Shown piece after piece: positions 1 to 64,000 of a DNA stretch of 64,000 nt. Under the pieces are notes generated by a model. The model was not told the DNA's origin. It did no database searches and saw nothing but the letters and a program-made list of their open reading frames with translations. Both the position numbers and the translations under genes were made by a program. The first letter of the stretch is position 1. The number at the start of each line of letters is the position of its first letter. The stretch comes from Streptomyces canus (lineage in GTDB: Bacteria; Actinomycetota; Actinomycetes; Streptomycetales; Streptomycetaceae). The stretch spans positions 6,872,001 through 6,936,000 of the forward strand of contig NZ_JAUSYQ010000002.1 of assembly GCF_030816965.1 (NCBI RefSeq), written 5' to 3'.

Positions 1-1
1 C

Positions 2-298
2 GAAACCGACCCGCACTACCTACCCCGCCTCACCAAGGTCCTCGAGCACAACGCCGCGACGAGCTACCGGCTCACGATCCCCGGCGCCGCGCACCTCACC
101 TTCATGGACGGCCCCCTGTATCTGCCGCCCGTGCCCTCGATAGTCGGCTCCCTCGGCCGCGCCGAGAGCCCGCACGTCGTCGCCGTAACCTCTCTCGCCT
201 TTCTGGACGCCACCCTGCGGCACACACCCGGTGACCTGGCCGGCATTCTGTCGGCCTACGGTGACCTCAGCGTCTACCGCCCGGGCGACAGCCGCTGA
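2..298 (+). CDS. Alpha/beta hydrolase, PAF-acetylhydrolase-like, C-terminal part
   Basis: The reading frame is open from the window edge and stops with TGA at 296-298, so only about 98 C-terminal residues are present. The stretch IPGAAHLTFMDGPLYLPP carries a His followed by a Thr-Phe-Met-Asp turn. That is how the catalytic histidine region of alpha/beta hydrolases of the platelet-activating-factor acetylhydrolase/dienelactone hydrolase type usually looks. The nucleophile elbow and any signal peptide lie outside the window. The next gene on this strand is far away, so no operon partner can be named. The hydrolase fold is likely; the substrate cannot be told. Confidence 0.55.
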   Translation, partial: ETDPHYLPRLTKVLEHNAATSYRLTIPGAAHLTFMDGPLYLPPVPSIVGSLGRAESPHVVAVTSLAFLDATLRHTPGDLAGILSAYGDLSVYRPGDSR

Positions 299-549
299 TC
301 AGCTGTGCCACGGCAGCCGACGGCACGGCCGTTCCCTTGTGGAGGACGAGGTTCTGCCGGGCGATCGCCGGCCGGCCGAAGACGATGGCGTCGACACCAC
401 AGGTCGAGCCCCTCGGACCAGTCCGAGTCATCCACCGGCGTGCCGGCGGTGGCCAGTGGCGTACAGGTGCAGGACCTTGTGGCCGACCCCCTTTCCGTCG
501 ACGTAGACGCGCTCGGCGCGGTATAGGCACCGGCCCGTCAGCACGGGGG

Positions 550-1011
550 TCACCGCGGCTCTGCCAGGACGTGGCCGACGGCGTCCGCCGGGGTGCGGGG
601 GCGGGGCACGGACAGGGAAGGGGCGAGGTCGAGCCGCTTGTCCATCTCCAGGCGGAAGGTCCCGTACGGGTTGATGTTCGACCAGAGCAGGTGCAGGGCG
701 AGCATCGAGGTCTCGGCGTGCTCCTTGTCCGGGCCGGTCAGCGCGCCGTCCTTGCCGTAGTGGAGCACGGTGTTCGCGCTGTTCCAGTTCTCCACGACCT
801 GGAGGCCGCCGTGGATCTCCCGGCGCAGGCCGGGGGCGGCGAGGTAGTCGCAGGCGAAGACCGTACGCACGGCGGGGCCGAGTTCTTCGAGCGCGGCGTA
901 CGTGGGGTGCTTGGGGCCGCCGCGGGTGAAGCGCCGCAGCACCTGCTCGGCCTCCGCCGTCCCCAGGCGGAGCGCGGTGGCGTACTCGAGACAACGTTGA
1001 GCTGCGGGTCG
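550..1011 (-). pseudogene. Relic of a Tn3-family transposase (C-terminal part)
   Basis: The reverse strand encodes a clear Tn3-type TnpA C-terminal signature: [15 protein letters not shown], then [11 protein letters not shown], then [33 protein letters not shown] and [16 protein letters not shown]. The N-terminal two thirds are absent: the frame upstream of about position 1011 loses all similarity. In addition, about 45 residues normally found between ALHLL and the NPYG motif are missing in frame, so the fragment cannot be active. No terminal inverted repeat was found beyond the stop codon at 550. Downstream on the same strand (299-549) there are short protein-like stretches that I cannot assign. 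The relic shows that this region has been a transposon target. Confidence 0.85.
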
Positions 1012-1179
1012 TGCCGTTGGCGGTCGGATCTTGTTCCGGGACGACCTGTGGGAGCGGGTGGCTCCGCTGTCGCCGCGTACTCCCGAGCGCAGTTGGTCCG
1101 GACTTCGGATGTGCCTGATGCGAGCGGGGCAGGGGCCTCAGTCGCCGTCCTGCGGGGGGGACAGCCACTCAGTGGTTCT

Positions 1180-1365
1180 TCACCGGCCGTCGCACGGGTC
1201 GTCGCCCACAGGCATCGGCTTGGTGTCGGCCGCCAGGCAGGAGGAATACACCCGCGGCGGAGTGAGCTGCGGCTGTGGTTCCGTCGCGGCGCTCACAGCA
1301 ATGAATGCCACGGCCCCGGCACAGATCAGCCCCGCTATCACGGAGAGCCCTGTACGGCGGCTCAC
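1180..1365 (-). CDS. Small exported protein, second of a coupled pair
   Basis: A 61-residue protein starting with GTG, whose start overlaps the TGA of the gene at 1362-1652 (shared bases GTGA), which implies translational coupling. Residues 1-5 are MSRRT, followed by a hydrophobic segment (about residues 6-27) that looks like a signal peptide or single membrane anchor. The short remainder is rich in Pro and contains two Cys (YSSC and DPC). The N-terminus resembles the upstream partner, so the two may be duplicates. I recognise no family. Codon third positions fit a translated Streptomyces gene, but small size keeps confidence moderate. Confidence 0.4.
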   Translation of the reverse strand: MSRRTGLSVIAGLICAGAVAFIAVSAATEPQPQLTPPRVYSSCLAADTKPMPVGDDPCDGR

Positions 1366-1652
1366 CGGTCGCCGCTGAAGTGTTCAAGAATTTCATCGCT
1401 GCAGTCGTCCGCGCCGACCCGGGTTCGCGAGAAGGCCAGCACGCCGTCGTCATTGCCTTCCCTCTTGGCCTTGGCCAGCTGCGTCTCGATGTTCGCGATG
1501 TACTCGGCGCACTCGGCGCTGACGGGCTTCTCGGGCTGCGGGTCAGGAGCCGGAGAGGCGTTCAGTGCGGTGGTGGCAGCGATACCGGCCGCGCACAGCA
1601 CCGCCCATGCGGCAACCCACGTGCGGCGGCTCATCCCTAACGGCTTGGGCAT
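1362..1652 (-). CDS. Small exported protein, first of a coupled pair
   Basis: A 96-residue protein with ATG at 1652-1650 and a weak AGGA-type ribosome site upstream. Residues 7-30 (MSRRTWVAAWAVLCAAGIAA) form a typical signal peptide with Arg-Arg before the hydrophobic core; a cleavage site near ALNASPAP is likely. The mature part is acidic, has two Cys (SAEC, DDCSDE) and a short helical stretch ANIETQLAKAKREGNDDG. An internal ATG at 1634 would also preserve the signal peptide but has no ribosome site. Its stop overlaps the start of the next gene, so the two are made together. The function is unknown and no family was recognised. Confidence 0.45.
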   Translation of the reverse strand: MPKPLGMSRRTWVAAWAVLCAAGIAATTALNASPAPDPQPEKPVSAECAEYIANIETQLAKAKREGNDDGVLAFSRTRVGADDCSDEILEHFSGDR

Positions 1653-1861
1653 GTAGGCATCCTACGAGCGTCACGCCGGGCCTCTTCCAGATCTCGTCGG
1701 ACTCGTCCCGATGCTCTTGTGGCCAGCCGCCTCGGGCCTGTTCGGTGCAACCGGCCTCAGGGGCTGACCAGCTGAACGTGACGTACATGAGCGCTGAGTG
1801 CATCGGCTGCGCTGCCAACGCCGCCGCCGTTCTTTCAGTCGGTCCCGGCGGCGCCTTTCGG

Positions 1862-2224
1862 TCAGGCGTTGAGAGCCTGGCTCAGGGTGCGGTGGCAGGC
1901 GATGACGGTGTCGAGGCCGACGATCTGGATGGTGCGCAGTACGGCCTGGGTCGGTGCGGCCAGGCGCAGCCAGCCGCCGGCCTCGGTGAGGTCGCGGTGG
2001 GCGGCGAGGAGGATGTTGACGCCGGTGGAGTCCATGAAGCCGACGCCGCGCATGTCGATCACGACGCGGGGGCTGGCGGTGCCGGTGACGTCCAGGGCCT
2101 GGCGCAGTGTCCCGCCGGTCTGGTGGTCGATCTCTCCGCCGAGAGTCACCACGCGGACGCCCTCGCTGACGGTGGACACGACCGACAACTGGCCCGGCTG
2201 CTCAGCTTGTTCGGAATCCGCCAT
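1862..2224 (-). CDS. STAS-domain anti-sigma factor antagonist
   Basis: A 120-residue single STAS domain. In partner switching such proteins bind the HATPase anti-sigma kinase when unphosphorylated and so free the sigma factor. The conserved phosphorylation loop is GVGFMDSTGVN, with the Ser of DST as the expected phosphosite (about residue 71). The core TLGGEIDHQTGGTLRQAL and VVIDMRGV is typical of Streptomyces antagonists. I chose ATG at 2224 because GAGGGAAAG lies directly before it; the frame is open further upstream without a ribosome site. It is transcribed away from the damaged HATPase gene at 2419 and points the same way as a truncated sigma gene at 2897-3043, so its original partners are probably lost. 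Confidence 0.85.
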   Translation of the reverse strand: MADSEQAEQPGQLSVVSTVSEGVRVVTLGGEIDHQTGGTLRQALDVTGTASPRVVIDMRGVGFMDSTGVNILLAAHRDLTEAGGWLRLAAPTQAVLRTIQIVGLDTVIACHRTLSQALNA

Positions 2225-2418
2225 CTTTCCCTCAACCATGTCGGTGATACTGGCACACCGGATCTTCACACCCGGGGCTGCCGTGCATCGTACGGGTGAT
2301 CCCTTTGGATGCGGAGCCAACCTCCGACCGGGGCCCGCGTCGATCCTGCCCGCGGGGGTACGCGGCACACACGGCGCGGGGACGCGCGGGCGGGTGAGCG
2401 GGGAGCGAAGGGCGGGAG

Positions 2419-2900
2419 ATGAGGGAACCGGAGCCATTGAGCGGGGACGGCACAGCCCCGGCCGCCGGCCGCCCGTGGCAGGTCATGGTGGCGCTGGAGG
2501 GAGGCGGGACCGACATCGCCCGCGCCCGCCACCTGGCCGCCGCCTTCCTCACCCGGCATCAGACCGAGTACGGGCTGGTGGTCTCCCAGCGCGGCCTGGA
2601 CCTGACGCAGCTGGTGGTCAGTGAACTGGTCACCAACGCCCTCAAGTACGCGCCGGGCCCGGTCCTGATAGATCTGCGCATCGACGGCGATGTGGTGGAG
2701 GTGGCGGTGTGGGACTCCGACCCGGTGCTGCCGGTGGCCCGGGCCGCGAACGTCGGCCGGGTGGGCCAGCACGGCCTGGAGATCGTGATGCCGTCGCCCA
2801 GGGCTTCGCAGTCCGCAAGGAGGCGGTGGGCAAACGCATCACCGCCCGCATCGCCCTCACCGACGAGCCGATCAGCAGTCCCGCCGCACGACGGCTCTAG
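2419..2900 (+). pseudogene. Anti-sigma HATPase (RsbW-like) with a one-base deletion
   Basis: Residues up to about 125 form a GHKL/HATPase_c anti-sigma domain: the N-box LTQLVVSELVTNALKYAPG, the Asp motif VWDSDP and the GQHGLEIVM glycine motif. Directly after GLEIVM the frame is lost. The expected continuation AVAQGFAVRKEAVGKR and ITARIALTDEP is encoded one frame back and ends with TAG at 2898-2900. Restoring one G after ATG at about 2787-2789 rejoins the two halves into a normal protein of about 160 residues. As sequenced, translation would run on out of frame to about 3015 and lose the C-terminal strand and ATP lid closure. It could be a true inactivating mutation, which fits the neighbouring sigma relic, or a sequencing error. 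Confidence 0.8.
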
Positions 2901-3043
2901 AACGCGGCTCCGACCGCCGCCTTCGCGGTGCAGAACAACCGCGACAACTCGCGGGCGTCCTTGGGCGCAACCCGGGAGGGGGCGGCGACCTCCGGCAGGC
3001 CAGCTATGTCCGTGACCGTCTTGGCCGCAGTCACTGTCGCCAT
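2897..3043 (-). pseudogene. Truncated SigB/SigF-family sigma factor (N-terminal stub)
   Basis: A 48-codon reverse-strand frame starts with ATG at 3043 behind a good GGGGAGGG ribosome site. It reads DIAGLPEVAAPSRVAPKDAR and then ELSRLF, which matches the N-terminus of Streptomyces SigB/SigF/SigG-type sigma factors (typically ...VAPKDARxLSKxFF...). After ELSRLF the similarity stops abruptly and a TAG follows at 2899-2897, exactly where the 3' end of the anti-sigma gene begins on the other strand. Regions 2-4 of the sigma factor are absent. The join looks like a deletion or recombination scar that fused the sigma 5' end to the anti-sigma 3' end. It is too short to act as a sigma factor. Confidence 0.7.
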
Positions 3044-3333
3044 GATGCTTCCCTCCCCATCTCTACACCCTGCCGACCCGGGCCAGATTCAGCTGGAACG
3101 GCGGATGCCCCTTGCGCCGCGGCCGTTGTCCTGCGGAGCCTCTGTATGTGCTCGGGCCTGGTTGTCAGTGGTGCCGCGTAGCCTGACTGAGCAGCAGCTC
3201 GGCCGGCGGCTCGTAGCCGTGCCGTGTCCAGCAGGGACGGTGTGGTGATGGCTGATCGCAAGACCGTGACGCGCCAGACGGTCATCGGGGAGATGGGCAC
3301 ACCAGGGTGTCGTGGGACGCAGCCACAACCGGG
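3044..3333. other. Intergenic stretch, nothing recognised
   Basis: About 290 bases between the sigma stub and the 3' end of the AspRS2 gene. Overlapping short frames exist on both strands but none has a ribosome site, family motif or convincing codon use. I saw no strong hairpin followed by a T-run. Confidence 0.5.
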
Positions 3334-4644
3334 TTACGGAGTAAGCCGGTTCGGCCCGCGGAACAGGAAGGTCGCCTCGCGAATCGAGTCCAGGCCGAGC
3401 ATGACCATCAGCACCCGGCCGAGGCCCATACCGAGGCCCCCGTGCGGCGGGCACCCGTACCGGAACGCGTTGAGGTAGTCCTGCATCGGCTCGGTGCTCA
3501 TGCCCTTTTCGGCGGCCTGCTTCAGCAGCACGTCGTACCGGTGCTCGCGCTGCGCGCCGGTGGTGACCTCCAGGCCCTTCCAGAGTAGGTCGAAGCTCAA
3601 GGTCACACTCGGGTCGTCGGCAGACCGCATGTGGTAGAAGGGCCGGATGCCGACCGGGTAGTGCGTGATGAACACGAACTCATGCCCGGTGGCCTCCTTG
3701 ATGTGGGCCGAGATGCTCCGCTCGCCCTCCGGGTCCAGGTCTTCCTTGACCCCTGCGGGGTCCCAGCCGCCCTTGCGCAGGATCTCCTGCGCGTCGGCCA
3801 TGGTGATACGGGGAAAGGGCGTCGTGGGCACGGTGACCTCGACGCCGAAGTGCTCGGCGATGGCCTCACCGTGCGCGTCGGCGACCTTGGCGATCGCGTG
3901 GGCGAGCATCTGCTCCTCAAACGTCATCACGTCCTCGACCCCGTCGATCCAGGCCAACTCCACGTCGACGCCCGTGAACTCGGTGGCATGCCGGGAGGTG
4001 AACGATGGCTCCGCGCGGAAGACCGGCCCGATCTCGAAGACCTTGTCGACGCCGGCCGCGATCGCCATCTGCTTGAAGAACTGCGGCGACTGCGCCAGGT
4101 AGGCGCTGCGGCCGAAGTAGCCGAGCTTGAAGACCTCGGCGCCGGACTCCGAGGCGGTGCCCATGAGCTTGGGCGTGTGCATTTCGGTGGCGCCCTGCGC
4201 GTAGGCGTACTCGCGCATGCCCTGTTCCAGGGTGGTCTGTACGGCGAACATCAGCTGGGTGGCGGGACGGCGGCGCGCGTCGAGGAAGCGCCAGTCCATC
4301 CGCTGTTCCAGGCCGGTGTGCTCGTCGATCGGTAGCGGCGTGGCGGCCGGGTTCAGGACCTCGACCGCTTCGGGGACGATCTCCAGGCCGCCGAGTTTGA
4401 CCTGGGCCGCGTCGACGACGCGGCCGGTGATCCTGACGGCGGACTCAGATGTGAGGGTTTCGAGTTGGGCCTCCAGCGGCCCGTCGTCGCGCTTGTGGGT
4501 CACCTGCACCATGCCGGTGCTGTCCCGCACGATGGCGAATTGCATCTTGCGCTGCAGGCGGAGTGTGTTCACCCATCCGCAGATGGTGACGGTACGGCCG
4601 AGGTGTTCTCGCAGGTGGGAGACGTGTACGCGGCTGTGGATCAT
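3334..4644 (-). CDS. aspS2: Archaeal-type aspartyl-tRNA synthetase (AspRS2, probably non-discriminating)
   Basis: A 436-residue class IIb synthetase with an N-terminal OB-fold anticodon-binding domain (HLREHLGRTVTICGWVNTLR onward, about residues 8-105) and a class II catalytic domain. Motif 2 is seen as VFRAEPSFTSRHATEF and motif 3 as GLGMGLGRVLMVMLGL; the Asp pocket stretch VTTGAQREHRYD is also present. The compact length and lack of a bacterial GAD insertion place it with archaeal AspRS/AspRS2, which often charge both tRNA-Asp and tRNA-Asn for use with GatCAB. The ATG at 4644 follows GGAGGA at a spacing of about six. The open frame extends upstream through the leader but without similarity. 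A normal bacterial aspS should exist elsewhere, so this is an extra, probably acquired copy. AsnRS is the main alternative reading. It is preceded by a T-box-like leader. Confidence 0.85.
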   Translation of the reverse strand: MIHSRVHVSHLREHLGRTVTICGWVNTLRLQRKMQFAIVRDSTGMVQVTHKRDDGPLEAQLETLTSESAVRITGRVVDAAQVKLGGLEIVPEAVEVLNPAATPLPIDEHTGLEQRMDWRFLDARRRPATQLMFAVQTTLEQGMREYAYAQGATEMHTPKLMGTASESGAEVFKLGYFGRSAYLAQSPQFFKQMAIAAGVDKVFEIGPVFRAEPSFTSRHATEFTGVDVELAWIDGVEDVMTFEEQMLAHAIAKVADAHGEAIAEHFGVEVTVPTTPFPRITMADAQEILRKGGWDPAGVKEDLDPEGERSISAHIKEATGHEFVFITHYPVGIRPFYHMRSADDPSVTLSFDLLWKGLEVTTGAQREHRYDVLLKQAAEKGMSTEPMQDYLNAFRYGCPPHGGLGMGLGRVLMVMLGLDSIREATFLFRGPNRLTP

Positions 4645-4910
4645 TTCGGTCCTCCGAAGGACGTCGTCATGATCCCTTGGGAGTGCGGGCGAGAAGGGCA
4701 ACTCGCGGTGCCACCGCACTTTCGACGCCACAGGGTGGCGGCCTCATTCAGGCCCGGTGACGGGGGCCGGCCGGCGGGGCATTGGACCACCAGACGGGGG
4801 CCGTTCCTCCCCGCGCTCAGGAGGGTCTTCACCTCGGGGCGCGAGACCGCCTTCCCAGCTACCGGCGGCTCTCTCTGCTCGCGTGATCCGTGGCTACTCG
4901 TCTCCGTCAG
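4645..4910 (-). promoter_or_regulatory. T-box riboswitch leader of the AspRS2 gene
   Basis: Read on the reverse strand, the leader contains the T-box hallmarks in order. GACGG (4908-4904) can pair with CCGTC (4797-4793) as the base of stem I. The S-turn-like AGTAG is at 4898-4894, AGAGAGAG lies near 4876-4869, and a distal arm CCGCC/GGCGG carries the loop GGTAGCTGGGAA. Finally the T-box bulge sequence GCGGTGGCACCGCG lies within 4717-4703. The UGGC of the bulge would pair with a GCCA tRNA end, i.e. discriminator G, as in tRNA-Asp and tRNA-Asn. Candidate specifier codons are GAC (4827-4825, Asp) and AAC (4805-4803, Asn); I could not decide between them. AGTGCGG (4720-4714) can pair with CCGCACT (4688-4682) as an alternative to the antiterminator. 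The ribosome site sits in a small loop, TTCGG-AGGA-CCGAA. Confidence 0.75.
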
Positions 4911-5109
4911 CGCGTTGCGTAGAAGGATAGGGACGGCGCGCCTCCATCCGCAATCGAGAAACACCCTGTGATCGCCTCCCGTCGGTCCCGAGAAGCGGGA
5001 ATTGGCCTGGCCACAGCCGTGCGAGTTGTTGGGCCCGAACGTCGCGAGTACGTGGCCTGTCGGGATACAAACAGCCGTGATGGCCGAACGGGGACGGGAG
5101 TGAGGAGGG

Positions 5110-5202
5110 ATGACAACCAGACAGCTTCTGGCGAAGGCCGAGCCGAGCAGCCCGGAGCTCGGGCTTCATCTTCGCCTCTGGAAGCAGACCGGAGTCGCTT
5201 AG
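5110..5202 (+). CDS. Possible 30-residue peptide or gene fragment
   Basis: A short frame, MTTRQLLAKAEPSSPELG and so on, ends with TAG at 5200-5202 just inside the 3' end of the opposite-strand phosphotransferase gene. A purine-rich GGGAGTGAGGAGGG immediately precedes the ATG. The composition is protein-like and it may be the 5' remnant of a lost gene in this decayed region. There is no recognised family. It could equally be chance. Confidence 0.2.
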   Translation: MTTRQLLAKAEPSSPELGLHLRLWKQTGVA

Positions 5203-6101
5203 AACGGCGCCCAGTCCCGCCGCGAGCCACTGGACCGCAGTGTCTCGACACGCTTCTCGACTTCCTCGGCGGCGCGCGGATTCGTGCCGGCGTTCTGCGC
5301 GAGCCAGGTGACCATCAGCAGTTCGCGGACACTCCTGAGCACGGTGTACCCGGACCACTGCCGGACGTCGAAGCCGTAGCCCTCCGAGAAGTCGGCGTAC
5401 TCGGCTTCCGTGTGCCAGCCGAAGCTGTCGTAGTACATGGCCGTCTGCATGAGGTCCCACTCACGGGGGCCTGCCGCGAAGCCGTCCAGGTCGATGACCT
5501 TCGGGTGCCCTTCGACGTCGCGCAGAACATTGCCCACATTGAAATCACCGTGCACATGCCCGGGCGGAAGGGCGAACTCCAGCTTCTCGTACTCAGCCGC
5601 CAACTCCTCAGCCAGCCCGGCTAGATACACGCGGGTCTCGGCACGGATCACAGCACGCCGCAGGCGCTGCTCGACCTTGTCGAAGGGACGGAGGGCGGGC
5701 AGGGAGAAGTGCGGCGGCTCCAGTCTGTGAAGCCGCCGCAGGAGTTCGCCCATCTCACCGGTGCTGGCGTACTTCTCGCCGTCGGCCAGCCCCTCCCAGA
5801 AGGTCACGGGGTGCCGGTCGACGACGACCGGCTGTTCCGCCTCTGTGACGAGTCGGGCCGACGGGTAGCCCTCAGCCGCGAGCCATTGCGCAACGGCAAC
5901 CTCTCGGCGCACTGACGGTAGACGGTCCGCGTGGCGGCCGACGCGAGAGACGACCCGGCCTCCGGCGATGCGGAACACCGCGTGGTCACCGAGCCGCAGC
6001 AGTTCGATTCCGTCGGGGTCCAGTCCGATCAACTCGCAAGCTGTGCGCAGGATGCTCTCTGAAGCTGCGGCGTCGAACGTGGTTCGCTCGCTCGTCGTCA
6101 T
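5199..6101 (-). CDS. Aminoglycoside-phosphotransferase-fold kinase (APH family)
   Basis: A 300-residue protein of the APH/choline-kinase fold. The catalytic loop HGDFNVGN is at residues 184-191 and the metal-binding motif IDLDGF at 203-208. An N-lobe with the ATP-binding strand FRIAGGRVVSRVG precedes them. ATG at 6101 follows GGAGGG at a spacing of about nine; an upstream extension of the frame is rejected for lack of similarity. Such proteins phosphorylate small hydroxyl substrates, and many are housekeeping or of unknown substrate rather than antibiotic resistance enzymes; nothing here fixes the substrate. It lies on the same strand as the P-loop protein and nucleotidyltransferase that follow upstream, with gaps, in the accessory region. 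Confidence 0.75.
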   Translation of the reverse strand: MTTSERTTFDAAASESILRTACELIGLDPDGIELLRLGDHAVFRIAGGRVVSRVGRHADRLPSVRREVAVAQWLAAEGYPSARLVTEAEQPVVVDRHPVTFWEGLADGEKYASTGEMGELLRRLHRLEPPHFSLPALRPFDKVEQRLRRAVIRAETRVYLAGLAEELAAEYEKLEFALPPGHVHGDFNVGNVLRDVEGHPKVIDLDGFAAGPREWDLMQTAMYYDSFGWHTEAEYADFSEGYGFDVRQWSGYTVLRSVRELLMVTWLAQNAGTNPRAAEEVEKRVETLRSSGSRRDWAPF

Positions 6102-6344
6102 GCCGTCTGACCCTCCTGCCCGACGGGTAGAGCGAGGAGAACCCGCCCTCACGTCGCTCTGCCTCTCGATGCCAAGGGTTCCACGGCCGCGCGGCGAGTG
6201 GTCGACACCGCGCGCACCGGGCGTACTCAGTGTTGCCCACGGCCGGGAGCGGCCGACCAGCAGACATGAGGCGGGACAGCACACCGGCCGGCGTCGACCC
6301 CGAGCGAGATCGTCAGATGCTTACGTCAGGACCGCTCGAACGGA

Positions 6345-6974
6345 TCATGGAGCCCAACTGTGGCCCAAAGCGAGTCGGCCGGCCTGATGCGTGTCACGTC
6401 GCTCAGTGATCCACTGCTCGATCTGGCCCACCGAGTTCGTGATCGGTTGGTCCGTTGTGTCGAGCAGTTGAGTGTTCCATCGGGGATCATCGGCGTGCCA
6501 CCCGGTCCAGCGGTGCCAGACCATCTCGGGCCAGCTGTTGTCGATGACGATGTCGGGTCGGTAACGGGGGTCGAGGGCGTGCTTCCGGTGCCATGCGGCC
6601 CAGCCGAGGAAGGCGTCGACCGCCGGAGCGTCCCACCGGCCGGGATCGCGCTCGGCGAGGCGAACGCGCCGGACCTCGTCCGTGACATCGACCAGGCACA
6701 CGGCGATGCCGTCCAGCAGCGGGGCGGAGGGCACGGCGAGGACTTCGCCCAAAGGCGACTGCCCAGTAAGCAGAAGGTCGATTCCGCGCTCCTGGTACTC
6801 CAGCGCGCGGCGCACCCACATCTCGGTCATGCGATGGCGCCAGTGCAGGTCGGCGCCCTCCGGCACACCCAGCTCATCGAAGTCGTGCACGGCGATCTGC
6901 GCGAGCCTGTCGGCAGCGGCGTAGGCGAGCGTCGTCTTGCCCGAGCAGCTGGAACCGGTGAGCTTGAACAACAT
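6345..6974 (-). CDS. P-loop nucleoside-kinase-like ATPase
   Basis: A 209-residue protein starting MLFKLTGSSCSGKTT, so the Walker A motif GSSCSGKT lies at residues 7-14, directly at the N-terminus as in small kinases (adenylate-, chloramphenicol- and nucleoside-kinase types). A second acidic motif VHDFDELG (about residues 28-35) and an Arg-rich lid region (VRRVRLAERDPGRW) support a phosphotransfer role. The substrate is unknown. It stands between the APH-fold gene and the nucleotidyltransferase, all on the reverse strand. The spacing (about 240 bases on the downstream side and 110 on the upstream side) makes a single transcript possible but unproven. Confidence 0.65.
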   Translation of the reverse strand: MLFKLTGSSCSGKTTLAYAAADRLAQIAVHDFDELGVPEGADLHWRHRMTEMWVRRALEYQERGIDLLLTGQSPLGEVLAVPSAPLLDGIAVCLVDVTDEVRRVRLAERDPGRWDAPAVDAFLGWAAWHRKHALDPRYRPDIVIDNSWPEMVWHRWTGWHADDPRWNTQLLDTTDQPITNSVGQIEQWITERRDTHQAGRLALGHSWAP

Positions 6975-7086
6975 TGCCCCAGTGTGCCAGCGCCTCAGCG
7001 CCTCGCTCGACCCGTTTTCTGCGCGCCCCCGGCCTCCGCAGGGCGCCGATCGAGGCAGCTAGCCGCCCGGCCAGATTCCAGCCCGC

Positions 7087-7794
7087 TCACGGCTCTACGC
7101 CGCCGCGCTTGTAGCCATCCCACAACCGACCACCAGACTGCCCCAGCCTCTCGTCCACCACGTCGACGAGGGGCTCGATCCGACCGTCCAGCACCTCACG
7201 GACAGCGTGATGCAGGCGCATGCTGAGCCCTGGTGCCGTGGATTCAAGACGCCGTGCCATCCACTTCCCGCCTCCACCCCAAGACCCGCCCATGACCAGC
7301 GCCAACTCGCCAGTTCGCCGCGCCAGTTCGGTGGCAATGAACAGCCGCTCCCCCTGGTCGGAGCTTCCCGAGAGGTCGTCGAGGAGGTCGGTGATCGCGT
7401 AGCGGCGGTCATCGATCTCTTCGGCCGACGCGGTGGGCGGGCCCGCGGCAGTCAGCTTCCGGGCCTCAGCAGCGAGGCGCGCGCCGACTCCATCGGTGTC
7501 GAAGAGCAGCAGCCCGTCGGCACACATCCAGAGCAGCGGTGACCGGCGCTTGCGTACTTCCCGCTCGACGTACGCGTACCAACTCGCCTCGGTGTGCACG
7601 AACAGCTCCACCGGCCAGTCATCGTGCCGGAAGCTTGCCCGGTAGGGGGCCGGGGCGCCATGGAGCAGCACCACGATGTCGAGATCAGACATCGCCGTAC
7701 GACGGCCCGTCACGACGCTGCCTCCCAAGAACGCCGCCCGAGCGTCAGGGTGATGTTCGTCCACAACGGCACGCGCAGTGTCAATCGGGTCCAT
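7087..7794 (-). CDS. Nucleotidyltransferase-fold protein
   Basis: A 235-residue protein. The polymerase-beta-type nucleotidyltransferase motif is complete near the N-terminus: LGGSVVTGRRTAMSDLDIVV, i.e. the GGS turn at about residues 24-26 and the two metal-binding Asp at about 37 and 39, with a third acidic residue expected in PVELFVHTE. The C-terminal half is helical (LDDLSGSSDQGERLFIATEL) and may bind substrate. Enzymes of this kind adenylylate small molecules, proteins or RNA; aminoglycoside adenylyltransferases and MNT antitoxins share the fold. No HEPN partner is visible next to it. ATG at 7794 has only a weak ribosome site, and the frame is open further upstream. Confidence 0.65.
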   Translation of the reverse strand: MDPIDTARAVVDEHHPDARAAFLGGSVVTGRRTAMSDLDIVVLLHGAPAPYRASFRHDDWPVELFVHTEASWYAYVEREVRKRRSPLLWMCADGLLLFDTDGVGARLAAEARKLTAAGPPTASAEEIDDRRYAITDLLDDLSGSSDQGERLFIATELARRTGELALVMGGSWGGGGKWMARRLESTAPGLSMRLHHAVREVLDGRIEPLVDVVDERLGQSGGRLWDGYKRGGVEP

Positions 7795-8003
7795 GGAGCA
7801 ACTATCTGCTCCCTGCCTGGCGCGCACGGGGTTTCTTCCCCCGCACCAGCAGAGGTGTAGGCTCTCGCGCTTCGCTGCCTGCGCCGAGGCTGTGACCTGC
7901 GACTTCTCGCGCTGTCTCACGCTGCTTCATGTGCGGTTGTCTCAGCTCTCGCTCGGTGCACCACCTTCGCTGAGGCCACTCCAGACGGTCAGAGCGCTGA
8001 CCT

Positions 8004-8294
8004 GCGGTGTCTCACGGTCCACTATCACCCGGGTCGGCGGTGTGGTCGGCTGTGTGGGGGGGCCGTACGGCGGGAACGCGGGGTGCGTTCTGCGCCGGAT
8101 GTTCGACCGCAACATCGCGCTGCGCGGGGGAGCGCCCCGGTCCGCGCCTACATGCCCAAACTCCTGCCGGATGCGCTCTGCGGGGTCCTCGATCGGGAAC
8201 CCGTCTTCGACCGTGCCGTCCCCTGGCCGAGGTGCCGGACGGTTATCGGGCGATGGACGACCGGTCGGCGCTGAAGCTGCGCATCACCTTTTGA
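8004..8294 (+). pseudogene. Relic of a zinc-dependent alcohol dehydrogenase
   Basis: Three forward frames together spell the C-terminal third of a medium-chain Zn-ADH. RVGGVVGCVGGPYGG followed by MFDRNIALRGGAP is in one frame, VRAYMPKLLPDALCGV and LDREPVFDRAVP in the next, and LAEVPDGYRAMDDRSALKL in the third, ending with TGA at 8292-8294. At least two frameshifts (near 8136 and 8223) are needed to join them, and the catalytic and most of the NAD-binding domain are missing. It is therefore a decayed gene. The order of blocks and the terminal EVPDGYRAMDDR...ALK signature make the family assignment firm. Confidence 0.75.
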
Positions 8295-8322
8295 GCGTGG
8301 GGCGCGCGGCGCCTTCGTGATG

Positions 8323-8955
8323 TCAGGTGGCGCGCTTCACGTGGCGGACCAGCCACATCAGCAGGGCGTCCAGGTCGGCGGCGGCCGAGAGGACCCGGTC
8401 GACCGCCTCGGGGGTGTGCAACCACTGTTCGCAGCCGAGGGGACGGGCGGCGATCAGTGAACGGTGGCGCAGCAGGTTCGTACGGGAGTGGTCTGTCGGG
8501 TAGCCGCGCGGGGGACGTTTCATCACGTCCCCGGAGATGTCGTAGCCCTTTTTCCGCACGTCCTCGACGATGGCGGACAGTTCGCGGCCGCTTTTTTCGG
8601 AGGCCACGGCTTTGCGGAACGTGTCCACCTGGCCGGGATCGGGGTACCACCAGGCGCCCTGGATCCGCAGGCCGTCCAGGTCGAACCGGAGACCAATCTC
8701 GATCTTGCGGCCGAGCCGGATCACCGCGCCCTGGTGCTGCCACCACCAGGAGTTGGTGCGGTAGTGCCAGACGGAGAAGTCCTCGTACCGGGGGTCGGTG
8801 TCCGCGACCTCGTTGAGCAGGGCGATCATCGGCTGTCGGACCAGGCGTTCGCGGTCCGCGCGGCAGCGCTCGCGGGTCGCGTGGGTCGGTTCGCCCTGAA
8901 GCTGCCACAACACGTCCATGGCCTGCTCCGGCCAGCCGGTGAACTGTCCGCGCAT
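8323..8955 (-). CDS. DUF2461-like protein
   Basis: A 210-residue cytoplasmic protein. The N-terminal FTGWPEQAMDVLWQLQGE, the central LRIQGAWWYPDPGQVDTFRK and the C-terminal KRPPRGYPTDHSRTNLLRH follow the DUF2461 (TIGR02453) layout, where a PRGYxxDHPRxxLLR stretch is characteristic. The middle is more divergent than in housekeeping members (SVWHYRTNSWWWQHQGAVI replaces the usual RFSKDK region). The function of the family is unknown. ATG at 8955; no clear ribosome site nearby. It has no obvious operon partner: a possible gene remnant lies just upstream at 8970-9227. Confidence 0.65.
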   Translation of the reverse strand: MRGQFTGWPEQAMDVLWQLQGEPTHATRERCRADRERLVRQPMIALLNEVADTDPRYEDFSVWHYRTNSWWWQHQGAVIRLGRKIEIGLRFDLDGLRIQGAWWYPDPGQVDTFRKAVASEKSGRELSAIVEDVRKKGYDISGDVMKRPPRGYPTDHSRTNLLRHRSLIAARPLGCEQWLHTPEAVDRVLSAAADLDALLMWLVRHVKRAT

Positions 8956-8969
8956 GCGCGCAGGTTAGC

Positions 8970-9227
8970 TCACGCGTGATCCGCGCGCTCGGAGAGTGGG
9001 ACGGGCAGGGAGGCGTAGCCCCAGACATCGTGGGAGGCGTTGCGGCGGGGCTCGCCGGCCAGTTCGATGTGCCGTGAGCGGTGGGCAAGTTCATCGATGA
9101 ACACGGCGAGTGCAGTCGATATGAAGGGGTCGATGCGATTGTGCAGCCACAAGCCGAAGTCAGTAACGCCCGTCGAGCACGGCTCCGATCCCTGCCCGGC
9201 GTCGGGGCCGCGCGAAGCCTCCCTCAC
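8970..9227 (-). CDS. Unidentified fragment, possibly a gene remnant
   Basis: An 85-codon frame whose C-terminal 60 residues (for example LHNRIDPFISTALAVFIDEL, then EPRRNASHDVWGYASLPV) look protein-like and have strong G/C third positions, while the N-terminal part does not. It has no convincing start or ribosome site. It is probably the tail of a lost gene rather than an intact one. I do not recognise a family. Confidence 0.25.
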   Translation of the reverse strand: MREASRGPDAGQGSEPCSTGVTDFGLWLHNRIDPFISTALAVFIDELAHRSRHIELAGEPRRNASHDVWGYASLPVPLSERADHA

Positions 9228-9905
9228 GCAGCCTCAAGCGGCCGAGGCAATGATCTCCGTGGGTCACGGCTTCGTCACCCGGGGTTGAAGAGCCAGGATG
9301 AGCACAGCCAGGAGAGAACCGGCGACATAAACACCGCTTCTCGGACATGCGGATATTTCAGGCCAAAATGGTCCTGAGTGGTTTCCTCCCCGAGAACAGG
9401 CCCCACTTCTCCGTCTTGCCCGGACCCACCCAAACCCGAGGGCGAGGGTTCCCCCGCGATCCGGCCCCATCCGGTCGTCAGTATCAATGCCGTCCGGCGG
9501 GGCCAGGTCAGGCCGGAGTCGAACAATGCTTGGAGCCGGCTCGGTCCGGAGGTGGTGGGGTCAATCGCACCGTCAAAGCCGCCCAGGTGTCATGAGCGTC
9601 GCGGCGTCGGCCGATTCGTGCCTCCGGGTGTAAAGAGCAACGACCCACCAGACCGTGTGCGCTTTGGTGTGCTGTCAGTCACATCAGTGCAGGTCACGCG
9701 CGGCGCTCGCGGAAAGGTGACGCTCTGATGCCCACGACGAGGACTGGTCGGTATTTGCTGGGGGGCAAGGCCATTAGAGGGTCCAGTCGCAAGTCTTTGG
9801 CCTGCGGAAACCTGTGAGTTTAAGAGGTTATCCACAGCATGTGGAGCGACGTATGCCTTGAAAAGAGCAACGGTCAAAAGACCGTGTGCGTTTTGGCGTG
9901 AACGC
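9228..9905. other. Gene-free stretch next to tRNA-Arg
   Basis: About 680 bases with no credible coding frame. It has lower G+C than its surroundings in places (for example 9820-9910). It contains two copies of an imperfect 40-base repeat (annotated separately) and one isolated DnaA-box-like TTATCCACA at 9828-9836. Its position directly 3' of a tRNA gene is where integrated elements insert and leave scars. Confidence 0.5.
9632..9900. repeat. Two copies of an imperfect 40-base direct repeat
   Basis: Copy 1 is at 9632-9671 and copy 2 at 9862-9900. Both begin AAAGAGCAACG, continue with a variable 6-7 bases, then AGACCGTGTGCG, a T-rich step and TTTGG-GTG. About 34 of 40 positions agree with one indel. 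In copy 2 the variable part makes the palindrome ACGGTC-AAAA-GACCGT. Copy 2 lies about 50 bases from the tRNA 3' end. A function is unknown; relics of an attachment region or of a mobile-element end are possible. Confidence 0.5.
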
Positions 9906-9940
9906 AAAAACTCCCGACCTGTATTTCTGCAGGTCAGGAG
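9906..9940 (-). terminator. Intrinsic terminator of tRNA-Arg
   Basis: On the reverse strand CTCCTGACCTG (9940-9930) pairs with CAGGTCGGGAG (9921-9911), with one T-G wobble, and is followed by a run of five T (9910-9906). It sits 13 bases after the tRNA 3' end. Confidence 0.85.
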
Positions 9941-9952
9941 CTTTTCCCGGAG

Positions 9953-10024
9953 TGCCCCCGGCAGGATTCGAACCTGCGCACACGGCTCCGGAGGCCGTTG
10001 CTCTATCCCCTGAGCTACGGGGGC
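9953..10024 (-). tRNA. tRNA-Arg (anticodon CCG)
   Basis: A 72-nucleotide cloverleaf on the reverse strand. The acceptor GCCCCCG pairs with CGGGGGC and is followed by discriminator A. The D-stem is GCTC/GAGC, and the anticodon stem ACGGC/GCCGT holds the loop CTCCGGA (anticodon CCG, codon CGG). The T-arm is GCAGG-TTCGAAT-CCTGC. CCA is not encoded. The 3' end faces the decayed accessory region (lower coordinates), as expected for a gene used as an integration site by actinomycete integrative elements. I found no second copy of the tRNA 3' end in the window that would mark the far attachment site. Confidence 0.97.
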
Positions 10025-10190
10025 GTGTCGGGCGCTGAGTTGGTGGCTCGCGGCGACGGGTAGAACACTACCAGCTCGCTCGGGGTGATCAGGAACGGGT
10101 TTCGCGGCGGCGCCCGGGTGTGGGTTCCCGGGCGGGGTGGAAGTGGGGAAAACCCGGACGCGGTGGCCGGTCCGCACCTACTCTCGAGTT

Positions 10191-10673
10191 GTGCCAGGCG
10201 CGTCGGGTCGGGTGCTTGTTGTGGACGACAACAAGGTCATCCGGCAGTTGATCAGGGTCAATCTCGAGCTGGAGGGTCTCGAGGTCGTGACCGCGGCCGA
10301 TGGTGTCGAGTGTCTGGATGTCGTGCATCAGGTGCGGCCCGATGTCGTGACCCTCGATGTGGTCATGCCCCGGCTGGACGGGCTGCGGACCGCCGCGCGG
10401 CTGCGTTCCGACCCCCGGACGGCTCACCTTCCCCTCGCCATCGTCAGTGCCTGTACGCAGCACGAGGTCGACAGCGGTCTCGACGTCGGCGTCGACGCCT
10501 TCCTCGCCAAGCCCTTCGAGCCCGCCGAACTCGTACGGCTCGTACGGCGGTTGATGGAGCAGAACGCGCAAGGGGGGGTTCCCGGTGCCGGTGCCGGTGT
10601 CGAGGACGGTCGGCTGGTCGGTGGCGTCCTCGGGGGCGGAGAGGCCGAGCGGGCCGGTCGCGCCGGCGGCTGA
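10191..10673 (+). CDS. Stand-alone receiver (response regulator) protein
   Basis: A 160-residue protein made of a single CheY-like receiver domain and a Gly-rich tail. The acidic pocket is VVDD (Asp12, Asp13), the phospho-acceptor Asp56 is in TLDVVMPRLDG and the conserved Lys107 in FLAKPFEP. No DNA-binding or enzymatic output domain follows; residues from about 128 on are low-complexity Gly/Ala/Val. The GTG at 10191 directly precedes PGASGRVLVVDD; the frame is open upstream but without similarity. No histidine kinase lies nearby, so the partner is unknown. It is the first gene after the tRNA and stands 5' of nrtL-lysA with a gap of about 190 bases. Confidence 0.85.
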   Translation: MPGASGRVLVVDDNKVIRQLIRVNLELEGLEVVTAADGVECLDVVHQVRPDVVTLDVVMPRLDGLRTAARLRSDPRTAHLPLAIVSACTQHEVDSGLDVGVDAFLAKPFEPAELVRLVRRLMEQNAQGGVPGAGAGVEDGRLVGGVLGGGEAERAGRAGG

Positions 10674-10862
10674 TCACCGGGACAGCGGTTCCCGGTGACA
10701 CCACCTCCCCGGAGAGCGCACATCCTCCATCCCCTGTCACCCGCCTTGCTCCCCCTGGTCGCTCCGCGGCCTCGTCCCGCCCGCGACGGTCGACCGTCCA
10801 CATCCCGGACCCCGCCCAAACCCGCTCGCCCACCCACCCCCCTCCTCCCCTACGCTTGTCCC

Positions 10863-11960
10863 GTGACCCCCGTCGAGCTCTCCCGTACCGTGCTGCGCGC
10901 GGTGCGTCGTGCTGTCGACGACGGGGAGCTGGACGTGGCCGTGCCGGGGCGGACGAGCGTCACGCCGCCGGGGCCAGGTGGTTGTGGTGACTACGCCACC
11001 AACGTCGCCCTCCAGCTCGCCCGGCCCGCCGGGCAGCCGCCGCTTCGGGTCGCCGAGATCCTCCGGGAGCGCCTTGTCCGGGCCGACGGCATCAGTGAGG
11101 TCGTCGTCACCGGACCCGGTTTCCTCAACATCAGCCTGCGGGGAACCGGGACGGCCCTCGTACGGGAGATCCTGCTGAGCGGTCACCGGTACGGTCACGC
11201 CGTCCGGCCCACCGGCCGGCTCGTGCAGCTGCACGCCCCCCACGAGGTCCGCGCCGTCGTCGTCATGGACGCCGTGGCCCGCATCCTCCGCTCTCAGGGC
11301 GCCCTCGTCCGCACCAGCTGTGCCGGCAGGCCTGAGCCCGAGTGGGCCGACGTCCTCGGCGTCGACATCGACGCACACGGCACCGCCGACGCCCCCGCTC
11401 CCCTCGACGTCGACGTGCGCCCCGTACCGGCGGCCCCCGCCGATCCCACCCCCCTCGGCCGGGACGCCGCCCGCTGGGCCCTTCTCCACCCCGCGCTCCA
11501 CGACCGGCCTCGCATCACCGCCGACCACCTGGTCCAGCGTGAGAGCAACCCTCTCTTCCGCGTCCGTTACGCCCACGCCCGCACCCGGGCCCTCACCCGC
11601 AACGCCGCCGACCTTGGCTTCCACGCCGAGCCCGGGGACGTGAACCCAGGGGGCGCAGCCGCAGCCGTACGGGAAACCGCCGTACAAGACGCACAAGACA
11701 CGACCGCCCTGCGGCACGCCCTCGCCGATCACCCCCGCATCCTCCAGGCAGCCGCCGCGCACCACGCCCCCGACCGCCTGGCCCGGCACCTCGTCACCGT
11801 CGCCGATGCCGCCCTCCCCTTTCTCGCCGCTGTCCTTCCTCGTGGTGCGGAGAAACCCTCGGCCGCCCACCGTGCCCGGCTCGCGCTCGCCGAAGCCGCC
11901 GGGGCGGTGCTGGCCGGTGGCCTGTCCCTGCTCGGCATCGACGCACCCGAACACCTCTAG
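10863..11960 (+). CDS. nrtL: ArgS-related anticodon-binding protein NrtL
   Basis: A 365-residue protein resembling arginyl-tRNA synthetase pieces. It has an N-terminal additional domain ([15 protein letters not shown], then [12 protein letters not shown] and [11 protein letters not shown], residues 1-105) and a C-terminal DALR-type anticodon-binding domain ([20 protein letters not shown] to the end). The class I catalytic core with HIGH and KMSKS is not present, so it should not charge tRNA. Proteins of this kind stand directly before lysA in Streptomyces; their role is not established. The GTG at 10863 is chosen because [10 protein letters not shown] is the ArgS-like start. The stop is 16 bases before lysA, so the two are very probably cotranscribed. 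Confidence 0.8.
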
Positions 11961-11976
11961 AGAGCCAGTCAAGAAG

Positions 11977-13368
11977 ATGAGCCGTTCCGCACACCCCGCC
12001 GGGCCCCGTCACGCCGACGTCCTTCCCGAGGGCCACTACTCCGCCCCGCCCGCCGATCTCAACACCCTCGACCCCAAGGTCTGGGCCCAGACGGTCGGCC
12101 GTGACGAGGACGGCGTCGTCACCGTCGGCGGCATCGACGTGAAGACCCTCGCCGAGGAGCACGGCACCCCCGCCTACGTCGTCGACGAGGCCGACTTCCG
12201 GGCCCGGGCGAGGGCCTGGCGTACCGCATTCGGCCATGACGCCGACGTCTTCTACGCCGGCAAGGCGTTCCTCTCCCGGGCCGTCGTGCGCTGGCTGCAC
12301 GAAGAAGGGCTCAACCTCGACGTCTGCTCCGGCGGCGAGCTCGCCACCGCTCTCTCCGCCGGCATGCCCGCCGACCGCATCGCCTTCCACGGCAACAACA
12401 AGTCCAGGGAAGAGATCACCCGGGCCATCGAGACCGGTGTCGGACGCATCGTCCTCGACTCCTTCCAGGAGATCGTGCGCGTCGCCCACATCGCCCAGAG
12501 CCTGGGGAAGCGCCAAAGGGTCCAGATCCGTATCACCGTCGGCGTCGAGGCCCATACGCACGAGTTCATCGCCACCGCCCACGAGGATCAGAAGTTCGGC
12601 ATTCCGCTTGCCGGCGGACAGGCCGCCGAGGCCGTGCGGCGGGCGCTGAAGCTCGACGGTCTCGAGCTCATCGGGATCCACTCCCACATCGGGTCGCAGA
12701 TCTTCGACATGTCCGGCTTCGAGGTCGCGGCCCATCGGGTGGTCGGGTTGCTCAAGGACGTCCGTGACGAGCACGGTGTCGAGCTGCCGGAGATCGATCT
12801 CGGGGGTGGCCTCGGCATCGCCTACACCAGCGACGACGACCCCAGCGAGCCGCACGAGATCGCCAAGGCGCTGACCGAGATCGTCACGAGGGAGTGCGAG
12901 GCCGCCAAGCTGCGGACCCCGAGGATCTCCGTCGAGCCCGGGCGCGCCATCGTCGGCCCCACCGCCTTCACGCTCTACGAGGTCGGCACCATCAAGCCCC
13001 TCGACGGGTTGCGCACCTACGTCTCCGTCGACGGCGGCATGTCCGACAACATCCGCACCGCGCTGTACGACGCCGAGTACACCGTCGCCCTCGTGTCCAG
13101 GACCAGCGACGCCGAGCCCATGCTCGCCCGCGTCGTCGGCAAGCACTGCGAGAGCGGGGACATCGTGGTCAAGGACGCGTTCCTGCCGGCCGACCTGGCA
13201 CCGGGTGACCTCATCGCCGTACCGGCGACGGGTGCCTACTGCCGTTCCATGGCGAGCAACTACAACCACGTGCTGCGTCCGCCGGTCGTCTCCGTCCACG
13301 ACGGCGAGTCCCGGGTCATCGTCCGCCGTGAGACGGAGGAGGACCTTCTGCGGCTCGACGTCGGCTGA
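11977..13368 (+). CDS. lysA: Diaminopimelate decarboxylase
   Basis: A 463-residue PLP enzyme that decarboxylates meso-diaminopimelate to L-lysine, the last step of lysine synthesis. It has a fold-type III alanine-racemase-like barrel. The PLP lysine is Lys96 in [11 protein letters not shown], the phosphate-binding glycine loop is [10 protein letters not shown], and the substrate/dimer motif VEPGRAIVG is present. The C-terminal [11 protein letters not shown] provides the conserved catalytic Cys from the partner subunit, and [12 protein letters not shown] is also typical. The ATG at 11977 is preceded by AAGAAG-type purines; the frame is open through nrtL but without similarity. It follows nrtL closely and precedes hom with a 170-base gap containing a triple repeat. 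Confidence 0.97.
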
Positions 13369-13370
13369 CC

Positions 13371-13410
13371 GGAAAGCGGAGAAGGAAAGCGGAGAAGGAA
13401 AAGCGGAGAA
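13371..13410 (+). repeat. Three tandem copies of a 13-14 base purine-rich unit
   Basis: GGAAAGCGGAGAA occurs at 13371-13383 and 13384-13396, followed by GGAAAAGCGGAGAA at 13397-13410. The array starts two bases after the lysA stop. It may be a replication-slippage product; its purine content also creates several ribosome-site-like sequences with no start codon behind them. Confidence 0.85.
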
Positions 13411-13538
13411 GGAAGATCTACGGTCTTTCGGCCCCGTGCAAATGAAATAGATGTCTCATAATCCGGACGAGGGGCAGAAACTCCCGTCCGGTGAGTGAGA
13501 CTGGTCCCACCGTAGACGGTATGAGGAAACGAGGTCGG

Positions 13539-14831
13539 ATGATGCGTACGCGTCCGCTGAAGGTGGCGCTGCTGGGCTGCGGAGTGGTCGGCTCAGAAGT
13601 GGCGCGCATCATGACGACGCACGCCGACGACCTCGCCGCCCGGATCGGGGCCCCCGTCGAGCTCGCGGGGGTCGCGGTACGGCGGCCCTCCAAGCTCCGT
13701 GAGGGCATTGCGCAGGAACTCGTCACCACCGACGCCACCGCCCTCGTCAAACGCGGGGACATCGACGTCGTGGTCGAGGTCATCGGCGGCATCGAGCCCG
13801 CCCGCACCCTCATCACCACTGCCTTCGAGTACGGCGCCTCCGTCGTCTCCGCCAACAAGGCGCTCCTCGCCCAGGACGGCGCCGCCCTGCACGCGGCGGC
13901 CGGACAGCACGGCAAGGACCTCTACTACGAGGCCGCCGTCGCCGGTGCCATCCCGCTGATCCGTCCGCTGCGCGAGTCCCTCGCCGGCGACAAGGTCAAC
14001 AGGGTGCTCGGAATCGTCAACGGGACCACCAACTTCATCCTCGACAAGATGGACAGCACGGGGGCTGGCTACCAGGAGGCCCTCGACGAGGCCACGGCGC
14101 TCGGGTACGCGGAAGCCGACCCGACCGCCGACGTCGAGGGGTTCGACGCCGCCGCCAAGGCCGCCATCCTCGCCGGAATCGCCTTCCACACGCGCGTGCG
14201 TCTCGACGACGTCTACCGCGAGGGCATGACCGAGGTCACCGCGGCCGACTTCGCCTCCGCGAAGAACATGGGCTGCACCATCAAGCTGCTGGCCATCTGT
14301 GAGCGCGCCGAGGACGGGCAGTCCGTCACCGCGCGCGTGCACCCCGCGATGATCCCGCTGAGTCACCCGCTGGCCTCCGTGCGCGGCGCCTACAACGCCG
14401 TGTTCGTCGAGTCCGACGCCTCCGGCCAGCTGATGTTCTACGGCCCGGGCGCGGGCGGCGCCCCCACCGCCTCCGCCGTCCTCGGTGACCTCGTCGCCGT
14501 CTGCCGCAACCGGCTCAGCGGTACGACCGGACCGGGTGAGTCCGCGTACACGGCCCTCCCGGTCTCGGGCATGGGCGAGGTCGTCACGCGCTACCACATC
14601 AGTCTCGACGTGGCGGACAAACCGGGTGTTCTCGCCCAGGTCGCGACCGTGTTCGCCGAGCACGGGGTGTCCATCGATACCGTTCGGCAGCAGGGGAAGG
14701 ACGGCGAGGCCTCTCTCGTCGTCGTCACGCACCGCGCGTCCGACGCCGCCCTGGGCGGGACCGTCGAGGCGTTGCGCAAGCTCGACACCGTGCGGGGTGT
14801 CGCCAGCATCATGCGGGTTGAAGGAGAGTAA
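13539..14831 (+). CDS. hom: Homoserine dehydrogenase
   Basis: A 430-residue enzyme reducing aspartate semialdehyde to homoserine with NAD(P)H, the branch point to threonine and methionine. It has an N-terminal Rossmann domain (VALLGCGVVGSEVAR), a catalytic domain with YYEAAVAGAIPLIRPL and GIVNGTTNFILDKM, the conserved FDAAAKAAILAGIAF, and a C-terminal ACT domain (about residues 350-430; YHISLDVADKPGVLAQVATV) that usually confers threonine feedback inhibition. GAGG lies just before two adjacent ATG codons (13539 and 13542), and either may be used. It overlaps no gene but is followed after six bases by thrC, so hom-thrC form one unit with thrB behind. Confidence 0.97.
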   Translation: MMRTRPLKVALLGCGVVGSEVARIMTTHADDLAARIGAPVELAGVAVRRPSKLREGIAQELVTTDATALVKRGDIDVVVEVIGGIEPARTLITTAFEYGASVVSANKALLAQDGAALHAAAGQHGKDLYYEAAVAGAIPLIRPLRESLAGDKVNRVLGIVNGTTNFILDKMDSTGAGYQEALDEATALGYAEADPTADVEGFDAAAKAAILAGIAFHTRVRLDDVYREGMTEVTAADFASAKNMGCTIKLLAICERAEDGQSVTARVHPAMIPLSHPLASVRGAYNAVFVESDASGQLMFYGPGAGGAPTASAVLGDLVAVCRNRLSGTTGPGESAYTALPVSGMGEVVTRYHISLDVADKPGVLAQVATVFAEHGVSIDTVRQQGKDGEASLVVVTHRASDAALGGTVEALRKLDTVRGVASIMRVEGE

Positions 14832-14837
14832 CGAGCA

Positions 14838-15896
14838 ATGACCCACCAGTGGCGCGGAATCATCGAGGAGTACCGGGACCGGCTGCCCGTCTCCGACACC
14901 ACGCCGGTCGTGACGCTCCGCGAGGGCGGTACGCCCCTCGTGCCCGCGCAGGTGCTCTCCGAGCGCACCGGGTGCGAGGTCCACCTCAAGGTGGAGGGCG
15001 CCAACCCCACCGGGTCCTTCAAGGACCGCGGTATGACCATGGCGATCACGCGGGCCAAGGAGGAGGGCGCGAAGGCGGTCATCTGCGCCTCCACCGGCAA
15101 CACGTCGGCGAGCGCCGCCGCCTACGCCGTACGCGCGGGCATGGTCTCCGCCGTACTCGTTCCGCGAGGGAAGATCGCGCTCGGCAAGATGGGCCAGGCG
15201 CTCATCCACGGCGCGAAGATCCTCCAGGTCGACGGAAACTTCGACGACTGCCTCACCCTGGCCCGCGCGCTGAGCGACAACTACCCGGTGGCGCTGGTCA
15301 ATTCGGTCAACCCGGTGCGCATCGAGGGCCAGAAGACCGCCGCCTTCGAGATCGTCGACATGCTCGGCGACGCGCCCGACATCCACGTCCTCCCGGTCGG
15401 CAACGCCGGCAACATCACGGCGTACTGGAAGGGCTACAAGGAGTACGCCGCCGACGCGGTGGCCGCCAGGACGCCCCGGATGTGGGGCTTCCAGGCCTCC
15501 GGCAGTGCCCCGATCGTGCGCGGCGAGATCGTCAAGGACCCGTCGACCATCGCCACCGCCATCCGTATCGGCAACCCGGCCTCCTGGCAGTACGCCCTCG
15601 CGGCGAAGGAGGAGTCCGGCGGGTTCATCGACGAGGTGACGGACCGTGAGATCCTGCGCGCCTACCGGCTGTTGGCCGCTCAGGAGGGGGTCTTCGTGGA
15701 GCCCGCCTCCGCCGCGTCCGTGGCCGGTCTGCTGAAGGCCGCCGAGCAGGGCAAGGTCGACCCGGGCCAGCGGATCGTGTGCACGGTCACCGGTAACGGC
15801 CTCAAGGACCCCGACTGGGCCGTCGCGGGCGCCCCGCAGCCGGTCACCGTCCCGGTCGACGCGGCCACGGCGGCCGAGCGCCTCGGGCTCGCCTGA
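14838..15896 (+). CDS. thrC: Threonine synthase
   Basis: A 352-residue fold-type II PLP enzyme converting O-phosphohomoserine to threonine. The PLP lysine is Lys62 in [10 protein letters not shown], the phosphate/glycine loop is [13 protein letters not shown] and later [13 protein letters not shown], and the C-terminal [11 protein letters not shown] is typical. The length matches the short bacterial class. The start ATG lies six bases after the hom stop with GGAGAG in front, indicating translational linkage. Confidence 0.97.
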
Positions 15897-16148
15897 GCAT
15901 CCGGTCCACGCCGTCCGAGCAGGGAATCCCTAGGAGGGGTGCACAGGGGGCTTACGACACGCATCGTGCGCCTCCTGTGCGCCCTATGTCGCCACAGAAC
16001 CTTCCTTCGATAGGCTGTACCGAACCCGCCCGCTGCATATGCCCTCGCGTACAGCGGGGGTGCCGCGTCGTCTCCGCGGCCGGCCGGGTCTTCGTACGTC
16101 ATCGAATGTCATTCGACAATCACGCAGCTCAAGGAGAGTCATCGAAAG

Positions 16149-17078
16149 ATGGCCGGTCCCGCATTCCGCGCCGCCGCCGTCCGGGTGCGCGTCCCCGCCA
16201 CCAGCGCCAACCTCGGCCCGGGCTTCGACGCCCTCGGCCTCTCGCTGGGGCTCTACGACGACGTCGTCGTCCGGGTGGCCGACTCAGGGCTGCACATCGA
16301 CATCGCGGGGGAGGGGAGCGAGACGCTCCCGCGTGACGAAAACCACCTTCTCGTACGGTCCCTGCGCACCGCCTTCGACCTGCTGGGCGGCCAGCCGCGC
16401 GGCCTGGAGATCGTCTGCGCCAACCGCATCCCGCACGGCCGCGGCCTCGGCTCCTCCTCCGCCGCCATCTGCGCCGGAATCGTCGCCGCGCGCGCCGTGA
16501 CCATAGGCGGCGAGGCCCGGCTCGACGACAGCGCGCTCCTGGAGCTCGCCACCGAGATCGAGGGCCACCCCGACAACGTGGCCCCGTGCCTGCTGGGCGG
16601 CTTCACGGTCGCCTGGATGGAGGCCGGCGCCGCCCGGGCGATCAGGCTGGAGCCCGACGATTCCATCGTTCCGGTGGTTTTCGTGCCCGGGAAGCCCGTC
16701 CTGACCGCAACCGCGCGCGGACTGCTCCCGCGCACCGTGCCGCACGTCGACGCCGCCGCCAACGCCGGCCGTGCCGCGCTGCTCGTCGAGGCCCTCACCA
16801 GGCGCCCCGAGCTGCTGCTGCCGGCCACCGAGGACCGTCTCCACCAGGAGTACCGCGCTCCGGCCATGCCGGAGAGCGCCGCGCTGGTGGAGCGGCTGCG
16901 GGCCGACGGAGTCCCGGCAGTCATCTCAGGGGCAGGGCCCACCGTGCTCGCGCTGGTCGACGCCGACAGCGCCGACAAGGTGGCCCATCTGGCGGGCGAG
17001 GGCTGGGCCGCCAACCGGCTGGAGCTCGACGCCCAGGGGGCCTGTGTGCTCCCGCTCGCGGCCGCCAGTGACATGTGA
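16149..17078 (+). CDS. thrB: Homoserine kinase
   Basis: A 309-residue GHMP kinase that phosphorylates homoserine with ATP to supply thrC. The GHMP ATP-binding loop is HGRGLGSSSAAICAG, the N-terminal motif is VPATSANLGPGFDALG and the C-terminal motif AVISGAGPTVLALVDAD. ATG at 16149 has AAGGAGAG about 13 bases upstream. The 250-base gap to thrC is larger than inside the rest of the pathway and may hold its own promoter. A short hairpin terminator directly follows the stop. Confidence 0.96.
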   Translation: MAGPAFRAAAVRVRVPATSANLGPGFDALGLSLGLYDDVVVRVADSGLHIDIAGEGSETLPRDENHLLVRSLRTAFDLLGGQPRGLEIVCANRIPHGRGLGSSSAAICAGIVAARAVTIGGEARLDDSALLELATEIEGHPDNVAPCLLGGFTVAWMEAGAARAIRLEPDDSIVPVVFVPGKPVLTATARGLLPRTVPHVDAAANAGRAALLVEALTRRPELLLPATEDRLHQEYRAPAMPESAALVERLRADGVPAVISGAGPTVLALVDADSADKVAHLAGEGWAANRLELDAQGACVLPLAAASDM

Positions 17079-17079
17079 G

Positions 17080-17097
17080 ATCCGGCGTGTGCCGGAT
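17080..17097 (+). terminator. Short hairpin after thrB
   Basis: ATCCGGC (17080-17086), loop GTGT, GCCGGAT (17091-17097), followed by TTC. It starts two bases after the thrB stop codon. Confidence 0.55.
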
Positions 17098-17486
17098 TTC
17101 GAGAGGGGGAATGTTTGTTGGATCCGGTAGTGTTAATCTCAAGTCTGCACCCGACCCCACCATGGCGAGGTGCTTCACGTCCCCGTCCGGGACAGACATT
17201 CTTCCGGGAGCCTCCCAAGCCGCACAGCGTTCCGTACGACGTACATGGGCAGTACGTCGTACGCGAGCACTGAGCGACTTGCCGGGCACGCTCCGGAACC
17301 GGTGTGACCAAGCCACGTGACACGGACACTCAGTGCCACGGCTCTCGGAAGCGCCGTCACCACATTCCTCCGCCACTCAGGCGGACCACCGCCCCGGCAC
17401 GGTCCACAAGGATGGGACCGACGTCGGACAGCACAAACGGTCGCCGAGCCAGACAGGCCGACGTCCGCTCCAGGGAAGGACCCTTC
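17098..17486 (+). other. Long untranslated leader region of rho
   Basis: About 390 bases without a credible gene between thrB and the rho GTG. A TTGTTG...GTTAAT-like promoter may lie near 17114-17136. The stretch contains the perfect 12-base inverted repeat annotated separately. rho genes are often autoregulated by termination inside their leader, so a long leader is in keeping with the gene. Confidence 0.5.
17233..17263 (+). promoter_or_regulatory. Perfect 12-base inverted repeat in the rho leader
   Basis: CGTACGACGTAC (17233-17244), loop ATGGGCA, GTACGTCGTACG (17252-17263). No T-run follows, so it is not a standard terminator. It could be an RNA hairpin that acts in rho autoregulation or a DNA operator for a dimeric regulator. 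Confidence 0.6.
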
Positions 17487-19514
17487 GTGAGCGACACCAC
17501 CGATCTGATGGGCGCACGTGTCGAGGAGACCGCTGCCGCGCCCTCCACGGACGCCTCCGCGCCTGCCACCGGTGCCGGCTCCCGGCGGCGCCGCGGTACC
17601 GGCCTCGACGGCATGGTGCTGGCCGAGCTGCAGCAGGTCGCATCCGGCCTCGGCATCAGGGGCACCGCGCGTATGCGCAAGAGCCAGCTGATCGAGGTCA
17701 TCAAGGAGGCGCAGGCCGGGGGAGGTGCCGCGGCTCCCAAGGTCGCATCTTCCCCCGCCGGGGACGCCACCGAGACCAAGCCGAAGCGCCGCGCCACCTC
17801 CAAGGCCCGTACGGGCGATGCCGCCGAGAAGAAGGCGGAGGCGAAGGCCGAGGCCCCCGCCGAGAAGGCCGTGGCCCAGCAGCAGATCGAGATCCCCGGT
17901 CAGCCGGCCAACGATGACGCTCCCGCGGAGCGCCGTCGTCGCCGTGCCACCGCCGAGGCCGGCGCGCCCTCGGGCAGCCCCGAGACGGTCGTGGCCGAGG
18001 CGAAGAGCGAGCCCAAGGCCGAGACGCCGGCGCAGCAGCAGCCGCAGGGCGACGCCGGTGACGGCGACGGCCGTGGCCGCCGCGACCGCCGTGACCGCGA
18101 CCGCGGCCGTGACCGCGGTGAGCGGGGCGACCGCGGGGACCGTCGCAAGAGTGACGACCAGCAGGGCCAGGGCGGTCAGCGCCAGCAACAGAACCAGCAG
18201 CAGAGCGGCGGCCGTCAGGACCGCCAGGACCGTCAGCAGCGCGACAACGGCCCGCAGGACGACGACGATTTCGAGGGCGGCCGCCGCGGCCGTCGGGGCC
18301 GTTACCGGGACCGCCGTGGCCGTCGTGGCCGTGACGAGATCGGTGGCGCGGGCGAGCCGCAGATCAACGAGGACGACGTCCTGATCCCGGTCGCGGGCAT
18401 CCTGGACATCCTCGACAACTACGCCTTCATCCGTACGTCGGGCTACCTGCCAGGTCCCAACGACGTGTACGTCTCCCTCGCCCAGGTCCGCAAGAACGGC
18501 CTGCGCAAGGGCGACCACGTCACCGGTGCGGTGCGTCAGCCCAAGGAAGGCGAGCGGCGCGAGAAGTTCAACGCGCTGGTGCGGCTCGACTCCGTCAACG
18601 GCATGGCGCCCGAACACGGCCGTGGCCGCCCGGAGTTCAACAAGCTGACGCCGCTGTACCCGCAGGACCGCCTCCGCCTGGAGACGGACCCCGGCATCCT
18701 CACCACCCGCATCATCGACCTCGTCGCGCCGATCGGTAAGGGCCAGCGTGGTCTGATCGTGGCCCCGCCGAAGACCGGCAAGACCATGATCATGCAGGCG
18801 ATCGCCAACGCGATCACGCACAACAACCCCGAGTGCCACCTGATGGTCGTCCTGGTCGACGAGCGTCCGGAAGAGGTCACCGACATGCAGCGGTCGGTCA
18901 AGGGCGAGGTCATCTCCTCGACCTTCGACCGCCCGGCCGAGGACCACACCACGGTCGCCGAGCTCGCCATCGAGCGCGCCAAGCGTCTGGTGGAGCTGGG
19001 CCACGACGTGGTCGTGCTGCTCGACTCCATCACGCGTCTGGGCCGTGCCTACAACCTCGCCGCGCCCGCCTCCGGCCGCATTCTGTCCGGTGGTGTCGAC
19101 TCGACCGCCCTGTACCCGCCGAAGCGCTTCTTCGGTGCGGCCCGCAACATCGAGGACGGCGGCTCGCTGACCATCCTCGCCACCGCGCTGGTGGACACCG
19201 GGTCCCGCATGGACGAGGTCATCTTCGAGGAGTTCAAGGGCACCGGCAACGCCGAGCTCAAGCTCGACCGGAAGCTCGCCGACAAGCGTGTCTTCCCGGC
19301 GGTGGACGTCGACGCATCCGGCACCCGTAAGGAAGAGCTCCTGCTCGGCAGCGACGAGCTCGCCATCACCTGGAAGCTGCGCCGGGTGCTGCACGCGCTC
19401 GACTCCCAGCAGGCGATCGAGCTGCTGCTCGACAAGATGAAGCAGACGAAGTCGAACGGCGAGTTCCTGCTGCAGATCCAGAAGACGACGCCGATGCCGG
19501 GCAACGGCGACTGA
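17487..19514 (+). CDS. rho: Transcription termination factor Rho with large Arg/Gly/Gln-rich insert
   Basis: A 675-residue hexameric RNA helicase. An N-terminal Rho_N helical domain ([20 protein letters not shown], then [12 protein letters not shown], about residues 40-76) is followed by a disordered insert of about 210 residues. The insert is first Ala/Lys/Glu-rich, then dominated by RDR/RGR and QQQ runs. The cold-shock-like RNA-binding domain ([19 protein letters not shown]) and the ATPase core from about residue 290 follow: Walker A PPKTGKT (about 427-433), [14 protein letters not shown] and the Q/R-loop region [17 protein letters not shown]. Its length far exceeds E. coli Rho (419), as in other high-G+C actinobacteria. 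GTG at 17487 follows GGAAGGA; upstream in-frame codons lack similarity. A very strong hairpin terminator follows. Confidence 0.97.
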
Positions 19515-19530
19515 CGTCAAGCGTTCGAAG

Positions 19531-19566
19531 AGAGGGCCGCCCCCTGTTGTCAGGGGGCGGCCCTCT
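19531..19566 (+). terminator. Strong intrinsic terminator after rho
   Basis: A perfect 16-base stem, AGAGGGCCGCCCCCTG (19531-19546) with CAGGGGGCGGCCCTCT (19551-19566), loop TTGT, followed by TT. Confidence 0.9.
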
Positions 19567-19635
19567 TTGGTCTAAGATCACGCTCTTCGGTCGAATTTTC
19601 GATCTCTGAACTTCTGATCCCTTGGGGGGACTTGC

Positions 19636-21444
19636 ATGGGCATACCCATGTCCGGAGGCGCCGGCCGGCACAGAGGGCGTGCGTGGATCGCGCTACCCGT
19701 CGCCGTGGCCGCCGCGCTGCTGGCCACGTCCGCGAACGCGGCCACCGTCGGGCCCGAGCCGAAGGCGCCGGCCACGGCCGCCACCGCCGCGTCCACGCCG
19801 TCGCAGGCCGAGCTCGAGCAGCGGATCGCCGGTGCCATGGCGGCCGAGGACACCTCGGGGACGATGACCCGGTCGCCGATGAGCGGTGGCACGGTCGACT
19901 CCACCGTCTCGCCGATGGTCATCGGCGGTACGACGACCACCATCAGCTCGGCCCCGTGGATGGCTCAGCTCTGGTACACCGACGACCAGGGCACCACTGA
20001 CACCAGTGACGACACCGGCTTCTTCTGCGGCGGTGCCGTCGTCGCGCCGACGAAGATCCTCACCGCCGCGCACTGCGTCAAGGGCGCCGACTGGGCCAAG
20101 GGCGGCGCCGTGGTGACCGGGGCCACGCAGCTGCCCTCCGAGGACGGCGACCTGCACGGCGGCACCGCGACGGCCGTGCTGCGGCAGTGGTACCACCCGT
20201 CGTACAACGCGGACACGATCGACAACGACATCGCGGTCCTGACCCTGGCGGTTCCCGTCAAGGCCACCCCGATCCGTATGACGACGTCCACCGACACCGC
20301 CTCGTACGACCCCGCCACGACCGGCGCCAAGAGCGCCAAGGTCTACGGCTGGGGCCGCACCAGTTCCACCAGCGACGACATCTCCGAGACGCTGAAGACG
20401 GCCACGCTGCCCATCAAGTCGGACACGACCTGCGCCGCGGCCTACGGCTCCTGGTTCATCAAGGGGCACATGACCTGCGCCGGCCCGCCCGCCAGCGGCA
20501 GCGACTCCGGTACGACCGCCATCTGCAACGGTGACTCCGGCGGCCCCCTCGTCGTGAACGGCCGGATCGTCGGCGTCGTCTCCTGGAACGTGACGGACTG
20601 TGTGACCAAGGGCGCCTACAGCGTCTTCACCAAGGTCAGCAAGTACGTCGGCGCCGCCTACCCGCGCGTCGACGACACCAACCTGAACTTCGACCACAAG
20701 GCCGACCTGTGGATGCGCAAGTCCTCCACCAAGGTCGGCTACGAGCTGGACTCCAAGGGCACCACCCTCGGCGCCCGGCAGTCCTGGGGCGACTGGAACG
20801 GCGTGAACCTCGTCCGCCAGACCGACCTCAACCGGGACGGCTACCAGGACCTCATGTACCGCGTCTCCGCCACCGGTGACGTCTACTGGCTGCGCTTCCT
20901 CCCCTCCACCGGGGCCTGGGCCGACCCGAAGAAGGTCTTCACCGACTGGAGGACCCGTACCCGGATCGTCACCCCCGGCGATGTCACCGGCGACTACAAG
21001 CCCGACCTGCTCTCCGTCGACTCCGCGGGCGTCCTGTGGATCTACCCCGGCAAGGGCGACGGCAGCTTCGCGACCCGGGTGAGGGTCGGCGGCGGCTGGA
21101 GCCAGTACAACCTCCTGCTCGGCCACGGCGACTTCACCGGTGACGGCAAGGCGGACGTGCTCGCCCGCAACAAGAGCACCGGTGACCTCTACCTGTACAA
21201 GGGCACCGGCAAGTCCGGCACGGGCGTCTTCGCGGCCCGGGTCAAGGTGCGCACGAACTGGAGCGGCTACAACGCCTTCGACGCCGTCGGTGACATCACC
21301 GGCGACGGCAGGGCCGACCTCGTGGCCCGCACCGCGGGCGGCACGCTCTATCTGTACAAGGGCACCGGCAAGGCGACCAGCGAGATCTTTGCCACAAGGG
21401 CCAGCCTGGGGACCGGTTTCCAGCAGTACGACATCTTTGGCTGA
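19636..21444 (+). CDS. Secreted trypsin-like serine protease with FG-GAP/VCBS repeats
   Basis: A 602-residue exported protein. A signal peptide spans about residues 1-35 (ends SANA), then a Thr/Ala-rich propeptide-like segment. An S1 chymotrypsin-fold domain begins near VIGGTTTTISSAPWMAQL. The triad is visible as His146 in TAAHC, Asp198 in DNDIAVL and Ser301 in CNGDSGGPLV. From about residue 350 to the end there are four Ca-binding-like FG-GAP repeats (DLNRDGYQDLMYR, DVTGDYKPDLLSVD, DFTGDGKADVLARN, DITGDGRADLVART). These form half or more of a beta-propeller and may bind polymer or cell surface. ATG at 19636 follows GGGGGGA. It stands alone between two strong terminators. Confidence 0.9.
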   Translation: MGIPMSGGAGRHRGRAWIALPVAVAAALLATSANAATVGPEPKAPATAATAASTPSQAELEQRIAGAMAAEDTSGTMTRSPMSGGTVDSTVSPMVIGGTTTTISSAPWMAQLWYTDDQGTTDTSDDTGFFCGGAVVAPTKILTAAHCVKGADWAKGGAVVTGATQLPSEDGDLHGGTATAVLRQWYHPSYNADTIDNDIAVLTLAVPVKATPIRMTTSTDTASYDPATTGAKSAKVYGWGRTSSTSDDISETLKTATLPIKSDTTCAAAYGSWFIKGHMTCAGPPASGSDSGTTAICNGDSGGPLVVNGRIVGVVSWNVTDCVTKGAYSVFTKVSKYVGAAYPRVDDTNLNFDHKADLWMRKSSTKVGYELDSKGTTLGARQSWGDWNGVNLVRQTDLNRDGYQDLMYRVSATGDVYWLRFLPSTGAWADPKKVFTDWRTRTRIVTPGDVTGDYKPDLLSVDSAGVLWIYPGKGDGSFATRVRVGGGWSQYNLLLGHGDFTGDGKADVLARNKSTGDLYLYKGTGKSGTGVFAARVKVRTNWSGYNAFDAVGDITGDGRADLVARTAGGTLYLYKGTGKATSEIFATRASLGTGFQQYDIFG

Positions 21445-21482
21445 AACCGCTGGTGAACAGGGCTTGCCCTGATTCTCCCGTG

Positions 21483-21523
21483 ACGTGCTGTGACCACTGC
21501 TTCACGTGGTGGTCACAGCACGT
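21483..21523 (+). terminator. Hairpin after the protease gene
   Basis: Perfect 15-base arms, ACGTGCTGTGACCAC (21483-21497) and GTGGTCACAGCACGT (21509-21523), with an 11-base loop. No long T-run follows, as is common in Streptomyces. Confidence 0.8.
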
Positions 21524-21651
21524 TGTGCAACCCTTTCTCGAGTTTCCCCGTCTGACCAGGCGGAGCGAACATGGTGCGGTACGGGTCCTTTTGCGACCAC
21601 GTCTGACCCTGAAAACAGGGGGTAACCGACCGGACGAGATTCGAGGAGCGC

Positions 21652-22737
21652 ATGTCAGCCGAGGGCAGTGGCAAGGGACGTCGTCGCAAACCCCGCAGCA
21701 AGGGGCGAAAAGGCCTGCTGGTCACGGCCTGGGTCGCCGCGGGGATCGTCGTGCTGGGCGGTACCGGGGCGGGTTACCTGTACTTCAAGCTCAACGGCAA
21801 CATCAAGAGCGTCGACATCGACCAGGTCCTCGGCAGTGAACGGCCCCCGAAGGTCGACAACGGCTCCGAGAACATCCTCGTCCTGGGCTCGGACACCCGC
21901 TCCGGCTCCAACAAGAAGCTCGGCGGCGGCACCGACGACGGCAGCGCCCGCTCCGACACCGCGATGATCATCCACGTGTACGAGGGCCACAAGAAGGCCA
22001 CGGTGGTCTCCATACCGCGCGACACCCTGATCGACCGCCCCGAGTGCACCGACACCGACGGCAAGGACCACGACGCCGCGTCGGACGTCATGTTCAACTC
22101 CGCGTACACGACCGGTGGCGCGGCCTGTGCCGTCAAGACCGTCGAGTCCATGACCGACATCCGCATGGACCACTACCTGGAGGTCGACTTCAGCGGCTTC
22201 GAGAAGCTGGTCGACGAACTCGGCGGGGTCACGGTCACCACGACCAAGGACATCAAGGACACCGACAGCCACCTGGACCTCAAGGCCGGCCCGCACGAAC
22301 TCACCGGCGCCCAGGCCCTCGGTCTCGTCCGCACCCGGCACGGCGTCGGCGACGGTTCCGACCTCGGCCGTATCCAGCTCCAGCAGGCCTTCATCAAGGC
22401 GCTGGTCAAGCAGGTCAAGAGCGTCGGCGTGCTGACCAGCCCCAAGAAGCTGTACGACCTCGCGAACACCGCCACCAAGGCCGTCACCACCGACTCCGAC
22501 CTCGGCTCGGTCAACTCCCTGGTCTCCTTCGCGAGCGGCCTCAAGCACATCAGCCCGTCGGACATGACCATGGTCACGATGCCGGTCCGCTACGACCCGG
22601 CGAACCCGAACCGCGTGATCGTGCAGGAGACCAAGGCCAAGCAGATCTGGACGGCCCTGGAGAACGACCGCACGATCCCGAAGTCGGCCACGGAAGGCAC
22701 CGCGACGGGCCAGGCCAAGGGCGTCGTCACGTCGTAG
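21652..22737 (+). CDS. LytR-CpsA-Psr (LCP) family cell-wall glycopolymer ligase
   Basis: A 361-residue membrane protein. A very basic cytoplasmic N-terminus (KGRRRKPRSKGRKG) is followed by one transmembrane helix (about residues 23-45, LVTAWVAAGIVVLGGTGAGY). The extracellular LCP domain contains ENILVLGSDTRSG, ARSDTAMIIHV, VVSIPRDTLI, FSGFEKLVDELGGVTV and GAQALGLVRTRH, the conserved Asp and Arg residues that bind the polyprenyl pyrophosphate substrate. LCP enzymes attach teichoic-acid-like polymers to peptidoglycan. ATG at 21652 has GAGGAG directly upstream. It precedes rpmE but is separated from it by a leader region, so they are probably independent. Confidence 0.92.
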   Translation: MSAEGSGKGRRRKPRSKGRKGLLVTAWVAAGIVVLGGTGAGYLYFKLNGNIKSVDIDQVLGSERPPKVDNGSENILVLGSDTRSGSNKKLGGGTDDGSARSDTAMIIHVYEGHKKATVVSIPRDTLIDRPECTDTDGKDHDAASDVMFNSAYTTGGAACAVKTVESMTDIRMDHYLEVDFSGFEKLVDELGGVTVTTTKDIKDTDSHLDLKAGPHELTGAQALGLVRTRHGVGDGSDLGRIQLQQAFIKALVKQVKSVGVLTSPKKLYDLANTATKAVTTDSDLGSVNSLVSFASGLKHISPSDMTMVTMPVRYDPANPNRVIVQETKAKQIWTALENDRTIPKSATEGTATGQAKGVVTS

Positions 22738-22888
22738 GACACCGTCTGCCGAGGGCTGGGAATAGATCGCGGTGCCCCCTCGTTTTGGGGGATGCGGCCA
22801 GTCCTGGCAGACTGGTACGTCGGCCCCGGTTCACGCCCCCCGCAACCCGCGGCGGCGACCCGGTGCCCTCCCGAAACTAGGAGACACC
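22738..22888 (+). promoter_or_regulatory. Candidate structured leader of rpmE (L31 leader-like)
   Basis: The 150-base stretch before rpmE folds readily. CCCCCTCGTTTTGGGGG (22783-22799) forms a C/G hairpin. GTCTGCC near 22744 can pair with GGCAGAC near 22806-22812, enclosing it. The segment CAGACTGGTACGTCGGCCCC follows. Actinobacterial L31 genes are reported to have autoregulatory leaders. The match to that class is by position and foldability only; I cannot run a covariance model. Confidence 0.35.
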
Positions 22889-23107
22889 TTGAAGCGCGAC
22901 ATCCACCCCGAGTACGTCGAGACGCAGGTCAGCTGCACCTGTGGCGCGTCGTTCACCACCCGTAGCACGATCCAGAGCGGCGCCATCCGCGCCGAGGTCT
23001 GCTCCGAGTGCCACCCGTTCTACACGGGCAAGCAGAAGATCCTCGACACCGGTGGCCGTGTGGCCCGCTTCGAGGCCCGCTTCGGCAAGGCTGCTGCCAA
23101 GAAGTAG
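22889..23107 (+). CDS. rpmE: 50S ribosomal protein L31, zinc-binding type
   Basis: A 72-residue ribosomal protein. It keeps the zinc ribbon of the C+ form: Cys residues in VSCTCGASF and in [14 protein letters not shown]. Streptomyces also has zinc-free L31 paralogues made under zinc starvation; this is the zinc-sufficient form. Translation starts with TTG at 22889, preceded by AGGAG at a spacing of five; earlier in-frame codons lack similarity. It is directly followed by a strong terminator and then prfA. Confidence 0.96.
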
Positions 23108-23118
23108 CGAGCCACCAG

Positions 23119-23166
23119 CGCCGGTCCACGCCGCACTCCTCGGAGTGCGCCGGGACCGGCGTTTTT
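23119..23166 (+). terminator. Intrinsic terminator between rpmE and prfA
   Basis: An outer stem CGCCGGTCC (23119-23127) with GGACCGGCG (23153-23161) encloses a second stem CGCACTC/GAGTGCG with loop CTCG. A run of five T follows (23162-23166). Confidence 0.9.
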
Positions 23167-23210
23167 GGTCGCCCGTCTTCCCCCTTCATCCGCAGTACAG
23201 GAGCCCTGAG

Positions 23211-24287
23211 ATGTTCGAGGCCGTCGAGGAACTCGTCGGTGAGCACGCCGACCTGGAGAAGAAGCTCGCCGACCCGTCGGTCCACTCCGACCAGGCCAAC
23301 GCGCGCAAGCTGAACAAGCGCTACGCCGAGCTCACCCCGATCGTCGCCACGTACCGCTCCTGGAAGCAGACCGGCGACGACATCGAGACCGGGCGCGAGT
23401 ACGCCGCCGCCGACCCCGACTTCGCCGCCGAGGTCAAGGAGCTGGAGAAGCAGCGCGAGGAGCTGACGGAGAAGCTGCGCCTTCTCCTCGTTCCGCGCGA
23501 CCCCAGCGATGACAAGGACGTCATCCTCGAGATCAAGGCGGGCGCGGGCGGCGACGAGTCCGCGCTGTTCGCCGGCGACCTGCTGCGCATGTATCTCCGC
23601 TACGCCGAGCGCGTCGGATGGAAGACCGAGATCATCGACGCCACCGAGTCCGAACTGGGCGGCTACAAGGACGTCCAGGTCGCCGTGAAGACCAAGGGCG
23701 GCCAGGGCGCCACCGAGCCCGGCCAGGGTGTCTGGGCCCGCCTGAAGTACGAGGGCGGTGTGCACCGCGTGCAGCGCGTCCCGGCGACCGAGTCCCAGGG
23801 CCGCATCCACACCTCCGCTGCCGGTGTGCTGGTCACCCCCGAGGCGGAGGAGGTCGACGTGGAGATCAACCCCAACGACCTCCGCATCGACGTCTACCGC
23901 TCCTCCGGACCCGGCGGCCAGTCCGTCAACACGACCGACTCCGCCGTGCGCATCACGCACATTCCCACCGGAGTCGTCGCCTCGTGCCAGAACGAGAAGA
24001 GCCAGCTGCAGAACAAGGAGCAGGCCTTGCGTATCCTGCGCTCCAGGCTGCTCGCGGCTGCGCAGGAGGAGGCGGAGCGGAATGCCGCCGACGCCCGGCG
24101 CAGCCAGGTCCGCACCGTCGACCGCTCCGAGAAGATCCGCACGTACAACTTCCCGGAGAACCGCATCTCGGACCACCGTGTCGGCTTCAAGTCGTACAAC
24201 CTGGACCAGGTCCTGGACGGCGACCTCGACGCGGTGATCCAGGCCTGCGTCGACGCGGACTCGGCGGCGAAGCTGGCGGCCGCGTAA
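23211..24287 (+). CDS. prfA: Peptide chain release factor 1
   Basis: A 358-residue class I release factor recognising UAA and UAG. The codon-reading PAT tripeptide is in [18 protein letters not shown] and the catalytic GGQ is at residues 235-237 ([17 protein letters not shown]). The N-terminal helical domain and the C-terminal [16 protein letters not shown] are conserved. ATG at 23211 follows CAGGAG. It is immediately followed by prmC, whose product methylates the GGQ glutamine, an old functional pair. Confidence 0.97.
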
Positions 24288-24339
24288 AGGCCGCCGAAGA
24301 GGTACCTACGTACGACCGAGTACGACACGGAGGACTTGC

Positions 24340-25221
24340 GTGCAGCCATCATTTGGGGGACGACCCCCAAACCCCCGCGGCTTGCTGCTCGCAGAGGTGG
24401 CCCAGGCCACCCAGCGGCTGGCCGACGCCGGCGTGCCCTCGCCGCGCAACGACGCGGAGGAACTCGCCGCGTTCGTGCACGGCGTGAAGCGGGGCGAGCT
24501 GCACTCCGTCAAGGACGCGGACTTCGACGCCCGCTACTGGGAGGTCATCGCCCGCCGTGAGCAGCGTGAGCCGCTCCAGCACATCACCGGGCTCGCCTAC
24601 TTCCGATACCTCGAACTCCAGGTGGGGCCCGGTGTGTTCGTGCCGCGGCCCGAGACGGAGTCCGTGGTCGGCTGGGCCATAGACGCCGTACGCGCGATGG
24701 ACGTCGTCGAGCCGTGCATCGTCGACCTGTGCACCGGCTCCGGCGCCATCGCGCTCGCCCTGGCCCAGGAGGTCCCGCGCTCCCGCGTGCACGCCGTGGA
24801 GCTGTCCGAGGAAGCCCTGCGGTGGACCCGTAAGAACGTCGAGGGGTCACGGGTCGACCTGCGGCAGGGCAACGCCCTGGACGCCTTCCCCGACCTCGAC
24901 GGCCACGTCGACCTGGTCATCTCCAACCCCCCCTACATCCCGCTCACCGAGTGGGAGTACGTCGCTCCCGAGGCGCGGGACTACGATCCCGAACTCGCCC
25001 TGTTCTCGGGCGAGGACGGCCTCGACCTCATCCGTGGTCTGGAACGGACCGCACACCGGCTCCTGCGCCCGGGCGGCGTCGTCGTCATCGAGCACGCCGA
25101 CACCCAGGGCGGCCAGGTGCCGTGGATCTTCACCGAGGAGCGGGGCTGGGCCGACGCGGCCGACCACCCCGACCTCAACAACCGCCCCCGGTTCGCGACG
25201 GCCCGCAGGGCGATGCCGTGA
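24340..25221 (+). CDS. prmC: Release-factor glutamine methyltransferase
   Basis: A 293-residue SAM-dependent methyltransferase that N5-methylates Gln of GGQ in RF1/RF2. The helical N-domain is followed by a Rossmann MTase with VDLCTGSGAIALALA (SAM loop) and the substrate-binding NPPY at residues 196-199, preceded by GVFVPRPETE. The GTG at 24340 has GGAGG at a spacing of about six. The first 14 residues (MQPSFGGRPPNPRG) are unusual: they are encoded by a G/C mini-palindrome inserted between the start and the conserved LLLAEVAQATQRL. The insertion keeps the frame. It follows prfA closely and is followed by the Sua5-type gene, all probably in one operon. Confidence 0.94.
   Translation: MQPSFGGRPPNPRGLLLAEVAQATQRLADAGVPSPRNDAEELAAFVHGVKRGELHSVKDADFDARYWEVIARREQREPLQHITGLAYFRYLELQVGPGVFVPRPETESVVGWAIDAVRAMDVVEPCIVDLCTGSGAIALALAQEVPRSRVHAVELSEEALRWTRKNVEGSRVDLRQGNALDAFPDLDGHVDLVISNPPYIPLTEWEYVAPEARDYDPELALFSGEDGLDLIRGLERTAHRLLRPGGVVVIEHADTQGGQVPWIFTEERGWADAADHPDLNNRPRFATARRAMP
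24352..24376 (+). repeat. G/C mini-palindrome inside the start of prmC
   Basis: TTTGGGGG (24352-24359), loop ACGA, CCCCCAAA (24364-24371), followed by CCCCC (24372-24376). The same architecture occurs at 32910-32932. It lies just after the prmC start codon and is translated. Confidence 0.8.
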
Positions 25222-25273
25222 GCCACACTCCCAAGACTTCAGAGCAGTACGTGTACGAGGAGGCCCGCTAGAT

Positions 25274-25921
25274 ATGGCACGGCGATACGACACCAACGAC
25301 GCGACCGACCGCACGACCGGTCTGCGCGAAGCCGCGTCCGCCGTCCGCCGTGGCGAGCTCGTGGTCCTCCCGACCGACACGGTGTACGGCATCGGTGCCG
25401 ACGCGTTCTCCTCCGAGGCCGTCTCCGACCTCCTGGAGGCCAAGGGCCGGGGCCGCAACATGCCCACCCCCGTGCTGATCGGCTCCCCGAACACCCTCCA
25501 CGGTCTCGTCACCGACTTCTCCGAGCTGGCCTGGGAGCTCGTCGACGCCTTCTGGCCGGGCGCGCTCACCCTCGTCGCCAAGCACCAGCCGTCCCTTCAG
25601 TGGGACCTGGGTGACACGAGGGGCACGGTGGCCGTCCGTATGCCGCTGCACCCGGTCGCCATCGAGCTGCTGACCGAGGTCGGCCCCATGGCGGTCTCCT
25701 CCGCCAACCTGACCGGTCACCCGGCACCGGAGAACTGCGACGCCGCCCAGGAAATGCTCGGCGACTCGGTGTCCGTCTACCTCGACGGCGGCCCGACCCC
25801 GGGCAACGTCCCCTCCTCGATCGTCGACGTCACCCGCGAGGTGCCCCTGCTGCTGCGCGCGGGCGCGATCTCCGCGGACGAGCTCAGGAAGGTCGTACCC
25901 GACCTCGAGGTGGCGAATTGA
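25274..25921 (+). CDS. L-threonylcarbamoyladenylate synthase (Sua5/YrdC family)
   Basis: A 215-residue YrdC-fold protein that makes threonylcarbamoyl-AMP for the t6A modification of ANN-decoding tRNAs. The signature LVVLPTDTVYGIGADAF is at the N-terminus, with KGRGRNMPTPVLIGS, FWPGALTLVAKHQ and VAVRMPLHP in the substrate cleft, and SSANLTGHPAPENCDA. The length fits the YrdC/TsaC-only form plus a short tail. ATG at 25274. Its TGA overlaps the TTG start of the next gene by four bases (TTGA), so expression of the two is coupled. Confidence 0.92.
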   Translation: MARRYDTNDATDRTTGLREAASAVRRGELVVLPTDTVYGIGADAFSSEAVSDLLEAKGRGRNMPTPVLIGSPNTLHGLVTDFSELAWELVDAFWPGALTLVAKHQPSLQWDLGDTRGTVAVRMPLHPVAIELLTEVGPMAVSSANLTGHPAPENCDAAQEMLGDSVSVYLDGGPTPGNVPSSIVDVTREVPLLLRAGAISADELRKVVPDLEVAN

Positions 25922-26589
25922 CGGCCCCTGACGCGGGGCGTGGCATATGGGACGGGGAAGAGACGCGGACCTTCACAGGGCTCCCGCATGACAGCTTCCG
26001 CATCCTCCACGTCAGCACCGGCAACGTCTGCCGCTCACCGATCACCGAGCGGCTGACCCGGCATGCCCTGGCGGACCGGCTCGGCGACCCGCTGTGGGGC
26101 GGCCTGGTCGTGGAGAGCGCGGGGACCTGGGGCCACGAGGGCGCGCCCATGGAGGCCAACGCGGAGACCGTCCTTGCCGAGTTCGGCGCGGACGCCTCCG
26201 GCTTCACGGGCCGGGAACTGCTGGACGAACACGTGATCATGGCGGATCTGGTCCTGACCGCCACCCGCGACCACCGTCAGCAGGTGATCTCGATGGGCCA
26301 CTCGGCGGGCCTGCGCACCTTCACGCTGAAGGAGTTCACCCGTCTGGTGAAGGCGATAGACACGGCGACCCTGCCGCCCCTCGAGGAGGGCCTGGTGATC
26401 CGCGCACGCGCCCTGGTCCGGGCGGCGGCGGCTCTACGCGGGTGGCTCCTGGCCCCGACCGCCGAGGCCGACGAGGTCTTCGACCCGTACGGAGCACCGC
26501 TGCCCTTCTTCCGCTCGATCGGGGACGAGATAAACGAGGCGCTCGATCCTGTCGTCACCGCGCTCACGGGTGTACCCGCAAGGACGTAA
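25918..26589 (+). CDS. Low-molecular-weight phosphatase-fold protein lacking the nucleophilic Cys
   Basis: A 223-residue LMW-PTP/arsenate-reductase-fold protein. The P-loop region reads ILHVSTGNVCRSPITER. In active enzymes this is C-x-G-N-x-C-R-S, with the first Cys as nucleophile, but here that position is Ser33. The P-loop Arg39 and second Cys38 are kept, and the general-acid Asp is present in EVFDPYG. The middle (VESAGTWGHEGAPMEANA) is family-typical. Translation starts with TTG at 25918, overlapping the stop of the Sua5-type gene. With Ser in place of Cys the protein should be a poor phosphatase and may act as a phosphotyrosine or arginine-phosphate binder. It is probably not a degraded gene, since the rest is intact. 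Confidence 0.8.
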   Translation: MTAPDAGRGIWDGEETRTFTGLPHDSFRILHVSTGNVCRSPITERLTRHALADRLGDPLWGGLVVESAGTWGHEGAPMEANAETVLAEFGADASGFTGRELLDEHVIMADLVLTATRDHRQQVISMGHSAGLRTFTLKEFTRLVKAIDTATLPPLEEGLVIRARALVRAAAALRGWLLAPTAEADEVFDPYGAPLPFFRSIGDEINEALDPVVTALTGVPART

Positions 26590-26658
26590 CGACCGGGCAC
26601 CCCACGGGCCCCGGGCCTACATTGGACGTACGTCATCGTCGACGCCCCGGAGTCCACC

Positions 26659-27900
26659 ATGTCGGTCACCCATGCACCCCAGACCACCGACGTCCTCACG
26701 CGGCAGGACCCCGAGCTGGCCGAGATCCTGCTCGGGGAGCTCCACCGGCAGTCGTCGACGCTTCAGCTCATCGCCGCCGAGAACTTCTGCTCGCCGGCCG
26801 TACTGGCCGCGCTGGGCTCAGCGCTGGCCAACAAGTACGCCGAGGGGTATCCGGGCGCCCGTCACCACGGGGGCTGCGAGATCGTCGACGTCGCCGAGCG
26901 GCTCGCGGTGGACCGGGCGAAGTCCCTGTTCGGTGCCGAGCACGCCAACGTGCAGTCCCACTCCGGCTCTTCGGCGGTTCTGGCCGCCTACGCCGCGCTC
27001 CTGCGCCCCGGCGACACCGTCCTCGCCCTCGGGCTGCCCTACGGCGGCCACCTCACCCACGGCTCGCCAGCCAACTTCTCCGGCCGCTGGTTCGACTTCG
27101 TCCCCTACGGTGTCGACGCCGAGACCGGGCTCATCGACCACGACCAGGTCCGGACACTGGCCCGCACCCACCGGCCCAAGGCGATCGTGTGCGGCTCCAT
27201 CGCCTATCCCCGGCACATCGATTACGCCTTCTTCCGCGAGGTCGCCGACGAGGTGGGCGCGTATCTGATCGCCGACGCCGCCCACCCCATGGGGCTCGTC
27301 GCCGGGGGAGCGGCGCCCAGTCCGGTGCCGTACGCCGACGTCGTCTGCGCCACCACGCACAAGGTGCTGCGCGGCCCCCGCGGCGGAATGATCCTCTGCG
27401 GCGGTGAACTGGCCGAGCGGGTCGACCGGGCCGTCTTCCCGTTCACGCAGGGCGGCGCGCAGATGCACACCATCGCCGCCAAGGCGGTCGCGTTCGGCGA
27501 GGCTGCGACACCGGCGTTCGCCGCGTACGCCCATCAGGTGGTGGCCAATGCGAGGATCCTGGCGGCCGCGCTGGCCGACGAGGGGCTCGTCGTCACCACC
27601 GGCGGGACCGACACCCATCTCGTCACGGCCGATCCGGCGCCCCTCGGCGTCGACGGACGCACGGCGAGGGGACGGCTCGCGGCCGCGGGCATGGTGCTCG
27701 ACTGCTGTGCGCTGCCTCACGCGGACACCCGCGGACTGCGCCTCGGCACCGCCGCCGTCACCACCCAGGGCATGGCCGAGAAGGAGATGGAGAGGATCGC
27801 CGCCTTGCTCGCGGGGGTTGTGCGCGGCGAGGTGGAGAGCGTCAGGGCACGTGAAGAAGTGCGGGATCTGGTCGGCGGATTTCCGCCGTATCCGGCCTGA
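26659..27900 (+). CDS. Serine hydroxymethyltransferase-like PLP enzyme
   Basis: A 413-residue fold-type I PLP enzyme of the SHMT family, which moves the serine hydroxymethyl group to tetrahydrofolate. The PLP Lys is about residue 235 in CATTHKVLRGPRGG, and the N-terminal LIAAENFCSPAV and YAEGYPGARHHGG are recognisable. In canonical GlyA the last is YAEGYPGxRYYGG, so the first Tyr is changed to His here, which hints at a second-copy enzyme with altered substrate handling. GlyA proper is expected elsewhere. ATG at 26659. It follows the phosphatase-fold gene after about 70 bases, and the WecA-like gene lies 130 bases downstream. Confidence 0.85.
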   Translation: MSVTHAPQTTDVLTRQDPELAEILLGELHRQSSTLQLIAAENFCSPAVLAALGSALANKYAEGYPGARHHGGCEIVDVAERLAVDRAKSLFGAEHANVQSHSGSSAVLAAYAALLRPGDTVLALGLPYGGHLTHGSPANFSGRWFDFVPYGVDAETGLIDHDQVRTLARTHRPKAIVCGSIAYPRHIDYAFFREVADEVGAYLIADAAHPMGLVAGGAAPSPVPYADVVCATTHKVLRGPRGGMILCGGELAERVDRAVFPFTQGGAQMHTIAAKAVAFGEAATPAFAAYAHQVVANARILAAALADEGLVVTTGGTDTHLVTADPAPLGVDGRTARGRLAAAGMVLDCCALPHADTRGLRLGTAAVTTQGMAEKEMERIAALLAGVVRGEVESVRAREEVRDLVGGFPPYPA

Positions 27901-28029
27901 GCGGGGGTATCCGCACCAGCGGGCACAGCCGCACGTGCAACCATCGGCTCTACCCGGAAGTCCCCAACCGTATGCGTGCGTCGCTAGTGTGTGGGGCTGA
28001 GATGGCCAGCGAGACCTGTGGGGAAGCCT

Positions 28030-29344
28030 GTGCGTGAATACCTGCTGACGCTCTGCATCACGGCCGCGGTGACGTATCTGCTGACAGGGCCGGTACGGAA
28101 GTTCGCGATCGTGGCCGGAGCGATGCCGGAGATCAGGGCCCGTGACGTGCACCGGGAACCGACTCCGAGGCTCGGCGGTATCGCCATGTTCTTCGGACTG
28201 TGCGCGGGCCTGCTGGTCGCCGACCACCTGACCAACCTCAGCGAGGTCTTCGAGAAGTCGAACGAACCGCGCGCCCTGCTCTCCGGAGCGGCCCTGATCT
28301 GGCTGATCGGTGTCCTGGACGACAAGTTCGAGATCGATGCCCTGATCAAGCTGGGCGGCCAGATGATCGCCGCGGGCGTGATGGTCATGCAGGGTCTGAC
28401 GATCCTGTGGCTGCCCATCCCCAGCGTCGGCTCGGTCGCGCTGACCCAGTGGCAGGGCACCCTGCTGACGGTCGCGCTCGTCGTCATCACCATCAACGCG
28501 GTGAACTTTCGTCGACGGCCTCGACGGTCTCGCGGCCGGCATGGTCTGCATCGCGGCGGCGGCGTTCTTCCTGTACGCCTACCGGATCTGGTACTCGTAC
28601 GGCATCGAGGCGGCCGCCCCGGCGACGCTGTTCTCGGCGATCCTGATGGGCATGTGCCTGGGCTTCCTGCCGCACAACATGCACCCCGCGCGGATCTTCA
28701 TGGGTGACTCCGGCTCGATGCTCATCGGCCTGGTGCTGGCCGCGGGCGCCATCTCCATCACCGGGCAGATCGACCCGGACGCGCTGAAGCTGTTCGCCGG
28801 GTCCGAGAAGGCGGCCGTGCACCAGACGGTCCCCGTCTACATCCCGCTGCTGCTGCCGCTGAGCATCATCGCGGTGCCGGCCGCCGACCTGATCTCGGCC
28901 ATCGTGCGCCGCACCTGGCGCGGCCAGTCGCCGTTCGCCGCCGACCGCGGGCACTTGCACCACCGGCTCCTGGAGATCGGGCACTCGCACAGCCGCGCGG
29001 TGTGGATCATGTACTTCTGGTCGGCGCTGATCGCGTTCGGCTCGCTCGCCTACTCGGTGAACTCCGCGTCCATGTGGATCGTGCTCGGCGTCGTGTTCCT
29101 CAGCGCGATCGGTCTCGTGCTGCTCCTGCTGCCGCGGTTCACCCCGCGCGTCCCGATGTGGGCCCAGGCCATCGTGCCGCCGCGCTACCGCCGTCGGCGT
29201 CCCGTGGTCGCGGAGTCCGTGGAGTCCGTGGAGGTGGAACAGCGCACCCCGGTCGCCGCCGGGGTGGCGGGTGTCAACGGCGCGACCGCGCTGCGGGCTC
29301 GTCCGCACGCCCCGGAGAGGCGTAAGGCCGAGACCTCGCGCTGA
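28030..29344 (+). pseudogene. WecA/MraY-type polyprenyl-phosphate glycosyl-1-phosphate transferase, frameshifted as sequenced
   Basis: A polytopic membrane enzyme that loads a sugar-1-phosphate (GlcNAc-type in WecA/TagO) onto undecaprenyl phosphate for cell-wall polymers. The first frame (28030 to about 28510) carries VHREPTPRLGGIAMF and the Asp pair VLDDKFEID. It then reads ITINAVNF and turns nonsensical. The next frame continues with AAGMVCIAAAAFFLYAYR, IFMGDSGSML and ADRGHLHHRLL to TGA at 29344. The expected catalytic motif NFVDGLDGLAAG is recovered by removing one T from TTT at 28508-28510. Multiple hydrophobic helices span both halves. The break sits exactly in the catalytic loop, so the product as written would be dead. 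Everything else is intact, so a sequencing error or a slip at TTTCG is plausible. Confidence 0.8.
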
Positions 29345-29654
29345 CGCCCAAGGTAAGAATCTGACTAAAGCATTGCCAACGCGTGGGAGTTCGACAGGCC
29401 GACAAACCGCCCTTATAGCAGACAAGTCGGCCGCATTTCTGCACAGACGCGCAGCTTCACTCTCATGTGTGACAGTGGGCACACCTTCTAGGTAAAGACC
29501 GCATCAAATAGTTTGTGATACGGTTCACGAGAACCCAGGGCGGAGCCGAAGGGCCGTAGTGCGACGGCCCATTGGCGTGAGGGTCACCCTCAGCCCGGGA
29601 CTACGCTCGTCCATGACGACGCCCTGCCCCCCTTTTGAATGCGGAGTTGCCGCC
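29345..29654 (+). other. Control region of the ATP synthase operon
   Basis: About 310 bases before atpI with lower G+C than the genes, as usual for a Streptomyces promoter region. It contains a Rex-type operator (29513-29530, separate entry) and a GATACGGT sequence within it that could be a -10 element. No protein-like frame was found apart from in-frame upstream extensions of atpI without similarity. Confidence 0.6.
29513..29530. promoter_or_regulatory. Putative Rex (NADH/NAD redox) operator
   Basis: TTGTGATACGGTTCACGA is close to the Rex operator consensus TTGTGAACNNNTTCACAA, with strong half sites TTGTGA and TTCAC. Rex represses respiratory genes when NADH is low, and atpIBEFHAGDC is a known Rex target in Streptomyces coelicolor. 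The site overlaps a possible -10 region. Confidence 0.65.
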
Positions 29655-30086
29655 ATGCCGTCCAACGACGTCCGGATCCTGGCTCAGGCCGCCGTGCCCA
29701 CGGCTGCCGTCGGCGCTGTTGCCGCCGTCGTCAGTGGTGTGGTCGCCGGTGGCAAGGGTGCGATCGGGGCGGGGGTGGCGACGCTGATCGTGATCCTCTT
29801 CATGGGTATCGGCCTCTACGTCCTGCAGCGCACTGCCAAATCGCTTCCGCACCTGTTCCAGGCGATGGGCCTGATGCTCTACACGGCTCAGATCCTGCTG
29901 CTGTTCGTCTTCGTCGCGGTGTTCAAGAACACCACGCTGTTCCACCCCAAGGCTTTCGCTCTTACGCTCGTCGTCGGCACCCTCACCTGGATCGCCGCAC
30001 AGACACGCGCCCACATGAAGTCCAAGATCCTCTACGTCGAACCCGATTCGGGCACCAAGCCCGAAAAAACGGGGCACTCGTCGTGA
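29655..30086 (+). CDS. atpI: ATP synthase accessory protein AtpI
   Basis: A 143-residue membrane protein with four predicted helices (AAVPTAAVGAVAAVVSGVVA; IGAGVATLIVILFMGIGLYV; LFQAMGLMLYTAQILLLFVF; AFALTLVVGTLTWIAAQT) and a charged C-terminal tail. It is the first gene of the atp operon; AtpI proteins assist c-ring assembly or Mg uptake. I chose ATG at 29655 (MPSNDVRIL) because GGAG precedes it at an acceptable distance; longer in-frame starts exist. Sequence conservation of AtpI is low, so the assignment rests on topology and position. Confidence 0.8.
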   Translation: MPSNDVRILAQAAVPTAAVGAVAAVVSGVVAGGKGAIGAGVATLIVILFMGIGLYVLQRTAKSLPHLFQAMGLMLYTAQILLLFVFVAVFKNTTLFHPKAFALTLVVGTLTWIAAQTRAHMKSKILYVEPDSGTKPEKTGHSS

Positions 30087-30311
30087 GAGGTAGGGCCGGG
30101 ATAAATGCGACTGAGAGACCCTGCTATCGTCCGGTGCCAACTGCGGCATCGCGGGCGCGGGCATCCGAGCTGACGCCTGCTCGAACGCGAGGCTCGATGC
30201 CCCCCGGCCGCCCCCACATCCGTTACACCTGTCCCGTGCCGAACTGCGGCCTACCGCCGCGCCGACACAACGAGGTTGCCGTACCTATGCGCCACGACGA
30301 AGGAGCCCGCG

Positions 30312-31443
<1,132 letters not shown>

Positions 31444-31485
31444 GACGAACCACGACGACAGCCCCATTCGACGAAAGGCACTGAT

Positions 31486-32037
31486 GTGAACCACGCACTG
31501 GTTCAGCTGGCGGCCGAGGCGGAGAAGGAGAATCCCCTCATTCCGCCGTGGCCGGAGCTCGTCATCGGCCTGATCGCCTTCGTCATCGTCTTCGGCTTCC
31601 TCGCCAAGAAGCTCCTCCCGACCATCAACAAGGTTCTGGAAGAGCGTCGCGAGGCCATCGAGGGCGGTATCGAGAAGGCCGAGGCCGCGCAGACCGAGGC
31701 CCAGAGCGTCCTTGAGCAGTACAAGGCACAGCTCGCCGAGGCCCGCCACGAGGCCGCGCGCCTGCGCCAGGAGGCTCAGGAGCAGGGCGCCACGCTCATC
31801 GCCGAGATGCGCGCGGAAGGCCAGCGGCAGCGCGAGGAGATCGTCGCCGCCGGTCACGCGCAGATCGAGGCCGACCGCAAGGCCGCCGCGTCCGCGCTGC
31901 GCCAGGACGTCGGCAAGCTCGCCACCGACCTGGCCGGCAAGCTCGTCGGTGAGTCCCTCGAGGACCACGCCCGGCAGAGCCGCGTGATCGACCGCTTCCT
32001 CGACGACCTCGAGGAGAAGGCCGAGGCCGCGCGATGA
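31486..32037 (+). CDS. atpF: ATP synthase Fo subunit b
   Basis: A 183-residue stator protein with one N-terminal transmembrane helix (WPELVIGLIAFVIVFGFLA) followed by a long charged coiled coil rich in Ala, Glu and Gln (EKAEAAQTEAQSVLEQYKAQ onward) that reaches up to F1. It starts with GTG at 31486, preceded by AAGG. Its TGA overlaps the atpH ATG (ATGA), which keeps b and delta in step. Confidence 0.96.
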   Translation: MNHALVQLAAEAEKENPLIPPWPELVIGLIAFVIVFGFLAKKLLPTINKVLEERREAIEGGIEKAEAAQTEAQSVLEQYKAQLAEARHEAARLRQEAQEQGATLIAEMRAEGQRQREEIVAAGHAQIEADRKAAASALRQDVGKLATDLAGKLVGESLEDHARQSRVIDRFLDDLEEKAEAAR

Positions 32038-32849
32038 ACGGAGCGAGCCGCGACGCCCTGGCAGCCGCACGCGAGCGTCTCGACGCGCTGACGGACAACA
32101 CGTCCGTGGACGCCGGCTCGCTCGCCGACGAGCTGGCCGCCGTCACCGCGCTGCTCGACCGCGAGGTGTCGCTGCGTCGGGTCCTGACCGACCCGGCGCA
32201 GCCCGGCGAGGCCAAGGCCCAACTGGCCCAGCGCCTGATCGGCACGCAGGTCGGCGGCCCCGCCACCGACCTGGTGTCCGGCATGGTGCGCTCCCGCTGG
32301 TCACGCTCGCGTGACCTGGTGGACGCGCTGGAGGGGCTGGCCGACACCGCCGACCTCACCGCCGCGCAGCAGCGGGGCAAGCTCGACAACGTCGAGGACG
32401 AGCTGTTCCGGTTCGGCCGGATCGTCGCCTCGAACACCGAGCTGCGCGCCGCGCTGACCGACCGCGCCGCAACGGCCCCGGCCAAGCGTGAGCTGCTCGG
32501 CAGCCTGCTCGGCGGCCGCGCCGATGCGACGACCGAACGTCTGGTGACGCGCCTTGTGGCCGCGCCCCGGGGACGTAGCCTGGAGGCGGGACTGGAGTCC
32601 CTGTCCAAGCTCGCCGCCGAGCGCCGGGACCGCATGGTGGCCGTCGTCACCTCGGCGGTTCCGCTGAGCGACCAGCAGAAGCAGCGTCTGGGCGGTGCCC
32701 TGGCGAAGCTCTACGGCCGCCAGATGCACCTCAACCTCGACGTGGACCCCGAGGTCCTCGGCGGGATCCGGGTGCAGGTCGGCGACGAGGTCATCAACGG
32801 CTCCATCGCGGACCGCATCGAGGACGCCGGCCGCCGCCTGGCGGGCTGA
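32034..32849 (+). CDS. atpH: ATP synthase F1 subunit delta
   Basis: A 271-residue delta subunit, longer than the usual 180 because actinobacterial forms carry an extra N-terminal helical part. The OSCP/delta C-terminal signature is present: AVVTSAVPLSDQQKQRLGGA and GGIRVQVGDEVINGSIADRI. It connects subunit b to the top of F1. Start ATG overlaps the atpF stop by four bases. A 125-base gap with a mini-palindrome separates it from atpA. Confidence 0.95.
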   Translation: MNGASRDALAAARERLDALTDNTSVDAGSLADELAAVTALLDREVSLRRVLTDPAQPGEAKAQLAQRLIGTQVGGPATDLVSGMVRSRWSRSRDLVDALEGLADTADLTAAQQRGKLDNVEDELFRFGRIVASNTELRAALTDRAATAPAKRELLGSLLGGRADATTERLVTRLVAAPRGRSLEAGLESLSKLAAERRDRMVAVVTSAVPLSDQQKQRLGGALAKLYGRQMHLNLDVDPEVLGGIRVQVGDEVINGSIADRIEDAGRRLAG

Positions 32850-32909
32850 CAGCAACTTCATAGCAGTACGTACTTACGACGGCCCTGGTTGGGCCGTACA
32901 TGAAGAATC

Positions 32910-32932
32910 CTGGGGGTCGCCCCCAGACCCCC
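32910..32932 (+). repeat. G/C mini-palindrome between atpH and atpA
   Basis: CTGGGGG (32910-32916), loop TCG, CCCCCAG (32920-32926), A, CCCCC (32928-32932). It has the same plan as 24352-24376: five G, a CG-containing loop, five C, RA and another five C. Upstream, ACGGCCCTGGTTGGGCCGT forms a second short hairpin in the same gap. Confidence 0.8.
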
Positions 32933-32974
32933 AAAGTGAAACTTCGGGCCCAACAAGGAGAGCAGGGAACCCAG

Positions 32975-34564
32975 ATGGCGGAGCTCACGATCCGGCCGGA
33001 GGAGATCCGGGACGCGCTGGAGAACTTCGTCCAGTCGTACAAGCCGGACGCGGCCTCGCGCGAGGAGGTCGGTACGGTCACCCTTGCCGGCGACGGCATC
33101 GCGAAGGTCGAGGGTCTGCCCTCGGCCATGGCCAACGAACTGCTGAAGTTCGAGGACGGCACCCTCGGCCTCGCGCTCAACCTGGAAGAGCGCGAGATCG
33201 GCTGCGTCATCCTCGGTGAGTTCAGCGGCATCGAGGAGGGTCAGCCGGTCACCCGTACCGGTGAGGTCCTCTCCGTGGCCGTCGGCGAGGGCTACCTCGG
33301 CCGCGTCGTCGACCCGCTCGGTGCCCCGATCGACGGCCTCGGCGAGATCGAGACCAGCGGTCGTCGCGCGCTTGAGCTGCAGGCTCCGGGCGTCATGGCC
33401 CGTAAGTCGGTGCACGAGCCGATGGAGACCGGCTACAAGGCCGTCGACGCGATGACCCCGATCGGCCGTGGCCAGCGTCAGCTGATCATCGGTGACCGTC
33501 AGACCGGCAAGACCGCCCTGGCCGTCGACACGATCATCAACCAGCGTGACAACTGGCGCTCCGGCGACCCGAAGAAGCAGGTCCGCTGCGTCTACGTCGC
33601 CATCGGCCAGAAGGGCTCGACCATCGCCTCCGTGCGTGGCGCCCTCGAAGAGGCCGGCGCGCTGGAGTACACGACCATCGTCGCCGCCCCGGCGTCCGAC
33701 CCGGCCGGCTTCAAGTACCTGGCGCCGTACACCGGTTCGGCCATCGGCCAGCAGTGGATGTACGAGGGCAAGCACGTCCTCATCATCTTCGACGACCTCT
33801 CGAAGCAGGCCGACGCCTACCGCGCCGTGTCCCTGCTGCTGCGCCGCCCGCCGGGCCGTGAGGCCTACCCGGGTGACGTCTTCTACCTGCACTCCCGTCT
33901 GCTGGAGCGCTGCGCCAAGCTCTCCGACGAGATGGGCGCCGGCTCGATGACCGGTCTGCCGATCGTCGAGACCAAGGCCAACGACGTCTCGGCGTTCATC
34001 CCGACCAACGTCATCTCCATCACCGACGGCCAGTGCTTCCTGGAGTCGGACCTGTTCAACGCCGGTCAGCGCCCCGCGCTGAACGTCGGTATCTCCGTCT
34101 CCCGAGTCGGTGGTTCCGCGCAGCACAAGGCGATGAAGCAGGTCTCCGGCCGACTGCGCGTCGACCTCGCCCAGTTCCGTGAGCTGGAGGCGTTCGCCGC
34201 CTTCGGTTCCGACCTGGACGCCGCGTCGAAGGCGCAGCTGGAGCGCGGCCAGCGCATGGTCGAGCTGCTGAAGCAGGCCCAGTACCAGCCGATGGCGACC
34301 GAGGACCAGGTCGTCTCCGTCTGGGCCGGCACCACCGGCAAGATGGACGACGTCCCGGTCAACGACATCCGCCGCTTCGAGAAGGAGCTCCTGGAGTACC
34401 TGCACCGCAAGGAGCAGGGCCTCATGACCTCCATCAAGGAGGGCGGCAAGATGTCGGACGACACCCTCACCGCTGTTGCCGACGCGATCGCCGACTTCAA
34501 GAAGCAGTTCGAGACCTCGGACGGCAGGCTTCTCGGCGAGGACGCCCCGGCCACGGCCAAGTGA
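32975..34564 (+). CDS. atpA: ATP synthase F1 subunit alpha
   Basis: A 529-residue non-catalytic nucleotide-binding subunit. Walker A is GDRQTGKT at residues 173-180, and the alpha signature [17 protein letters not shown] is present. The N-terminal [17 protein letters not shown] is typical. ATG at 32975 follows AGGGAA; the open frame to 32900 includes the mini-palindrome and is not coding by similarity. Confidence 0.97.
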
Positions 34565-34585
34565 CGTAAGGAAGGGACCTGACTC

Positions 34586-36939
<2,354 letters not shown>

Positions 36940-36977
36940 ACTGCCTGAGTTCGAAGTGAATCCTGTGGTTCACGCTT

Positions 36978-37005
36978 GAGGGGGCGGGGCACGTCCCGCC
37001 CCCTC
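36978..37005 (+). terminator. Terminator-like hairpin between atpD and atpC
   Basis: GAGGGGGCGGG (36978-36988), loop GCACGT, CCCGCCCCCTC (36995-37005): a perfect 11-base stem inside the operon, followed by ATTCA rather than a T-run. It may reduce read-through into atpC or stabilise the upstream mRNA. Confidence 0.7.
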
Positions 37006-37072
37006 ATTCACGCCTACTAGACTTGTAACCAACACCCGGCAGAACCGCCGGGTGGTGACCCGAGGAGCCACC

Positions 37073-37447
37073 TTGGCTGCTGAGCTGCACGTCGCGCTGG
37101 TCGCGGCCGACCGAGAGGTCTGGTCCGGCGAGGCCACCCTGGTCGTCGCGCGCACCACGTCCGGCGACATCGGCGTCATGCCCGGTCACCAGCCGCTGCT
37201 CGGTGTGCTGGAGTCGGGCCCGGTGACCATCCGTACGCGTGATGGCGGGACGGTCGTCGCCGCGGTGCACGGCGGTTTCATCTCGTTCGCGGACAACAAG
37301 CTGTCGCTGCTGGCCGAGATCGCCGAGCTGTCGGACGAGATCGACGTCCAGCGCGTGGAGCGGGAGCTGGAGCGCGCGAAGGCGGAGGGCGACGCCGCCG
37401 CCGAGCGTCGTGCGGACGTACGACTGCGTGCGGCGGCGACGCGCTGA
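37073..37447 (+). CDS. atpC: ATP synthase F1 subunit epsilon
   Basis: A 124-residue subunit. The N-terminal beta sandwich reads LHVALVAADREVWSGEATLV and GDIGVMPGHQPLLGVLE, and the C-terminal helical part AELSDEIDVQRVERELERAK can inhibit ATP hydrolysis. The TTG at 37073 follows GAGGAG at a spacing of five and gives the usual N-terminus; a GTG at 37052 would add seven residues without similarity. It is the last gene of the operon, behind the hairpin. Confidence 0.95.
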   Translation: MAAELHVALVAADREVWSGEATLVVARTTSGDIGVMPGHQPLLGVLESGPVTIRTRDGGTVVAAVHGGFISFADNKLSLLAEIAELSDEIDVQRVERELERAKAEGDAAAERRADVRLRAAATR

Positions 37448-37589
37448 GACTGCGCGGAGCCGTATGACGTTCCTCAGCCGCGGCCGGCACCGGAGTGATC
37501 CGGAGCCGGTCGCGGCTGAGGCAGATCTGGATGTTTTTTCCGTTCCGTTACCTATTGAAGGTACCTAGGAGACGAGGAGGTCGGTGTCG

Positions 37590-38036
37590 ATGGTCCTCGC
37601 TCTGACTGTGTGCGGAATCGTCGTGGCCCTGGTGGTGCTGGGGCTGTTCGTCTTCGGTCTGCGGCGCAGACTCATCCAGCGCTCCGGTGGCACCTTCGAC
37701 TGTTCCCTGCGCTGGGACGTGCTGGAGAAGACCGACACCAGCGGCAAAGGCTGGAGCTACGGCGTCGCCCGCTACAACGGCGACCGTGTCGAGTGGTACC
37801 GCGTCTTCTCCTACGCCTATCGCCCGCGCCGGGTGCTGGAGCGCGCCGCGATCGAGGTCGCCGGCCGTCGCCTGCCCGAGGGTGAGGAGGAGCTGGCGCT
37901 GCTCTCCGACCACATCGTCCTGACCTGTCTGCACCGGGGCACGCGTCTCGAACTCGCCATGAGCGAGGACGCGCTGACCGGTTTCCTCGCCTGGCTGGAG
38001 GCAGCTCCCCCCGGTCAGCGTGTCAACGTGGCCTGA
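37590..38036 (+). CDS. DUF2550 membrane-anchored protein
   Basis: A 148-residue protein with one N-terminal transmembrane helix (ALTVCGIVVALVVLGLFVFG), then a basic stop-transfer RRRLIQR and a soluble domain containing GGTFDCSLRWDV, GWSYGVARYNGDRVEWYRVF and SEDALTGFLAWLEAAPPG. This matches DUF2550, which follows atpC in most actinobacteria; its function is unknown. GAGGAGG precedes both a GTG (37584) and the ATG (37590); the ATG has the better spacing. It may be read from the atp operon or a promoter in the 140-base gap. Confidence 0.88.
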   Translation: MVLALTVCGIVVALVVLGLFVFGLRRRLIQRSGGTFDCSLRWDVLEKTDTSGKGWSYGVARYNGDRVEWYRVFSYAYRPRRVLERAAIEVAGRRLPEGEEELALLSDHIVLTCLHRGTRLELAMSEDALTGFLAWLEAAPPGQRVNVA

Positions 38037-38042
38037 GTCGAG

Positions 38043-38066
38043 GGGCGCGCGGCAGACCGCGCGCCC
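38043..38066. terminator. Bidirectional hairpin between DUF2550 and chitinase genes
   Basis: GGGCGCGCGG (38043-38052), loop CAGA, CCGCGCGCCC (38057-38066), between two convergent genes. Confidence 0.8.
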
Positions 38067-38079
38067 ACAGTGGATCAGG

Positions 38080-39903
<1,824 letters not shown>

Positions 39904-39961
39904 CGTGCGCCTCCTAGGGGAGTTGGGGGCGTGACTGAGCCTTCACACCCACGGTGCCGCG

Positions 39962-40003
39962 AGAATAGAAAGGTCTGGACCACGGGTCAATAGGTCTGGA
40001 CCA
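39962..40003 (-). promoter_or_regulatory. Chitinase promoter with two direct repeats (DasR-type sites)
   Basis: On the reverse strand two perfect copies of TGGTCCAGACCT lie at 40003-39992 and 39982-39971, 21 bases apart. TTGACC (39990-39985) and TATTCT (39967-39962) are spaced by 17 bases and make a good -35/-10 pair. One repeat lies just upstream of the -35 and the other lies in the spacer. This is the arrangement known from Streptomyces chitinase promoters. The upstream copy, read as AGTGGTCCAGACCTAT, also resembles the DasR operator ACTGGTCTAGACCACT. Confidence 0.9.
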
Positions 40004-40021
40004 CTCTGGTGCAAGGCGCAA

Positions 40022-40663
40022 CTAGACGCCCAACTCCTGTGCCAGTACGGCCGCTTGCACCCGGCTGCGCAGCTCCAGCTTCCCCAGCACACGGCTGACG
40101 TGCGTCTTCACCGTGGCCTCCGCCATGTCGAGGCGGCCCGCGATGGCGGCGTTGGACAGGCCCTCCCCGAGACAGGACAACACCTCGCGTTCCCGGCGCG
40201 TGAGGGTGTCCAGGACGGTCGGGTCGGCGTTCGTCCCGCGAACCGGCCTGGCGGCGAACTCGGCGATCAGACGCCGGGTGACGGCCGGGGCGACGATTCC
40301 CTCTCCCCGTGCCACTGTGTGCACGGCGGTGATGAGGTCCTTGGCTTCCGTGTTCTTCAGCAGGAAACCGGCGGCCCCGGCCCGCAGGGCTCCGAACACG
40401 TACTCGTCGAGATCGAAGGTGGTCAGCACGAGGACGTCCGCGAGGCCTTCCCCGACGACCTGCCGGGTCGCCGACACCCCGTCCAGACGTGGCATCTGAA
40501 CGTCCATCAGCACGAGGTCCGGCCTCAACTCACGGGCCAGCGCCACCGCCTGCTCACCGTCCGCCGCCTCGCCGACCACCTCGATGCCGGGGGCGCTGCG
40601 CAGAATGAGGACCAGCCCGGCGCGGACGGCGGACTGGTCCTCGGCGACGAGGACGCGAATCAT
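40022..40663 (-). CDS. NarL/LuxR-family response regulator
   Basis: A 213-residue two-component regulator. The receiver domain (1-120) shows VLVAEDQSAVRAG, the phospho-acceptor Asp in DLVLMDVQMPRLDG and Lys in FLLKNTEAKD. The C-terminal LuxR helix-turn-helix reads LTRREREVLSCLGEGLSNAA onward. Its ATG overlaps the stop of the sensor kinase gene (ATGA), so the pair is co-translated. Target genes are unknown; the chitinase gene starts about 120 bases downstream on the same strand but has its own promoter. Confidence 0.94.
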   Translation of the reverse strand: MIRVLVAEDQSAVRAGLVLILRSAPGIEVVGEAADGEQAVALARELRPDLVLMDVQMPRLDGVSATRQVVGEGLADVLVLTTFDLDEYVFGALRAGAAGFLLKNTEAKDLITAVHTVARGEGIVAPAVTRRLIAEFAARPVRGTNADPTVLDTLTRREREVLSCLGEGLSNAAIAGRLDMAEATVKTHVSRVLGKLELRSRVQAAVLAQELGV

Positions 40664-41823
40664 TCGGGGACTCCTTCACGCAGGGGCAGAGTGGCGCGTA
40701 CGGTCCAGTGCGGCCCGTCGGGACCGGCGTCGAACGTGCCGCCGAGCAACGCGGCCCGCTCGCGCATCCCGACCAGCCCGGCGCCGGAGCCGGGAGCGCG
40801 GGGGCCGTCCCGGTCACCGTACGGACTGCTCACCGCCACGGTCAGCTCACCGTCCCGCTGCGCGAGGCTCACCCGGACCCGGCCCGGACACGCGTGTTTG
40901 AGGGCGTTGGTCAGGGACTCCTGGACGATGCGGTAGGCGGCGAGTTCGACGGGAGCGGGCACGGCGCCGTGGTGGCAGGCGTCCAGCGTGACGTCCAGAC
41001 CGTTGGCGCGGGCGCCGTCGACGAGGGCGGTGAGACCGTCGAGGGTGGGGACGGCGGAGGGCTCGTGGTCGCCGTCGCGCAGGATGCCGATCAGCCGGCG
41101 CATCTCGGCGAGGCCGTCGACGCTGTTCTCCCGGATCACCGAGAGCGCCTCCCGGGAGGTCGCGGGGTCGTCGATGGACAGCGCGGCCGTGGAGTGGATG
41201 GCGATCGCCGACAGGTGGTTGGCGACCATGTCGTGCAACTCCCGTGCCATCCGGGCACGTTCGGCGGTGACGGCCTGCGTGCGGTCCTTCTCGGCGAGCA
41301 GCGCGGTCTGTTCGGCGCGCAGCCGGGCGGCCTCGGCGGCGTCACGGTGGTTGCGCACGATCCAACCGGTGGCGGCCGGCCCGTACGCCACGACACCGAC
41401 GACCACACCGATCAGCAGCGCCTCCGGCACCCGCCACACCGCGAACGGCACCAGCGTCCCGGCCACGGTCAGCAGGCCGGTGATCCACTGGATGCGGCGG
41501 GCCGAGGCGAGCGGGCCGTAGAGCACGGCCGCGTAGACGACATCGGTGAACATCAGGATCGTGGCGAGGTTGCCCTGGGTCACGAGGTCGGCGCAGATCG
41601 CGCCGGTGCCGGTCAGCAGGGCCGTGCGGGGCGCCGTCCGGCGCAGCAGTTCGCAGCCGGCCAGCACGGTGAGCGGCACGAGGACCGGCCAGGGCCCGTC
41701 GAAGAGGGTGATCGGGTCACTGGACGGCCGGGTGCTCAGACCGATGCCCACCAGCAGCAGGCCGCCGAGCAGGCCACCGGCCGCGATGTACACGTCGAAG
41801 CGGTGCGGGCGGGGCAGGGCCAT
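40660..41823 (-). CDS. Sensor histidine kinase (HisKA_3 type)
   Basis: A 387-residue kinase with four to six N-terminal transmembrane helices (for example VYIAAGGLLGGLLLVGIGLS, IQWITGLLTVAGTLVPFAVW, ALLIGVVVGVVAYGPAATGW). The dimerisation/phosphoacceptor region has His in ARMARELHDMVANHLSAI, and the HATPase_c domain has VQESLTNALKHA and GAGLVGMRERAALLGG. There is no large extracellular sensor loop, as in many Streptomyces intramembrane sensors. ATG at 41823 is preceded by GGAG at short distance. It is co-transcribed with the regulator that follows. Confidence 0.92.
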   Translation of the reverse strand: MALPRPHRFDVYIAAGGLLGGLLLVGIGLSTRPSSDPITLFDGPWPVLVPLTVLAGCELLRRTAPRTALLTGTGAICADLVTQGNLATILMFTDVVYAAVLYGPLASARRIQWITGLLTVAGTLVPFAVWRVPEALLIGVVVGVVAYGPAATGWIVRNHRDAAEAARLRAEQTALLAEKDRTQAVTAERARMARELHDMVANHLSAIAIHSTAALSIDDPATSREALSVIRENSVDGLAEMRRLIGILRDGDHEPSAVPTLDGLTALVDGARANGLDVTLDACHHGAVPAPVELAAYRIVQESLTNALKHACPGRVRVSLAQRDGELTVAVSSPYGDRDGPRAPGSGAGLVGMRERAALLGGTFDAGPDGPHWTVRATLPLREGVPE

Positions 41824-41973
41824 GACTCCATACAACACGGTGTCCGCGCCCCGCGCCTGATGCCCGGGAACGGTCCTGGACTGCATCTTTCGATGTACGG
41901 CGGTTTCGTCACCGGCGACGACGAAAGGGGCCGCGCGCGCCGGGAGCCTGGAGAGCGGACGAAGGGAGCGGTC

Positions 41974-42504
41974 GTGATCGTCGGACTGATCGTCGCGTGT
42001 GAGGTGGCCTTCTGGGTGCTGCTGGCAGCCGGGCTGACCTTCCGTTACGGGCTGCGCATGCCGCGCGTCGGGCTGGCCCTGCTGCTGTGCGAGCCGTTGC
42101 TGGAGCTCGTGCTGTTCACGGTCACCGCGATCGACCTCAGGAACGGTGCCGAACCCGACTGGAAGCACGGCCTGGCCGCCGTCTACATCGGTTTCACCGT
42201 GGGCCTCGGTCACTCCACGATCAGATGGGCGGACGCCTGGGCCGCCCACCGGTTCGCGGGCGGCCCCCCGCCGGTGAAGCCACCGAGGTACGGCACGGCC
42301 CGCGCCGTCCACGAGTGGAAGGTCGCGGGCCGCTGGATCCTCGCCGCGGTGGTCGCCGTGGCTCTGCTCCAGGCCGCGGTCTGGTACGTCGGGGACGGGC
42401 AGAGCGACTCGCTGCGCGCCTGGCAGCAACGCATGCTCTGGCTGATCGGCATCAACGTGGTCATCGCCGGCGGCTACACGCTGTTCCCCAAGCGCGGGCG
42501 CTGA
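41974..42504 (+). CDS. Conserved integral membrane protein
   Basis: A 176-residue protein with about four transmembrane helices: VIVGLIVACEVAFWVLLAAG, ALLLCEPLLELVLFTVTAID, LAAVYIGFTVGLGHSTIRWA and, near the C-terminus, WILAAVVAVALLQAAVWYVG and MLWLIGINVVIAGGYTLF. The loop EWKVAGRW and a basic C-terminal end KRGR are cytosolic by the positive-inside rule. GTG at 41974 follows GGGAG. It is divergent from the histidine kinase, with 150 bases between. No family with known function was recognised. Confidence 0.75.
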   Translation: MIVGLIVACEVAFWVLLAAGLTFRYGLRMPRVGLALLLCEPLLELVLFTVTAIDLRNGAEPDWKHGLAAVYIGFTVGLGHSTIRWADAWAAHRFAGGPPPVKPPRYGTARAVHEWKVAGRWILAAVVAVALLQAAVWYVGDGQSDSLRAWQQRMLWLIGINVVIAGGYTLFPKRGR

Positions 42505-42537
42505 CGCTCCCCGCCCGGGACCCACAGCACGTTGTCG

Positions 42538-43110
42538 CTAGCGTTCGCCGCCAGGCACCCACAAGACGTCGCCGAGGCCCTTGTTGGCCGTGCGCGCCAA
42601 GATGAAGAGCAGGTCCGACAGGCGGTTCAGGTAGGTCGCGGTGAGAGGGTTCATCGCCTCGCCGTGGACCTCCAGCGCTGCCCACGTCGAGCGCTCGGCG
42701 CGGCGTACGACCGTGCAGGCCTGGTGGAGCAGGGCCGCGCCCGGGGTGCCGCCCGGCAGGATGAAGGAGCGGAGCTTCTCCAGCCGCTCGTTGAAGCGGT
42801 CGCAGTCCGCCTCCAGCTTGTCGACGTAGAACTGCTCGACACGCAGGGGCGGGAACTCGGGGTTCTCGACGACGGGCGTCGAGAGATCGGCTCCGACGTC
42901 GAACAGGTCGTTCTGCACACGGGTGAGGACCTTGACGACCTCCTCCTCGAGACCGCCCAGGGCGATCGCCGTGCCGATCACCGCGTTCGCCTCGTTGGTG
43001 TCCGCGTACGCGGAGATCCGCAGATCGGTCTTGGCGACCCTGCTCATGTCGCCGAGGGCGGTGGTGCCCTGGTCGCCGGTCCTGGTGTAGATGCGCGTCA
43101 GATTGACCAT
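42538..43110 (-). CDS. Cob(I)yrinic acid a,c-diamide adenosyltransferase, PduO type
   Basis: A 190-residue protein that transfers the adenosyl group of ATP to cob(I)alamin, giving adenosylcobalamin. The PduO signature is clear: IYTRTGDQGTTALGD (ATP-binding start), NEANAVIGTAIAL, FDVGADLSTP, FILPGGTPGAALLHQA and ARTVRR-type helix VVRRAERSTWAAL, with NRLSDLLFILAR. ATG at 43110. The product is the cofactor of methylmalonyl-CoA mutase, whose helper meaB and epimerase mce lie further along in this window. Confidence 0.95.
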   Translation of the reverse strand: MVNLTRIYTRTGDQGTTALGDMSRVAKTDLRISAYADTNEANAVIGTAIALGGLEEEVVKVLTRVQNDLFDVGADLSTPVVENPEFPPLRVEQFYVDKLEADCDRFNERLEKLRSFILPGGTPGAALLHQACTVVRRAERSTWAALEVHGEAMNPLTATYLNRLSDLLFILARTANKGLGDVLWVPGGER

Positions 43111-43428
43111 GAGGCCAGCGTAAGTACGCTCCGGCCGTCGAGGCGAGCTGGAGGAGGCCTGATCGCCGGTCAGATCGGCCGCCGGACGCAATCCGGACGA
43201 AGTATCACGAGAGGTGCTGGTGCTTGTCGACGAGAAGGAGGAGCTGTTGAGCGATAGGGTGCTCAACTACGCCGTACGAGACCCCTAGTGACGTCTGCCG
43301 GTGTGATGTCCGTCAGATGAGACGTGACGCGCATTACTAACCGGTCACACAGCACCTCACGAGCGCTAGGGTCCGCCGAAGAGGCAACGTAAACAGGGTG
43401 TAAGGCGTTTCAAAGGGGAGTCGCAACA
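43111..43428. other. Gap between adenosyltransferase and hydroxybutyryl-CoA dehydrogenase genes
   Basis: About 320 bases between two divergent genes. It contains one very short frame with a strong ribosome site (43247-43288, separate entry). A CGCTAGGGT sequence near 43367 may be the -10 region of the downstream dehydrogenase gene. Nothing else was recognised. Confidence 0.45.
43247..43288 (+). CDS. Possible 13-residue peptide with a strong ribosome site
   Basis: TTG at 43247 is preceded by AAGGAGGA (43235-43242) at near-ideal spacing and encodes MSDRVLNYAVRDP before TAG. A longer in-frame start (GTG 43214) exists. The ribosome site is stronger than that of most genes here, which is the only reason for listing it. 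It could be a leader peptide for the dehydrogenase gene 140 bases on, or chance. Confidence 0.25.
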   Translation: MSDRVLNYAVRDP

Positions 43429-44277
43429 GTGGCACGGAAGCTTGCCGTCATCGGCGCCGGCTTGATGGGTTCCGGTATCGCCCAGGTCTCCGCCCAGGCG
43501 GGCTGGGACGTGGTCCTCAGGGACGTCACCGACGAAGCGCTGAAGCGTGGCACCGACGGCATCAAGGCTTCGTACGACAAGTTCGTGAGCAAGGGCAAGC
43601 TGGAGGCGCACGACGCCGACGCCGCCCTCGCCCGGATCACCGCGACCACCGACCTGGACGCGGCCGCCGACGCCGACATCGTCGTCGAGGCCGTCTTCGA
43701 GAAGCTCGAAGTCAAGCACGAGATCTTCCGCACGCTCGACAAGATCGTCCGCGCGGACGCCGTGCTGGCCTCCAACACCTCCGCGATCCCGATCACCAAG
43801 ATCGCGGCGGCCACCGAGCGCCCGGAGCGCGTCGTCGGCGTGCACTTCTTCTCGCCGGTGCCGATGATGCAGCTCGTCGAGCTGGTCCGCGGCTACAAGA
43901 CGAGCGACGAAACCCTCGCCACCGCGCGGGAGTTCGCCGAGTCGGTCGGCAAGACCTGCATCGTCGTGAACAGGGACGTGGCGGGGTTCGTGACCACCCG
44001 TCTCATCTCCGCCCTCGTCGTCGAGGCGACCAAGCTCTACGAGTCGGGCGTCGCGACCGCCGAGGACATCGACCTCGCCTGCAAGCTGGGCTTCGGCCAC
44101 TCCATGGGACCGCTCGCCACGGCGGACCTGACCGGCGTCGACATCCTGCTGCACGCCACCAGCAACATCTACACCGAGTCCCAGGACGAGAAGTTCGCCC
44201 CGCCGGAGCTGATGCGCCGGATGGTGGACGCCGGTGACATCGGACGCAAGAGCGGGCAGGGCTTCTACAAGCACTGA
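43429..44277 (+). CDS. 3-hydroxybutyryl-CoA dehydrogenase
   Basis: A 282-residue enzyme of the 3-hydroxyacyl-CoA dehydrogenase family, interconverting acetoacetyl-CoA and 3-hydroxybutyryl-CoA. The N-terminal Rossmann motif is VIGAGLMGSGIAQVSAQAG. The catalytic His-Glu pair is in VGVHFFSPVPMMQLVELV, preceded by SNTSAIPITKIA. The C-terminal dimerisation domain starts at GFVTTRLISALVVEA and ends GRKSGQGFYKH. GTG at 43429 follows GGGGAG. It supplies four-carbon units to, for example, the ethylmalonyl-CoA pathway of Streptomyces, which fits the nearby mce, meaB and thiolase genes. Confidence 0.94.
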   Translation: MARKLAVIGAGLMGSGIAQVSAQAGWDVVLRDVTDEALKRGTDGIKASYDKFVSKGKLEAHDADAALARITATTDLDAAADADIVVEAVFEKLEVKHEIFRTLDKIVRADAVLASNTSAIPITKIAAATERPERVVGVHFFSPVPMMQLVELVRGYKTSDETLATAREFAESVGKTCIVVNRDVAGFVTTRLISALVVEATKLYESGVATAEDIDLACKLGFGHSMGPLATADLTGVDILLHATSNIYTESQDEKFAPPELMRRMVDAGDIGRKSGQGFYKH

Positions 44278-44428
44278 AACCGCACAAGCCCCTCAGGTTT
44301 CACACCCGAGGGTGAATTCGGTATCGGTTCGCTTACAGACGGCAACCTTCGACCGCCCAACGCAGTCAGAGGTGTCATCACTGGACATCAGATTCGTGGA
44401 GTACTACACGCACTCACGGGGAGCGCAT

Positions 44429-44752
44429 ATGTACATCAGGGGCGACCACGCCGAGCTGGTCGTCGGGGGCCGCCTCGACGTCCGCAGCGCGGCGGACGCC
44501 CGTACGGTCCTGCACTCGGCCGTCGACGACGGAGTCGGCGATCTGGTGCTCGACCTGTCCGAGCTGGATTCCTGGGACGCCACCGGGCTCGGGGTGATCA
44601 TGGGGGCGCACCGCAGGGCCGGTCGCTGCGGTCGCCGACTGGTGCTGCGCGACGTACCTCCGCAGATGCAGCGCCTCCTGGTCGCCACCCGACTGCACCG
44701 GATCCTGGCGATCGAGGGTGGCATCGGGGTGGAGTCACTGCCCCGCGTGTGA
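44429..44752 (+). CDS. STAS-domain protein (anti-sigma factor antagonist type)
   Basis: A 107-residue STAS domain. The core GDHAELVVGGRLDVRSAADA is followed by LVLDLSELDSWDATGLGVIM. At the usual phosphosite the sequence is WDATGLG instead of DSTGLG, so the Ser/Thr next to Asp is Ala and the following Thr is shifted; regulation by the standard phosphorylation may be absent. ATG at 44429 follows GGGGAG; a GTG at 44372 would add a further N-terminal part. No anti-sigma kinase is adjacent. The downstream NTPase gene starts about 230 bases later on the same strand. Confidence 0.8.
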   Translation: MYIRGDHAELVVGGRLDVRSAADARTVLHSAVDDGVGDLVLDLSELDSWDATGLGVIMGAHRRAGRCGRRLVLRDVPPQMQRLLVATRLHRILAIEGGIGVESLPRV

Positions 44753-44982
44753 CCCCGGCCATCCAGGCGAAACGTATCCCGCGCGCAATCCTCACGAGAC
44801 TGTGACGTCTCGGACGGCGCGGGACCCCGGGCTGTCGTAGATACTGTGCGAAGGTTTAGGGTTCGGTCGCCCGCTGTCTGCATCCCTTCCAGCGGGCCCG
44901 GACCAGAAGCGACAGCGCAGTGTGCTGCAGGCCGGGAGGGGCCACTGACGGCACACGAGACGCTTTTGGGGGGCTTGAACCT

Positions 44983-47499
44983 ATGGACCCGAACAACCGG
45001 GGACCCGAGGAGTACGGCCATGACGACGACGGTGGCTCGCCGCGTCAGCGGCCTCCCAGGGATTCCCTCACACCGGACTTCGGCCAGCACTCGCCCGCGC
45101 TCGCCCGCACCGTGCAGCTCGTCGCCGGTGACTTCCTGCTCACCGTCAACCCCGTCGACGGCAGCGAGATAGAGGCCTGCCCGCCCGGCGAGCGGCCGGG
45201 ACGACCCGAGAGGTACAGCGCCGCCGAACGCGCGGAGGTGGACCGGGCGGCCCGCCCGCCCGTCCCGCCCGGACCGACCCGCACCGCGCTGTCGCTCCTG
45301 GCCCGCCAGGACGAACGCGAACGACTCGTGCGGCTGCTCGCCCGCGGCCGCTCGGTACGCCTGACCGGCCCCGCCGGCTCCGGCCGCACCAGCCTCCTCG
45401 ACCTCGTCGCCGAGGACTGCGCGGATCTCGCCCCCGACGGAGTGGTCCGCCTCACCGGCTTCAACCGCACGGCGAGCGAGCTGCTGTACGACCTCTTCCA
45501 CGCCGTCTTCAACGCGCCCCTGCACCGCCCCGACCGGGACGAACTGCTCTCCTGCGTGAGGGAGGTCGGCGCGGTCGTCGTCCTCGACGACATCGAGTTC
45601 GGCGGCGCGGCCCTCGACGAACTGCTGGACGCCACCCCCGAGTGCGCGTTCGTGATCGGCGCGACGCCCGACGTGCCCGCGCCCTCGGCCGACTCCGCCG
45701 TCGAGGAGATCTTCCTCAGCGGCCTGGAGCGCGCCGACGGTGTGGAGCTCCTGGAGCGTTCCGTCGGCCGGGTGCTGACGGAAGAGGAGTCCAACTGGGC
45801 GGGCGACCTCTGGTTCGAGTCCGAGGGGCTGCCCCTGCGCTTCGTCCAGGCGGGTGCTCTGCTCAGGCAGCGCGACCGGCTGCGGGCCGGGGCGAACGCC
45901 GTCGACGAGTTCGGCGTCTTCGCGGACGCGGCCCCGGTGGACGCCCCGTTCACCCCTGACGAGGGCGAGGAGATGCCCCTGCCCGCGCTCGGCGAGGCCG
46001 CGGCACCGGCCCCGCTGCTCGCGTCCCGGCTGAGCCAGTCCGCGCGCGCCACCCTGCGGTTCGCCGTCGCGCTCGGCGGCGAGGTGCCCCACCAGGCGCA
46101 CCTGCCCGCCCTGGTCGGCGACACCCACGCGGACGCCGCACTCGGCGAGCTCGCGGACTGCGGTCTGGTCTCCCCGGTCGGCTCCCGCTACCGGCTCGCC
46201 GCCGGTGTCCTCGCCCAGCTGGAAGCCGCCGGATACGGCGACGACATCGAGACCCGCGCCCTCACCGCCGCCCAGCACTACGGCTGGTGGGCCGGACATC
46301 CCTCGGTCACCCCCGAGCGGGTGTGCGCCGAGGCCGACGCCCTGCTCGCCGCCCTGGCCGTCCTGGTCCCGGCCACCACCCCGCCCGCCGAGGGCGAGGA
46401 GGCCGCCACCGTGCAGCTGGCCCGCACAGCGGCGCCCGCGTTCGCCGCCGGCGGCCACTGGGGGGCCTGGGAGCGTTCGCTGCGGGCCGGTGCCGAGGCC
46501 TCCCGGCTGGCCGGCGAGGTGTCCGAACAGTCCTACTTCCACCACGAGCTCGGCATCCTCGCGCTCTGCGGCGGACAGCTCGACCGGGCCCGCGCCGAAC
46601 TGGAGGCCTCCATCGGCCTGCGCGGCGCCCTCGCCGACAAGCGCGGCACCGTCGCGGGCCGCCGAGCCCTCGCCCTGGTCTCCGACCGGGACGGCAGTGC
46701 GCCCGGCCTGGCCGGCCTCGGCGCGATGGCGGGCGAGGAGATTCCCGACGCCCGGTACGACGAGTCCGCTTCACCGCCCGGGGGAGTCCCCGCGGCCTTC
46801 CCGCCGCTCCAGCCGCCGGCCGACTCGCAGACCATCGTCGTCCACCGCTCGCCCTCCACGCCCGCGCCCTCGCGCAAGGCCCGGGGCGGACTCAAGGGCC
46901 TGGCCAAGCGCAATCTCGTCGCGGCCGGCGCGGGTGCGCTGCTGGTCGCGGTGCTCGGCACGGTCGTGACGCTGGGCGCCACCTCCGACAACGACCCGAA
47001 CTCCCCGTCCAACGAGGTGGGCGTCAACCCGTCGGCCAGCGTCGGCATCGACGACGGCAACCTCGGCGCCGACGTCCCGAAGAACGACGACAACCCCGGT
47101 GACACCGGCACGGCGACGTCCCGTCCGACCGACCCGGGGCCCGACGGGACGTACGGGACTTCGGACGATCCGACGCCTACGGATGTGGCGGAGCCGTCGG
47201 ACAGGCCGAGCGGGACGCAGCGCCCGGGGAGCGGCACCCCGAGTTCGCCGAAGCCGACGACGCCCAAGCCGTCGACGACGAAGCCGTCGACACCGTCCAC
47301 ACCGACGGGGTCCGGTACACCGACACCCACCCCGACGCCGACCACGCCGTCCGAAACTCCGTCGAGCACACCCACGACCGAGCCCTCCACCTCCGACTCG
47401 GCCAGCGGCCCCGCCTCCACCACCCCGGTGGAGACCAGCAGCTCCGCCAGTGCCCCGCAGAGCAGCACCGTGAGCTCTCCGAGTGGTGCGGTCATCTAG
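44983..47499 (+). CDS. Large membrane-anchored ATP-binding protein with Ser/Thr/Pro-rich tail
   Basis: An 838-residue protein. Residues 1-100 are disordered and acidic. An AAA/NTPase domain follows with Walker A RLTGPAGSGRTSLLDLVAED (about residue 127) and Walker B VVVLDDIEFGG. A winged-helix-like and TPR-like helical region then extends to about residue 590 (for example FHHELGILALCGGQLDRARA). After a Pro-rich linker a basic stretch GGLKGLAKRN leads into one transmembrane helix (LVAAGAGALLVAVLGTVVTL, about 645-665). The last 170 residues are low-complexity Ser/Thr/Pro (TPTPTPTPTTPSETPSSTP) and should be outside the cell. The layout resembles STAND/NB-ARC-type signalling ATPases tethered to the membrane. 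The function is unknown; it ends at a strong bidirectional terminator. Confidence 0.75.
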   Translation: MDPNNRGPEEYGHDDDGGSPRQRPPRDSLTPDFGQHSPALARTVQLVAGDFLLTVNPVDGSEIEACPPGERPGRPERYSAAERAEVDRAARPPVPPGPTRTALSLLARQDERERLVRLLARGRSVRLTGPAGSGRTSLLDLVAEDCADLAPDGVVRLTGFNRTASELLYDLFHAVFNAPLHRPDRDELLSCVREVGAVVVLDDIEFGGAALDELLDATPECAFVIGATPDVPAPSADSAVEEIFLSGLERADGVELLERSVGRVLTEEESNWAGDLWFESEGLPLRFVQAGALLRQRDRLRAGANAVDEFGVFADAAPVDAPFTPDEGEEMPLPALGEAAAPAPLLASRLSQSARATLRFAVALGGEVPHQAHLPALVGDTHADAALGELADCGLVSPVGSRYRLAAGVLAQLEAAGYGDDIETRALTAAQHYGWWAGHPSVTPERVCAEADALLAALAVLVPATTPPAEGEEAATVQLARTAAPAFAAGGHWGAWERSLRAGAEASRLAGEVSEQSYFHHELGILALCGGQLDRARAELEASIGLRGALADKRGTVAGRRALALVSDRDGSAPGLAGLGAMAGEEIPDARYDESASPPGGVPAAFPPLQPPADSQTIVVHRSPSTPAPSRKARGGLKGLAKRNLVAAGAGALLVAVLGTVVTLGATSDNDPNSPSNEVGVNPSASVGIDDGNLGADVPKNDDNPGDTGTATSRPTDPGPDGTYGTSDDPTPTDVAEPSDRPSGTQRPGSGTPSSPKPTTPKPSTTKPSTPSTPTGSGTPTPTPTPTTPSETPSSTPTTEPSTSDSASGPASTTPVETSSSASAPQSSTVSSPSGAVI

Positions 47500-47517
47500 A
47501 AACACCGGGCGACACCA

Positions 47518-47550
47518 GAAGGCCGGGTCCAAGAAGCGGACCCGGCCTTC
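47518..47550. terminator. Bidirectional terminator between the NTPase gene and nucS
   Basis: GAAGGCCGGGTCC (47518-47530), loop AAGAAGC, GGACCCGGCCTTC (47538-47550): a perfect 13-base stem serving two convergent genes. Confidence 0.9.
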
Positions 47551-47571
47551 GTCGTCGTAGAAGAGGCGCTG

Positions 47572-48255
47572 TCAGAACAGCCGCAGCTTGTCGTCCTCGA
47601 TGCCCCGCAGCGCGTCGTAGTCCATGACGTGGCAGCCGATACCGCGGTCGGTCGCGAGGACACGGGCCTGGGGCTTGATCTCCTGGGCGGCGAAGATGCC
47701 GCGGACCGGGGCGAGATGAGGGTCCCGGTTCAACAGGTCGAGATAGCGGGTGAGTTGCTCGACGCCGTCGATCTCGCCGCGCCGCTTGATCTCCACCGCG
47801 ACCGTCTGGCCGTCGGCGTCCCGGCACAGGATGTCGACGGGGCCGATGGCCGTCATGTACTCGCGGCGGATCAGGGTGTAGCCGTCGCCGAGCGTTTCGA
47901 TGCGGTCGGCGAGCAGCTCCTGAAGGTGCGCTTCCACGCCGTCCTTGATCAGGCCAGGATCCACGCCGAGTTCGTGCGAGGAGTCGTGGAGAACTTCCTC
48001 CATCGTGATGATGAGCTTCTCGCCCGCCTTGTTGATGACGGTCCAGACGCCCACGGCGCCCTCGGGAAAGCCCCCGGTCTCCTCCTTCAACGTGCAGGGC
48101 GGCGACATCCAGTTCAGGGGCTTGTAGGCCCGGTCGTCGGCGTGGATGGAGACGCTGCCGTCGGCCTTCACCAGGATCAGACGGGGGGCCGAGGGCAGGT
48201 GGGCGGTGAGCCGGCCCGCGTAGTCGACGGAACACCGGGCAATGACGAGACGCAT
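47572..48255 (-). CDS. nucS: Mismatch-specific endonuclease NucS (EndoMS)
   Basis: A 227-residue nuclease that cuts both strands at certain mismatches and replaces MutS/MutL in actinobacteria. The N-terminal DNA-binding/dimer domain begins [16 protein letters not shown] and includes [17 protein letters not shown]. The C-terminal PD-(D/E)XK nuclease shows the Asp in [29 protein letters not shown] and the following helix LTRYLDLL. The C-terminus DDKLRLF resembles the sliding-clamp (PCNA/beta) binding tail of archaeal and actinobacterial NucS. ATG at 48255 gives the conserved N-terminus; a TTG three codons earlier is less likely. Confidence 0.96.
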
Positions 48256-48510
48256 GGTCGGCAACGCTACTCGACGGGCGCATGTCCACGCGATTCGGCC
48301 CGTAAGGCTGTGGAGAAACCCTGTTCACTTGTGGCCGATTGTGGGCCTGTTGGGAGTGCTCTTTGTTCGCATTCTCCTGGTGCCGTCACCGTCGGTTGCC
48401 TACCGTAGTAAACGGGAGGTCGCGAGGCGTGTACTGAGCGTGTCCGGCAGCGCGAACTCCCTCATCTGTCCGGCAACCCCTGCGCAATCGGGGGTGCGAG
48501 AGGAGAACCC

Positions 48511-48903
48511 ATGTCGCTCGACGTCTCACCGGCCCTACTCGAGAAGGCCGAGCGAGGCGAGGTCGACGAAGCGGAATTCGTCGACTGCGTCCGGACCTCC
48601 CTGCCCTACGCATGGGAGATGATCAGCTCCCTGGTGGCCCAGCTGAAGGTCGACGGCGGCAACTTCGCCGACAACCAGACGCCCCCGCCGGACGAGCAGG
48701 CACGCGGTCAGCTGCTGCGTGCGCTTGCGAGTGACGCGATACGCGGCGCGCTTCAGCGGCACTTCGGTGTGCGGCTGGCTTTCCAGAACTGCCATCGGGT
48801 GGCGGTGTTCCCGTTGGACTCCTCGGTCGACGAGACGCTGGTCCGCTTCACCTCGGTGCGCAGTCAGCTGCTGAACCAGTCTCCGGAGTTCCGGGACTGC
48901 TGA
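48511..48903 (+). CDS. SCO5389-family conserved protein
   Basis: A 130-residue soluble protein, MSLDVSPALLEKAERGEVDE at the start, with PYAWEMISSLVAQLKVDGG, a Pro/acidic linker (NQTPPPDEQARGQ) and LRALASDAIRGALQRHFGV. It is conserved next to nucS in Streptomyces and known only as the SCO5389 family. No catalytic motif is apparent. ATG at 48511 follows GAGAGGAG. Its function is unknown. Confidence 0.8.
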   Translation: MSLDVSPALLEKAERGEVDEAEFVDCVRTSLPYAWEMISSLVAQLKVDGGNFADNQTPPPDEQARGQLLRALASDAIRGALQRHFGVRLAFQNCHRVAVFPLDSSVDETLVRFTSVRSQLLNQSPEFRDC

Positions 48904-48989
48904 CGCGGCGCCGCTTGCTTGCCGCTCCGTACGCGGGAGGTGCATCAGTACCGGGGCGGCAAGCTCCCGCCGGACAGGGCTGTTCCGTT

Positions 48990-50018
48990 TCAGGTCAGAT
49001 GCGGCAGCACTTCCGCACCCAGCCGCCGTACGTTCTCCTCGGTTGCCGCCAGATCTCCCGAGCCCTCGACGAGCAGGGCGAAGCGGGAGACACCCGTCCG
49101 TTCGCTGGTCGCCGCGAGGCGGTCTGCGCACAGCCGCGGGGTCCCCACCGGGTGCAGCCCGCAGAGCAGTTCCGTGTAGGCCACCGGATCGCGCATCTGC
49201 CGTGCCCGGCCGTCGACCGTGACATGGGCGCCGAGTCCCTGCCTGAGCCAGCCCGGCATCGCCTTCACCAGGGCCTCCACCGCGTCCGTGCGCCGGTCCG
49301 CGATCTGGCAGACGCCGGCCGAGACATGGGGCGCGTTCAGGACCTTCTCCGGCGCGTGTCCGGCGGTGCGCGCCTGCCTGCGCCACAGGGCGACCATCTC
49401 CGCCTTCTCCTCGTCCCCGACATGCATCCCGAGCAGCATCGGCAGCCCGCGCTCGGCGGCCAGCCGGACGCTCGCGGGGGAGGTGCAGGCGACGATCACC
49501 TCGGGGCCGTCCGCTTCCGTGAGCGACTCCGACGGCCGTGGTACGACGGGCACTTCGCGGAAGCGGAAACGCTCGCCGTCGGCTCCGACGGAGGGTTCGC
49601 GCAGCCAGCGCACCAGCAGATCGAGTGATTCCGGGAACCCCTTCTCGTACGCCTGAAGACCCGACCCGAACACCTCCAGGTCGACCCACGGACCGCCGCG
49701 CCCCACGCCCAGCGAGAAGCGCCCGCCGCTCGTCATGTGCAGCAGCGCGGCCTGTTCGCCGAGGGCGACGGGGTGGACCGTGGGCAGCACGCTCACGGCG
49801 GTGCCGACGCGGATACGGCGGGTGCGGCCCAGCAGCAGGGCCGCCAGGGTGATCGCCGACGGGCAGGTGCCGTACGGTACGAAGTGGTGTTCTGCCAGCC
49901 AGACCGCGTCGAGTCCGGCCTCCTCAGCGACCTCGGCCGAGCGGACCGCGCGGTGCAGCGCCTCCCCCTGGCCCTGCCCCGGGAACTGGGCCGCCAACAC
50001 GAAACTTCCCACGTGCAT
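48990..50018 (-). CDS. LLM-class flavin-dependent oxidoreductase
   Basis: A 342-residue luciferase-like monooxygenase-fold protein (F420 or FMN dependent). Recognisable parts are SAEVAEEAGLDAVWLAEHHF, GTCPSAITLAALLLGRTRRI, VGTAVSVLPTVHPVALGEQA, LHMTSGGRFSLGVGRG and EKVLNAPHVSAGVCQIAD. The substrate cannot be predicted. ATG at 50018 follows AGGAAAAG; the open frame to 50081 adds only unsupported residues. It is monocistronic as far as can be seen. Confidence 0.88.
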   Translation of the reverse strand: MHVGSFVLAAQFPGQGQGEALHRAVRSAEVAEEAGLDAVWLAEHHFVPYGTCPSAITLAALLLGRTRRIRVGTAVSVLPTVHPVALGEQAALLHMTSGGRFSLGVGRGGPWVDLEVFGSGLQAYEKGFPESLDLLVRWLREPSVGADGERFRFREVPVVPRPSESLTEADGPEVIVACTSPASVRLAAERGLPMLLGMHVGDEEKAEMVALWRRQARTAGHAPEKVLNAPHVSAGVCQIADRRTDAVEALVKAMPGWLRQGLGAHVTVDGRARQMRDPVAYTELLCGLHPVGTPRLCADRLAATSERTGVSRFALLVEGSGDLAATEENVRRLGAEVLPHLT

Positions 50019-50198
50019 GTGCTTTTCCTGCTTCCTTGGCTCCGACACGGAGCTCCCCCACCCGGCATAACCGTCTGACACGTGCCGAGGACACGGCCTG
50101 GCGGAGAGATTTGCCGATTGTCTTCAGAATGGGTCGCCCCGAAGGGGCACTTGTGGGGGTTGGCGCCCTACGCGTACCCCGCCTCGTGCCGCGTAGGC

Positions 50199-50226
50199 TG
50201 GACACGGTCCCTGCTCCCTGTATAGC
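50199..50226 (+). promoter_or_regulatory. Promoter of the small zinc-ribbon-like gene
   Basis: TGGACA (50199-50204) and TATAGC (50221-50226), spaced 16 bases apart, directly before the ribosome site GAGG and the GTG at 50242. It resembles the vegetative consensus. Confidence 0.55.
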
Positions 50227-50241
50227 CCCGTGAGGTGTCCT

Positions 50242-50583
50242 GTGTCCCCGCGTCGCAACCGACCCAAGGGTTCCGGTTCGTCGGACTCGGCCGGCCGGAG
50301 TGCCGAGGACGACCGTTCCGGCCGCTATGGCGGCTTCCAGTCCTCGACGCACTGGCAGGGCGAGGACTGGAACGTCCGGCATGTGGCAGGGGCGAGCGCG
50401 CAGGGCAAGACGTACCGCTGTCCGGGCTGCGACCAGATGATCCCGGACGGTGTCCCGCACGTCGTGGCCTGGCCGGACCACTCAGGTGTCGACGAGCGCA
50501 GACACTGGCACAAGGCGTGCTGGAACGCGCGGGACCGCCGCACCACGCGGGTGCAGCGGTCCCGTAACGCGCCGAGGTTCTAG
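50242..50583 (+). CDS. Small zinc-binding-like conserved protein
   Basis: A 113-residue basic protein. After a disordered Ser/Arg-rich N-terminus (about 40 residues) it has YRCPGCDQMIPDGVPHVVAW and then DERRHWHKACWNARDRR: a CxxC pair plus a HxHxxC-type set that could bind one zinc, reminiscent of an HNH or LIM-like treble clef. The GTG at 50242 follows GAGG. It is conserved in Streptomyces at this place. Its function is unknown; nucleic-acid binding is a guess from the basic C-terminus. Confidence 0.7.
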   Translation: MSPRRNRPKGSGSSDSAGRSAEDDRSGRYGGFQSSTHWQGEDWNVRHVAGASAQGKTYRCPGCDQMIPDGVPHVVAWPDHSGVDERRHWHKACWNARDRRTTRVQRSRNAPRF

Positions 50584-50587
50584 GGGA

Positions 50588-51463
50588 TCAGACGTCCCGC
50601 TTCTCCAGCAGGGCGAAGGCGCAGGCGAACGCCGCGGCCGTCACACCGATGATGATCCACAGCGGGTCCCAGCCCGAAGGGCCGGTCTCGGTGAGGGAGT
50701 TGGAGTAGAACACGCTGAGCTGGTTCGGGATGGAGTACTCGAACAGCGCCTGGCGCAGGCCCTCCAGGGACGGCGAGAACATGAACAGCGCGATGACCAG
50801 CGGGGCCAGCACGATACCGATCATGATGGTGATCGCGCCCGCCGAGTGCCGGATGATCGATCCGATGATCAGCGAGAACAGGCCGAGCAGGGCGATGTAG
50901 AGCGAGATGCCGAAGGTGCCCTTCAGCCACTCCTGGCCGGTCGGAGTCCGGGCTCCGTCCAGCAGGGCCACGTCCGCCAGGGCGACGACGAGGACCGAGA
51001 CGAGGGTCGTCACGAAGGCGACGGCGAAGAACACGACCGCCTTCGCCGCGAGGACGCGGCCGCGGGAGGGGCAGGCGACCATCGTCGTACGGATCATTCC
51101 GGTGCCGTACTCCGAGGCCGTGGTCAGCACACCGAGCGTGATGACGCACATGCTGCCGAGCAGCAGCCCGAAGAAGCCGAACGACAGCGGGTTCTCGTCC
51201 CGCAGACTCTCCTGGGACGTGTTGGCTGCGAGCAGCGCGGCGACCGCGAGGCCGATCCCGACATTGAGCACCACGAACACGCCCAGCGTCCACATCGTCG
51301 ACCGCACCGACCGGATCTTCGTCCACTCCGACGCGATGGCGTTCCCGAGATGGGTGCGCACGACGGGAATCGGTGAGGTGTAGCCGGGATACGACGGCCC
51401 GTCCGCCTGCCGGTTCGGCACGGCGGCCTGGGCCTGCGGCATCGAGGGCTGCGGGGTGCTCAT
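50588..51463 (-). CDS. ABC-2 type transporter permease (cassette A)
   Basis: A 291-residue membrane protein with six predicted helices. A cytosolic Pro/Gln-rich N-terminus (MSTPQPSMPQAQAAVPNRQA) precedes SEWTKIRSVRSTMWTLG, the typical entry of this permease family; ASEYGTGMIRTTMVACPSRG is the conserved cytoplasmic loop. It pairs with the ATPase whose stop overlaps its ATG by four bases. The likely role is export of a lipid, peptide or drug. Confidence 0.9.
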   Translation of the reverse strand: MSTPQPSMPQAQAAVPNRQADGPSYPGYTSPIPVVRTHLGNAIASEWTKIRSVRSTMWTLGVFVVLNVGIGLAVAALLAANTSQESLRDENPLSFGFFGLLLGSMCVITLGVLTTASEYGTGMIRTTMVACPSRGRVLAAKAVVFFAVAFVTTLVSVLVVALADVALLDGARTPTGQEWLKGTFGISLYIALLGLFSLIIGSIIRHSAGAITIMIGIVLAPLVIALFMFSPSLEGLRQALFEYSIPNQLSVFYSNSLTETGPSGWDPLWIIIGVTAAAFACAFALLEKRDV

Positions 51464-52752
51464 CGGACGTCCTCGGGCTGGGTCGGGGTGGCGGGAGCGG
51501 AGGCCTGCGGCTGCGGCACGGGTGCGGCCGGGAGGGCTCCTCCGGGCGGGGCCTGCGCGGGCGGGGCGTCGGAGGGCGGAGCCGCGGGAGCCTGGACCGG
51601 CGGCTGAGCCTGGCCCTGGGAAGCCGCGGGGCCCGCCTGGGCGTACGGATGGGGCATGCCGGCGCCGGGACCGCCGTACGGGCCCGTCTGCACCTGGGCC
51701 TGCGGGCCTGCGAACGGCTGCCCGCCCTGCTGGGGCGGCGGCGGGGCGTACCAGCCCGGCTGCCCCTGGCCCGGGACCGGCATGGGGGGCTGCGCGCCCG
51801 GCGGGAGGGGCTGCATCAGGCCCGCCTTCTGGTCGATGGTCGAGCGGTAGTCCACCGAGCCCTGCGTCATCCGCATGTAGGCCTCCTCCAGCGAGGCCTG
51901 GTGCGGCGACAGCTCCCACAGGCGTACGTCCGTGTCGTGCGCGATGTCGCTGATGCGGGGGAGGGCCAGCCCCGTGACCCGCAGCGCCCCGTCCTGCTCC
52001 GGCAGGACGTGCCCGCCGGCCTCCGTGATCGCGGCCGACAGCTTCTCGCGCAGCTGCGGCTCGGTGTCCGGCGTCCGCACTCGCGCGAAGCCCGCGGAGT
52101 TCGCGGCGATGAAGTCCTGGATGCTCATGTCGGCGAGCAGCTGCCCGCGTCCGATGACGATGAGGTGGTCGGCGGTCAGCGCCATCTCGCTCATGAGGTG
52201 GGAGGAGACGAAGACCGTACGGCCCTCCGCCGCAAGCGCCTTCATGAGGTTGCGCACCCACAGGATGCCCTCGGGGTCGAGCCCGTTGACCGGCTCGTCG
52301 AAGAGCAGCACCTGGGGGTCGCCGAGCAGCGCGGCCGCGATCCCGAGACGCTGCCCCATGCCGAGAGAGAAGCCCTTGGAACGCTTCCTGGCCACGTCCT
52401 GGAGGCCCACCACGCCCAGCACCTCGTCCACCCTGCGGGCCGGGATCCCGGACAGCTGGGCCAGGCACAGCAGGTGGTTACGGGCCGCCCGCCCGCCGTG
52501 CACGGCCTTGGCGTCGATCAGCGCACCGACCTGCCGGGCCGCGTTCGGCAGCTTGCGATACGGGTAGCCGCCGATCGTCACCCGCCCCGAGGTGGGGTTG
52601 TCCAGCCCGAGGATCATCCGCATGGTCGTCGACTTGCCCGAGCCGTTGGGGCCCAGGAAGCCGGTGACGGTACCGGGACGCACCTGGAAGGAAAGGTTGT
52701 ACACAGCGGTCTTGTCGCCGTAGCGCTTGGTCAGGCCGACTGCCTCGATCAT
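51460..52752 (-). CDS. ABC transporter ATPase (cassette A) with Pro/Gln-rich tail
   Basis: A 430-residue protein. The ABC domain (1-220) has Walker A GFLGPNGSGKSTTMRM, the signature FSLGMGQRLGIAAALL, Walker B VLLFDEPVNGLDPEG and the His switch VFVSSHLMSEM. A C-terminal regulatory part follows to about residue 315. The last 110 residues are a low-complexity Pro/Gln/Ala tail (for example PVPQPQASAPATPTQPEDVR) that the sister ATPase at 53638 lacks. ATG at 52752 is preceded by CGGAG at short spacing. Confidence 0.93.
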   Translation of the reverse strand: MIEAVGLTKRYGDKTAVYNLSFQVRPGTVTGFLGPNGSGKSTTMRMILGLDNPTSGRVTIGGYPYRKLPNAARQVGALIDAKAVHGGRAARNHLLCLAQLSGIPARRVDEVLGVVGLQDVARKRSKGFSLGMGQRLGIAAALLGDPQVLLFDEPVNGLDPEGILWVRNLMKALAAEGRTVFVSSHLMSEMALTADHLIVIGRGQLLADMSIQDFIAANSAGFARVRTPDTEPQLREKLSAAITEAGGHVLPEQDGALRVTGLALPRISDIAHDTDVRLWELSPHQASLEEAYMRMTQGSVDYRSTIDQKAGLMQPLPPGAQPPMPVPGQGQPGWYAPPPPQQGGQPFAGPQAQVQTGPYGGPGAGMPHPYAQAGPAASQGQAQPPVQAPAAPPSDAPPAQAPPGGALPAAPVPQPQASAPATPTQPEDVR

Positions 52753-52864
52753 GCTCCGCACCCATCGCAAGGTTCAGGACAGCGGGGCACACGCCCCCCG
52801 TAAGGGTTAGGAGCTTATCGGGGCGCTGACGGTTCCGCTCAAATGAAAGCAAAGGCTCAGCGCG

Positions 52865-53635
52865 TCACGCGTCCCGCTTCTTCAACAGGACATAACCGCC
52901 GATCAGCGCCGCCGCCACCCACAGCGCCATGATCCCGAGCCCGCCCCAGGGGCCGTAGGGAGTGTCGTCGTCGATCGGGGTGACCACCTGCATGATCCTG
53001 CTGCCGGCCTGGTCGGGCAGGAACCGGCCGATCTTCTCGGTGGCCGAGACGTTGCCGAGGATGTTGGAGATGAGGAAGAAGAACGGCATCAGGATGCCCA
53101 GCGACAGCATCGGCGAGCGCAGCATCGCGGCGACGCCCATCGAGAACATCGCGATGAGAGTCATGTAGACGCCACCGCCGATCACGGCCCGCAGCACGCC
53201 CGGGTCACCGATCTCCGCCCGGTGCGAGCCGAGCATCGCCTGCCCGAGGAAGAACGTCACGAAGCTGGTGACGAGACCGACGGCCAGCGACAGCCCGGTG
53301 GCGACCGCGATCTTGCTGACCAGGAAGCTGCCGCGCTGAGGCACGGCGGCCAGCGAGGTGCGGATCATGCCGGTGCTGTACTCGTTCGAGACGACGAGCA
53401 CCCCGAACACGATCATCGCGAGCTGTCCGAGGCTCATCCCGGCGAAACTGATGAAAGTCGGGTCGAACGAGAGCTTGTCCTCGCGGCTCATGTTGTCGAA
53501 CTCGTTCTTCGACAGGGCCGAGATCAGGATGCCGAGCCCGATGGTGACGACCACGGCGAGGGAGAGCGTCCACACCGTGGAGGCCACCGACCGGATCTTG
53601 GTCCACTCGGAGCGGATGACCTGGGTCGCCGCCAT
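52865..53635 (-). CDS. ABC-2 type transporter permease (cassette B)
   Basis: A 256-residue membrane protein, paralogous to the permease of cassette A: SEWTKIRSVASTVWTLSLAV at the start, SNEYSTGMIRTSLAAVPQRG in the cytoplasmic loop and a basic end LLKKRDA. It has six predicted helices. ATG at 53635, preceded by AAGGGGAA, lies two bases from the stop of its ATPase gene, so both are made together. Confidence 0.9.
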   Translation of the reverse strand: MAATQVIRSEWTKIRSVASTVWTLSLAVVVTIGLGILISALSKNEFDNMSREDKLSFDPTFISFAGMSLGQLAMIVFGVLVVSNEYSTGMIRTSLAAVPQRGSFLVSKIAVATGLSLAVGLVTSFVTFFLGQAMLGSHRAEIGDPGVLRAVIGGGVYMTLIAMFSMGVAAMLRSPMLSLGILMPFFFLISNILGNVSATEKIGRFLPDQAGSRIMQVVTPIDDDTPYGPWGGLGIMALWVAAALIGGYVLLKKRDA

Positions 53636-53637
53636 GG

Positions 53638-54606
53638 TCAGTTCCCCTTCCAGCCGTCGCCCCACAGCTGCTGGGGCGGCAGCGGTGCGTCGACGGGTGT
53701 GTCGGTGTGGGCGTGGTACTCGACCGACTCCGCGGTCAGCCGCATGAACGCCTCCTCCAGGGAGGCCTGTTGGGGGCTCAGCTCGTGCAGCACCAGCTGG
53801 TGCTGCGCGGCCAGCTCACCGATGTACTCGGACTTGCTTCCGTCGACCTCCAGTGTGCCGTTCCCGGTCTCCACGACGGTCACCCCGGCCGCGTGCAGCA
53901 CGTCGAGCAGCCGTTCGCGCTGCGGAGTGCGGATACGGACGTAGGAGCGCGAGTTCTGCGCGATGAAGTCGGCCATGGAGGTGTCGGCGAGCAGCCGTCC
54001 CTGGCCGATGACGACGAGGTGATCGGCGGTCAGCGCCATCTCGCTCATGAGGTGGGAGGAGACGAAGACCGTACGGCCCTGCGCGGCAAGGGACTTCATC
54101 AGATTGCGGATCCAGTGGATGCCTTCGGGATCGAGCCCGTTGACCGGCTCGTCGAACATCAGGATCTGCGGATCGCCGAGCAACGCGCCCGCGATGCCGA
54201 GCCGCTGGCCCATGCCGAGCGAGAAGCCCTTGGCCTTCTTCCTCGCGACGGCGGTGAGACCGACCGTGTCGAGGACCTCGTGCACCCGCTTCTTCGGGAT
54301 GCCGTTGCTCTGCGCGAGACACAGCAGGTGGTTGAAGGCGCTGCGCCCGCCGTGCATGGCCTTGGCGTCCAGCAGGGCGCCGATGTACGTGAGCGGGTCC
54401 CTGAGCTGGTCGTAGTGCTTGCCGTCGATGCGGACGTCCCCGGCGGTGGGCCGGTCCAGGCCCAGCATCATGCGCATGGTGGTCGACTTGCCGGCGCCGT
54501 TGGGACCGAGGAAGCCCGTGACGATGCCCGGTCTGACGCTGAAGGTCAGGTTGTTGACCGCCACCTTCTCGCCGTACCGCTTCGTCAGGCCCGCTAGCTC
54601 GATCAT
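53638..54606 (-). CDS. ABC transporter ATPase (cassette B)
   Basis: A 322-residue ATPase: Walker A GFLGPNGAGKSTTMRM, signature FSLGMGQRLGIAGALL, Walker B ILMFDEPVNGLDPEG, His switch VFVSSHLMSEM. It is clearly a duplicate of the ATPase at 51460 but without the Pro/Gln tail. ATG at 54606; the next 300 bases upstream hold its promoter. The two cassettes lie head to tail on one strand and may arise from a tandem duplication. Confidence 0.93.
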   Translation of the reverse strand: MIELAGLTKRYGEKVAVNNLTFSVRPGIVTGFLGPNGAGKSTTMRMMLGLDRPTAGDVRIDGKHYDQLRDPLTYIGALLDAKAMHGGRSAFNHLLCLAQSNGIPKKRVHEVLDTVGLTAVARKKAKGFSLGMGQRLGIAGALLGDPQILMFDEPVNGLDPEGIHWIRNLMKSLAAQGRTVFVSSHLMSEMALTADHLVVIGQGRLLADTSMADFIAQNSRSYVRIRTPQRERLLDVLHAAGVTVVETGNGTLEVDGSKSEYIGELAAQHQLVLHELSPQQASLEEAFMRLTAESVEYHAHTDTPVDAPLPPQQLWGDGWKGN

Positions 54607-54911
54607 GCGGACCACGCTAGGTGCGGGGTTCGTCAGATGCCAATCGTGTGGGCAAACGGAGACAGACGAGAAGGGCAAGAATGCGCCACCCGGGAGGTGG
54701 AGGACAGCGCACGGCGCGGGGTCGGCGAGACTCCCGACCGGTGCGCGGCTGAGTCCGAGCGGTGCGGGACGCCCGCCCCAGCAGGAGGAACATCCCGCCG
54801 TACGGCCGGGCAGGGCGGGTTCCCGACGTGCACCGGTAGCCCCCGGACACGCCAAAGGCCCGCACCTGTCGGGGGAGAAGGTGCGGGCCCTTGATGTGCC
54901 GTCAGGTGGTG
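54607..54911. other. Gap between ABC cassette B and filP
   Basis: About 305 bases holding the filP terminator (54857-54889) and presumably the cassette B promoter. No credible coding frame was found; short frames on both strands lack ribosome sites and motifs. Confidence 0.5.
54857..54889 (-). terminator. Terminator of filP
   Basis: On the reverse strand GGCCCGCACCT (54889-54879) pairs with AGGTGCGGGCC (54867-54857), an 11-base stem with an 11-base loop, followed by TTT. Confidence 0.85.
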
Positions 54912-55847
54912 TTACCGGGACTGCTGGGCCGGAACCCCACGGGAGATCGGCTCGTCGTCGGCGGGGGTGCCGGCGGCGGCCACCGCGGCGCCCGTGAGCG
55001 TGGCGAGCATCTCGCGGACGTTCGTCAGCTGGGCGTTGATCGAGTCGCGACGGTTCGTCAGAGCCGCAAGCTCCCGCTCGGATTCCGAACGGATGCGGTC
55101 GGCCTTGGCGTTGGCGTCGGCCACGATGTCCTCGGCCTGGCGCTGCGCGGTCTCCACCGTCTGGCGGGCGCGGCGCTCGGCGTCGGTGCGCAGCTTCTCG
55201 GCCTCCAGGCGCAGCTGCTCCGCGCGGTGCTCGATCTCCGCGAGACGCTTCTCCGCCTTCTGCTGACGCGAGGCCAGGTCGCGCTCGGACTGCTCGCGGC
55301 GCTTGGCGAGGTTGGTCTCGAAGTCGGCGGCGGCCTGCGCGGCCTTGGCGCGGGTCTCCTCGAAGAGGGCGTCCGCCTCCTCACGCTTCTGCTGCGCGTC
55401 CTTCTGCGCCTCCTGACGGAGCTGAGAGGAGTCGCTCTTGGCCTTCTCGACGATCCGGACGCCCTCGTCCTCGGCCTTGGCCTTGCGCTCCGCAGCGAAC
55501 GATTCTGCGTCGTTGCGGACCTGCTGGGCCGCCGACTCGGCGAGTTCGCGGTGCTGCTCGGCCGCGCGACGGGCCTCCTCGCGCAGGTCCTTGGCCTCCT
55601 CCTCGGCGAGGCGGAGGATCTTCTCGACACGCGCGCCGAGGCCGGCGTACGACGGCTCGGCGTCGGAGACCTGGGCCTGGGCGTTCTGCGTCTCGAGATG
55701 GAGCTCCTCGATGCGCTTTTCCAGGGCGGTGATGCGGGAAAGAGCGCTGTCACGGTCGGAGACGAGCTTGGAGATCCGTTCGTCCACCTGAGCGCGGTCG
55801 TACCCACGCCGCACAAGCTCGAAGCCGTAGGGGGAAGTGTCGCTCAT
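54912..55847 (-). CDS. filP: FilP, coiled-coil filament protein of the polar cytoskeleton
   Basis: A 311-residue protein, almost wholly coiled coil. The N-terminal SPYGFELVRRGYDRAQVDER resembles the DivIVA-type start. Residues 30-290 are a heptad-like Ala/Glu/Arg/Lys/Gln coil (for example EEARRAAEQHRELAESAAQQ). FilP forms an intermediate-filament-like network below the hyphal tip in Streptomyces and interacts with DivIVA and Scy. ATG at 55847. The scy gene follows upstream on the same strand, an established pairing, and a terminator lies directly after filP. Confidence 0.92.
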   Translation of the reverse strand: MSDTSPYGFELVRRGYDRAQVDERISKLVSDRDSALSRITALEKRIEELHLETQNAQAQVSDAEPSYAGLGARVEKILRLAEEEAKDLREEARRAAEQHRELAESAAQQVRNDAESFAAERKAKAEDEGVRIVEKAKSDSSQLRQEAQKDAQQKREEADALFEETRAKAAQAAADFETNLAKRREQSERDLASRQQKAEKRLAEIEHRAEQLRLEAEKLRTDAERRARQTVETAQRQAEDIVADANAKADRIRSESERELAALTNRRDSINAQLTNVREMLATLTGAAVAAAGTPADDEPISRGVPAQQSR

Positions 55848-56030
55848 GGGGTTCCTGTCAAATGAGACCGGTGAGGTGATAGGGGGAATCCTAGGGGCCG
55901 AAGCGGTGTGTCATCGAGCGGATACGTGTTTGATCTGGAGAATGACACCCCTTTTGAGTGGCTAACCCTGGGACGGCTTGCCAAAAACTTGGTCAAAGGC
56001 CCCAGACGACACCGGATTCCGACCAGTCGG

Positions 56031-59000
56031 TCAGCTGTCCGACGGCTTACCCGAACGAGGGGCGCCGACCGCGGCGCCCGCCTTGACGCCGCCGTCCTTG
56101 CCCGCCGACGGGGCCTCGAAGGACTCCAATGCCTCCAGGACATCCTGGACACGGGAGATCTCGGTGTTGATGTCCTCGCGGCGGCGGACGAGGACCTCGA
56201 GCTCGCGCTTGCCCTCCTCGACCGTGCGCTTCGCCTCGCGGATCGCCTCGGCCTTGAGCTCCTCGGCCTCCCGGACCAGGGTGGCCTTCTTCTGCTCGGC
56301 CTCCTTGAGGAGCCCCTCGGCCTTCTTGACCGCGGCGATACGCACCTTGCCGGCCTCCGAATTGGCCTCGGAGACCAGCTCCTTGGCCTTCGCGTGGGCC
56401 TTGGCGAGCTGCTCCTCCGCGGCCTTGATGAGCGCGTCGCAGCGGTCGCCGGTCGACTTCATGGTCTCCGCGGCCTCACGGCGGGCCCGCTCGTGCAGCG
56501 CCTCGATCTCGCCCGTGATCCGGTCGCGCAGCTCCTCGGCGCGCTCCCTTATCGCGGTGGCGTCCCGGCGGGCACCGACGAGCAGTTCGTCCGCGTCCGT
56601 GCGGGCCTTCTCCACACGGGCGTTGCCCTCGACCGTCGCCTGGGACACCAGCCGGTCGGCCTCCTTGCGGGCCGCGCCCACCATGGTGTCGGCCTGCGCC
56701 TCCGCGTCCGCGGTGGTCTTGAGAGCCTGCTGCTGCGCCTCGCTGAGCAGCTTGTCCGCCTCGGCGGCGGTCTCCGTGATGAGCGTGTCGACCTGCTCGG
56801 CCGCCTCCGAACGCCGCTTGTTGGCGTCCTTGCGGGCCTCGTCGAGGGTGCGATCGGCCTCCGCACGCGCGGAGTTGACCAGTTCCTCGGCCGCGGCCGC
56901 CGCGTCCGCCCTGACCCGCTCGGCCTCGGTACGGATCCGCTCCGCGTGCTGCTGGGCCTGCCCGACCGTCGCGGCGGCCTCGGCGCGCAGCCGCTCCGCT
57001 TCCCCGGAGGCCTCCCCGATCAGCTGCTCGGCCTTGGCGACCGACTCGGCGCGCACCCGCTCGGCTTCGGCGACCGTCTCCGTCCGCAGCCGGTCGGTGT
57101 CGTTGATGGTCTCCTCGGTGAGCCGCTCCGCCTCGCTGCGCGCCTCGGTGATGAGGGTGTCGGCCTGCGTCGCCGCGTCCGAGCGGATGCGGTTGGCGTC
57201 CTCGCGGGCGTCCGCCCGGGTGCGGGAGGCGTCCTGCTCGGCCTGGGCGATGGCGTCCGAGGCCTCGGTGCGCGCCCGCTGGGCGTACTCGGCCGACTCC
57301 GACCTGAGCCGCTCCGCCTCCGCGATCGCCTCCGAGACGGTGCGCTCGGCAAGGGACTTGGCGGCGTCCGTCTCCTCGGTGGCCTCGCGCCGGATCCGGG
57401 CCGCGTCCTCGCTGGCCCGCTCCCGCTCGGAGTAGGCGTCCGAGCGGACCCGGTCGGCCTCCTCCTGAGCTTCGCGCCGGGTACGGTCCGCCACGTGCTC
57501 GGCGGCCGAGCGCAGCCCGGTGATCTCCTCCTGCGCCTGCTCGTGCAGCCCGGCGACCGAGTCCCGCACCTGCTGGGCGTGCTGCTCGGCGGCCGACACC
57601 ATCTCGGTGGCCCGCCGGTCCGCCTCCTCGACCAGCCGTACGGCCTCGGCCTGGGCCTCCTCCACGCGGTTGCGCGCCGAGGCCAGCAGCTCCTCGCTCT
57701 GCTCGCGGGCCCGCTCCCGCTCCTGGTCGGCCTCCTGGCGCGCCGAGCCGAGATACTCCTCGGCCTCCCGGCGGCGCCGGTTGGCCTCCTCCTGGGCGGC
57801 GGCCAGCGTCTCGGACGCCTCGGTGGCGAGCCGCTCGGCAGCGGCCTGCGCCTCGGCCCGGACCCGGTCCGCGGTGTCCTGCGCCTCGGTCTTGAGCCGC
57901 TCCGCCTCCGCGGCGGCCTCGGAACGCAGCCGTACGGCGACGGCCTCGCCCTCGGCACGGGAGGCGGACGCGTCGGACGCGGCCTCGGTGCGCAGCCGGT
58001 CGGCCTCCCGCCTCGGCCTGCTGCTGCAGGGTGCGGATCCGCTCGGCGGCCTCGCCGCGCAGCCGGTCGATCTCCTCGGCGGCCTCGCGGCGGATCCGCG
58101 CGGCCGCCTCACGGGCCTCGGTGAGGGCCTGCTCGGCGGCGGCGAGACGCTCCTCGGCCTCGGCGTGCAGCCGGGTCAGTTCCTCGGCGGCCTCGGCACG
58201 GCGGGTCTCTATGGCCCGCTCGGTCTCCTCGCGCAGCTCGCCCGCGGCCCGCTCGGCGGCGGCTGTGATCTCCTCGGACAGTTCGACGGCCTCGGCGCGC
58301 TGCCGCTCGGCCTCGTTGCGGGTGCGCTCCAGGGTCTCCTCGGCCTGCCGGCGCAGCGCGGTGGCGCGCTCGATGGCCTCGGTGCGGACCTTCTCGCTGT
58401 CCGTGGTGGCGGTCTGGCGCAGCTCGTCGGCGTCCGCCTTGGCCTTGGAGAGCAGCTCCTCGGCGGTCTTGGCCGCCTCCTCGATCTGCTGGACGGCCTC
58501 CTTGCGGGCCTCCGCGCGGATCTTCTCGCCCTCGGCGACCGCGTCGGCGCGCAGCTGCTCGGCCTCGCCGCGCAGTCGGCGGGCCTCCTCCTGCAGCTCG
58601 ACCGTCTTGGCGCGGTACTCCTTGGTGTCGTCCTTCGCCGTGCCCTTGAGCTGCTCGGCGATGTCGTGCGCCTCGGCCCGCAGCCGGTCCGCCTCGGTCT
58701 CCGCCTCGCGGCGGATCCGCTCGGCCTCCTCGGCGGCGGCCCTGGTGGTCCGCTGCGCGTCCTCCTGTGCCTTGTTGAGGACGTCCTCGGCGGTCTTGGC
58801 CGCCTTGGACAGCTGGGTCGCGCTCTCCTCGGCGGTGATCGTGCGGGCCTTCTCGGCGGCCTCGGTGACGATCTTCTCGGCCTCGGCGCGGGCGTCCGCG
58901 ACGATCTGCTCGGCGGCCTCCTTGGTCGCCTCGGCCTCCTGGCTGGCCTCGGTGACCAGCCGGGCGACCTGCTCCTTGGCCGTGCGGGTGCGCTGTTCGT

Positions 59001-59910
59001 TGGCCGACTCCGCGCTCGCGAGCGCCTTCTCGGCGGCCGACTTCGCCTCGGTGAGCACCTTCTCGGCCTCGGCCTGCGCCTTGCGCAGCGCCTCCTCGGC
59101 CTCCGTCATCCGCTGTTCGGCGGCCCGGCTGAGCTCGGTGGCCTGGCGGCGGGCGCTGTCCGACTCGGTCGCCGTGGAGGTGCGCAGCTGCTCGGCGTGG
59201 TCGGTGGCCTCCTGGGCCTGCGTGGAGGCGGCGTCGAGCAGGCGCTCGGCGTCCGCGCGGGCGCGGCGCAACAGCTGTTCGGCCTCCGCGCGGGCGGCCT
59301 CGGCCTCGCTCTGCAGACGCTGGCGGGCCTCGGAGGTGACCCGCTCGGCCTCGGCGCGGGCGGCCGCCATGGCCTGCTCGGCCTCGGCACGGGACTCCTC
59401 CAGGAGCCGTCGGGCCTGTGACTCGCTGCGGGCGCGCAGCTGCTCGGCCCACGCCACGTTCTCGTTGACGTGCGACTCGACGGTCTGCCGGCGCTCGGCC
59501 AGCTCCTGGTCGAGCTGCTGACGGCGGGTGACCGCCTCCTGATGCAGCTCTGCCTGCAGACGCGCGGCCTGCTCCGCGTGCTCCTGGAGGATGCGCTGGG
59601 TCTGGGCACGGACCTGGCTCAGTTCGCGCTCGGCGTCCTGGCGCAACTGGTCGGCCTGGATCTGGGCATTGCGCAGCAACTGTTCGGCCTGGTAGCCGAT
59701 GTCCCCGCCGCCGAATTCGGGCCGGGACATGAGGGTGCGCCGCGCCTCGTGCAACTTGGCGCGCAGCACCTCGACCTGGTAGCCGAGGTCCTCGGCGTGC
59801 TGGATCGCCTTTTCCCGCTCGGTCTTCAGCCGCTCCATCTCGGCCTCGAACCGAGAGAGGTGGTCGACGTCAGCCGCCGGCTCTCGCTCCTGGCGTTCGT
59901 AGCCCCGCAC
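56031..59910 (-). pseudogene. scy: Scy, long coiled-coil polarity protein, frameshifted as sequenced
   Basis: A coiled-coil protein of about 1,290 residues that organises the apical growth complex with DivIVA and FilP. The N-terminus RGYERQEREPAADVDHLSRF leads into a repetitive Ala/Glu/Arg coil. The frame is intact from 59910 to about 58010 (ERIRTLQQQAEA), then one extra base in a GGG run (58007-58009, CCC on the plus strand) shifts it; the next frame continues EADRLRTEAASDASASRAEG to the stop at 56031. Removing one base gives an uninterrupted protein of normal size. GTG at 59910 gives the family N-terminus, but a TTG at 59940 has a better AGGAG. Loss of scy disturbs branching, so an error in the sequence is more likely than a real knockout. 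Confidence 0.8.
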
Positions 59911-60142
59911 TGCGCGGTCCCATCCGTCCCCTGGTCGCAAGTCTCTCCTGACGAGCCCTGTCCATCCGCCGAACGGGGCCCCCGGGGAATGGTGTCAGAT
60001 CAACGGCGGAGCATGGGCTGCTGCCCGCCGCTCGCCCCCCGAAACCCGTACCCCGGCTCGGTTCTGCCGCCATGGGCAGGACCCGGTCGCCCTGGGAAGA
60101 GCGGCGACCGCCCCCAACCCTACCGGCCCATATGTACGAGGG

Positions 60143-60583
60143 TCAGTGCTCAGGTGACTCAACAGGCGCCGAAGTGACCAGTTCTGTCAGTACGCCGTGG
60201 CAATCCTTCGGGTGCAGGAAGGTGATCCGTGACCCCATGGAGCCGCGTCGCGGCTCCTCGTACAGGACGCGAACGCCCTTGTCCTTGATGTCCGCGGCGT
60301 CCGCGTCCACGTCAGCCGTACCGAAAGCGATGTGGTGGACACCCTCGCCGTTCTTGTCCAGCCACTTGGCGACGGTCGAGTCGGGGCGGGTCGGCTCCAG
60401 AAGCTGCAGGTAGGAGGCGCCGCCGTCGGAGGTTTCGTTGATCTTGAGCATGGCCTCGCGCACGCCCTGCTCCTCGTTGACCTCGGAGTGGAACACCTCG
60501 AAGCCGTAGGTGGCCCGGTAGAACTCGACGGTCTTGTCGAGGTCGAAGCAGGCGATCCCGATGTGGTCGATTCGCGTCAGCAT
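60143..60583 (-). CDS. mce: Methylmalonyl-CoA epimerase
   Basis: A 146-residue vicinal-oxygen-chelate fold enzyme interconverting (2S)- and (2R)-methylmalonyl-CoA. Metal ligands are seen as His7 in RIDHIGIACFDLD, the Gln/Glu region YLQLLEPTRPDS, His in EGVHHIAFGTAD, and the C-terminal Glu in CHGVLTELV. ATG at 60583. It is divergent from the thiolase gene and functions with meaB and the B12-dependent mutase in propionyl-CoA metabolism, a precursor source for polyketides. Confidence 0.95.
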   Translation of the reverse strand: MLTRIDHIGIACFDLDKTVEFYRATYGFEVFHSEVNEEQGVREAMLKINETSDGGASYLQLLEPTRPDSTVAKWLDKNGEGVHHIAFGTADVDADAADIKDKGVRVLYEEPRRGSMGSRITFLHPKDCHGVLTELVTSAPVESPEH

Positions 60584-60731
60584 GGTTTCAGTGCAGCGCT
60601 CCCGGCATGGTTACGCAACGTGCGCGCGATCACACCGACGGCCCGATGACGGCACGGAGTGCCACTCAGTACATTTTGAGTAAACCCTCGTTCACTCCTC
60701 GGCAGTGCAGCCGGTAAGGGGATCACAGCTC

Positions 60732-61934
60732 ATGTCTGGATCGAACAGCACGACCTCGGTGATCGTCGCGGGCGCCCGTACGCCCATGGGGCGGTTGCTG
60801 GGCTCGCTGAAGTCCTTCTCCGGAGCCGACCTCGGCGGCTTCGCGATCAAGGCCGCCCTCGACCGTGCGGGGATCGGCGGCGACCAGGTGCAGTACGTCA
60901 TCATGGGTCAGGTCCTCCAGGCCGGCGCGGGTCAGATCCCGGCCCGCCAGGCCGCGGTCAAGGCCGGCATCCCGATGAACGTCCCGGCGCTCACCGTCAA
61001 CAAGGTGTGTCTGTCCGGCCTCGACGCCATCGCGCTTGCCGACCAGTTGATCCGCGCGGGTGAATTCGACGTGATCGTCGCGGGCGGCCAGGAGTCCATG
61101 ACCAACGCCCCCCACCTGCTCCCGAAGTCCCGCGAGGGCTTCAAGTACGGCGCGATCGAGATGCTCGACGCGATGGCCCACGACGGCCTCACCGACCCCT
61201 GGGAGAACATCCCCATGGGCCAGTCGACCGAGACGCACAACACCCGCCTCGGCATTCAGCGCCCCGCGCAGGACGAGATCGCCGCCCTGTCCCACCAGCG
61301 GGCCGCCGCCGCACAGAAGAACGGCATCTTCGAGGCCGAGATCACCCCGGTCGAGATCCCGCAGCGCAAGGGCGAGCCGGTCGTCTTCAGCAAGGACGAG
61401 GGCATCCGCGCCGACACCACGGCCGAGTCCCTGGGCAAGCTGCGCCCCGCGTTCACCAAGGACGGCACCATCACCGCAGGAACCTCCTCGCAGATCTCGG
61501 ACGGTGCGGCGGCCGTGGTCGTGATGAGCAAGGCCAAGGCGCAGGAGCTCGGCCTGGAGTGGATCGCCGAGATCGGCGCCCACGGCAATGTGGCGGGCCC
61601 GGACAACTCCCTGCAGTCCCAGCCGTCCAACGCGATCCTGCACGCCCTCAAGAAGGAGGGCCTGGAGGTCTCCGACCTCGATCTCATCGAGATCAACGAG
61701 GCCTTCGCCGCGGTGGCCGTCCAGTCAATGAAGGACCTCGGCGTTTCCACGGATCGGGTGAACGTCAACGGTGGCGCGATCGCCCTGGGCCACCCCATCG
61801 GCATGTCCGGCGCCCGGCTCGTCCTGCACCTCGCCCTGGAGCTCAAGCGGCGCGGCGGCGGTGTCGGCGCGGCCGCGCTGTGCGGTGGCGGCGGTCAGGG
61901 TGACGCGCTCGTCGTGCGGGTACCCAAGGCCTGA
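60732..61934 (+). CDS. Acetyl-CoA acetyltransferase (thiolase)
   Basis: A 400-residue thiolase condensing two acetyl-CoA to acetoacetyl-CoA or cleaving it. The nucleophile is Cys93 in [15 protein letters not shown]. The second active-site pair is His in [17 protein letters not shown] and Cys in [15 protein letters not shown]; the [13 protein letters not shown] motif is also present. ATG at 60732 follows AAGGGG at about ten bases. It precedes meaB with a 49-base gap and is probably cotranscribed with it. Confidence 0.95.
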
Positions 61935-61983
61935 GTCCCCGTAGGTTTCGGGCGAAGCGCGTTTTCAGGCGAACGGAGCTGTG

Positions 61984-62940
61984 ATGCAGGACGTCTCCAC
62001 CCTGGTGACCCAGGCCAGGGAGGGCCGCCCGCGGGCCGTGGCCCGGCTGATCTCCCTGGTGGAGGGGGCGTCCCCGCAGCTCAGGGAGATCATGGCGACG
62101 CTCGCCCCGCTCACCGGCAACGCGTACGTGGTGGGCCTGACGGGCTCGCCGGGGGTGGGCAAGTCGACGTCCACCTCGGCTCTCGTGACCGCCTACCGCA
62201 AGCAGGGCAGGCGGGTCGGCGTCCTGGCCGTCGACCCGTCCTCGCCGTTCTCCGGCGGTGCCCTGCTCGGCGACCGGGTGCGCATGTCGGAGCACGCCTC
62301 CGACCCCGGCGTCTACATCCGCTCCATGGCGACCCGCGGCCACCTCGGCGGTCTCGCCTGGGCCGCCCCGCAGGCCATCCGGGTCCTGGACGCGGCCGGC
62401 TGCGACGTGATCCTGGTCGAGACGGTCGGCGTCGGCCAGTCCGAGGTGGAGATCGCAGCCCAGGCGGACACGTCCGTGGTGCTGCTGGCCCCCGGGATGG
62501 GCGACGGCATCCAGGCCGCCAAGGCAGGAATCCTGGAGATCGGCGACGTGTACGTCGTCAACAAGGCCGACCGTGACGGCGCCGACGCGACCGCCCGCGA
62601 GCTCAACCACATGCTGGGTCTGGGCGAGTCCCGCGGCCCGGGCGACTGGCGCCCGCCGATCGTCAAGACGGTCGCCGCCCGCGCCGAGGGTGTCGACGAG
62701 GTCGTGGAAGCCCTGGAGAAGCACCGCGCCTGGATGGAGGAGCGCGGCGTCCTCGCCGAGCGCCGCCGCATCCGCGCCGCCCACGAGGTCGAGACGATCG
62801 CCGTCACCGCCCTGCGCGAACGCATCGGCGACCTCAGGGGCGACCGGCGCCTGGACGCGCTCGCGGAGAGGATCGTCACCGGCGAACTGGACCCCTACCG
62901 CGCGGCGGACGAGCTGGTGGAGGGCCTGACCCGGGGCTGA
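61984..62940 (+). CDS. meaB: Methylmalonyl-CoA mutase-associated GTPase MeaB
   Basis: A 318-residue G3E-type GTPase that protects and reloads adenosylcobalamin-dependent methylmalonyl-CoA mutase. Walker A is GLTGSPGVGKSTSTSAL. Other G motifs are AVDPSSPFSGGALLGDRVRM, VETVGVGQSEVEIA and VVNKADRDGAD (G4). The C-terminal dimerisation helices follow. Adjacent GTG (61981) and ATG (61984) codons are both possible; the ATG has better spacing to GGAG. The small palindrome GGGGC-TGA-GCCCC overlaps the stop codon. Confidence 0.95.
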   Translation: MQDVSTLVTQAREGRPRAVARLISLVEGASPQLREIMATLAPLTGNAYVVGLTGSPGVGKSTSTSALVTAYRKQGRRVGVLAVDPSSPFSGGALLGDRVRMSEHASDPGVYIRSMATRGHLGGLAWAAPQAIRVLDAAGCDVILVETVGVGQSEVEIAAQADTSVVLLAPGMGDGIQAAKAGILEIGDVYVVNKADRDGADATARELNHMLGLGESRGPGDWRPPIVKTVAARAEGVDEVVEALEKHRAWMEERGVLAERRRIRAAHEVETIAVTALRERIGDLRGDRRLDALAERIVTGELDPYRAADELVEGLTRG

Positions 62941-62954
62941 GCCCCTGATACGTT
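62926..62954 (+). promoter_or_regulatory. Putative promoter for a leaderless transcript upstream of the MFS gene
   Basis: CTGACC (62926-62931), a 17-base spacer and TACGTT (62949-62954), the last base seven bases before ATG at 62962. This spacing predicts a transcript beginning at or next to the ATG. The -35 lies inside the end of meaB. Confidence 0.5.
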
Positions 62955-62961
62955 GACCGTC

Positions 62962-62982
62962 ATGTTCCTCTCCTTGGCGTAG
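62962..62982 (+). CDS. Six-residue leaderless reading frame MFLSLA ahead of the MFS gene
   Basis: ATG TTC CTC TCC TTG GCG TAG, with no ribosome site but a promoter-like sequence at the right distance for leaderless translation. A 13-pair hairpin begins five bases after the stop, and the exporter gene starts about 85 bases downstream. The arrangement fits a leader peptide that senses stalled or slowed ribosomes. Only the layout supports it. Confidence 0.4.
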   Translation: MFLSLA

Positions 62983-62987
62983 GGCCG

Positions 62988-63032
62988 CACCGAGCCACGG
63001 TTCGAGCACACCGCTCCCGTGGCTCCTCGGTG
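62988..63032 (+). promoter_or_regulatory. Hairpin between the leader frame and the MFS gene
   Basis: CACCG-AGCCACGG (62988-63000) pairs with CCGTGGCT (63017-63024) and, after a three-base bulge CCT, with CGGTG (63028-63032). The loop is 16 bases. No T-run follows, so translational control or a Rho-dependent mechanism is more likely than a simple terminator. Confidence 0.55.
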
Positions 63033-63065
63033 TCCCCTTCCACGCCTCCTTCGAGGAACTCACCC

Positions 63066-64000
63066 ATGGCTGCCTCCTACGCGAGCGTGCTGCGCATTCC
63101 GCACGCCCGCCGTACCTTCGCCACCGCCCTGCTCGGCAGGCTGTCGTACGGCGTCGTCCCGCTGTCCGTGATGCTCGCCGTGATCCGCGCCTCGGGCTCG
63201 TACGCGGTGGCGGGTGCCGTGATGGCGCTCTTCGGTGCCACCGTCGTCTTCCTGGCGCCCGCGCGGGCCGCTCTGATCGACCGCTTCGGGCCGCCGCGAG
63301 CGCTCGTCCCCATGCTCTCGGCCTACGTCCTGCTGCTCGCCCTGCTCACCGCGGCCGTCTGGCGCCCAGGCGCGCCCCCTGTCCTCCTCGGCACCCTCAC
63401 CGCCCTCGCGGGAGCCTGCGTCCCGCCGCTCGGACCGACCATGCGGGCCGTGTGGGCACGGCTCGCCCAGGACGACAAGGCGCTGCTCCAGCGGGCGTAC
63501 AGCCTCGACGGGGTGGCCGAGGAACTGCTCTTCGTCTCGGGGCCGCTGCTGGTGGGCGTCCTCGTCGGGGCCGCCGCCCCGGCCGTGGGGCTCGTCGTCG
63601 GCGCCGCCCTGATGGTGGCGGGGACGGCCGGCTTCGTACGGTCGCCCGCGGTACGGGCCGTGCGTCCCGCGGGTTCTTCTCCACGACGGGACAGCGGCGG
63701 CCGACGCGTACTGCGCCGGGTCTGCCGTCCCGTCGTGGCCGCCGCGGCCGTGGGCCTCGCGCTCGGTGTGCTCGACCTGCTCGTCGTCGTGTTCGCCGAG
63801 CGGCATCATCACGGCGGCGCGAGCGTGGCCTGGGTGCTCGCGGCGCTGTCGGCCGGAAGCGCGGTCGGCGGGATGCTCAACGGCGCGGTGAACTGGCGAA
63901 CGCCCGCCCGGACCCGGCTGGCGCTGCTGACGGCCTGCCTGGGCCTCGCGCTCGTCGGCGCCGGGCTCGCACCGGGCCTCGGCATCCTCGCCCTGGTCAT
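63066..64000 (+). CDS. MFS transporter (start only; runs off the window)
   Basis: The frame is open from ATG at 63066 to the window end (about 311 residues). It starts MAASYASVLRIPHARRTFAT and shows repeated hydrophobic helices, for example LLGRLSYGVVPLSVMLAVIR, AVAGAVMALFGATVVFLAPA, ALVPMLSAYVLLLALLTAAV and VLLGTLTALAGACVPPLGPT. The loop between helices 2 and 3 reads RAALIDRFGPPRAL, the MFS motif A equivalent. A central cytosolic Arg-rich loop (GSSPRRDSGGRRVLRRVCR) separates the two halves. The ATG follows GAGGA. The substrate is unknown. It is set off from meaB by its own promoter, small leader frame and hairpin. Confidence 0.85.
   Translation, partial: MAASYASVLRIPHARRTFATALLGRLSYGVVPLSVMLAVIRASGSYAVAGAVMALFGATVVFLAPARAALIDRFGPPRALVPMLSAYVLLLALLTAAVWRPGAPPVLLGTLTALAGACVPPLGPTMRAVWARLAQDDKALLQRAYSLDGVAEELLFVSGPLLVGVLVGAAAPAVGLVVGAALMVAGTAGFVRSPAVRAVRPAGSSPRRDSGGRRVLRRVCRPVVAAAAVGLALGVLDLLVVVFAERHHHGGASVAWVLAALSAGSAVGGMLNGAVNWRTPARTRLALLTACLGLALVGAGLAPGLGILALV

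Follow-up and report, generated by a model that had tools for sequence, protein, structure and literature searches.

The 64,000-nucleotide stretch of the Streptomyces canus genome analyzed here (the window) carries on its minus strand a T-box leader followed by aspS2, the gene for an archaeal-type aspartyl-tRNA synthetase (AspRS2). A putative promoter runs straight into the leader. Listed from the promoter toward the gene, the features are as follows.

4948..4953, minus strand: putative -35 box TTGCGG, with 18-nt spacing to the -10 box
4924..4929, minus strand: putative -10 box TATCCT, conserved directly 5' of the stem I base
4682..4919, minus strand: T-box leader, matched over the full length of the RF00230 model (1-219)
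4820..4905, minus strand: stem I, from helix GGAG (4905-4902)/CUCC (4823-4820) upward, with compensatory changes among 72 leaders
4895..4898, minus strand: AGTA S-turn strand opposite the specifier, read from the sequence and aligned to the Rfam consensus AGUA
4871..4876, minus strand: AGAGAG element of distal stem I, from sequence and Rfam alignment
4852..4859, minus strand: distal loop GCTGGGAA, from sequence, similar in relatives
4825..4827, minus strand: specifier GAC (Asp); leaders of AspRS genes have GAC/GAT and, in register, those of SerRS genes have TCC
4774..4814, minus strand: stem II GCGGGG/CCCCGC, which holds AAC (4805-4803); every pair present in at least 71 of 72 leaders
4724..4742, minus strand: stem III, with both-side changes in 6 of 8 pairs
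4682..4720, minus strand: antisequestrator, A1 AGTGCGG/CCGCACT (compensatory changes) and A2 GCGAG/CTCGC (both-side changes)
4707..4713, minus strand: T-box bulge TGGCACC, with C as its variable base (4710), from sequence; UGGN within A1/A2
4694..4698, minus strand: candidate pseudoknot loop strand CCCTT, covarying with the flank
4674..4678, minus strand: candidate pseudoknot flank strand AAGGG, 3 nt after A1, from a register test and cross-shuffle
4638..4675, minus strand: start-codon helix GGATCAT (4675-4669)/ATGATCC (4644-4638), with little variation
4649..4662, minus strand: SD hairpin GTCCT/AGGAC holding GGAGG (4655-4651), conserved
3334..4644, minus strand: aspS2, archaeal-type aspartyl-tRNA synthetase of 436 amino acids (NF003483 profile)

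With a loose pattern, a similar -35/-10 pair was found in 57 of the 60 leaders scanned (out of 63), and a stricter standard promoter scan returned no promoter at the TTGCGG/TATCCT site.

The leader matched the Rfam T-box model RF00230 with 70.2 bits (E = 3.9e-15 for the 701 nt searched; E = 1.4e-14 for the same match when the whole 10.7-Mb genome was searched). The Rfam check proposed in the first-pass annotation therefore yielded a full-length match, but with a score below the gathering threshold of 93 bits, at which the leader goes unreported. Only one further match at an E value of ≤0.001 was present in the genome, before a gene identified as ileS by reading (L069), and it also scored below 93 bits. 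As each of 121 sampled Streptomyces genomes had at least one T-box match and none (0/121) reached 93 bits, the low score probably reflects the model and not a doubtful RNA. Scores under the Rfam cut-off also suggest why annotation misses these T-boxes. The S-turn (as AGTA), the AGAGAG element, the distal loop and the TGGCACC bulge, all claimed previously, were each located. By anatomy the leader is a T-box; it is new in its ligand, the length of its stem I, its gene, and its probable expression platform.

With the AspRS2 protein as query, 67 loci were found in reference genomes, and the upstream sequence was usable for 65. The motif GGTGGNACC was present just 5' of the gene in 62 of the 65, all actinobacterial, and was missing from two non-actinobacterial loci (L061 and L064) and one of an unclassified bacterium (L063). 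The leader set, chosen by this motif, consisted of the 62 relatives and the window (63 leaders). Overall, 97.6% of cells were paired, compared with 35 to 59% when the partners were slid. Compensatory changes in stem I were located in the upper and distal helices (72 leaders; L033, which has lost stem I, was left out), while those in A1 affected 3 of 7 pairs, with 99.8% of cells paired. Both sides of A2 were changed in L205, L206, and L208 (GGGAG). Because the motif occurs in 62 of 65 loci and compensatory changes are found in stem I, stem III, and the antisequestrator, the T-box is beyond chance, and this comparison indicates that the leader is almost certainly a real one. Related leaders likewise have a stem I with a specifier loop, as the first-pass annotation had anticipated, with compensatory changes and a GAC/GAT or TCC triplet. 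Leader divergence and gene divergence were correlated (Mantel r = 0.77, 59 loci; 0 of 999 permutations as high), which supports the joint inheritance of leader and aspS2.

On its right side, the specifier loop has GAA-GAC-C, and by the rule given in the TBDB paper, which places the specifier at positions two to four from the 3' end of the specifier loop (PMC7778990), the specifier is GAC. The triplet was GAC or GAT in 64 of 64 AspRS leaders and TCC in 8 of 8 SerRS leaders, in the same frame, and the base following it varied among the 72 leaders. By comparison, the ligand would very probably be tRNA-Asp. Two specifier candidates had been named earlier, but only GAC lies in the specifier loop and is conserved. 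The other, AAC (4805-4803), which would specify tRNA-Asn, falls within stem II, and several leaders lack it (e.g., L052, L053, and L054). A threonine reading in the frame ACC was also rejected, as variants retain GAC/GAT and not ACC, and the genome's own tRNA-Thr(ggt) has U73.

As read from their sequences, the genome's own tRNA-Asp, tRNA-Asn, and tRNA-Ser(gct) have G73 and its tRNA-Ile has A73; the fit of the bulge to a G discriminator, noted before, holds for tRNA-Asp. Among the 63 leaders, the variable base of the UGGN bulge was most often C (39 leaders), followed by T (19) and A (5). C or T, which fits G73 of tRNA-Asp, was present in 58 of 63 leaders, and the A of the remaining five is unpaired with G73. 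Four of these five leaders have serS2 upstream, and the fifth (L062) is accompanied by a broken aspS2 frame.

A closely similar leader with the specifier TCC precedes a SerRS gene (serS2) approximately 3 kb upstream of aspS2 in four of the sampled genomes (G117, G239, G168, and G040), and the same TCC leader precedes a SerRS gene away from aspS2 in seven other cases (L104 to L109 and L204). SerRS was confirmed by profile for L100, L103, and L108 (of the eight leaders) and for L102, L104, and L204, and the others were assigned by reading; the SerRS frame of L109 is broken. The GAC/TCC difference amounts to a specifier swap made by nature and is the strongest internal control on how the specifier was read. 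Together, the AspRS and SerRS leaders extend actinobacterial T-boxes well beyond ileS, to Asp, to Ser, and to a full-length stem I. Searches of the openly licensed PMC literature for T-box and Streptomyces with aspartyl- or seryl-tRNA synthetase returned no paper, and TBDB may already list some of the leaders.

AspRS2 matched NF003483 with 475 bits (cut-off, 353), in agreement with the earlier placement of the leader directly before an archaeal-type AspRS gene, and also matched PF00152 and PF01336. Its nearest solved structures were 3nel/1b8a and 1n9w, and like Thermococcus AspRS (1b8a, 3nel) and Thermus thermophilus AspRS2 (1n9w), it is archaeal-type over its full length. A bacterial-type AspRS is encoded elsewhere in the same genome, and a genome-wide search with PF00152 detected nothing beyond these two enzymes, with no AsnRS seen. 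Since the genome also has the bacterial-type enzyme, aspS2 is in all probability an auxiliary gene, and the earlier description of a long-stem-I T-box on an extra AspRS is correct, as stem I includes the distal module. The comparison with other genomes points the same way. The bacterial-type AspRS scored above its curated cut-off in 20 of 20 genomes tested, and the T-box gene was an additional archaeal-type AspRS in 18 of the 20 (assigned from partial matches beside the leader in G213 and G217 and by reading in G837). In G544 and G893, the T-box lies on the bacterial-type AspRS gene itself.

The SD sequence and the AUG of aspS2 are both held in conserved helices. One U-A pair of the SD hairpin is replaced by C-G in 23 of the 58 distinct rows, and the innermost pair fails to form in 20 of them. 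No compensatory change was found in the start-codon helix, in which 98.5% of cells are paired. An intrinsic terminator before aspS2 was considered, but a scan of the leader found no terminator-like site and no U-run. With SD and AUG in conserved helices and no terminator-like site found, we infer that control is probably translational.

The SD hairpin and start-codon helix share no pairs with A1/A2. The apical loop of the antisequestrator, CCCTT, is complementary to AAGGG, located 3 nt beyond A1. As loop and flank were invariant across the 63 leaders, wider sampling was needed. A second leader model was run over 394 genomes of the class, 39 of which matched at E values up to 0.01, and 28 further loci were fetched (L200 to L227). 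The T-box preceded an archaeal-type AspRS gene in 19 of these (18 by profile, L200 by reading), a SerRS gene in 1, and a bacterial-type AspRS gene in 2; no such synthetase gene was identified for L215, L222, and L224 to L227, which are weak matches or lie on short contigs. The 96 T-boxes parsed from all leaders together, a count that retains the L107 row mis-parsed on another motif, gave 37 distinct loop/flank sequences. Among these, a spacer of 3 gave 4.38 of 5 pairs, the best value for spacers 0 to 12. When flanks were shuffled among 11 classes, the observed mean of 3.73 was reached in only 4 of 20,000 shuffles (shuffled mean, 2.88), with the covariation resting on the classes other than that of CCCUU/AAGGG, which accounts for 71 of the 96 T-boxes. 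Examples of loop/flank combinations are CCCUU/AAGGG, CCCU/AGGG, UCCCG/CGGGG, GCCC/GGGC, and CCCUG/CAGGG, and L221 and L223 have no pseudoknot in the spacer-3 register. A looser parse, in which A2 was overextended and the register off by one in most leaders, was replaced by the stricter one; it had favored a spacer of 4 (4.11 of 5 pairs), with 15 of 5,000 shuffles among 13 classes reaching its mean of 3.31. On this covariation, seen across families, the pseudoknot is likely to be real, and it offers a new candidate expression platform that is open to testing. In it, a linker of 3 nt would have to cross 12 bp of helix.

A plain SD sequestrator of 8 to 10 bp, formed from the A1 strand and part of the flank segment, is present in the related AspRS leaders L211 and L216 to L219. 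As this sequestrator uses part of the flank segment, pseudoknot and sequestrator would be mutually exclusive. When these five leaders were folded, the unpaired fraction of the SD sequence was 0.0 in the sequestered state, 0.04 to 0.28 with A1/A2 formed, and 0.11 to 0.51 with the segment also blocked; the corresponding values for L210 were 0.20, 0.43, and 0.77. No clear SD release was obtained for L201 and L205 to L208. The start codon of the window remained closed in all states (unpaired fraction of 0.01 with A1/A2, rising to 0.19 once the pseudoknot segment was blocked), and even in the absence of tRNA the antisequestrator was favored in the window and its close relatives. Energy folding was thus not decisive as proof of a switch, and the coupling of the pseudoknot to SD or start-codon release is a plausible proposal.

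Based on these observations, we propose that the leader would bind tRNA-Asp through its GAC specifier and sense the charging of the tRNA 3' end. Uncharged tRNA-Asp would stabilize the antisequestrator, whose apical loop would become free to pair with the adjoining 3' segment, and the resulting pseudoknot would remove part of the strand that closes the start codon (the SD sequence in relatives). Once the start codon or SD sequence is freed, AspRS2 would be translated, most likely as a reserve that stands in for the normal AspRS under inhibition, and foremost for self-resistance to a product of a gene set encoding radical-SAM and JmjC-like proteins. The explanation as a whole, from tRNA-Asp T-box and pseudoknot switch to reserve enzyme and self-resistance, appears moderately probable.

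This gene set lies beside aspS2 in many relatives. All of c1, c3, c2, and c4 are convergent with aspS2 in 33 of 62 relatives, and L017 has c1, c3, and c2 beside it. None of the four was found within 8 kb in the other 28 (two of which, L031 and L035, have only 51 and 1,020 nt 3' of the gene), and the window itself is without the set. The enzyme names rest on general or sub-cut-off family matches or on fold only. c1 is predicted to fold like a JmjC-like oxygenase (mean pLDDT, 68.6), with NO66 and FIH as its closest structural matches, and scored below the cut-off of Pfam Cupin_8, while c2 and c3 are radical SAM proteins, c2 resembling PapB-type peptide maturases at a score far under their cut-off. 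c4 is a small protein conserved over its whole length, with a predicted small alpha/beta fold (mean pLDDT, 70) for which no structural match was found at an E value of 0.001 or better; a reading of c4 as a classical precursor peptide is at most tentative.

An even sample of 246 Streptomyces genomes contained the leader model at E ≤ 0.001 in 26 cases, 21 of which were strong (E < 1e-29; in one of these, G020, the leader precedes a more distant AspRS). A close c2 homologue (73 to 93% identity) was found in 12 of the 246 genomes, with the leader 3.0 to 3.8 kb away in 12 of 12. Conversely, c2 was missing in 9 of the 21 strong-leader genomes, that of the window included, and three genomes had c2 homologues of 51 to 53% identity without the leader. 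On the AspRS2 tree, the presence of the gene set requires 14 to 15 changes (60 ingroup rows; a quick method with many weak forks), and the set is present in the nearest relative of the window and in a Nocardiopsis. Frequent loss of the gene set is the simplest reading, with transfer as the alternative. The first-pass annotation had suggested that gene and riboswitch were imported together. The two do travel together, but the riboswitch belongs to a family spread over many actinomycete families, and as the nearest relative retains the gene set, loss and import explain the lonely aspS2 of the window equally well. That annotation had not noticed the gene set, the sister switch on SerRS, or the pseudoknot. 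Orphan aspS2 copies are still under purifying selection, as judged from dN/dS values of 0.12 to 0.23 in the twelve closest pairs; the medians over all pairs, which are not independent, were 0.19 for orphan and 0.14 for linked copies.

Antibiotic producers are known to carry resistant auxiliary synthetases, such as TrpRS1 for indolmycin and SerRS2 for albomycin. Like these, AspRS2 is a second synthetase beside the housekeeping one and is tied, in many relatives, to a putative biosynthetic cluster. T-box regulation and an Asp target would, to our knowledge, be new among such enzymes. A second copy beside a cluster, as expected of a self-resistance synthetase, was found in 33 of 62 relatives and in 12 of 12 close radical-SAM carriers, though not in the window. 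Retention of aspS2 and its sensor after loss of the gene set fits a resistance or back-up gene, whereas such persistence would be less expected of a pathway gene. We put the chances of self-resistance or an inhibitor response at about even; self-resistance, although unproven, is the most likely role. More tentatively, the leaders could form an actinomycete T-box family with a pseudoknot switch that serves in Streptomyces as an antibiotic-response sensor, in which an AspRS-directed product of the gene set, the cell's own or a neighbor's, would call up a resistant AspRS2, and a one-codon swap would have given the SerRS2 switch. The locus draws attention to an uncharacterized gene set with a product that may act on aspartyl-tRNA synthetase, and leader and aspS2 together provide a sequence handle for finding producers and resistant non-producers.

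AspRS2 could instead be a general stress or nutrient back-up that tops up aspartylation with no tie to an antibiotic. T-boxes on a second, archaeal-type AspRS in several other actinomycete families would agree with this, as would the Firmicute cases in which a T-box is described on a single member of a set of synthetases with the same amino acid, namely, on one of three aspS genes of Clostridium acetobutylicum (PMC2494555) and on LysRS1 of Bacillus cereus (PMC2916919). Those T-boxes are treated as antitermination systems in the same two papers. In contrast, the aspS2 leader belongs to a G+C-rich actinomycete and has no recognizable terminator; in relatives, aspS2 is linked to a biosynthetic-like gene set, and a sister switch exists on SerRS genes. 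Since a strong leader occurs in just 21 of 246 Streptomyces genomes and accompanies every close radical-SAM homologue, we consider a general back-up rather unlikely. Still less likely is that AspRS2 supplies an Asp-tRNA building block to the neighboring pathway, with the T-box answering the drain of charged tRNA-Asp. Linkage to the gene set and a tRNA-Asp T-box would fit such a supply, but orphan copies under purifying selection keep the same leader, and no tRNA-dependent ligase or transferase was recognized in the ten neighbor families scanned.

The translational control that we favor has a parallel in actinobacterial ileS T-boxes, which are described as translational, with SD sequestration replacing the terminator (PMC1262725, PMC7583486). 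The aspS2 leader shares with them the T-box elements and, as proposed here, SD sequestration in place of a terminator. However, its stem I is long and has the AGAGAG/distal loop module in contrast to the shortened stem I of the ileS type, its ligand is tRNA-Asp and its gene auxiliary, and its SD and start-codon helices overlap the candidate pseudoknot segment and not the antisequestrator pairs. It is thus not a member of the ileS type, though its mode of action may be alike. The serS2 leaders L104 to L109 end in a strong GC hairpin clear of the SD sequence, as would suit a switch by transcription termination, whether Rho-dependent or at a hairpin without a U-run. The conserved aspS2 hairpin, by contrast, holds SD and AUG, no terminator-like site was found there, and related AspRS leaders have the plain SD sequestrator, so that termination is an improbable mode for aspS2.

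Regulation by tRNA-Asn of a non-discriminating AspRS2, as put forward in the first-pass annotation, is very improbable, given GAC/GAT in all AspRS leaders and TCC in all SerRS leaders and an L1 loop without proline, even though tRNA-Asn also has G73, the NCBIfam family is named 'aspartate--tRNA(Asn) ligase', and AspRS2 narrowly passed aspS_nondisc (377.7; cut-off, 368.4). A short L1 loop with a proline is reportedly the criterion for a non-discriminating AspRS in the structure paper on Thermus AspRS2. The loop reads AAQVKLGGLE in AspRS2 and NAKAPGGLE in 1n9w; the K-L-G of AspRS2 is also that of Thermococcus AspRS, whereas Thermus AspRS2 has P-G. Proline-bearing relatives such as L112 fail the aspS_nondisc cut-off (339.3), so the model does not track the L1 proline. 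The C-terminus reads FRGPNRL[TS]P in every full-length orthologue (60 of 60), compared with FPRDLHRLTP in the T-box relatives L110 and L112.

In the window, the surroundings of aspS2, the auxiliary archaeal-type AspRS gene, include a gene sharing its strand, a tRNA gene and, farther off, another RNA element:

5199-6284, minus strand: APH family phosphotransferase, directly upstream of the aspS2 leader
9952-10024, minus strand: tRNA-Arg(ccg), at a distance of roughly 5 kb from aspS2
22820-22867, plus strand: a 47.2-bit match to RF03158, the L31-Actinobacteria ribosomal protein leader

Related loci L001, L019, L022 and L027 also hold tRNA genes, and the tRNA genes near aspS2, here and in these relatives, are possible integration sites.

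T-box leaders with a TCC specifier, each followed by a seryl-tRNA synthetase gene, were found in other genomes:

L100, 2591-2796
L101, 2483-2687
L102, 3444-3648
L103, 2674-2878
L104-L109 and L204

Four of these leaders sit approximately 3 kb upstream of aspS2. Among the aspS2 leaders themselves, the bulge reads UGGA in L035, L036, L049, L055 and L062, where it cannot pair with G73 of tRNA-Asp; the seryl-tRNA synthetase gene serS2 lies upstream in four of the five, and the aspS2 frame of L062 is broken. The L033 leader is a natural deletion that has lost stem I and retains stem II through the antisequestrator.

Bacterial-type AspRS genes directly preceded by a T-box without the long stem I occur at L111/L212 (genome G544) and L220 (G893), and were the sole full AspRS match found in each genome. 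Streptomyces genomes G005, G011 and G073 carry homologues (51-53% identity) of c2, one of two radical-SAM genes facing aspS2 in many relatives, without the aspS2 leader; these belong to a different though related gene set.
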